NCBI GenBank assembly: GCA_944380675.1
Contig: CALWIH010000012.1
Coordinates: 1-35,686, forward strand
Origin: an uncultured Clostridia bacterium
GTDB lineage: Bacteria; Bacillota; Clostridia; Oscillospirales; Acutalibacteraceae
Length of the DNA stretch: 35,686 nucleotides
Direction: 5' to 3'
Shown here: positions 1 to 35,686 of the stretch, piece after piece
Layout of the letters: every line of letters starts with the position of its first letter
Numbering within the stretch: the first letter of the stretch is position 1
The notes under the pieces: model-generated
Databases searched by the model: none
Told to the model about the DNA's origin: nothing
What the model saw: only the letters and a program-made list of their open reading frames with translations
Translations under genes and position numbers: made by a program

Positions 1-1587
1 GGCGATTCCGATCTTCCCGTCTGGCAGCAGCCGTTTGAGGAGACCGTCAAGCTCGACGTCGTCATCGGCTGGGACTCCGACCCCTCCATCAAGGAAGGCA
101 CAACGCCGGAGACGAACGCGCTGCGCACCGTCGCGAAGGACCTGTTCAATATTGAGCTGAATTTCCTCTGGATGGTGCCGAACGACCAGTATGACGACAA
201 GCTCGCCATGCAGCTGAGCTCCGGCGAGATTCCGGATATTTTGATGCTCGACAGCGCCTACTTCTACGAGTTCCTCGACAGCGGCTACCTGCGCGACCTC
301 ACGAGCGCGTATGACGAGTACGCTTCCGATCAGCTCAAGAGCACGATCGACTATTTCGGCGACGCGCCGAAGACGTACTCATCCCGCGACGGCAAGCTCT
401 ACGGCGTTCCCGCCCTGCTCGACACCTCCGAGAGCGTCGCCGGCCTGTACTACCGCTCCGACTGGCTCGAGGCTCTCGACATGGAGGTTCCCACCGACAT
501 TGACGGCGTCAACGAGATGCTGATTGCCCTCGCGAAGTATGGCCCCACCGTCAACGGCGGACAGTCGACCGCGGGCCTCGGCAGCACCTCCAGCGTGCTG
601 AATACGAACTTCGCGCTCGCCGCGTACTTCCAGTGCTACGGCTCGTACCCCAACAAGTGGGTCATGCGCGACGGCCAGCTCGTCAACGGCTTCATGCTCG
701 ACGAGACGCTCGACGCCCTCAAGGGTCTCAAGTATCTCTATGACAACGGCGGCCTCGCTCCCGATTTCGCCACCTGGAATTCCGATCAGTTCGAGCAGCG
801 CGTGACGAGCGATCAGGTTGCCGCCACCTTCGGCACCTACTACATCGCAGCCTATCCGCTGAATCTGAACAAGGACGCCAATCATGAGGCTGAGTGGGCG
901 GAGATCGATCTTTCCACCCTCGGCGGCAATTCCAAGGCCGCGATGAATCAGGTCAGCATCAACCACTTCAACGTCGTCACGAAGGATGCTCCGGAGTATG
1001 CCGAGGCCGCTTTGATGAAGCTGCTTTCGCTGTCCCTTTCGGCGAACTCCAACTCCACCGATGACAAGACCATCTACAACGGTCTCGACCTTCCCGAGAA
1101 CGGCGCGTCCATCTTCTTCCTGCCCGTCTATATGTACTTCCCGACTCCGTGGGAGCAGTACCGCGAGAATATCTGGGCCGCCTATGAGGCGCAGGATCCT
1201 TCCGGCCTGCAGACGGCTGTGGAGCAGGAATGGTACGGGTATATGAACGATTATCTCACCGACGGCAACGACTGCGAGAATCTCGGCACTGCCTGGGGAA
1301 TGTACAAGAGCCGGCTGAGCGAGGACATGGGCATCGCCATCGGACTTGCCACCAAGAACAGCGGCAACTATGAGCCCGCCTATTATTACGGCCCTGCCAC
1401 CTCGACCGAGCAGCGCGTCTCGTCCACGCTCAACGACCTGGCCGTCTCCTTTATTGTCGAATACATCATGGGTCAGAAAACGGACGCCGACTGGGAGAGC
1501 TTCCGCCAGAGCTGGTATGACCTCGGCGGCACCGACTGGACGAACGAAGTCAACGAGCAGTACAACAGCATCGTCAATCCGCAGTAA
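1..1587 (+). CDS. ABC sugar transporter, extracellular solute-binding protein (5' partial)
   Basis: The frame is open from base 1 to a TAA at 1585-1587, giving 528 visible residues. The true start, signal peptide and lipobox lie upstream of the window. The protein resembles the large (about 550 aa) LplA-type binding proteins of family 1 that deliver oligosaccharides to an LplB/LplC permease pair. Visible hallmarks are the early lobe segment KLDVVIGWD, a block NDQYDDKLAMQLSSGEIPDI typical of these proteins, and many aromatic residues (YFYEF, YMYFPTPWEQY) suited to sugar stacking. In the cell it would sit outside the membrane as a lipoprotein. Two matching permease genes follow after a 146-base gap containing hairpins. 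The ligand cannot be read from sequence. Family call is firm; LplA as a name is inference. Confidence 0.88.
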   Translation, partial: GDSDLPVWQQPFEETVKLDVVIGWDSDPSIKEGTTPETNALRTVAKDLFNIELNFLWMVPNDQYDDKLAMQLSSGEIPDILMLDSAYFYEFLDSGYLRDLTSAYDEYASDQLKSTIDYFGDAPKTYSSRDGKLYGVPALLDTSESVAGLYYRSDWLEALDMEVPTDIDGVNEMLIALAKYGPTVNGGQSTAGLGSTSSVLNTNFALAAYFQCYGSYPNKWVMRDGQLVNGFMLDETLDALKGLKYLYDNGGLAPDFATWNSDQFEQRVTSDQVAATFGTYYIAAYPLNLNKDANHEAEWAEIDLSTLGGNSKAAMNQVSINHFNVVTKDAPEYAEAALMKLLSLSLSANSNSTDDKTIYNGLDLPENGASIFFLPVYMYFPTPWEQYRENIWAAYEAQDPSGLQTAVEQEWYGYMNDYLTDGNDCENLGTAWGMYKSRLSEDMGIAIGLATKNSGNYEPAYYYGPATSTEQRVSSTLNDLAVSFIVEYIMGQKTDADWESFRQSWYDLGGTDWTNEVNEQYNSIVNPQ

Positions 1588-1622
1588 TCGGCAGAAAGCG
1601 GGGCGTTTCTTCTCAAGAGAGC

Positions 1623-1645
1623 CAGGGGTCTGAAATCCCTGTTTT
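1623..1645 (+). terminator. Weak hairpin with short T run after the binding protein gene
   Basis: CAGGG (1623-1627) pairs with CCCTG (1637-1641) around a 9-base loop and is followed by TTTT. The stem is only 5 bp, so at best it is a partial terminator that would let some transcripts through to the permeases. Confidence 0.3.
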
Positions 1646-1675
1646 CATATCACGTCAGACATAGGCTTTCAGCAG

Positions 1676-1705
1676 AAGGGCGCCGGCACTTTCACCGGCG
1701 CCCTT
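1676..1705 (+). other. Stable GC hairpin between binding protein and permease genes
   Basis: An 11-bp perfect stem (AAGGGCGCCGG at 1676-1686, complement at 1695-1705) with an 8-base loop. No T run follows, so it is not a normal terminator. In sugar ABC operons such a hairpin after the binding protein gene typically protects the upstream mRNA and makes the binding protein more abundant than the permeases. That role is inferred here. Confidence 0.6.
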
Positions 1706-1733
1706 CGCGCTGCGGGAGAAAGAGAGGCAATCT

Positions 1734-2666
1734 ATGCAAAAGATTCGCGCAAACGCAGCCGGTTCCCCGCGCCGGCTCACAATTTTCAAGCGGGAGCTGC
1801 CCCTGTATGTCATGCTGATTCCCGGTGTGGTGTTCGCCCTCGTCTTCAATTACCTGCCGATGTTCGGTCTCGTCATGGCGTTTCAGGATTTTTCCCCGCT
1901 GCGATCCTTCACAGGCTCGGAGTGGATTGGGCTTCGGAATTTTCAGGATATGCTCGCCCTGCCGACATTCTGGACGGTCGTGCGCAACACGCTTTTCATC
2001 TCTGTCGTCAAAATTCTCCTCCGGCTCCTTGTCCCGCTCATCCTCGCGCTGCTGCTCAACGAGGTGCTCAACAACGCCTTCAAGCGCACGGCGCAGACGG
2101 TCTTCTTCCTGCCCTATTTTCTATCCTGGGCCGTCATGGGCGGCGTGCTGCGGGAGCTGTTTGAGTACGACGGCACGGTCAACGCCTTTTTGCAGTCGTT
2201 CGGGCTGGAGCCCGTCATGTTCCTCGGCAGCAACACCTGGTTTCCCATCATTATTATCGTCTCAGACGTCTGGAAGGACATGGGCTACAACATGATCATC
2301 TTCCTCGCGGCCATCACGAACGTCGATCCGGCGCTCAACGAGTCCGCCGCCCTCGACGGCGCGAGCCGCTGGCAGCAGATCTGGCACATCACGCTTCCCA
2401 CCATCCGTCCTATCGTCGTGATGCTGCTCGTGCTTTCCCTCGGAAGCGTTCTGAGCGCCGGCCAGGAGCAGATCATGCTTCTGTACAATCCGATGGTGTA
2501 CGAGAGCTCCGATATCATTGACACGCTTGTCTACCGTCTTGGCCTGGTGAACCATCAATGGTCGCTCTCGGCTGCAGTCGGCATGATGAAATCAGTGATT
2601 TCGTTCCTGCTTGTGGTGATTTCCTACCGGATTGCGACAAAGCATTTCGACTATCAGGTTTTCTGA
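1734..2666 (+). CDS. ABC sugar transporter permease (LplB-like)
   Basis: 310-residue integral membrane protein with about six hydrophobic segments. The binding-protein-dependent permease (EAA) loop is visible as ESAALDGASRWQQIWHITLP, where the ATPase docks. The N-terminal arm (KRELPLYVMLIPGVVFALVF) and the FxxxFSPLRSFTGSEWIGLxNF block are typical of LplB, the first permease of polysaccharide-type importers. It would pair with the next gene to form the heterodimeric channel. The ATG at 1734 follows GAGAGG with proper spacing. No ATPase gene lies in the operon, which is usual for this family. Confidence 0.9.
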   Translation: MQKIRANAAGSPRRLTIFKRELPLYVMLIPGVVFALVFNYLPMFGLVMAFQDFSPLRSFTGSEWIGLRNFQDMLALPTFWTVVRNTLFISVVKILLRLLVPLILALLLNEVLNNAFKRTAQTVFFLPYFLSWAVMGGVLRELFEYDGTVNAFLQSFGLEPVMFLGSNTWFPIIIIVSDVWKDMGYNMIIFLAAITNVDPALNESAALDGASRWQQIWHITLPTIRPIVVMLLVLSLGSVLSAGQEQIMLLYNPMVYESSDIIDTLVYRLGLVNHQWSLSAAVGMMKSVISFLLVVISYRIATKHFDYQVF

Positions 2667-2682
2667 GAGGAGGAGAAACGTA

Positions 2683-3567
2683 ATGACGCGCAAAAAGTTT
2701 TCGGTTTTTCATTTGGTCAATTATTTTCTCCTGACTCTCCTGATTGTCATCTGCATCATCCCGATTCTCCATGTCATCGCGCTCTCCTTCTCGCAGAAGA
2801 TCGAAGCGGTCGCCGGCCATGTCGGCCTGATTCCCGTCGGGTTCAACCTCGAGGCGTACCGCTATGTGATGGAGGACTCGCAGTTCTGGACGTCCCTCGG
2901 CGTGACGCTCCTGCGCGTTGTTATCGGCGTTCCCGTGAACATCTTTCTTGTTGTGATGACGGCCTATCCGCTCTCAAAGAGCAACAGCCGCTTCCACGCA
3001 CGCACTGTGTTTTCCTGGTTTTTTGTCTTCACCATGCTGTTCAGCGGCGGTCAGATTCCGCTTTATATGGTCATCAGCAAGCTCGGCATGATCAACTCCA
3101 TCTGGGCGCTGACGCTGCCCGGCGCGATGAACGTCTCCTACATGATTCTGATGCTCAACTTCTTCCGCGGCATTCCGTCCGAGGTGGAGGACGCCGCCAT
3201 CATCGACGGCGCGAGCCAGATCAAAGTGCTGTTCCGCGTGTACCTGCCGATGTCTCTGCCGTCTCTCGCGACCATCATCCTTTTCGCGACCGTTGCGAAC
3301 TGGAACGTCTGGATGGACGGCTACATCTACATGAACACGCCCGACAAGTACCCCCTGCAGACGTACCTCGCGACGAAGCTCATGGAGTCGAAGAACAACG
3401 TCGAGACGCTCATGACGCCCGAGCAGCTCGCGCGCATGGAGCTCGTCAGCGAGAAGACGATCGAGGCCGCGCAGATTTTCCTCGCGGCGCTGCCCATCAT
3501 GTGCGTCTATCCCTTCCTGCAGAAATACTACATCAAGGGCATTGTTGTCGGCAGCGTCAAGGGGTGA
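2683..3567 (+). CDS. ABC sugar transporter permease (LplC/YtcP-like)
   Basis: 294 residues from the ATG at 2683, which follows AGGAGGAG closely. An upstream in-frame ATG at 2632 lies inside the previous gene and has no such site, so it was rejected. The start MTRKKFSVFHLVNYFLLTLL, the LSFSQ segment and the EAA loop (EDAAIIDGASQIKVLFRVYLP) mark the second permease of an LplBC pair. About six membrane segments. The C-terminal YPFLQKYYIKGIVVGSVKG is the typical end of this carbohydrate permease subfamily. It starts 16 bases after the preceding permease, so they are co-translated from one message. Confidence 0.9.
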   Translation: MTRKKFSVFHLVNYFLLTLLIVICIIPILHVIALSFSQKIEAVAGHVGLIPVGFNLEAYRYVMEDSQFWTSLGVTLLRVVIGVPVNIFLVVMTAYPLSKSNSRFHARTVFSWFFVFTMLFSGGQIPLYMVISKLGMINSIWALTLPGAMNVSYMILMLNFFRGIPSEVEDAAIIDGASQIKVLFRVYLPMSLPSLATIILFATVANWNVWMDGYIYMNTPDKYPLQTYLATKLMESKNNVETLMTPEQLARMELVSEKTIEAAQIFLAALPIMCVYPFLQKYYIKGIVVGSVKG

Positions 3568-3571
3568 CGGG

Positions 3572-4147
3572 ATGAAGCGCGTTCCGATCGCCGCCGCCCC
3601 CTGGGGAGGCGCATACCGTCCCGCGGCCTTCGCCGCCCTTACCCGTGAGCCGGAGGCGCTCGTCTTCACGCTCTCCGCGGAGGAGGCCGAGCCTCCCGCC
3701 CGGTACCGGGAGCTCAACAGCCCCGTTTATCTCGACAGCTGCCTCGAGGCGTTCCTCCGCCCCTGGCCCGAACGTCCGGAGTACCTCAATTTTGAGATGA
3801 ACGCGAACGGCGCGCTGCTTTTGCAGCTCGGCCCGTTGCGTCAGGAGAGGCGGTTCCTGACGCCGGAGGAATTTCCCGGCTGCTGGCCTTCTGTCTGCGC
3901 GTTCCGGGAACCCGGAGGCTGGGGCGTCCGGCTCAGGGTTCCCTTCGCCTTTCTCCGGGCGGCGTTCGGCGTCGGGGCGGAGCCCGATCCGGACGCCATG
4001 TGCGGAAATTTCTACAAGTGCGGGGAGAACCCGCGGCACTATCTCTGCTATGCGCCCGTACGGACGGAAACGCCGGATTTTCATCGTCCCGAGTTTTTCG
4101 TGCCGTTCAGGGGTCTGTGGAACGAATCGGATGGAGCGGCGTTTTGA
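3572..4147 (+). CDS. Carbohydrate-binding family 9-like protein
   Basis: 191 residues from the ATG at 3572, five bases after the permease stop. The block PVYLDSCLEAFLRP, then EYLNFEMNANGALLLQLGPLRQ, and later GNFYKCGENPRHYLCYAPV match the fold pattern of CBM9-like domains found beside sugar-uptake operons in clostridia. No signal peptide or hydrophobic segment is seen, so the product is probably cytoplasmic. A whole-protein CBM9-like domain without a catalytic partner may bind the imported sugar or act as an accessory to its metabolism, but no reaction is established. Family assignment is from motif memory and moderately sure. Confidence 0.7.
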   Translation: MKRVPIAAAPWGGAYRPAAFAALTREPEALVFTLSAEEAEPPARYRELNSPVYLDSCLEAFLRPWPERPEYLNFEMNANGALLLQLGPLRQERRFLTPEEFPGCWPSVCAFREPGGWGVRLRVPFAFLRAAFGVGAEPDPDAMCGNFYKCGENPRHYLCYAPVRTETPDFHRPEFFVPFRGLWNESDGAAF

Positions 4148-4165
4148 CAGAGCAATCTGCCCGGA

Positions 4166-4199
4166 GGGGCGGCGCGGCTGCGGCTGCGCCGCCCTTTTT
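4166..4199 (+). terminator. Intrinsic terminator of the sugar ABC operon
   Basis: GGGCGGCGC (4167-4175) pairs perfectly with GCGCCGCCC (4186-4194), with a 10-base loop, followed by TTTTT at 4195-4199. It starts about 20 bases after the CBM9-like gene. Confidence 0.9.
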
Positions 4200-4232
4200 G
4201 CGCGTTTTCCCGCCGTTTTCCGCAATCTCCTG

Positions 4233-4261
4233 TTGCCTGACGGGCAAATCGATGCTACAAT
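4233..4261 (+). promoter_or_regulatory. Sigma-A type promoter for azlCD
   Basis: TTGCCT at 4233-4238 and TACAAT at 4256-4261 are separated by exactly 17 bases, 26 bases before the azlC ATG. It follows the terminator of the previous operon, so it opens a new unit (azlC-azlD, possibly also feoB). Confidence 0.8.
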
Positions 4262-4287
4262 GAGATACCGGAAGGAAAGGGAGAACC

Positions 4288-4998
4288 ATGCAGCAAAAGG
4301 GAATGCGCCTCAGGGCGCTCAAAGCCGCCTTTCCCCACACCGTTCCCATTTTCGCGGGGTTCTGGTTTCTGGGGCTGGCGTACGGCATCTTCATGAATGT
4401 ATCAGGTTTCGGCTTCTGGTATCCGCTGCTGATGAGCCTCGTCATTTTCGGCGGGTCGCTCGAATTTGTGGCGGTGACAATGCTTCTCGGAGCCTTCGCG
4501 CCGCTGCAGACGCTCGCGATGGCGCTGATTCTGCAGGCGCGCCACCTGTTTTACGGCGTGGCGATGCTTGAAAAATACCGCGGGCTCGGCTGGAAAAAGC
4601 CTTACCTCATCTTCGGCCTGTGCGACGAGACCTTCTCAATCAACTGCACCGCGGAGATCCCGGAGGACGTCGACAGAGGGTGGTTTTACTTTTTCGTCAC
4701 CCTCCTCAACCACCTATACTGGGTTTCCGGCTCGACGATCGGCGGTCTCGTCGGCTCGCTCCTCACGTTTGACACGGAGGGGATCGAGTTCGTGATGACG
4801 GCGATGTTCGTCGTCATCTTCCTCGAGCAGTGGAAGAAGGAGAAGCGGCACGACTCGGCCCTCCTCGGGCTCGGCGCTTCGGCGCTGTGCCTGCTGGTGT
4901 TCGGGGCGGACGCGTTCATCATCCCGTCGATGGCGTGCGTGCTCGTACTGCTCACCGCGCTGCGCCGCCCGATCGAGAGGAGGTGCGGTCTGCTGTGA
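4288..4998 (+). CDS. azlC: AzlC family branched-chain amino acid export permease, large subunit
   Basis: 236-residue membrane protein. The opening ([23 protein letters not shown]), a [14 protein letters not shown] segment and the [15 protein letters not shown] block are diagnostic for AzlC, the large subunit of the two-part exporter of branched-chain amino acids (and the toxic analogue azaleucine in Bacillus). The next gene encodes the small subunit AzlD and overlaps by four bases, supporting complex formation. SD-like GGAAGGAAAGGGAG lies before the ATG. Substrate is known for a few homologues only. Confidence 0.92.
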
Positions 4999-5321
4999 CG
5001 ATGCTCGAACAGGCCGTCACCATCGCCCTGTGTGCGCTTGGGACGATGGCGACGCGCTTTCTCCCGTTCCTCGCGTTTTCGGAGAAGCGCCGAACGCCCC
5101 AATATGTGCAGTACCTCGGCAAGGCCCTGCCCGGCGCGGTGTTTGCGCTCCTTGTCGTTTACTGTCTGCGGGGCGTGAACGTTTTCGCGGGAAGTCACGG
5201 CATCCCGGAGGCCGCGGCCATTGCGGTCACGGCGCTGCTGCACCTGTGGAAGCGTCGGATGCTGCTCTCGATTGCGGGCGGAACAATTTTCTACATGATA
5301 TTGATTCAGGTATTTTGCTGA
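4995..5321 (+). CDS. azlD: AzlD family branched-chain amino acid export protein, small subunit
   Basis: 108 residues from a GTG at 4995 that overlaps the azlC stop (GTGA). The site AGGAGGTG at 4979-4985 is well spaced for this GTG and too far from the ATG at 5001. Three to four hydrophobic segments; the block [12 protein letters not shown] near the N-terminus and [17 protein letters not shown] in the middle are typical of AzlD. It works with AzlC in the cytoplasmic membrane. Confidence 0.9.
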
Positions 5322-5376
5322 GAGGGGAGGCCGCCCGCGCGGCCGCTCAATCTGAAAGGGAAGAGGAATTCGCACC

Positions 5377-7725
5377 ATGACGCTCAAGGAACTCAAGGCG
5401 GGCAGGACCGCCAGCATTCTCACGGTCGGCGGGGAGGGGGCGCTTCGCCAGCACTTCCTCGATATGGGGCTCATCCCCGGCGCGGAGGTCACGATGGTCA
5501 AGCTCGCGCCGATGGGCGACCCGATGGAGCTCAAGATTCACGGCTATGAGCTGACGCTCCGCCTCGCGGACGCGGAGAAGATCGAGATTTCCCTCCTCGA
5601 CGCGGCGACGCAGGAGGAGGAGAGGAAGCCCGTGCGCGGGACGCCGCACCCGGGCCTCGGCGAGGGAGGCAAGTACCACGTCAAGACGGGGGAGAATCCC
5701 CTGCCGGACAGCGTCGTGCTCACCTTCGCCCTCGCGGGCAACCAGAACTGCGGCAAGACGACGGTCTTTAACCGCCTCACCGGCTCAAACCAGCACGTCG
5801 GCAATTTCCCCGGCGTCACCGTCGACCGGAAGGACGGCGTCATCCGCGATCACCCGGGTACACTCGTCACCGACCTTCCGGGCATTTACTCGATGTCTCC
5901 CTACAGCAGCGAGGAGATCGTCACGCGCGAGTTCATCCTCCGCGAAAAGCCGAAGGGGATCATCAACGTGGTCGACGCCTCCAACATCGAGCGCAACCTG
6001 TATCTCACGCTCCAGCTTATGGAGCTGGATGTTCCCATGGTGCTTGCCCTCAATATGATGGACGAGGTGCGCGAGAACGGCGGCTCCGTGCTCATCAACG
6101 AGATGGAGCGCCTCCTCGGCATCCCGGTCATCCCGATCTCCGCCGCGAAGAACGAGGGCGTCGACGAGGTCGTCAGCCACGCGATCCACGTCGCGAAGTA
6201 CCAGGAAAAGCCCGGCCGCGTCGACTTCTGCAGCGCCGACGATGTCGGCAGCGCCGTGCACCGCTGTATTCACGCCATCATGCACCTGATTGAAGATCAC
6301 GCGAAGGACGCCGGGATTCCGGTGCGCTTTGCGGCCTCCAAGCTCGCCGAGGGAGACGAGCTCATCCTCTCGCAGCTTCACCTCGACGACAACGAGCAGG
6401 AGCTGCTGCGCCACATCATCGTACAGATGGAGAAGGAGCGCGGCCTCGACTGCGCCGCCGCCATCGCCGATATGCGCTTCCGCTTTATACGGCGCGTCTG
6501 CGGCGCCGCCGTCATCAAGCCGAAGGAGAGCCGCGAGCACGCCCGCAGCCGCCGGATGGACAAGGTGCTCACCGGAAAATACACGGCGATTCCCGCCTTT
6601 CTCCTCATCATGGGGCTGGTCTTCTGGCTGACCTTCAACGTCATCGGCGAAGGGCTCTCCGGTCTGCTCGAGATGGGCATCGACTGGCTGACGGGCGTCG
6701 TCGACGAAGGCATAACGGCGGCGGGCGTCAACCCCGTGCTCCACTCGCTCGTGATAGACGGCATCTTCATCGGCGTCGGCAGCGTGCTGAGCTTCCTGCC
6801 GATCATCGTGACGCTGTTCTTCTTCCTCTCCATGCTCGAGGACAGCGGCTACATGGCGCGCGTCGCGTTCGTGATGGATAAGCTTCTGCGCAAGATCGGC
6901 CTCTCCGGGCGCAGCATCGTGCCGATGCTCGTCGGCTTCGGCTGCACCGTTCCGGGCGTCATGGCGAGCCGCACGCTCTCCTCGGAGCGCGACCGCAAGA
7001 TGACCATCCTCCTTACGCCGTTCATGAGCTGCTCGGCGAAGCTGCCGATCTACGGCTTCTTCGCCGCCGCCTTTTTCCCGGATTACGCCGGCCTCGTGAT
7101 GATTGGCCTGTATGTGCTCGGCATCCTGATGGGCGTGCTCGCCGCGCTTGTGATGAAGGGCAGCCTCTTTAAGGGCGAGCCGGTTCCGTTCGTCATGGAG
7201 CTGCCGAACTACAGAATGCCCGGCGCGAAGAACGTCGCCCTCCTGCTCTGGGATAAGGCGAAGGACTTCCTCCAGCGGGCCTTCACCGTGATTTTCGCCG
7301 CGACCATCGTCATCTGGTTCCTGCAGACGTTCGATCTGCAGTTCAACCTCGTCACGGACTCCCAGCAGAGCATTCTCGCCTCCGTCGCCGGCCTGATTGC
7401 GCCGATCTTCACGCCTCTCGGCTTCGGTGACTGGCGCGTCTCGACGGCGCTGATCACCGGCTTTATGGCGAAGGAGAGCGTCGTGGCGACGCTGTCCGTC
7501 CTGATTCCCGGCGCGGGAGCCATCACCTCCGTCCTGACGCCGCTCGGCGCCGCGTCGCTGCTCGTCTTCTGCCTGCTCTACACGCCGTGCGTCGCCGCGA
7601 TCGCCTCGGTGCGCCGCGAGCTCGGGGGAAAATGGGCGCTCGGCGTCGCGGTGGGGCAGTGCGTTGTCGCGTGGTTTGCCGCCCTGCTGGTGCACCTGAT
7701 CGGAGCCGTTCTCCTTCTCGCTTGA
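5377..7725 (+). CDS. feoB: Ferrous iron transporter, FeoA-FeoB fusion
   Basis: 782 residues. Residues 1 to about 74 form a FeoA-type SH3-like domain (RQHFLDMGLIPGAEVTMVKL). After a linker, a G domain begins near residue 117: G1 GNQNCGKT at 121-128, G2 region FPGVTVDRK, G3 DLPG near 165, G4 NMMD near 226, G5 SAAK near 255. Residues from about 405 onward hold the membrane core with the FeoB Gate repeats (VPMLVGFGCTVPGVMASR; SAKLPIYGFF). FeoB imports Fe2+ through the inner membrane; FeoA assists. Here they are one chain. No FeoC gene follows. The fusion is common in clostridia. No Fur box was recognised upstream; the 55-base gap after azlD holds only a small GC hairpin. Confidence 0.95.
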   Translation: MTLKELKAGRTASILTVGGEGALRQHFLDMGLIPGAEVTMVKLAPMGDPMELKIHGYELTLRLADAEKIEISLLDAATQEEERKPVRGTPHPGLGEGGKYHVKTGENPLPDSVVLTFALAGNQNCGKTTVFNRLTGSNQHVGNFPGVTVDRKDGVIRDHPGTLVTDLPGIYSMSPYSSEEIVTREFILREKPKGIINVVDASNIERNLYLTLQLMELDVPMVLALNMMDEVRENGGSVLINEMERLLGIPVIPISAAKNEGVDEVVSHAIHVAKYQEKPGRVDFCSADDVGSAVHRCIHAIMHLIEDHAKDAGIPVRFAASKLAEGDELILSQLHLDDNEQELLRHIIVQMEKERGLDCAAAIADMRFRFIRRVCGAAVIKPKESREHARSRRMDKVLTGKYTAIPAFLLIMGLVFWLTFNVIGEGLSGLLEMGIDWLTGVVDEGITAAGVNPVLHSLVIDGIFIGVGSVLSFLPIIVTLFFFLSMLEDSGYMARVAFVMDKLLRKIGLSGRSIVPMLVGFGCTVPGVMASRTLSSERDRKMTILLTPFMSCSAKLPIYGFFAAAFFPDYAGLVMIGLYVLGILMGVLAALVMKGSLFKGEPVPFVMELPNYRMPGAKNVALLLWDKAKDFLQRAFTVIFAATIVIWFLQTFDLQFNLVTDSQQSILASVAGLIAPIFTPLGFGDWRVSTALITGFMAKESVVATLSVLIPGAGAITSVLTPLGAASLLVFCLLYTPCVAAIASVRRELGGKWALGVAVGQCVVAWFAALLVHLIGAVLLLA

Positions 7726-7810
7726 GGGAAATTCGTTCCCGGGCGCATGAAAAACCGGCCGCCGGAATATGACTAAAGTATAAAACTTGCCTCCCTTAGT
7801 TGGATTTTCC

Positions 7811-7844
7811 TTTACTTTGGCGGTCGCATATTGTAAAATATAAC
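7811..7844 (+). promoter_or_regulatory. Probable promoter for the pyrH-frr-uppS-cdsA-dxr-rseP-ispG operon
   Basis: TTTACT (7811-7816), 17 bases, then TAAAAT (7834-7839). An alternative pair is TTGGCG (7817-7822), 16 bases, TATAAC (7839-7844). The stretch 7770-7860 is clearly AT-richer than its surroundings, in the 204-base gap after feoB. Either pair would start transcription about 80 bases before pyrH. Confidence 0.6.
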
Positions 7845-7929
7845 GGAAGAAAAATAATCTCCGGCGGAGAATGGGGCGCGGGCCGTGCGGGCCGCGCGTT
7901 TCCCGCGGGGGAAGGTAGGGGTGTTAATC

Positions 7930-8640
7930 TTGGAGCCAAAGTATCATCGCGTCCTTTTGAAGCTCAGCGGAGAATCGCTTGCCGGCAGCCAGAAGCACGG
8001 CATCGACTTTGACACGGTGCTTTCCATCTGTGAGCCGATCAAGAAATGCGTGGACATGGGCGTACAGATTGCCGTCGTCGTGGGCGGCGGGAATTTCTGG
8101 CGCGGCCGCAGCAGCGGGAAGATGGACAGAACCCGCGCGGATCATATGGGAATGTTGGCCACCACCATCAACGCGCTCGGCGTCGCCGACGCGCTTGAGC
8201 AGCTCGACGTTCCGGTGCGCGTGCAGACGGCGATCTCCATGCAGGAGATCGCGGAGCCCTATATCCGCAACCGCGCCGTCCGCCACCTCGAGAAAGGGCG
8301 CGTCGTCGTCTTCGGCTGCGGCACCGGCAATCCGTTCTTCTCCACCGACACGGCGGCTGCCCTGCGCGCCGCGGAGATTGACGCGGACGTCATCATGAAG
8401 GCCACGATGGTCGACGGTGTGTACGACAGCGATCCGAAGAAGAATCCCGACGCGGTCAAATACGATTCCCTCAGCTTCCAGGAGGTTCTGAGCAAGAACC
8501 TTCAGGTGATGGACGGCACTGCCGCGACGCTCTGCCGCGACAACGGCATCTCCATTCTGGTATTCAACATCGACCACCCCGACAACATTTTGAAGGCTAT
8601 CTGCGGCGAGCCCGTCGGAACCATTGTGAAGGAGGCATGA
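7930..8640 (+). CDS. pyrH: UMP kinase
   Basis: 236 residues from TTG at 7930; this start gives the usual family opening (M)[22 protein letters not shown] at 7921 is also in frame with its own GGGGAAGG site and cannot be excluded; an ATG at 7885 would add an atypical basic extension. PyrH phosphorylates UMP to UDP with ATP for nucleic acid and cell-wall precursor synthesis. It belongs to the amino acid kinase fold: KLSGES (phosphate loop), [12 protein letters not shown], and [17 protein letters not shown] are all present. It heads the core operon; rpsB and tsf, which often precede it, are not here. Confidence 0.95.
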
Positions 8641-8643
8641 ACC

Positions 8644-9198
8644 ATGCAGGAAATTCTGAAAAAAGCTGAAGACCATATGAAAAAAACCATCTCCGTTTTG
8701 CAGGGAGATTACGCGGCCATCCGCGCCGGACGCGCGAACCCCGCCGTCCTTGACAAGCTTCGCGTCGACTATTACGGCACGCCGACGGCCATCAACCAGC
8801 TCGCGGCCGTGTCCGTCGCCGAGGCGCGCGTGCTGACGATCCAGCCGTGGGACGCCTCCGTCTGCCGCGCGATTGAGAAGGCCATCCAGACCTCCGATAT
8901 CGGCATCAACCCGCAGAGCGACGGCAAGATCATCCGCATTACCTTCCCGCAGCTCACCGAGGATCGCAGAAAGGAGCTCGCGAAGGAGATCTCCAAGATG
9001 GCCGAGGACTCGAAGGTTGCCGTGCGCAACATCCGCCGCGAGGCCATGGATAAGCTCAAGGTCAAGAAGAAGGCCGGCGAGCTGACCGAGGACGACCTCA
9101 AGCAGGCCGAGAAGAAGGCCCAGGATCTCACCGATAAGTACTGCAAGGAGATCGAGTCGGTCGAGGCCAAGAAGAAGAAAGAGATCATGGAGATCTAA
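8644..9198 (+). CDS. frr: Ribosome recycling factor
   Basis: 184 residues, the usual length. Starts three bases after the pyrH stop. RRF with EF-G splits the post-termination ribosome. Family motifs: IRAGRANPAVLDKLRVDYYG near the N-terminus, TIQPWDASVCRAIEKAIQ, and the long helical C-terminus rich in Lys and Glu (KKKAGELTEDDLKQAEKKAQ). Domain I helices form the three-helix bundle. Nothing unusual seen. Confidence 0.97.
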   Translation: MQEILKKAEDHMKKTISVLQGDYAAIRAGRANPAVLDKLRVDYYGTPTAINQLAAVSVAEARVLTIQPWDASVCRAIEKAIQTSDIGINPQSDGKIIRITFPQLTEDRRKELAKEISKMAEDSKVAVRNIRREAMDKLKVKKKAGELTEDDLKQAEKKAQDLTDKYCKEIESVEAKKKKEIMEI

Positions 9199-9205
9199 GG
9201 CGGCC

Positions 9206-9922
9206 ATGAAAGACGAACTGCCGCAGCTTCTTCCTGCGCATCTCGGCATCATCATGGACGGCAACGGCCGGTGGGCGAAGCGGCGCGGACTTCCGCGCTC
9301 CGCCGGGCACGCGGCCGGGGCTGCCAATTTCAAAAAGATCACGCGCTACTGCTCGAAGATCGGCATCCGCTACCTGACGGTGTACGCCTTCTCCACGGAG
9401 AATTGGACGCGCCCGGCGGAGGAGGTCTCCGCGCTGATGACGCTGTTCCGCAAATACCTCGAGGAGGCGCTGCGCGATTTCCGCGACGACGATATCGTGG
9501 TGCGCTTTCTCGGCGACACCGCGGCGTTCCCCCCGGAGCTGCAGACGCTGATCCGCGAGACGGAGGAGATCTCCGCCGCGCGGACGGGGATGGTGCTCAA
9601 CATCGCGATGAACTACGGAGGCCGCGCCGAGCTTGTGCGTGCCGTGCGCTCCATCGCGGAGCGGGTGCGGGCGGGGGAGCTTGCCCCGGACGCCATCACG
9701 GAGGAGACGGTCTCCTCCGCGCTCTATACGGCGGGCCAGCCCGACCCGGATCTCATCATCCGCCCCAGCGGGGAGCACCGCACCAGTAATTTTCTCCTGT
9801 GGCAGTCCGCGTACGCGGAATATGTCATCATGGATGTCCTGTGGCCGGACTTTGGTCCGGACGATCTCAATGCCGCTCTGCGGGAATACGCGAACCGCAG
9901 CCGGCGCTTTGGAGGAGTTTAG
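9206..9922 (+). CDS. uppS: Isoprenyl transferase (undecaprenyl diphosphate synthase)
   Basis: 238 residues. Motif LGIIMDGNGRWAKRRGLPR carries the catalytic Asp and the substrate-binding Arg residues; then YLTVYAFSTENWTRP, and the C-terminal IRPSGEHRTSNFLLWQSAYA with Arg, Ser and the Mg-binding region. It makes the C55 lipid carrier for peptidoglycan from farnesyl- and isopentenyl diphosphate, the end user of the isoprenoid units made by dxr and ispG downstream. Starts seven bases after frr. Confidence 0.95.
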   Translation: MKDELPQLLPAHLGIIMDGNGRWAKRRGLPRSAGHAAGAANFKKITRYCSKIGIRYLTVYAFSTENWTRPAEEVSALMTLFRKYLEEALRDFRDDDIVVRFLGDTAAFPPELQTLIRETEEISAARTGMVLNIAMNYGGRAELVRAVRSIAERVRAGELAPDAITEETVSSALYTAGQPDPDLIIRPSGEHRTSNFLLWQSAYAEYVIMDVLWPDFGPDDLNAALREYANRSRRFGGV

Positions 9923-9923
9923 C

Positions 9924-10748
9924 TTGCTGAAATCGAGGGTCATCTCCGCGTCTATCCTGATTCTGTTTATCGCGGCGGTCGTCGTCTTCAACGATATTTT
10001 CCCGCTGGCGCTGAACATTGCGGTGGCTGCCATCAGCTTTCTGGGCGTCATTGAGATTGTCAAGGCGCTGGGACTCTCGCAAAAGCTGGTTCTTCTCCTG
10101 CCGAGTCTTGCGTTCGCCGCCGTAACGCCGTTTTTGCCGGGCACCTACTGGCACAGCGCGGCGTACTACATCTACACCGTCGTCCTCTTTTCGTCCCTGA
10201 TTTTCTATCACGACTCCGTCACCTTCCGGGAGACGGGCGTGATTTACAGCATGACCATGCTCATCCCCACGGCGCTTGAGACGCTGCTCTCCATCCGCTC
10301 CTGCGGCGGGAGCCACGGGATGTTCTATGTGATCATCGCCGTGTTCGCGGCCTGGGCGGCCGACGTCGGCGCGTTCGTCGCCGGAACGCTCTGGGGAAAG
10401 CACAAGCTCTGTCCGTCCATCAGCCCGAAAAAGACGGTGGAGGGCTTCATCGGCGGCTTCGTCCTCAATATCGCGGCGATGCTCGCCTTCGGCTTCGTCT
10501 TTGAGCGGTTCTACGGCGGGACGGTGCCGGTCAACTACCTCTCGCTCGCGCTCATCGGCCTGTTTTCCGCGGGTCTTTCCGTCGTGGGCGATCTGAGCTT
10601 CTCCCTTATCAAGCGCAGCTGCCACATCAAGGATTTCAGCAACATCCTGCCGGGGCACGGAGGCATCCTCGACCGCTTTGACAGCGTCATTTTCGTGGCG
10701 CCGTTCGTGCTGCTGCTCGTGCAGCAGTTTCCCATCACGCCTCCGTGA
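9924..10748 (+). CDS. cdsA: Phosphatidate cytidylyltransferase
   Basis: 274 residues from TTG at 9924, one base after the uppS stop; GGAGGAG at 9911-9917 sits at the correct distance. Around seven to eight membrane segments. The CDP-alcohol signature is visible near the C-terminus: SPKKTVEGFIGG, then GDLSFSLIKR and the strongly conserved KDFSNILPGHGGILDRFDS. Converts phosphatidic acid plus CTP to CDP-diacylglycerol for all phospholipids. Co-transcribed and nearly overlapping with uppS. Confidence 0.95.
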   Translation: MLKSRVISASILILFIAAVVVFNDIFPLALNIAVAAISFLGVIEIVKALGLSQKLVLLLPSLAFAAVTPFLPGTYWHSAAYYIYTVVLFSSLIFYHDSVTFRETGVIYSMTMLIPTALETLLSIRSCGGSHGMFYVIIAVFAAWAADVGAFVAGTLWGKHKLCPSISPKKTVEGFIGGFVLNIAAMLAFGFVFERFYGGTVPVNYLSLALIGLFSAGLSVVGDLSFSLIKRSCHIKDFSNILPGHGGILDRFDSVIFVAPFVLLLVQQFPITPP

Positions 10749-10862
10749 GCAGACTTTCAAAACGGCAGCGTTTCCCCCGGAAAACATATATTGCGTTCAT
10801 ATTGGGAATCCTTTGAAACGGAGCAGCCATGCGCCGCGGGACGTTTATGAACAGACTTTGTG

Positions 10863-10890
10863 CCGAAGCCGCCCCCAGGGACGGCTTCGG
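10863..10890 (+). other. Perfect hairpin in the cdsA-dxr gap
   Basis: CCGAAGCCG (10863-10871) and CGGCTTCGG (10882-10890) form a 9-bp stem with a 10-base loop. No T run follows. The 168-base cdsA-dxr gap is the longest inside this operon; apart from this hairpin it holds no ORF with a convincing start and no clear promoter. Likely an mRNA processing or stabilising structure. Confidence 0.5.
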
Positions 10891-10916
10891 TTCCGTATGG
10901 AAGGGCTTTGGGTTAC

Positions 10917-12074
10917 ATGATGAAACACACGCTTTCCGTTTTAGGCTCCACCGGCTCCATCGGCACGCAGACGCTCGACGTCGTCCGCAATCTGGGGCTT
11001 TCCGTCTGCGCGCTCGCCGCGAGGGGGAACGTCCGCCTGCTCGAGGAGCAGATCCGCGAGTTTAAGCCCCGCTTCGCCGCCGTCTTCGACCCGGAGGCTG
11101 CCAAGCGCCTCCGCCTCGCCGTGCGCGACCTCGATGTCACCGTCGCCGAGGGCATGGACGGCCTGTGCGAGGCCGCCTCGCTGGACGAGGCCGAGCTCGT
11201 CTGCAACTCCGTCGTCGGCATGGTGGGCCTCGAGCCGACGCTCGCCGCCGTCGAAGCGGGGAAGGACATCGCTCTCGCGAACAAGGAAACGCTCGTCGCG
11301 GGCGGCGCGCTCGTGACGGCCCGCGCCGCGGAGCGCGGCGTGCGCCTGTACCCCGTCGACAGCGAGCACTCCGCCATCTTCCAGTGCCTGCAGGGCAGCC
11401 CGGGGGAGAAGGCCGTCTCCCGCCTGATTCTGACGGCGTCCGGCGGGCCCTTCTTCGGAAAAAAGCGCGCCGAGCTTGTGAACGTCACGCCGGAGCAGGC
11501 GCTGCGCCATCCGAACTGGAGCATGGGCGCGAAGATCACCATCGACTCCGCCACCATGATGAACAAGGGCCTCGAGGTGATTGAGGCGTCCTGGCTGTTC
11601 GGAATGGAGCCCGAGCGGATCGACGTCGTCATCCACCGCGAGAGCGTGATTCACTCCCTCGTGGAGTATGTCGACAATTCGGTGCTCGCCCAGCTCGGCG
11701 TACCCGATATGCGCATCCCGATTCAGTATGCCGTCACCTATCCGGAGCGGTATCCATCTCCCGTCCGGCGGCTGAGCCTCGCCGACTGGGGGACGCTCAC
11801 CTTCTGTCCGCCCGACCCGGAGGCGTTCCCCGCCATCGGCGCGGCGCGCGAGGCGCTCGGGCGCGGCGGACTGGCGCCCGCGGCGCTCAACGGCGCGAAC
11901 GAGGCCGCCGTCGGCCTGTTCCTTGAAGGGAAGCTTCCCTTCCTGCGGATCGCGGAGCTCGCGGCGGAGGCCGCGGCGGCGCAGCCGCAGTCGAAGGAGC
12001 CGCTGACGCTTTCCGCCATTCTGGACGCTGACAAGGCCGCCCGGGAGTACGTCCTCTCCCGCGCCGGTCTCTGA
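10917..12074 (+). CDS. dxr: 1-deoxy-D-xylulose 5-phosphate reductoisomerase
   Basis: 385 residues from ATG 10917 (adjacent ATG at 10920 equally possible); GGAAGGG at 10899-10905 is the ribosome site. NADPH-binding GSTGSIGTQTLDVV at the N-terminus, NKETLVAGG, active-site PVDSEHSAIFQCL and HPNWSMGAKITIDSATMMNK are all intact. Catalyses DXP to MEP, the first committed step of the MEP isoprenoid pathway; ispG three genes on does a later step. Fosmidomycin target in other bacteria. A longer in-frame ORF upstream lacks family similarity. Confidence 0.96.
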   Translation: MMKHTLSVLGSTGSIGTQTLDVVRNLGLSVCALAARGNVRLLEEQIREFKPRFAAVFDPEAAKRLRLAVRDLDVTVAEGMDGLCEAASLDEAELVCNSVVGMVGLEPTLAAVEAGKDIALANKETLVAGGALVTARAAERGVRLYPVDSEHSAIFQCLQGSPGEKAVSRLILTASGGPFFGKKRAELVNVTPEQALRHPNWSMGAKITIDSATMMNKGLEVIEASWLFGMEPERIDVVIHRESVIHSLVEYVDNSVLAQLGVPDMRIPIQYAVTYPERYPSPVRRLSLADWGTLTFCPPDPEAFPAIGAAREALGRGGLAPAALNGANEAAVGLFLEGKLPFLRIAELAAEAAAAQPQSKEPLTLSAILDADKAAREYVLSRAGL

Positions 12075-12087
12075 TTCTCGAAACGAG

Positions 12088-13185
12088 GTGGTTTTCATTA
12101 CCCAGGTATTGCTGGTGATCATCGCGGTTCTCCTTTTCAGCCTTGTGATCACAATCCATGAATTCGGCCATTTTATCACGGCGAAGCTCTGCGGCATCCG
12201 CGTCAACGAGTTCGCTGTCGGCATGGGGCCGCAGCTCGTGAGCTTCCGGCGCGGCGACACGCGCTACTCGCTCCGCCTTCTCCCGATCGGCGGCTTCTGC
12301 GCCATGGAGGGGGAGGACGAGGACAGCGACGACGAGCGCGCCTTCCACCGCAAGCCGGTCTGGCAGCGGATCCTTGTCGTCGCGATGGGCGCGGTGATGA
12401 ACATCCTGCTCGGCCTGATCCTCATGGTGATCATCGTCGCGCAGACGCCGCTGCTCGGCTCGAACGTCGTCGCGCGCTTTGAGGAGAACTCCGCCCTCGA
12501 GGCTGCCGGTATCCAGGTTGGCGACCGCATCACCTCGATGGGCGGCTACGGCGTTCGCACCGACCGCGACCTGCAGTTCGCCATGGCCATCATCAGCATG
12601 GACGGCGAGGAGGTCACCGCCGACATCACCGTCGACCGCGAGGGGCAGACCATCACCTTTCAGGACGTCGAGTTCAACACCATCGAGCTTGAGGACGGCT
12701 CGCGCAGCCTCGTCTTCGACTTCAAGGTCGCCGCGATTCCGAAGACGGTCGGCTCCGTCCTCGTGAAGTCCGTGGAGGACACCGTTTCCGTCGTCCGCCT
12801 CGTCTGGCAGAGCGTCTATATGCTTCTGACGGGCCAGTTCGGCCTCAACGACCTCGCCGGACCTGTCGGCACCGCGTCGGTCATCACGCAGGCCGCCTCG
12901 GCCGGCCTCGAGAGCAGCGGCTTCTCCGGCGCTTTGAGCAACATCGTCTATATCATCATGATCATCACCGTCAACCTCGGCATCATGAACCTTCTGCCCA
13001 TCCCGGCGCTCGACGGCGGGCGGCTGCTGTTCCTGATTGTGGAGGCGATTGTGCGCCGCCCGATTCCGCGGCGCTTCGAGGGCTGGATCACGGCGGCGGG
13101 CTTCATCTTCCTGATGGGCGTCATGATCGTCGTGACCTTCAGCGACATTCTGCGCCTGATTACAGGCCAGGGATTGGGGGCGTAA
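12088..13185 (+). CDS. rseP: RIP metalloprotease (site-2 protease, M50)
   Basis: 365 residues counting from GTG 12088. Zinc motif HEFGH lies in the first membrane helix (SLVITIHEFGHFITAKL), followed by the FAVGMGPQL loop; a PDZ domain spans roughly residues 120-200 (LEAAGIQVGDRITSMGGYGV); the second metal motif NLLPIPALDGGRLLF with its Asp is near the C-terminus. It cuts membrane-embedded anti-sigma factors and signal peptide remnants. The start is uncertain: GAGGTGG (12085-12091) overlaps the GTG, whereas it sits well before an ATT at 12097. Confidence 0.93.
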   Translation: MVFITQVLLVIIAVLLFSLVITIHEFGHFITAKLCGIRVNEFAVGMGPQLVSFRRGDTRYSLRLLPIGGFCAMEGEDEDSDDERAFHRKPVWQRILVVAMGAVMNILLGLILMVIIVAQTPLLGSNVVARFEENSALEAAGIQVGDRITSMGGYGVRTDRDLQFAMAIISMDGEEVTADITVDREGQTITFQDVEFNTIELEDGSRSLVFDFKVAAIPKTVGSVLVKSVEDTVSVVRLVWQSVYMLLTGQFGLNDLAGPVGTASVITQAASAGLESSGFSGALSNIVYIIMIITVNLGIMNLLPIPALDGGRLLFLIVEAIVRRPIPRRFEGWITAAGFIFLMGVMIVVTFSDILRLITGQGLGA

Positions 13186-13191
13186 TCACTT

Positions 13192-14226
13192 ATGACAAGA
13201 CAGGTGAAGGCGGGAAACATTCTGATCGGCGGCGGCGCGCCGGTGAGTGTGCAGTCGATGCTCAGCGTTCCCTCCACCGATATCGAGGGCAGCGTCCGGC
13301 AGGCGAAAGCACTCGAGGCCGCGGGCTGCGATCTGATCCGCGCCGCCGTCCCGGATATGGACGCCGTGCGGCTGATTCCCGCCCTGAAGGAGGCCGTCTC
13401 CGTCCCGATTGTGGCCGACATTCACTTCGACTACCGCCTCGCCCTCGAGGCGGCGGCCGCCGGCGTGGACAAGATCCGCATCAACCCCGGCAACATCGGA
13501 GACGACAGCCGCGTCAAGGCCGTCGCGGACGCCTGCCGCACCCGCGGAATCCCGATCCGCGTCGGCGTCAACTCCGGCTCGGTCGAGCGCGAGATTCTCG
13601 CAAAGTACGGAGCCCCGACGCCCGAGGCGCTCGTCGAGAGCGCGCTGTACCACGCCTCGCTTCTCGAGCGCTTTGATTTCGGGGACATCGTCCTCTCGCT
13701 CAAGTCGTCGACGGTCGACTCCGCCATCCGCGCCTACGAGCTCTGCGCGTCGCGCTGCGACTATCCGCTGCACCTCGGCGTCACCGAGGCGGGGACGGAG
13801 CGCATGGGCCTTATCAAATCGTCGATCGGCATCGGCTCGCTGCTGCAGCGCGGCATCGGCGATACCATCCGCGTGTCCCTGACGGCAGACCCCGTCCGCG
13901 AGGTCGCCGCGGGGCTGGACATTCTGCACGCGCTCGGCCTGCGCCCGGGCCCGCAGCTCGTCTCCTGCCCGACGTGCGGCCGCACGCGCATCGACCTCAT
14001 CGCCATCGCGAACGAGGTGGAGGCGCGGCTCGCCTCCTGCACGAAGAACATCAAGGTGGCCGTCATGGGCTGCGTCGTGAACGGCCCCGGCGAGGCGCGC
14101 GAGGCCGACGTCGGCATTGCCGGCGGCAAGGGGGAGGGGCTCGTCTTCCGCAAGGGCGAAATTGTCCGCAAGGTGCCGGAGGAGCGCCTCGTGGACGAGC
14201 TCATGAAGGAAATTGAAACCTTTTAG
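13192..14226 (+). CDS. ispG: 4-hydroxy-3-methylbut-2-enyl diphosphate synthase (flavodoxin-type, IspG/GcpE)
   Basis: 344 residues. Starts at ATG 13192, seven bases after rseP. Opening TRQVKAGNILIGGGAPVSVQ and VADIHFDYRLAL are IspG hallmarks. Iron-sulfur cysteines are visible in CPTCGRTRIDL and in MGCVVNGPGEAREADVGIAGG, giving the three Cys plus Glu ligands of the [4Fe-4S] cluster. Converts MEcPP to HMBPP in the MEP pathway, functionally linked to dxr in the same operon. The compact length is that of the common bacterial form, without the plant insert. Confidence 0.96.
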   Translation: MTRQVKAGNILIGGGAPVSVQSMLSVPSTDIEGSVRQAKALEAAGCDLIRAAVPDMDAVRLIPALKEAVSVPIVADIHFDYRLALEAAAAGVDKIRINPGNIGDDSRVKAVADACRTRGIPIRVGVNSGSVEREILAKYGAPTPEALVESALYHASLLERFDFGDIVLSLKSSTVDSAIRAYELCASRCDYPLHLGVTEAGTERMGLIKSSIGIGSLLQRGIGDTIRVSLTADPVREVAAGLDILHALGLRPGPQLVSCPTCGRTRIDLIAIANEVEARLASCTKNIKVAVMGCVVNGPGEAREADVGIAGGKGEGLVFRKGEIVRKVPEERLVDELMKEIETF

Positions 14227-14236
14227 CACACTTCGA

Positions 14237-14269
14237 GGGCTCCGGGCGAGAGCTTGGAGCCCCGTTTTT
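14237..14269 (+). terminator. Intrinsic terminator between ispG and polC
   Basis: GGGCTCC (14237-14243) pairs with GGAGCCC (14256-14262) across a 12-base loop, then TTTTT at 14265-14269. It lies only 15 bases before the polC ATG, so it acts as terminator of the upstream genes and as leader element of polC. Confidence 0.85.
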
Positions 14270-14283
14270 GAGCATATTCGAGG

Positions 14284-17200
14284 ATGGAGAGTGAATTTGT
14301 CAGGATGAGCAAAACGTTTGGCGAACTGTTCGGAGCCTTTCTGAACGCCGGGGAGGCGCTCCCCGAGCCGCTCCTGCACGGCACGGTGGAATCCCTGCAG
14401 GTGGATTCCGTCAACCGCTGCGTCGCCGCGACGGTTGCCCTGCCGTCGCTCGTGGAGCGGGACGCGCTTTACGACGCGGAGAAGCGCCTCGCGCTCGCGC
14501 CCGGCCTGCAGCTGACGCGGGCGGCCCTCCATCCGCGCTTCCCGGCGGAGTCCTTCAGCGCCGCGTATCTGCCGAGCCTCGTCCTCGAGATGAAGCGGCG
14601 CGACGCGAGCATCAACGGCACGTTCTCCGACGCGACGGCCCGCCTCGAGGACGGCAGAATCGTCGTCACGCTGGCGCACGGCGGGGCGGAGCTCATGCGC
14701 CGGCGCCGCGCGGACAGGCTGATGAGCCGCATCATCTCCGAGGAATTCGGCCTGACGGTCTCCGTCGATTTCGACGGCGTCACCTCCGTCGACGAGGAGA
14801 GCAGCGCTTACCTTGAGCGCAAGCGGAACGCCGAGGAGAAGGCGCGCCGCGAGGCCGCGGAGGAGGCCGTCTCCCAGTATGAGAGCACGATGAACCGCCA
14901 GTCGCCGCACGAGCGGAAGGAGGCCGCGCGCAGGAGCGCCCCGCAGCCCGTCGGCAGGGGAGGCTCCGCCGAGACGACCGGCGAGCGCCTGCCGCCCGTC
15001 GTCAATGTACGCCGGGGCGCGTCGCTTTTACCCGCCATCGTGCCGGAGACAATGAAGGAGATCCACGGCCGCATGGGCCGCGTTCACCTGACTCCCATCT
15101 CGAAGGTCACGCCGGACTTCGGGAGCGTGGCCGTCTGGGGCGAGATTTTCGCCGTTGAGACGCGCATGACCCGCGACCAGAGCCGGAAAATCTATTCCAT
15201 CAACATCACCGACTACACCGGCTCCATCACGCTGAAGCTCCTTCAGGACGCCAAGCAGTGCAAGGCGCTCGACGAGCTGAAAAACGGCGTCAGCGTCGTG
15301 GTGCGCGGCGAGGTGGAGTACGACAAATACGACCACGAGACGGTGCTCCGTCCGCGCGCCGTCGCGACGGTCGACCAGGTCAAGGTCGTCGACGACGCGC
15401 CGGAGAAGCGCGTGGAGCTGCACCTGCACACGAATATGTCGAGCATGGACGGCGTCACGGACGTCGGCGAGCTCGTCGCCCGCGCTGCGAAGTGGGGGCA
15501 TTCCGCCATCGCCATCACCGACCACGGCGTCGCCCAGGCCTACCCCGACGCGATGAACGCCGCGGCGAAGATCAACGGCAAGGGCGGTCACATCAAGGTG
15601 ATTTACGGCGTCGAGTCGTACTTCGTCAACGACATGGTTCCCGCCGTCAAGGGCGCGTCCGACGCCCCGTTCGACGGCGAGTTCATCGTCTTCGACGTGG
15701 AGACGACCGGCCTGAGCCCGAACCATGAGCGCCTCACCGAGATCGGCGCGGTCCGCCTGCGCGGCGGGAAGATTGTCGAGTCGTTCGACACCTTCGTCAA
15801 CCCGGAAAAGCCGATTCCGCCGAAGATCGTGGAGCTCACCGGCATCAACGACGAGATGGTGCGCGGCGCGCCGTCCGAGGCGGAGGCCCTCGCGTCCTTC
15901 CACGCGTTCTGCGGGGAGGGGGCGATTCTTGTCGCGCACAACGCCGAGTTCGACGTCTCGTTCCTGCGCGCGGCGGCGTCGCGCAGCGGGGCGGATTTCC
16001 CCTACACCTACATAGACACGCTGCCGATGTGCCGCTCGCTGCTCAAGGATCTGAAAAACCACAAGCTCGACACGGTGGCGTCCTACCTCAAGCTCGACCC
16101 GTTCCAGCACCACCGCGCCTGCGACGACGCCGACGTCCTCGGCCGCATCTTCGCGGCGCTGCTCCAGCGCCTGCACGAGGACGTGGGCGCGAACACGGTG
16201 CAGGAGATCAACACCTCTCTCACGGGCGGGGACTGGAAGAAGCTCAAGCCGTACCACCAGATCATTCTCGTCCGCAACCAGACCGGACTGAAAAATCTGT
16301 ACAAGCTCATCTCGCTGTCGCACCTCAATTACTTTTTTAAGCGCCCGAGAATTCCGAAGAGCGTGCTCATGCAGTACCGCGAAGGGCTGCTTCTCGGCAG
16401 CGCGTGCGAGGCGGGCGAGCTGTTCCGCGCCGTGTTCAACGGCGCGCCGTGGAGCGAGCTGTGCGAGATCGCGAGCTTTTACGATTATCTCGAAATCCAG
16501 CCGCTCGGCAACAACGCCTATATGCTGCGCGAGGGCCTCGTTCCCGACGAGGAAAAGCTGCGCGAGTTCAACCGCACCATCCTTCGCCTCGGCGAGAAGC
16601 TGCACAAGCCCGTCGTCGCGACGTGCGACGTCCACTTCATGGACCCGAAGGACGCCGACTTCCGCCGCATCCTGATGGCCGGTCAGGGCTTTGAGGACGC
16701 CGACAATCAGGCGCCGCTCTACTTCCGCACCACGCCGGAAATGCTCGAGGAGTTCGCCTATCTCGGCGAGGAGAAGGCGTACGAGGTCGTCGTGAAAAAC
16801 ACGAATCTTATCGCCGACATGATCGAGGAGATCCGCCCGATCCCGAGCGGCGTCTTTCCGCCGTTCATCGACGGCGCGGAGGAGCAGCTCAACTCCATCT
16901 GCTGGAAGCGCGCGAAGGAGATCTACGGCGACCCGATGCCGGAGCTCGTCCGCAAGCGCCTCGAGCGCGAGCTCGGCTCCATCAACAAGCACGGCTTCTC
17001 CGTGCTGTACATGACGGCGCAGAAGCTCGTCGCCAACAGCGAGGAGCACGGCTACCTCGTCGGCTCGCGCGGCTCCGTCGGCTCCTCGTTCGTCGCGAGT
17101 ATGTCCGGCATCTCGGAGGTCAATCCGCTCGAGCCGCACTACATCTGCCCGAACTGCAAGAACAGCGAGTTCATCCTCGACGGCAGCTACGGCTCCGGCT

Positions 17201-18735
17201 TCGACCTGCCCCCGAAGAAATGTCCGAAGTGCGGCTCCGACTACGACCGCGACGGCCACAACATCCCGTTCGAGACCTTCCTCGGCTTCGACGGCGACAA
17301 GACGCCGGATATCGACCTGAACTTCTCCGGCGAGTACCAGAGCGGCGCGCACCGGTACACGGAAACGCTGTTCGGCAAGGACCACGTCTTCAAGGCCGGC
17401 ACCATCGCCACCGTCGCCGACAAGACGGCGATCGGCTTCGTGAAGAAGTACGCGGAGGAGAAGGGGCTGACGTACCACCGCGCCGAGGAGCAGCGCCTCT
17501 CGATCGGCTGCACCGGCATCAAGCGGACGACCGGCCAGCACCCCGGCGGCATGGTCGTCGTGCCGAAGGGGTATGAGATTTACGATTTCTGCCCCGTCCA
17601 GCACCCGGCGAACGACCAGAACTCCGACAACATCACAACGCACTTCGACTTCCACTCCATCCACGACACGATCTGCAAGCTTGACGAGCTCGGCCACGAC
17701 GTGCCGACCATCTACCACTACCTTGAGGAATACACGGGCATTCCCGTCATGAAGGTCTCGATGAGCGACCCGGAGGTCATGGCGCTGTTCCACTCGACGG
17801 AGCCGCTCGGCGTCACGCCTGCGGACATCGATTCGCAGACGGGCACCTTCTCGCTGCCGGAGCTCGGCACGCCGTTTGTGCGGCAGATGCTGATCGACTC
17901 CCAGCCGCAGACCTTCTCCGACTTTCTGCAGATTTCCGGCCTTTCCCACGGCACGGACGTCTGGCTCGGCAACGCGCAGGATCTGATCAAGAACGGCACC
18001 TGCACGATTTCCGAGGTGATCGGCACGCGTGACAGCATCATGACGTACCTGCTCCTCAAGGGGCTTGAGCCGAAGATGGCGTTCAAAATCATGGAGATCA
18101 CGCGTAAGGGCAAGGCGCCGTCCCTCCTCACTGACGAGCACAAGCAGGCCATGCGCGACCACGGCGTCCCCGAGTGGTACATCGAGTCGTGCCTGAAAAT
18201 CAAGTATATGTTCCCGAAGGCGCACGCCGCCGCCTACATGATTTCGGCTCTGCGCCTCGGCTGGTACAAGGTACACCGCCCCGTCGAGTACTACGCCGCC
18301 TACTTCTCCGTGCGCGGCGAGGACTTCGACGGCGTGCTCGTCGCCCAGGGTCGAGACGCGGTCCGCCGGAAGATGAACGAGATCCAGATGAAGGGCAAGG
18401 AGGCCAGCAAGAAGGAGGAGGACGCGTTCTCGACGCTGCAGATCGTCAACGAGATGCTCGCGCGCGGCATCCAGGTGCTTCCGGTCGACCTCTACCGCTC
18501 CCACGCGAAAAAATACCTCGTCGAGGACGGCATGATCCGCCTCCCGTTCGCGTCGCTCGCCGGCGTCGGCGAGGCCGCCGCGAACAGCCTCTACGAGGCG
18601 GGCCAGCAGGGCAAGTACATTTCCGTCGACGATATGCAGACCCGCGCGAAGGTCTCCAAAGCCGTCGTCGAAACGCTCGACGCGGCGGGCGCGCTCCGCG
18701 GCCTGCCCGTGAGCTCGCAGATGTCCCTGTTCTGA
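14284..18735 (+). CDS. polC: DNA polymerase III alpha subunit, PolC type (Gram-positive)
   Basis: 1483 residues, the usual size for PolC. Order: N-terminal domain; OB fold about residues 270-360 (GSVAVWGEIFAVETRMTR); PHP domain from 377 (VELHLHTNMSSMDG) interrupted by a 3'-5' exonuclease (FDVETTGLSPNHERLTEIGA near 467, HNAEFDVSFL, HRACDDADVLGR); zinc knuckle near 956 (CPNCKN and CPKCGSDY); catalytic PDIDLNFSGEYQ near 1008; C-terminal thumb and fingers including KAHAAAYMISALRLGWYKVH. It is the replicative, self-proofreading polymerase of Firmicutes. ATG 14284 is chosen, though GAGG directly abuts it; ATG 14305 is an in-frame alternative. No promoter is seen in the short gap. Confidence 0.97.
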   Translation: MESEFVRMSKTFGELFGAFLNAGEALPEPLLHGTVESLQVDSVNRCVAATVALPSLVERDALYDAEKRLALAPGLQLTRAALHPRFPAESFSAAYLPSLVLEMKRRDASINGTFSDATARLEDGRIVVTLAHGGAELMRRRRADRLMSRIISEEFGLTVSVDFDGVTSVDEESSAYLERKRNAEEKARREAAEEAVSQYESTMNRQSPHERKEAARRSAPQPVGRGGSAETTGERLPPVVNVRRGASLLPAIVPETMKEIHGRMGRVHLTPISKVTPDFGSVAVWGEIFAVETRMTRDQSRKIYSINITDYTGSITLKLLQDAKQCKALDELKNGVSVVVRGEVEYDKYDHETVLRPRAVATVDQVKVVDDAPEKRVELHLHTNMSSMDGVTDVGELVARAAKWGHSAIAITDHGVAQAYPDAMNAAAKINGKGGHIKVIYGVESYFVNDMVPAVKGASDAPFDGEFIVFDVETTGLSPNHERLTEIGAVRLRGGKIVESFDTFVNPEKPIPPKIVELTGINDEMVRGAPSEAEALASFHAFCGEGAILVAHNAEFDVSFLRAAASRSGADFPYTYIDTLPMCRSLLKDLKNHKLDTVASYLKLDPFQHHRACDDADVLGRIFAALLQRLHEDVGANTVQEINTSLTGGDWKKLKPYHQIILVRNQTGLKNLYKLISLSHLNYFFKRPRIPKSVLMQYREGLLLGSACEAGELFRAVFNGAPWSELCEIASFYDYLEIQPLGNNAYMLREGLVPDEEKLREFNRTILRLGEKLHKPVVATCDVHFMDPKDADFRRILMAGQGFEDADNQAPLYFRTTPEMLEEFAYLGEEKAYEVVVKNTNLIADMIEEIRPIPSGVFPPFIDGAEEQLNSICWKRAKEIYGDPMPELVRKRLERELGSINKHGFSVLYMTAQKLVANSEEHGYLVGSRGSVGSSFVASMSGISEVNPLEPHYICPNCKNSEFILDGSYGSGFDLPPKKCPKCGSDYDRDGHNIPFETFLGFDGDKTPDIDLNFSGEYQSGAHRYTETLFGKDHVFKAGTIATVADKTAIGFVKKYAEEKGLTYHRAEEQRLSIGCTGIKRTTGQHPGGMVVVPKGYEIYDFCPVQHPANDQNSDNITTHFDFHSIHDTICKLDELGHDVPTIYHYLEEYTGIPVMKVSMSDPEVMALFHSTEPLGVTPADIDSQTGTFSLPELGTPFVRQMLIDSQPQTFSDFLQISGLSHGTDVWLGNAQDLIKNGTCTISEVIGTRDSIMTYLLLKGLEPKMAFKIMEITRKGKAPSLLTDEHKQAMRDHGVPEWYIESCLKIKYMFPKAHAAAYMISALRLGWYKVHRPVEYYAAYFSVRGEDFDGVLVAQGRDAVRRKMNEIQMKGKEASKKEEDAFSTLQIVNEMLARGIQVLPVDLYRSHAKKYLVEDGMIRLPFASLAGVGEAAANSLYEAGQQGKYISVDDMQTRAKVSKAVVETLDAAGALRGLPVSSQMSLF

Positions 18736-18766
18736 GGACGCTGCGCCGTCCGATGTCCCGGCCGAT

Positions 18767-18798
18767 GGGAAGCCGCCGGTGTGCGGTTTCCCATTTTT
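18767..18798 (+). terminator. Intrinsic terminator after polC
   Basis: GGGAAGCCGC (18767-18776) pairs with GCGGTTTCCC (18783-18792), one G-U pair, 6-base loop, followed by TTTTT at 18794-18798. Closes the pyrH-polC unit before the his promoter. Confidence 0.92.
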
Positions 18799-18835
18799 CC
18801 TGCCCGCGCCGCCGGAAAGATTGGCAAATTCGATA

Positions 18836-18864
18836 TTGACGGCGGCAATTCATCATGGTATTAT
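18836..18864 (+). promoter_or_regulatory. Sigma-A promoter of the histidine operon
   Basis: TTGACG (18836-18841), 17 bases, TATTAT (18859-18864), directly downstream of the polC terminator. The start point should be near 18871, giving a leader of about 55 bases. That is too short for a T-box, so no histidyl-tRNA dependent control is visible. Confidence 0.88.
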
Positions 18865-18925
18865 ATTAGCGAACTAAAGTGAAAGGCCGCTCTCCCGCCG
18901 CGGAGGCGGAGCGTACGGTGAAACA

Positions 18926-20146
18926 ATGAAGAAATACAACAAGATTACCCCCGAGGGTACGAAGGACCTCCTGCTCGAGGAGTGCCTCATCCACCGCGTG
19001 GTGACGCAGAAGCTCAGCGCCGTGTTCGAGTCGCGCGGCTTCCACGAGGTGGTTACGCCCGGCATGGAGTTTATGGACGTGTTCGACCCGGAATCGTCCG
19101 GCATTGCCCCCGAGATCATGTATAAGACGACGGACCGCCGCGGCCGCATGGTCGTGATGCGCCCCGACTCGACGATGCCGATTGCCCGTCTCGCCGCCAC
19201 CCGGCTGCAGAACGAGGAGAAGCCGCTGCGCCTGTACTACACGCAGCGCATTTACCGCTCGAATCCGAACCTCACCGGCAGGAGCGACGAGGTGCTCCAG
19301 TCCGGCGTCGAGCTGCTCGGGGCCGCCGGCAAGCGCGCGGACCTCGAGGCCATCGCCACGGCGGTGGAGGCGCTCTCCGCCTGCACGCCGGACTTTCGGC
19401 TTGAGCTCGGCCACGCGGGCTTTTTCCGCGCCATCGCGGCGCAGCTCCCGATTGCGGACGAGCAGCGCGAGGATCTGCGCCTGACGATCGAGTCGAAGAA
19501 CTACGCGGCGCTCAGCACGCTCCTCGACGGCCTGCCGCAGACGCCCGCCGTCGCGGCGATGCGCCGCCTGCCGCGCCTGTTCGGCGGGGAGGAGGTCTTC
19601 GCCGAGGCCGCGCCTCTTTGCGGCAGCGACGAGGCGGCCTCCATGCTCGAATACCTGCACTCACTGTACCGCTGCCTCGTGCAGCTCGGCCTCGGCGACC
19701 GGCTGATGGTCGACCTCGGCCTCGTCCAGCGCAACGACTACTATACGGGCGTCGTTTTCAGCGCCTACGCCCAGGACTGCGGCGACGCCGTCCTCCTCGG
19801 CGGCAGGTACGACAATCTCCTCGCCCGCTTCGATATGCCGATGCCCGCCATCGGCTTCTCCGTCAACGTCGACGCCGTCGTCAAGCTGCTCGCCGAGCAG
19901 GGCTTCGCGCCGGACTGCAGAAAGCCGGACGTGCTCGTCTTCGGCGAGGAGGGCTGTGAGCTCAAGGCGCTGCAGTACGCCTCCGGGCTTGCCGCCCGCG
20001 GCGGAAGCTGCGAGACGTCCGTCTTCGAGACGGAGGAGGAGACCGTCGCCTACGCGCGCCGCCGTCAGATCCCGACGGTCGTGCTCGTCGGCGAGACCAT
20101 CCGGGAGCTCGCCGTGGGCGGGGAGAAGGGAGGAGAGGCGACATGA
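18926..20146 (+). CDS. hisZ: ATP phosphoribosyltransferase regulatory subunit
   Basis: 406 residues. Resembles histidyl-tRNA synthetase without tRNA function: KKYNKITPEGTKDLLLEECL, class II motif 2 region RLYYTQRIYRSNPNLTGRSD, and DYYTGVVFSAYAQDCGDAVL with GGRYDNLLARF. HisZ is required by short-form HisG, which follows and overlaps by four bases. A C-terminal anticodon-binding-like part remains (residues about 325-400). GGAGGCGGAG precedes the ATG, though with a long spacing. Confidence 0.94.
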   Translation: MKKYNKITPEGTKDLLLEECLIHRVVTQKLSAVFESRGFHEVVTPGMEFMDVFDPESSGIAPEIMYKTTDRRGRMVVMRPDSTMPIARLAATRLQNEEKPLRLYYTQRIYRSNPNLTGRSDEVLQSGVELLGAAGKRADLEAIATAVEALSACTPDFRLELGHAGFFRAIAAQLPIADEQREDLRLTIESKNYAALSTLLDGLPQTPAVAAMRRLPRLFGGEEVFAEAAPLCGSDEAASMLEYLHSLYRCLVQLGLGDRLMVDLGLVQRNDYYTGVVFSAYAQDCGDAVLLGGRYDNLLARFDMPMPAIGFSVNVDAVVKLLAEQGFAPDCRKPDVLVFGEEGCELKALQYASGLAARGGSCETSVFETEEETVAYARRRQIPTVVLVGETIRELAVGGEKGGEAT

Positions 20147-20790
20147 AGCCGCTGCGCATTGCACTGACAAAGGGCAGACTGGAAAAGGACACAGTCGCCC
20201 TCTTTGAAAAGATCGGCTACGACTGCGAGGCCGTCCGCAACAAGGGACGCCGCCTCATCCTTCCCGTCGGGGACAGCCTCGAGGTCGTCCTCGCGAAGGC
20301 CGCGGACGTCATCACCTACGTCGAGCACGGCGTCTGCGATATGGGCGTCGTCGGCAAGGACGTGATCATGGAGCACGGCTCGAGCTTCTACGAGGTGCTC
20401 GACCTCGGCTTCGGCCGCTGCCGCTTCGCGCTCGCCGCGCCGAAGGGGGCCGATTTCTGGAGCGGCTACTCGGCGCGCACCATCGCGACGAAGTACCCCG
20501 CCACCGCCAGAGCGTTCTTCGAGAGCCGCGGCATGGACGTGCGCATCATCAAGATTGAGGGCTCCGTCGAGCTCGCCCCGCTGCTGGGTCTCTCGGACGC
20601 CATCGTCGACATCGTGGAGACGGGCACGACGCTCAAGGAGAACGGGCTCGAGGTCGTCGAGACCATCTGCCCGATTTCCGCGAGGCTGATTGTCAACATC
20701 GCAAGCCTCAAGCTCCGCAAGCAGGAGATCGAATCGCTCGTCGGCAAGATGGAGAGCGCCGCGAAAACAGGGAAGGAGGAAACGCTGTGA
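20143..20790 (+). CDS. hisG: ATP phosphoribosyltransferase, short form catalytic subunit
   Basis: 215 residues, the short form lacking the C-terminal regulatory domain, which fits the presence of hisZ. Overlaps hisZ by ATGA. Start LRIALTKGRLEKDTVALFEK, middle GVVGKDVIMEHG, and PRPP-binding region DAIVDIVETGTTLKENGLEV are conserved. Joins ATP and PRPP to give phosphoribosyl-ATP, the first and feedback-controlled step of histidine synthesis. Confidence 0.97.
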   Translation: MKPLRIALTKGRLEKDTVALFEKIGYDCEAVRNKGRRLILPVGDSLEVVLAKAADVITYVEHGVCDMGVVGKDVIMEHGSSFYEVLDLGFGRCRFALAAPKGADFWSGYSARTIATKYPATARAFFESRGMDVRIIKIEGSVELAPLLGLSDAIVDIVETGTTLKENGLEVVETICPISARLIVNIASLKLRKQEIESLVGKMESAAKTGKEETL

Positions 20791-22076
20791 TCAAAATGGT
20801 CATGGAGGGCGGCGCGTCCGCCAGAGAATACGTCAAGCTTTTGAAGGAGAGGAACAGCGAGGCGGGCCGCAAGGTCGAGTCCGCCGTCGCCGAGATCCTC
20901 GCAAACGTCCGCGCGGACGGCGACAAGGCCGTGCGGATGTACGCCGACCGCTTCGACGGCGGCGCGCCGGAGACGCTGGAGCTGCCGCGCGCGCAGGTCG
21001 AAGCGCTCGCCGCGCAGGCCGATCCGCTCTTTGTGGAATCGCTCAAAAGGGCGGCGGAGAACATCCGCGACTTCCACCAGCGCCAGAAGCAGCAGAGCTG
21101 GCTGACGACGCGCGAGAACGGCGTCCTGATGGGCCAGCGCATCCGCGGCCTCGCCCGCGTCGGCTTGTATGTGCCGGGTGGCACGGCGGCCTACCCGTCG
21201 TCCGTCCTGATGAACGCCATCCCCGCGAAGATCGCGGGCGTCGGCGAGATTGTCATGACGACGCCCGTCAAGGCCGGAAAGGCCAACCCGGACATCATGG
21301 CCGCCGCGCTCGTGGCCGGCGTCGACCGCGTCTTCCAGGTCGGCGGCGCGCACGCCGTCGCCGCGCTTGCGTACGGCACCGAGAGCGTCCCGAAGGTCGA
21401 CAAGATCGTCGGCCCCGGCAACATCTTCGTCGCCACGGCGAAAAAGCAGCTCTTCGGCACGGTCGACATCGACATGATTGCCGGGCCGAGCGAGATCCTC
21501 ATCCTCGCCGACGAGACGGCCAACCCGCGCTATCTCGCCGCCGACCTCATGAGCCAGGCGGAGCACGACCCGCTCGCCTCCGCCATCCTGCTGACGACCT
21601 CCGCGGAGCTTGCGAAGGCGACGGCGGCGGAGCTCGAGCGCCAGGTGCAGACGCTCTCGAGAAAGGACGTCATCCTCGCGTCGCTCGAGAGCTTCGGCGC
21701 GATCATCGTCTGCGCCTCGATGGACGAGGCCGTCGATTTCGCGAACGAGCTCGCGCCCGAGCACCTCGAGGCGTGCGTCGAGAACCCGATGGAGTACGTC
21801 GGCCGCCTCGACAACGCGGGCTCCGTCTTCCTCGGCAACTACTCGCCCGAGCCGCTCGGCGACTACTTCGCCGGGCCGAACCACGTCCTGCCCACCAGCG
21901 GGACGGCGCGCTTCTTCTCGCCGCTCTCCGTCGACAGCTTCGTGAAGAAGTCGAGCTTCATCTACTACACGAAGGACGCGCTCCTTCCCCAGGCGGACGA
22001 CGTTATCCGTCTCGCGGAGGCGGAGGGGCTGACCGCTCACGCGAATTCCATCCGCGTCCGGAAGGAGGAGGGCTGA
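20787..22076 (+). CDS. hisD: Histidinol dehydrogenase
   Basis: 429 residues, the usual length, overlapping hisG by four bases. Motifs: GLYVPGGTAAYPSSVLMNAIP for NAD binding, VGPGNIFVATAKKQLFG, DMIAGPSEILILADETANP, and ELAPEHLEA with a catalytic Glu-His. NHVLPTSGTARFFSPLSV supplies the second active-site region. Zinc enzyme that oxidises histidinol twice to histidine, the last step of the pathway. Confidence 0.97.
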   Translation: MIKMVMEGGASAREYVKLLKERNSEAGRKVESAVAEILANVRADGDKAVRMYADRFDGGAPETLELPRAQVEALAAQADPLFVESLKRAAENIRDFHQRQKQQSWLTTRENGVLMGQRIRGLARVGLYVPGGTAAYPSSVLMNAIPAKIAGVGEIVMTTPVKAGKANPDIMAAALVAGVDRVFQVGGAHAVAALAYGTESVPKVDKIVGPGNIFVATAKKQLFGTVDIDMIAGPSEILILADETANPRYLAADLMSQAEHDPLASAILLTTSAELAKATAAELERQVQTLSRKDVILASLESFGAIIVCASMDEAVDFANELAPEHLEACVENPMEYVGRLDNAGSVFLGNYSPEPLGDYFAGPNHVLPTSGTARFFSPLSVDSFVKKSSFIYYTKDALLPQADDVIRLAEAEGLTAHANSIRVRKEEG

Positions 22077-22079
22077 GCC

Positions 22080-23144
22080 GTGTACGAGCTGAATGAAAAA
22101 ATCCGCGATCTCGTCCCGTATGAGCCGATCGCCGGCTCCTACCCGATCCGCCTCGACGCGAACGAGTCGTTCCTCCCGCTGCCGGACGGCCTGCGCGCCA
22201 AAATCGCGGAGACTGCCGCCAATATCGCCTATAACCGCTACCCCGATCCGCTCTCCGCGGACGTGACCGCCGCCTTTGCCGCGTATTACGGGATTTCCCC
22301 CGACCTCGTCACCGCGGGCAACGGCTCCGACGAGCTGATTTCCATCCTCAGCACGGCGTTCCTGATGAAGGGCGACGCGATGATGGTGATTCTCCCCGAT
22401 TTCTCGATGTATCAGTTCTACGCCTCCCTCGCGGAGGGGCGCGTCGTCGTCTGCGGCAAGCGGGACGATCTGACGATCGACGTCGACGCGGTCATCGCGA
22501 AGGCGAAGGCGGAGAACGTGAGGATGATCGTCTTCTCCAATCCGTGCAACCCGACCTCTCTCGGCCTTCCCCGGGAGGAGGTGCGCCGCCTGATCCGCTC
22601 GGTGGACGCGCTCGTCGTCCTCGACGAGGCGTACATGGACTTCTGGGATCAGAGCCTGCTCGGCGAGGTGGAGGAGTACGACAATCTCGTCATTCTCCGC
22701 ACCTGCTCGAAGGCGATCGGCTCCGCGGCGCTGCGCCTCGGCTTTGCCGTCGCTCAGCCTCGCCTGACGCGCGTCCTGCGCGCCGTCAAGTCGCCGTACA
22801 ACGTCAATTCCCTCTCGCAGGCCATCGGGACGCTCGTCCTCGCGGAGCGCGAGTGGGAGGCGGACGCCCGCGAGCGGATCGTCGCCTCCAGAAAGGCGCT
22901 GCAGGCGTCGCTCGAGGCGCTCGCCGCGGAGTTCCCCGGCGCGTTCTCGCTCTATGACAGCTGCACGAATTTCGTCTTTTTGAAGACCGATCGCGCGAAG
23001 GAGCTCTTTCAGGGCTTCCTCGACCGCGGCATCGCCATCCGCTATATGGGCGGCTTCCTGCGCGTGACAGCCGGCAGCGAGGCGGAGAACGCCGCGTTTC
23101 TCGACGCGTTCCGCGCGCTGCTCAGAGAGGGGGAGACGGCATGA
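22080..23144 (+). CDS. hisC: Histidinol-phosphate aminotransferase
   Basis: 354 residues from GTG 22080, three bases after hisD; GGAAGGAGGAGG just upstream supports it. Class I/II PLP enzyme: RLDANESFLPLP at the N-terminus, AGNGSDELI, FSNPCNPTSLGLP, LDEAYMDFW (Asp and Tyr contact PLP), and the Schiff-base Lys in LRTCSKAIGSAALRLGFA. Converts imidazole acetol phosphate with glutamate to histidinol phosphate. Confidence 0.95.
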   Translation: MYELNEKIRDLVPYEPIAGSYPIRLDANESFLPLPDGLRAKIAETAANIAYNRYPDPLSADVTAAFAAYYGISPDLVTAGNGSDELISILSTAFLMKGDAMMVILPDFSMYQFYASLAEGRVVVCGKRDDLTIDVDAVIAKAKAENVRMIVFSNPCNPTSLGLPREEVRRLIRSVDALVVLDEAYMDFWDQSLLGEVEEYDNLVILRTCSKAIGSAALRLGFAVAQPRLTRVLRAVKSPYNVNSLSQAIGTLVLAEREWEADARERIVASRKALQASLEALAAEFPGAFSLYDSCTNFVFLKTDRAKELFQGFLDRGIAIRYMGGFLRVTAGSEAENAAFLDAFRALLREGETA

Positions 23145-23713
23145 GAGAAGCCACCGTCACCAGAAAAACGAAGGAGACAGACGTCTCCGTGCGTCTCTGC
23201 CTCGACGGCGGGGACGTCTCTGTCGAGACCGGCATCGGCTTTTTTGACCATATGCTCACCGCCTTCGCCGTACACGGCGGCTTCGGTCTCTCCGTCCGGG
23301 TGCGCGGCGACCTCGAGGTGGACGGGCACCACACCGTCGAGGATACCGGCATCGTCCTCGGGAAGGCGCTCGGCGAAGCTCTCGGCGACAAGTCCGGGAT
23401 TGCCCGCTTCGGCAGCTTCTACATTCCGATGGACGAGAGCCTTGCCTTCGCCGCGGTGGACGTCAGCGGACGCTCGTTCCTGCGCTTTCAGGCCGATTTC
23501 TCGCAGGAGCGCTGCGGCGAATACGACGTCTGCCTTACCGAGGAGTTCTTCCGCGCCCTCGCGATGAACGCCGGCGTCACGCTCCATCTCCGCCTTGAGT
23601 ACGGCCAAAACGCCCATCATGAGGCGGAAGCGCTGTTTAAGGCGGCCGCGCACGCCCTTCGTCTTGCCGTTTCGGAAAAGAAAGGCTTGCTTTCTACAAA
23701 AGGTGTATTATAA
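23141..23713 (+). CDS. hisB: Imidazoleglycerol-phosphate dehydratase
   Basis: 190 residues, single-domain form without the phosphatase part. Overlaps hisC by four bases. Metal-binding motifs: GIGFFDHMLTAFAVHGGFG, DGHHTVEDTGIVLGKAL, and the repeat-like YGQNAHHEAEALFKAAA. Dehydrates IGP to imidazole acetol phosphate. Its substrate IGP must come from HisH-HisF, which are not encoded in this operon. Histidinol-phosphate phosphatase is also not seen in the window. Confidence 0.96.
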   Translation: MREATVTRKTKETDVSVRLCLDGGDVSVETGIGFFDHMLTAFAVHGGFGLSVRVRGDLEVDGHHTVEDTGIVLGKALGEALGDKSGIARFGSFYIPMDESLAFAAVDVSGRSFLRFQADFSQERCGEYDVCLTEEFFRALAMNAGVTLHLRLEYGQNAHHEAEALFKAAAHALRLAVSEKKGLLSTKGVL

Positions 23714-23714
23714 T
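23687..23714 (+). promoter_or_regulatory. Internal promoter at the end of hisB, before hisA
   Basis: TTGCTT (23687-23692), 16 bases, perfect TATAAT (23709-23714). The -10 box spans the hisB stop codon. It would give a separate transcript for hisA-hisI-hisE. Confidence 0.65.
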
Positions 23715-23737
23715 AAAGATAGAATCCGAATTGCTGA

Positions 23738-23769
23738 CCGCCTCTCCGGCCTGACAGCCGGGAAGGCGG
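23738..23769 (+). other. Leader hairpin in the hisB-hisA gap
   Basis: CCGCCT (23738-23743) pairs with AGGCGG (23764-23769) and CCGGC (23746-23750) with GCCGG (23757-23761), separated by a 2x2 internal loop. The tail CAGGCTTCTTTATT is only moderately T-rich. Could be an imperfect terminator or attenuator lying between the internal promoter and hisA. Confidence 0.55.
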
Positions 23770-23847
23770 CAGGCTTCTTTATTGATATACCGACGGCGGC
23801 GCTCCCCGGCCAAAGGACGGGGGAAATGCCGGTGTGGAAAGGCAAGG

Positions 23848-24582
23848 GTGAGAGTATTGATCGTTATTCCCGCTATTGATATTATGAACGGCTGCTGCGT
23901 GCGTCTGGTGCGCGGCGACTATGGTACTGCCTATAAGGTCGCGAGGGACGCGGTGCACACCGCGAAGGAGTTCGAGAGAGTCGGCGCGAAATGGCTCCAC
24001 ATTGTGGACCTCAACGGCGCCATCGCGACCGAGCCCGTCAACACGGATCTGATTCTCAAGATCATCGAGGGCTGCGGTATGCAGATCGAGATCGGCGGCG
24101 GCATCCGCCGCATGGAGACCATCGACTTCTACCTCTCGAAGGGCGTGTCGCGCGTGATTCTCGGCTCCGCCGCGATCAACAATCCGCAGCTCGTCAAGGA
24201 GGCCGTCGAGAAGTACGGCGACAAAATCGCCGTCGGTATCGACGCGAACGAGGGTATGGTCGCCGCCGAGGGCTGGACGCAGACATCCTCCGTCAATTAC
24301 CTCGAGCTCGGCAAGCGCATGGACGACCTCGGCGTCAAGTATATCATCTTCACGGACATCTCGCGCGACGGCACGCTGTCCGGCCCGAACTTCACGCAGC
24401 TTGACCTGCTCAACCGCGCCGTCTCCTGCAACGTCATCGCGAGCGGCGGCGTCAGCAGCCTCAAGGATATCGTCACGCTCGCCGATCTGCAGCTTTACGG
24501 CGCGATCTGCGGCAAGGCCATCTACTCTGGCAGCCTGAGCCTGAGCCAGGCGATTGCCCTGTGCCGGACGGGAAAGGTGTAA
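23848..24582 (+). CDS. hisA: Phosphoribosylformimino-5-aminoimidazole carboxamide ribotide isomerase
   Basis: About 244 residues from GTG 23848; TTG 23857, after AAGGG at 23844-23848, is an alternative that gives M-IVIPAID. The longer ORF from 23782 adds a basic tail that is not HisA-like. (Beta/alpha)8 barrel with [20 protein letters not shown] at the start (catalytic Asp in PAID), [24 protein letters not shown] with the second catalytic Asp, and [11 protein letters not shown]. The PAID and RLVRGD pattern distinguishes it from HisF, which would read PCLDV. Confidence 0.95.
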
Positions 24583-24586
24583 TCGC

Positions 24587-24937
24587 ATGAAGCCAACGGA
24601 TTTTTCCTTTATCGAAGACTATTTTCAAAAGGCGGAGCTCCTTCCCGCGATTGTCCAGGAGGACAGCACCGGGGAGGTGCTCATGCTCGCCTATATGAAC
24701 CGGGAGTCCTTCCGCAAGACGCTCGAGACGGGCTACACCTGGTTTTTCAGCCGCTCCCGCCAGGAGCTCTGGAACAAGGGGGCGACCTCCGGCCACCTGC
24801 AGAGGGTGGTGTCCATCGCCGGAGACTGCGACTGCGACACCCTCCTCGTGCGCGTGGAGCAGACGGGACCCGCGTGCCACACGGGCAGCCACAGCTGCTT
24901 TTTCCGTGAAATTGTAACGCCAGAAAGGAACGCATAA
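24587..24937 (+). CDS. hisI: Phosphoribosyl-AMP cyclohydrolase
   Basis: 116 residues from ATG 24587, four bases after hisA. Motifs: [36 protein letters not shown], and zinc/magnesium site [20 protein letters not shown] followed by SCFF. Opens the ring of phosphoribosyl-AMP. Stand-alone form; the pyrophosphohydrolase is the next, separate gene. The C-terminal [10 protein letters not shown] is short, with no fused HisE part. Confidence 0.96.
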
Positions 24938-24941
24938 CACG

Positions 24942-25268
24942 ATGAACGACGCACTGAAGCATTTGTACGAGACGGTTCTCTCCCGCAAGGCGGAGAAGCA
25001 GGAGGGCTCCTATACCTGCTACCTGTTCGAGAAGGGAACCGACAAGATTCTGAAAAAGTGCGGGGAGGAGTGCAGCGAGGTCATCATCGCCGCGAAGAAC
25101 GGCGACAACCATGAGACCGTGCTCGAGATCTCCGATCTGCTTTACCACCTGATGGTGCTCATGGTCAACGAGGGCATTTCCCTCGAGGACGTGGAAGCCG
25201 AGCTCGAACACCGCAGCGAGAAGACGGGAAATCTCAAGCAATTCCGTCAGGTCGACAAAAACTCATAA
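24942..25268 (+). CDS. hisE: Phosphoribosyl-ATP pyrophosphohydrolase
   Basis: 108 residues. MazG-like all-alpha fold: KILKKCGEECSEVIIAAKNG carries the EExxE metal motif, and EISDLLYHLMVLMVNEGISL the second acidic helix. Removes pyrophosphate from phosphoribosyl-ATP, the step between HisG and HisI. Last gene of the operon, starting four bases after hisI and followed by a terminator. Confidence 0.95.
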   Translation: MNDALKHLYETVLSRKAEKQEGSYTCYLFEKGTDKILKKCGEECSEVIIAAKNGDNHETVLEISDLLYHLMVLMVNEGISLEDVEAELEHRSEKTGNLKQFRQVDKNS

Positions 25269-25299
25269 CCTCTCCGGCGGGGCGCGCTGCGCCCTGCCG

Positions 25300-25339
25300 A
25301 AAAAAATCGCCAGGGTGGATGCGCACCCCGGCGATTTTT
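25300..25339. terminator. Bidirectional terminator between hisE and the pseudouridine synthase gene
   Basis: AAAAATCGCC (25302-25311) pairs with GGCGATTTTT (25330-25339); an inner GGGTG/CACCC stem continues after a mismatch. T runs exist on both strands, so it serves hisE on plus and the converging gene on minus. Confidence 0.93.
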
Positions 25340-25365
25340 GAATCAGGCTTGTTTCTCCGGCCCGG

Positions 25366-26325
25366 TCAGTCCCAGGCCTCGAATTCCGGCAGGAACCACA
25401 CGTTCTCCGTCTCGAATTCCCTTCCGTTGAGGTAATCGAGCAGTCCGGCGGGCGTGGTGAACGCGAATTTCAGCTTGTACGAGCACAGCGCCTGATACGG
25501 GAAGCCCGTCTCCTTGTTTCGCGCGTTCGTGCCGTACTTGCCGTCGCCCGCGAGCGGATGGCCGATCGAGGCGAAATGCGCGCGAATCTGATGCGTGCGC
25601 CCCGTCAGGAGCTCGACCTCGAGCAGACTGTACCGCCGTTTTTCCTGCAGGACGCGGTATCTCGTCTTGATGCTTTTCGCGCCGGGGGAGGGCTTCGCGG
25701 AGATGTAGACGCGGTTCTGGCTCTCGTTTTTCTCGAGGTAGCCGGTGAGCGTCGCCTCGCGCTGCTCCATATGGCCGCACACAACGCACAGATACAGCTT
25801 GACGAGCTCGCGGTCGCGTACCTTCTGGTTCATGATCCGCAGCGTCTCCGCGTTTTTCGCCGCCATCACGATGCCGCCGGTGTTCCGGTCGATGCGGTTG
25901 ATGAGGGCGGGCGCGAAGGAGTTCTCCCGCTCGGGGTCGTATTCTCCCTTGTCGTAGAGATAGTGCTGCACGCGCGCGATGAGCGAGTCGAAGTGGTACG
26001 TCTCGTCCGGGTGGACGATGAGGCCGGGCTGCTTGTCGAGCAGCATGATGTTCTCGTCCTCGTACACGACGGAGATCCGCTTCGGCGCCTTGAGAAAGTC
26101 GTGCTCCTTCGGGGCGGTCTGGAAGAACTCGTCCTTCAGATACATCGTGAGGCGGTCGCCCTCCTGCAGGCGGGTCGAGATCTCGCACCGCTTGCCGTTT
26201 AGCTTGATATCCTTCTTGCGAATGCTCTTGTAGAGCATCGACTGCGGCAGATTCGGATATGCCTTCGTAAGGAATTTATCGAGGCGCTGTCCGGCGTCGT
26301 TCGGTTGAATGATGATTTCTTTCAT
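25366..26325 (-). CDS. RluA family pseudouridine synthase (RluC/RluD-like)
   Basis: 319 residues. An N-terminal S4 RNA-binding domain (AGQRLDKFLTKAYPNLPQ through KLNGKR) is followed by the catalytic domain. The catalytic Asp is D146 in LINRIDRNTGGIVMAAKN, where the common form is HRLDRDTSG; the Asp and Arg are kept. Later LLTGRTHQIRAHFASIGHPL matches the RluA core. It isomerises uridine in rRNA (or tRNA); the target base cannot be told. It is a monocistronic minus-strand gene. A TG-extended TATGAT is seen about 35 bases upstream without a clear -35. Confidence 0.93.
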   Translation of the reverse strand: MKEIIIQPNDAGQRLDKFLTKAYPNLPQSMLYKSIRKKDIKLNGKRCEISTRLQEGDRLTMYLKDEFFQTAPKEHDFLKAPKRISVVYEDENIMLLDKQPGLIVHPDETYHFDSLIARVQHYLYDKGEYDPERENSFAPALINRIDRNTGGIVMAAKNAETLRIMNQKVRDRELVKLYLCVVCGHMEQREATLTGYLEKNESQNRVYISAKPSPGAKSIKTRYRVLQEKRRYSLLEVELLTGRTHQIRAHFASIGHPLAGDGKYGTNARNKETGFPYQALCSYKLKFAFTTPAGLLDYLNGREFETENVWFLPEFEAWD

Positions 26326-26504
26326 GCTGACCCCTCATTTTCTTCGTTTCACAGCTTATCATACCACAGAACGGAGCGGCCCGCCACCTGTTTTTTCATT
26401 TCCCCCGGCGGAGAGGGGGCGGCCGCCCGGTTTTCCCTCGGACCGCGCCTTTGCCGCCGCGGCACGCGCGGCGGACAAGTCTATCGGGAAAGGAGACGAA
26501 AGGG

Positions 26505-27263
26505 ATGGCAAAGGATACGGTTTCCCTCCACTCCGGGCATCGCAGCAGGATGCGGGAGAGAATTCTGCGGGAGGGGCTGAGCTCCCTTGAGGATCATGAG
26601 ATTCTGGAATATCTCCTCTATCATGTGATATCCCGCCAGAACACGAACGAGCTCGCCCACCGCCTGCTGAACCGCTTCGGCACGCTCTCCGGCGTCCTCG
26701 AAGCCCCGATGGAGGAGCTCAGCTCCGTGGAGGGCGTCGGCGTGACGGCGGCGATGTTCCTTCATTCCTATCCCGAGATGTTTCACCTCTATCAGCTTGA
26801 CAAGGCGAAAAAGGTCAGGAGGCTCTGCAGCTTTCCGGAGATCGGCGAGTACGCCCTCTCCTGGCTCAGCGGACAGAAGAGGGAGCAGGTGCTCTTTGTC
26901 CTCCTCGACGCGATGAACCGCATCCTTTTCAGCGAGATTGTATACGAGGGCAGCACAAGTATGTCGGAAATCTACACGCGCGACCTCGTCCGGAGGGCGA
27001 CGCGATTCGACGCCTCTTCCGCCATTCTGGCGCACAACCATCCGAGCGGCGAATTCTGCCCGTCCCGGGAGGACATCGAGACCACCGAGAAGGTTTCGGA
27101 GGCGCTTCGGCAGGTGGAGGTGATGCTGATCGACCACGTCATTGTCGGCGGAAGCGATTTTGTCTCCCTCGCCTCCATCGGCTGTCTGCCGCATATTTTT
27201 GACAGCGATTACTTCGATCATCCTCCCAAACGCCTTGTGGCGGACAGAGGCCGGAGCGAGTAA
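26505..27263 (+). CDS. radC: RadC family JAB/MPN domain protein
   Basis: 252 residues from ATG 26505, preceded by GGAGACGAAAGGG. An upstream in-frame ATG (26451) adds a non-conserved tail and was not used. An N-terminal helix-hairpin-helix region (SSVEGVGVTAAMFL) is followed by a JAMM metal motif: H177 and H179 in AHNHPSG, Ser181, Asp190. RadC was named as a repair protein but its true role is unknown; the metal-site suggests a protease or nuclease. The 179-base gap before it (26326-26504) is GC-rich and shows no clear plus-strand promoter. Confidence 0.93.
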   Translation: MAKDTVSLHSGHRSRMRERILREGLSSLEDHEILEYLLYHVISRQNTNELAHRLLNRFGTLSGVLEAPMEELSSVEGVGVTAAMFLHSYPEMFHLYQLDKAKKVRRLCSFPEIGEYALSWLSGQKREQVLFVLLDAMNRILFSEIVYEGSTSMSEIYTRDLVRRATRFDASSAILAHNHPSGEFCPSREDIETTEKVSEALRQVEVMLIDHVIVGGSDFVSLASIGCLPHIFDSDYFDHPPKRLVADRGRSE

Positions 27264-27385
27264 AGCCGAAGGCGCCGTCCGTCCCGGGCGGCGGCACGGA
27301 AAATCGAAATAAATTGACCAAAAAATCATAAGAATCGAAATGATTTGCAGCAAATTTGGAAAACCTTTTCTTTTTGAAAAAGCGG

Positions 27386-27414
27386 TTGTTTTTCAAAATT
27401 GCGTGTGCTATAAT
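27386..27414 (+). promoter_or_regulatory. Strong promoter for a small RNA
   Basis: TTGTTT (27386-27391), 17 bases, perfect TATAAT (27409-27414). It sits in an AT-rich stretch between radC and the end of uvrA with no protein gene downstream on the same strand. Confidence 0.82.
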
Positions 27415-27420
27415 ACCCCT

Positions 27421-27558
27421 TGTTCGCAGGTTTTTTGTGTGGATGCGGGGAGCAAGGTTATTGCGGCCGGCACGGAAGCGCGTCTTCCGTTTGACAGGAA
27501 TAACCCGGAAGGGGATCGAAAGGGCGGATTGGCGTCGTTTCGATCCCTTTTGATTTTT
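27421..27558 (+). ncRNA. Candidate stand-alone small RNA (about 138 nt)
   Basis: A promoter ends seven bases before 27421, and an intrinsic terminator ends near 27558. In between, GGTTATT (27456-27462) pairs with AATAACC (27499-27505), enclosing a bubble (27463-27471 and 27491-27498) and a terminal hairpin ACGGAAG/CTTCCGT (27472-27490). The 5' 35 bases, with TTTTTT at 27431-27436, appear unpaired. The stem-bubble-hairpin shape recalls 6S RNA, but there is no long closing stem and I could not match it to 6S, SRP RNA, tmRNA, RNase P or a known riboswitch. No plus-strand gene follows, so a cis-acting leader is unlikely. A 36-codon ORF (27443-27553) overlaps it but lacks a ribosome site. Confidence 0.6.
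27509..27558 (+). terminator. Terminator of the small RNA
   Basis: A 13-bp stem: 27509-27521 with 27538-27550 (core GGGATCGAAA with TTTCGATCCC, one G-U pair), 16-base loop, then TGATTTTT. Confidence 0.88.
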
Positions 27559-27598
27559 CGGCAGGGCGAAGAGAGGACGGGGTATTGCGTGGAAAAAG

Positions 27599-27636
27599 AA
27601 ATCGGCTCCCGGCGTATTTCTGCCGGGAGCCGATTT
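27599..27636. terminator. Terminator of uvrA (minus), likely bidirectional
   Basis: A 15-bp perfect stem (27599-27613 with 27622-27636; core CGGCTCCCGGC) with an 8-base loop, two bases past the uvrA stop. On the minus strand the tail reads TTTCTTTTTCC; on plus TTTTCTTATT. Confidence 0.93.
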
Positions 27637-27638
27637 TC

Positions 27639-30476
<2,838 letters not shown>

Positions 30477-30513
30477 CTTCGCTGTCCCAGCCTTTCCTGC
30501 GGGCGCTCCGCCG

Positions 30514-32508
30514 TCAGAGCGTTCCCTTATCCTGCAGCTTTTTGATTTTGTCTCTCAGATAGGCGGCGTGCTCGAACTCGAGAATCTTGGCGGCGGCCTT
30601 CATCTCGCGCGTGAGCTGCTCAATCATCTGCTTGCGCTCCGCGGCGCTCAGACGGCGCTTTTTGCCGCTTCTGCCGACCTCGTCGTCCTTGTGGGTCGAA
30701 ATCTCGAGCACGTCGGAGACCTTTTTTACGATCGTCTTCGGCGTGATGCCGTGCTCCTCGTTGTACTTCATCTGGATGGCGCGGCGGCGCTCCGTCTCGC
30801 GGATGGCCGCCTCCATGCTCGGCGTCACGGAGTCGGCGTACATGACGACCTGCCCCTCCGCGTTTCTCGCCGCGCGCCCGATCGTCTGGATGAGCGAGCG
30901 CTCCGATCGCAGGAAGCCCTCCTTGTCCGCGTCGAGGATGGCGACGAGCGACACCTCCGGGATATCGAGGCCCTCGCGCAGCAGGTTGATGCCGACAAGC
31001 ACGTCGAACTCGCCGAGGCGCAGGTCGCGGATGATCTCCATGCGCTCCACCGTGTCGATGTCGTGGTGCATATACCGCACGCGGATGCCGACGCCCTCGA
31101 GGTAGGAGGTGAGATCCTCCGCCATCTTTTTCGTCAGCGTCGTCACGAGGACGCGGTTCCCCTTCGCGGTGCGCAGGTTGATCTCCGAGATGAGATCGTC
31201 GATCTGCCCGTCCGTCGGCTTGACGGTGATCTCCGGGTCGAGCAGGCCCGTCGGGCGGATCACCTGCTCGACGACCTGCGCCGAGCGCTCCCGCTCGAAG
31301 TCGCCCGGCGTCGCGCTGACGAAGATCGCCTGGTTGACGTGGCCGTAAAACTCGTCGAAGTTAAGCGGGCGGTTGTCATATGCCGAGGGGAGGCGGAAGC
31401 CGAAATCGATGAGCGACTTCTTTCTCGCCTGATCGCCGGCGAACATCGAGCGCACCTGCGGCAGCGTGACGTGCGACTCGTCCACGAAGAGGAGAAAATC
31501 CTCGGGGAAGTAGTCGAGCAAAGTGCACGGCATACTGCCCGGCGCGCGGCCCGAGAGGACGCGCGAATAGTTCTCGATGCCCTTGCAGAAGCCGATTTCC
31601 TCAAGCAGCTCCGTGTCGTACTGCGTGCGCTCGCGGATTCGCTGCGCCTCGATCAGTTTGCCCTTTTCTTCAAAAAATTTGACGCGCTCCTCCATCTCCG
31701 CCTGAATTTCCTGCACCGCCCGGCGCATTTTCTCGCGCGGGACGATGTAGTGCGACGCGGGATAGATCGCCGCGTGCCTGAGGTTCGCCTTGACCTCGCC
31801 GGTCAGCGCGTTGATCTCCGTAATGCGGTCGATCTCGTCGCCGAAAAACTCGATGCGCAGAACGGTGTCGGTGCTCTCCGCGGGGAAGATCTCCACCACG
31901 TCGCCGCGCACGCGGAACTTGTTGCGGACGAGGTTGACGTCGTTGCGCTCGTACTGGATCTCCACCAGCTTGCGCAGCAGCTCGTCGCGGCTCTTTTCCA
32001 TGCCGGGGCGCAGGGAGATGACCATCGTGCGGTAATCGATCGGGTCGCCCAGGCTGTAGATGCACGACACGCTCGCCACGATGATGACGTCCCGCCGTTC
32101 GGAGAGCGCGCTCGTCGCCGAGTGGCGGAGCTTGTCGATCTCGTCGTTGATGGCCGAGTCCTTTTCAATATAAGTGTCCGTCGTGGCGATGTACGCCTCC
32201 GGCTGATAGTAATCGTAATACGAGACGAAATATTCGACGGCGGACTCCGGGAAGAACTCGCGGAACTCGCTGCACAGCTGCGCGGCGAGCGTCTTGTTGT
32301 GCGCGAGGACGAGCGTGGGCCGCTGCACCTGCGCGATGACGTTCGCCATCGTGAACGTCTTGCCCGAGCCCGTGACGCCGAGCAGCGTCTGCTCCCGCAT
32401 CCCGCGGCGCACGCCCTCCGCGAGCCTCGCGATGGCCTCCGGCTGATCGCCCGTGGGCTGATACGGGGAGCGGAGGAGGAATTTATCCGGTTCTTTCTGC
32501 TCTGCCAA
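30514..32508 (-). CDS. uvrB: Excinuclease ABC subunit B
   Basis: 664 residues. Walker [16 protein letters not shown], the beta-hairpin region [20 protein letters not shown] that probes [12 protein letters not shown] (motif II), helicase motif [19 protein letters not shown], and a C-terminal UVR motif ([18 protein letters not shown]) that binds UvrC. Damage-verifying helicase of nucleotide excision repair. The first codon is TTG at 32508, with AGGTGA at suitable distance. It is the first gene of the uvrB-uvrA unit, behind an SOS-type promoter. Confidence 0.98.
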
Positions 32509-32576
32509 GACGCTTCACCTGCTTTCCCGCCCGGCGCGAATCGGTCTGCGCGGGGCTGAACCCGGTCTGATGTGTA

Positions 32577-32590
32577 GGAACGTTTGTTTG
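32577..32590 (-). promoter_or_regulatory. LexA (SOS) box in the uvrB promoter
   Basis: On the minus strand CAAACAAACGTTCC, matching the Bacillus-type SOS box CGAACRNRYGTTYC at 13 of 14 positions. It overlaps the expected start point just after the -10 box, an ideal place for repression. Confidence 0.75.
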
Positions 32591-32593
32591 AAT

Positions 32594-32622
32594 ATTGTAC
32601 ACTGTTTCCCGCCTTCTGTCAA
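32594..32622 (-). promoter_or_regulatory. Sigma-A promoter of uvrB-uvrA
   Basis: Minus strand: consensus TTGACA (32622-32617), 17 bases, TACAAT (32599-32594). It starts transcription about 80 bases before uvrB. Confidence 0.92.
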
Positions 32623-32656
32623 GGGTCGGACGAGGGGAGAGGCCGCGTTCTTTCGC

Positions 32657-32690
32657 GAAAAAAAGACGGCGCCCGCCCGGGGACGCCGTC
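32657..32690 (-). terminator. Terminator of the 87-aa protein gene
   Basis: GACGGCG/CGCCGTC (32665-32671 with 32684-32690) with a partly paired GC-rich loop. On the minus strand a run of seven T follows (32664-32658). On plus only CTTTTG follows, so minus is the main direction. Confidence 0.88.
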
Positions 32691-32702
32691 CTTTTGTGCC
32701 TT

Positions 32703-32966
32703 TCAGCAGGCCCAGCCGCTGACGCGTGAGCAGCGGCGAATCAGATAGCGCAGAATCAGCTCCCGATCCTCAGGGCTTTCCACGCGCAGCTCCGGGGAGA
32801 GATACCCGTCTGTTGACCGGTTCATCAGCATCCGGAGCGCGTAGAGCAGGGAGAGCGTGCTGTTGATCGCGAAGGCGGCGCCATCTTCCATGATGAGGGC
32901 GACGTTTCCTGTTGCGTGCTCAAGCAGCGAGGCAAGCTCTCCGGGGGTAAAGTGATACAATTTCAT
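32703..32966 (-). CDS. Hypothetical protein, 87 aa
   Basis: 87 residues from ATG at 32966 (minus), nine bases after AAGGAGGG; longer in-frame starts overlap the promoter and are rejected. No signal peptide; mildly hydrophobic centre (AFAINSTLSLLYALRMLMN) and acidic/basic C-terminal half (SPEDRELILRYLIRRC). No family recognised. It has its own promoter and terminator, so it is a monocistronic gene that is probably really expressed. Could be a small regulatory or stress protein, but nothing in the sequence says so. Confidence 0.75.
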   Translation of the reverse strand: MKLYHFTPGELASLLEHATGNVALIMEDGAAFAINSTLSLLYALRMLMNRSTDGYLSPELRVESPEDRELILRYLIRRCSRVSGWAC

Positions 32967-32991
32967 CGGAAACATCCCTCCTTTGCCCCCG

Positions 32992-33020
32992 ATCATAGCA
33001 CGATCGATTTTGAAAAGCAA
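32992..33020 (-). promoter_or_regulatory. Promoter of the 87-aa protein gene
   Basis: Minus strand: TTGCTT (33020-33015), 17 bases, TATGAT (32997-32992), 26 bases before the ATG. Confidence 0.78.
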
Positions 33021-33157
33021 GGATCGAACTGTAGAAATGCGCGGGGAGAAAAAGGGAAATATTTTGTGCGAAACAATGAAATAACAGGCTGAAAACGAAC
33101 ATTACACGCTGAACGTCGGCATGGTGTACAAAAAACAGGCAATTTCACGCTTCTGTG

Positions 33158-33265
33158 TTATTTTCCTCTGCCGAGGCCGACGGCGCCCATGGCGGTTGCC
33201 GCCGCGCCGCACATCACCGTCACGATTCCCACGATAAACACGACGATTGCGAAGCCCTTTGTCAT
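33158..33265 (-). CDS. Small single-span membrane protein, 35 aa
   Basis: 35 residues from ATG at 33265 (minus): MTKGFAIVVFIVGIVTVMCG, then AAATAMGAVGLGRGK. One hydrophobic helix of about 22 residues with a short positive N-terminus and a Lys/Arg C-terminal end. A near-perfect AGGAGGTG lies eight bases before the ATG and a strong promoter upstream. A longer frame to 33415 exists but overlaps the promoter. No known family; it is too small for safe naming. No clear terminator follows in 33021-33157, which is AT-richer and holds no other gene. Confidence 0.65.
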   Translation of the reverse strand: MTKGFAIVVFIVGIVTVMCGAAATAMGAVGLGRGK

Positions 33266-33304
33266 GCTGCTGCACCTCCTTTTCCGGCCGCGTTTTTCTT
33301 TCCT

Positions 33305-33334
33305 ATTATAACACCGCGTTTTGGGGAGGGTCAA
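33305..33334 (-). promoter_or_regulatory. Promoter of the 35-aa membrane protein gene
   Basis: Minus strand: TTGACC (33334-33329), 18 bases, perfect TATAAT (33310-33305), about 40 bases before the ATG. Confidence 0.82.
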
Positions 33335-33464
33335 TATGAGCGGAGGGTCTGCGCGCGGCGGATTGGCCGGAAACGGCTTCGGAAACAAAAATTTACAAAT
33401 CGTTAATTTCCGCATACGGGTTCTATAGTAGAATAGTGAAAGATTATCAGGCGGGAGGCGCTCT

Positions 33465-34376
33465 ATGTTTGGCTATGTCCGTCCCTACAAGCCGGAGCTC
33501 CTGGTGCGGGAATGGGAACAGTACCGCGGCGTATACTGCGGGCTGTGTCGCCGCCTCGGGGAGCTGTTCGGCGGCGCGGCGCGGCTGTCGCTGAGCTACG
33601 ACGGAACGTTCCTCGCCATGCTGGTCATGGCGCTCGGGGAGAGCTGCACGGGCTTCGAGCAGCGGCGCTGCGTGGTCAACCCCGCGAAGCGCTGCGCGTA
33701 CTGCCTCGCGGACGGCGATCCGTACGGCATACCCGCCGCCCTGACGGCCATCCTCGCCTGGTACCATCTCAGAGACGACCGCCGCGACGCGGGCGCGGGG
33801 AAGCGGGTGCGCTCCCTCGCGCTGAGTCCGCTGGCCGCGCCGGGACACCGCCGCGCGAAGCGGCTGTTTCCCGCCGTGGAGTCCCTTGCCGCGTCCTACG
33901 TCGCGGCGCAGGAGGCTGCGGAGCGCGACCCGGAGGCGGGACTCGACGCCTGCGCCGAGCCGACGGCCCGCCTCCTCGAGGAGGCTCTCGTGCTCGCCGT
34001 GTTCCGGGGCGGGGAGGAGGAGCGGTCCCTTTCCCGCGTCCTCCGCCAGCTCGGGTATCATCTCGGGCGGTGGATTTATCTGATGGACGCCGCCGACGAC
34101 TGGCGCGACGATCTGCAAAAAGGCGCGTTCAACCCGTTTCTCAGGAAGTTCTCCCTGTCCGGCGAGCCGGACGAGGCGGCTGCCCTGCGGCTGCGCGATG
34201 ACGCGAACGGGACGCTGAATATGTCGATGGCGCAGATCAACGCCGCGTTTGCTCTTCTGGAGCTCAGGCAGTTTGAGCCCATTCTGCGCAACATCGTTTC
34301 TCAGGGTATGCCGGAGCAGCAGCGGCAAATTTTGTATCAGGACAAAAAGGAGAATGGCCATGTCGGATCCGTATAA
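33465..34376 (+). CDS. DUF5685 family protein
   Basis: 303 residues. The opening MFGYVRPYKPELLVREWEQY followed by YRGVYCGLCRRLG is the hallmark of DUF5685 in clostridia. No signal peptide or clear membrane span; mainly helical by composition. Cysteines cluster at YCGLC and RCAYC. Two aspartate-rich stretches are visible: D104-D105-x-x-D108 (HLRDDRRDAG) and D208 to D216 (YLMDAADDWRDD) followed by GAFNPF. GGGAGG seven bases before the ATG. Its 3' end overlaps the next gene by 17 bases, tying it to a J-domain protein. Function unknown. Confidence 0.85.
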   Translation: MFGYVRPYKPELLVREWEQYRGVYCGLCRRLGELFGGAARLSLSYDGTFLAMLVMALGESCTGFEQRRCVVNPAKRCAYCLADGDPYGIPAALTAILAWYHLRDDRRDAGAGKRVRSLALSPLAAPGHRRAKRLFPAVESLAASYVAAQEAAERDPEAGLDACAEPTARLLEEALVLAVFRGGEEERSLSRVLRQLGYHLGRWIYLMDAADDWRDDLQKGAFNPFLRKFSLSGEPDEAAALRLRDDANGTLNMSMAQINAAFALLELRQFEPILRNIVSQGMPEQQRQILYQDKKENGHVGSV

Positions 34377-35028
34377 GGTGCTGGGCGTGCCCCCCACTGC
34401 GACAGATGAAGAGGTGAAAACCGCATACCGGGAATTGGCGAAGAAATACCATCCCGACAATTACGCGGACAGTCCCCTCGCGGATCTGGCGGGCGAGAAG
34501 ATGAAGGAGGTCAACGAGGCGTACGATCAGGTGATGAACGAGCGCCGCCGCGGAAAGAACGGCCAGACGGGCGGCTACCAGTCCGGCGGCTATCAGCCCG
34601 GGGGCTCCCGCGGAAATCCGTACCAGGGCCAGTACGGCTCCTACGGCTACGGAAATTCCTCCTCCTTCCCGGACGTGCGCAGCCTCATCATGAACGGCCG
34701 AATCGCCGACGCGGAGCAGATCCTCAACGGCGTCCCCTCCGACGGCAGAAACGCCGAGTGGTTCTTCCTCAAGGGCACCGTGCTTTATAAGCGCGGCTGG
34801 CTCGACGAAGCGTACAATCACTTCACCCGCGCGTCCCAGATGGAGCCCGGCAACATGGAATACCGCTCCGCCATGAATCAGGTCATGAACCAGAGAAACG
34901 GCGGCTACGGCGGCTACAATCCGGCCGGCCAGACGGGCGGCTGCACGACCTGCGACATCTGCAACGGCCTCATCTGCGCCGACTGCTGCTGTGAATGTAT
35001 GGGCGGTGATTTGATCCCATGCTGCTGA
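34360..35028 (+). CDS. J-domain protein with TPR-like region and cysteine-rich tail
   Basis: 222 residues from ATG 34360, seven bases after AAGGAG; ATG 34354 is too close to that site. Residues 3 to about 66 are a J domain with HPD in AKKYHPDNYADSP, so it should stimulate a DnaK (Hsp70) partner. A Gly/Tyr-rich linker follows (GGYQSGGYQPGG), then helix pairs resembling one to two TPR units (AEWFFLKGTVLYKRGWLDEA). The last 28 residues (195-222) hold ten cysteines (CTTCDICNGLICADCCCEC and a terminal CC). It is not canonical DnaJ: there is no CxxCxGxG repeat. It overlaps both neighbours. Confidence 0.88.
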   Translation: MSDPYKVLGVPPTATDEEVKTAYRELAKKYHPDNYADSPLADLAGEKMKEVNEAYDQVMNERRRGKNGQTGGYQSGGYQPGGSRGNPYQGQYGSYGYGNSSSFPDVRSLIMNGRIADAEQILNGVPSDGRNAEWFFLKGTVLYKRGWLDEAYNHFTRASQMEPGNMEYRSAMNQVMNQRNGGYGGYNPAGQTGGCTTCDICNGLICADCCCECMGGDLIPCC

Positions 35029-35570
35029 AACAAGGCGAAAAAATGGCCTTCGGCGGAATCCTCTGCGCGCTGTCCGCCCTGCTCGTGCTGGGCGCCGGCC
35101 TTTTCCCGACGATGACGTACGCGCTGCCCGCCGTGTCGGGGCTTCTGCTCATCGCCGCGGTGCTGGAGCTCGGGAAGCGCTGGGCGTTCTTCTGCTACAT
35201 CGCCGTGTCGCTTCTCGCGTTCTTCTTCGGGACGGACAAGGAAGCCGCCGCGGTTTTCATCCTCTTTTTCGGCTATTATCCGATTTTAAAGGCGCTGCTC
35301 GACCCGATCCGCAGCCGCCCGGTGCAGTGGCTGCTCAAGCTGCTCATCTTCAACGCGGCAGCCGCCGCGGCGTTTCTCGTCTCAGTGTTTCTGCTCGGCG
35401 TGCCGGTGGAATCGTTTGCTCTTGCCGGGCTTTCCCCGCAGTGGGTGCTCGCCGCGCTGCTGCTCGCGGGAAACCTGGTTTTCGTCCTCTATGACAAGGC
35501 GGCGGGCGGAGTGGTTCTGCTCTACTGTGCCAGAATTCGCCCGGCCATGCGCCGGATTTTCCGAAAGTGA
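35019..35570 (+). CDS. Polytopic membrane protein of unknown function
   Basis: 183 residues from ATG 35019, overlapping the J-protein stop by 10 bases; ATG 35043 is an alternative. Five to six hydrophobic segments, e.g. ILCALSALLVLGAGLFPTMT and AFFCYIAVSLLAFFFG. The FGGILCALSALLVLGAGLFP opening resembles a clostridial family of hypothetical integral membrane proteins found after J-domain genes, with a distant flavour of ECF-type S components; this is only an impression. Last gene of the three-gene unit, with a terminator 14 bases beyond. Confidence 0.82.
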   Translation: MLLKQGEKMAFGGILCALSALLVLGAGLFPTMTYALPAVSGLLLIAAVLELGKRWAFFCYIAVSLLAFFFGTDKEAAAVFILFFGYYPILKALLDPIRSRPVQWLLKLLIFNAAAAAAFLVSVFLLGVPVESFALAGLSPQWVLAALLLAGNLVFVLYDKAAGGVVLLYCARIRPAMRRIFRK

Positions 35571-35583
35571 ACAGCGCGCTGCT

Positions 35584-35617
35584 CGGCAGGGGCCGGTTCC
35601 GGCCTCTGCCGTTTTTT
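35584..35617 (+). terminator. Strong intrinsic terminator of the DUF5685 cluster
   Basis: A 13-bp stem (35584-35596 with 35599-35611; CGGCAG and GGCCGG blocks, one G-U pair) around TT, then TTTTTT at 35612-35617. Confidence 0.95.
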
Positions 35618-35618
35618 G

Positions 35619-35686
35619 GTATGACGGGCATGCCGCCAGTCTGTGGTGGAAGTCCACAAGGGGCGTAGTTGCCAACGAACCCCATA
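35619..35686 (+). mobile_element. 5' end of a group II intron, class C (truncated by window end)
   Basis: Starts with GTATG two bases after the T run of a strong terminator. The pattern GGCATG, then CAGTCT, GGTGGAAGTCCAC and CGAACCC matches, block by block, the domain I start of group IIC introns as I remember them (Oceanobacillus iheyensis intron: GTGTG, GGCATG, CAGTCT, GGTGAGAGTCCC). Class C introns insert directly after intrinsic terminators, as here. The remaining domains and the reverse transcriptase would be beyond base 35686. Confidence 0.72.

Follow-up and report, generated by a model that had tools for sequence, protein, structure and literature searches.

A predicted small RNA gene between radC and uvrA in one genus of gut Clostridia

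The window analyzed here is a 35,686-nucleotide stretch of contig C12 from the 2.70-Mb draft genome of an uncultured Clostridia bacterium (G000; 93% complete). Between the converging genes radC and uvrA lies an intergenic region in which a promoter and three serial hairpins, the last of them an intrinsic terminator, are predicted to specify an RNA of ~130 to 138 nucleotides (Table 1). Directly downstream there is no gene on the plus strand, as the original prediction had stated; uvrA is convergent. G000 was compared with the other five genomes of its genus (G001 to G005), the set of six being 85 to 100% complete (G005, 86%; G001, 85%). The order radC-RNA-uvrA and the position of the RNA were common to G000, G005, G002, and G003 (relatives' loci L002 to L004, of which L003 and L004 belong to G002 and G003). 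These four sequences form two close pairs, window with G005 and G002 with G003, which are the clades compared below.

The two flanking proteins differ in pace: between clades, amino acid identity over the compared parts was 54 to 57% for RadC versus 94% for UvrA, RadC evolving far faster. An open frame of 961 codons (27585 to 30470, plus strand) runs antisense to uvrA and is probably an artefact of high third-position G+C. Elsewhere in the window, ARAGORN called a 93-nt tRNA-Val (13455 to 13547, minus strand) antisense within a 344-codon frame (13192 to 14226) that is ispG/gcpE-like (named by reading of its translation); the tRNA call is very probably a false positive.

Table 1. Features of the radC-uvrA region, in window coordinates
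Feature	Position	Strand	Remarks
radC	26451..27263	+	Upstream neighbour; start uncertain
-35 box TTGTTT	27386..27391	+	Matches consensus TTGACA at 3 of 6 positions
Extended -10 TGCTATAAT	27406..27414	+	TG at 27406-27407, TATAAT at 27409-27414; TGTGCTATAATA identical in 4 of 4 sequences
C-rich stretch, -10 to start	27415..27420	+	From alignment; may form the base of P1 if transcribed (putative role)
Hairpin P1	27417..27450	+	27417-27420/27447-27450 and 27423-27425/27441-27443; loop varies; from fold and alignment
Predicted transcription start	27421..27422	+	Placed by 7- to 8-nt spacing from the -10
Hairpin P2	27453..27507	+	Outer stem 27456-27462/27499-27505, inner stem 27472-27478/27484-27490; bubble and loop variable
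P3, intrinsic terminator	27508..27558	+	Stem 27508-27526/27533-27551, loop GATTRG at 27527-27532, U-rich tail
Bidirectional terminator-like stem	27598..27637	.	Separate from the RNA; beside uvrA in the window clade
uvrA	27639..30476	-	Convergent downstream neighbour

The promoter originally read as TTGTTT-17-TATAAT is present, with a 17-nt spacer, though it is more aptly called an extended -10 with a weak -35. Since the -35 box agrees only partly with the consensus and is TTGTAT in G003 (TTGTTT in the other three sequences), the strength of this predicted promoter would rest on the extended -10. Sites of the form TTGNNN, 16- to 18-nt spacer, and TGNTATAAT occurred seven times in 435,686 bases of G000 (the window plus 20 further stretches) and not once in three mono-shuffles, while a strict consensus scan listed no promoter. 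Over the whole 29-base strip of the predicted promoter, conservation is modest, identity across clades being 72 to 83% (window-G002, 83%) against a shuffled mean of 56% and maximum of 80%. With transcription starting near 27421 to 27422, the conserved CCCC falls outside the RNA and would belong to the promoter rather than to the transcript.

Single-sequence folds of all four RNAs gave three hairpins in series (the window's from 27417). Folding z-scores for 27417 to 27551 were -3.87 (window), -5.83 (G005), -7.86 (G002), and -6.79 (G003), and none of 200 shuffles of any of the four sequences folded as well as the real RNA. The intrinsic terminator of the original prediction was recovered as P3, whose stem comprises 14 outer pairs (G-U counted) and four inner pairs beneath a conserved GATTRG loop. 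The 7-bp stem, bubble, and 7-bp apical hairpin that it had also described are present when the window is folded from 27417; in the minimum-energy fold from 27421, alternative pairs replace the outer stem of P2, and the apical hairpin and terminator remain. In G005, G002, and G003, the outer stem is retained in folds from the predicted start. A start at ~27421 would leave the GGGGAG motif unpaired in G005; in G002 and G003 it pairs in part with the 5' end, and in the window it joins the alternative fold. Only the G002/G003 clade has a 13-codon ATG frame downstream of this motif, inside P2.

A DNA search of 59 genomes (E up to 1) gave some match in 49, with long strong matches in only four, namely, G000, G005 (93% identity), and G002 and G003 (74%). 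A 24-base terminator core was found with no mismatches in the same number of genus genomes (4/6), and was absent within three mismatches from G001 and G004. Across clades, the RNA was 74 to 75% identical (shuffled mean, 43%; maximum, 55%), four-fold uvrA sites were 41 to 43% identical, and the radC-side spacer was at baseline (39 to 46%; shuffled mean, 49%; maximum, 60%); shuffles numbered 30 per region for the window-G002 pair only, and the uvrA-side spacer of G002 and G003 was too short for comparison. Within the G002-G003 pair, the RNA was 96% identical, versus 71% for four-fold uvrA sites, 63% for four-fold radC sites, and 82% for the spacer. Within the window-G005 pair, the RNA (95%) was barely above four-fold uvrA sites (93%), with four-fold radC sites at 72% and the spacer at 70%. 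The promoter, hairpins, and terminator are kept at one locus in four of the six genus genomes, which is the conservation in close relatives on which the original prediction had been staked.

Invariant alignment columns made up 73 of 80 paired and 20 of 55 unpaired positions (Fisher p 1e-11, a contrast somewhat flattered by a structure taken from the same alignment), so that conservation of the RNA appears to lie mainly in its helices and points to purifying selection. In P2, 14 of 15 consensus pairs were invariant and the remaining pair (27454/27506) was mismatched in the window; by stem, six of seven outer and all seven inner pairs were invariant in the four sequences, the seventh outer pair being lost in G002 and G003. 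The compensatory changes hoped for in the 27456-27505 stem were not seen. Both partners had changed in only one of 40 pairs (G-C replaced by A-U, in P3), and 88 of 500 shuffles reached the observed covariation score; classical covariation is weak, with predicted helices that barely vary.

Within the genus, a covariance model scored the four RNAs at 144 to 147 bits and the next match at 30.4 bits, leaving one strong match per genome. Weak matches at G005:C5 and G004:C1 were, by eye, terminators beside gene ends, and three more came from the RNA locus read on its opposite strand. Among 250 family genomes, with 13 candidates scored per listed genome, model R1 had hits in two, each a member of this genus; it gave none in the radC loci of G004 and of 25 relatives from other genera. 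Very divergent forms would escape these searches. A loose P2 pattern hit 44 places in 38 of 399 genomes, versus 12 places for the reversed control; four of the 44 were the RNA, and the inner P2 hairpin was seen in none of the other 40 strings. The RNA is found so far in one genus only. A pattern scan of named genomes matched three records: DVGZ01000041.1 (Candidatus Caccousia avicola, placed by NCBI in Oscillospiraceae, Clostridia), NZ_NFJU01000003.1 (Anaeromassilibacillus sp. An200), and CASFAA010000198.1 (uncultured Oscillospiraceae bacterium). Strain An200, a carrier of the RNA, is presumably a cultured isolate. A mobile element was rejected: the exact core pattern matched no viral contig, and blastn against plasmids and phages (E up to 0.01) gave no match.

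In G004, radC and uvrA are adjacent without the RNA, and only a short terminator-like palindrome lies between them (by eye). In G001, radC was not found and no RNA match exceeded 14 bits; the genome is among the less complete of the set. There (L173, G001:C104), a second uvrA-like gene, a paralogue, comes after uvrA in place of radC. The RNA may have been lost in G004 or gained after G004 split off, and the RadC tree (five rows, no outgroup) leaves both courses possible because its root is a midpoint only, G004 grouping with G002 and G003 solely owing to that root.

No family in Rfam 15 reached its gathering score in the window. A permissive scan of 27250 to 27660 gave eight matches, none near the gathering score of its family, the best (E 0.051) falling on the uvrA-side stem on the minus strand. 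The radC-uvrA element is very probably a genuine small RNA gene of ordinary architecture that is absent from Rfam 15. It carries the marks of an intergenic small RNA, with an extended -10 identical in all four sequences, an intrinsic terminator, and apparent conservation as RNA rather than as protein. The alternative offered at the outset, an undescribed small RNA of this clade, finds support in a promoter, hairpins, and terminator kept beside a spacer at baseline. SOS control of the RNA was rejected for lack of boxes: GAAC-N4-GTTC with flanking C or G was not found in the window, nor GAAC-N4-GTTC in L002 to L004.

Our preferred reading, to which we assign a probability of about 0.6 on the comparative evidence, is an independent small RNA gene of ~130 nt with its own promoter and terminator, whose product would act in trans without Hfq. 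Hfq (PF17209) was found in none of the six genus genomes by a search that matched 5 of 14 control genomes, so the host Hfq on which an Hfq-dependent small RNA relies was not seen in the genus. CsrA (PF02599) was found in three of the six (G001, G002, and G003; not in G000, G004, or G005), a distribution unrelated to the presence of the RNA. Together these two results favor an Hfq-independent, trans-acting RNA. Transcription would begin at ~27421 from a housekeeping-type promoter and end at P3, and the hairpins would give a stable RNA that may base pair with mRNAs, most likely through GGGGAGCRAGG (between P1 and P2) and the GATTRG terminator loop. Duplex scoring against 39 frames shared by the four neighborhoods gave a best mean z of -2.3, for a hisC-like frame (named by reading), with uvrA at -0.8 and radC outside the best 15 of the 39. 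No convincing target emerged among these frames, in a scoring that ignores internal folding and uses guessed gene starts and some probably spurious frames.

The main rival, because both helix arms are frozen in sequence, is that an RNA-binding protein would recognize the helices themselves and be sequestered or guided by the RNA, a reading that we consider rather unlikely. P2 and P3 hardly vary on either arm across clades whose uvrA synonymous sites are 41 to 43% identical, a constancy beyond what pairing by itself would demand. There are also five invariant GGA triplets, and GGA was enriched over mono-shuffles in three of the four sequences (p about 0.01), though not in G002 (p 0.11). CsrA, a GGA-binding protein, would be the obvious partner; however, its distribution does not follow that of the RNA, and three of the five triplets lie wholly in stems while two straddle a stem end. 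A CsrA sponge is not supported, csrA having been found in only two of the four carriers (G002 and G003). A more specific and doubtful version is that this genus-specific RNA, fixed in both helix arms, would be the docking platform of a putative RNA-binding regulator in hosts where no Hfq was found.

It is distinctly unlikely that the segment is mainly a terminator shared by radC and uvrA, with any short RNA a by-product or a fragment of the radC 3' untranslated region. Between the end of radC and the promoter of the RNA, the terminator scan listed no terminator-like site. In G002 and G003, the uvrA stop codon lies 11 to 13 nt from the end of the RNA, so P3, being a palindrome, may also serve as the uvrA terminator; R1 weakly matches the opposite strand there (20.6 to 29.0 bits), and the palindrome of G004 is all that stands at that position. 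A terminator alone, however, would leave TGTGCTATAATA and the P2 stems free to vary, and both are identical; in the window clade, moreover, uvrA has a terminator-like stem of its own.

More improbable still is that the transcript serves as a short mRNA encoding a small basic peptide, either as its sole role or in a dual-function RNA. GGGGAG precedes the ATG of the 13-codon frame by 7 nt in G002 and G003; at about that position, a 30-codon frame starting with TTG occurs in the window and G005. The peptides predicted from the two frames are nevertheless unrelated, the 30-codon frame differs between the window and G005 at two sites that both alter the amino acid, and the helices explain the conservation; no reading frame of at least eight codons in the RNA is common to both clades. 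A putative lineage-specific peptide from the 13-codon frame is possible in the G002/G003 clade.

A divergent or second 6S RNA, the former raised originally and the idea favored by the RNA's size and by a bubble inside a stem, is hardly credible: the candidate gave no match to RF00013 even with E allowed up to 10, the bubble of G002 and G003 is shorter and different in sequence while three separate hairpins remain, and G000 has its own 6S match on another contig (C44:15096-15283; 64.5 bits against a cut-off of 46.4), as do the other five genus genomes above cut-off (in all, at E up to 0.1, 34 of 39 genomes matched and 31 exceeded the cut-off, including 6/6 of the genus).

The independent, Hfq-free small RNA that we prefer adds a well-bounded, comparison-supported prediction to a gut group for which the papers searched yielded no work on small RNAs of Oscillospirales or Anaeromassilibacillus. 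With no Hfq found in the six genus genomes, it may offer an example of riboregulation without Hfq. On an intergenic small RNA near uvrA and radC, the papers searched brought up only work on the Vibrio cholerae SOS regulon.

Among known systems, 6S RNA is a long rod with one large central bubble; it is likewise a structured small RNA of similar size with a bubble within a stem, but it is a single rod, whereas the radC-uvrA RNA is predicted to form three short serial hairpins. RNAs of the CsrB/RsmZ type, which titrate CsrA, also carry several GGA triplets, but the invariant ones here are mostly within stems, and csrA went undetected in two of the four carriers. The radC motif (RF01754) resembles it by name in lying beside radC, but is listed for Proteobacteria (PMC2864571), while the present RNA is clostridial, is encoded downstream of radC, and gave no match to it. 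Structured RNAs near uvrC have been surveyed (PMC8040213). The intergenic small RNAs of Clostridioides difficile (PMC3649979) were approached with the terminator as a starting clue and had their own promoter in the cases shown. The present candidate differs from that set in having no Rfam match and no Hfq gene found in its genus, and in being a gene predicted from sequence; it resembles the set in its intergenic location, its terminator, and a promoter of its own.
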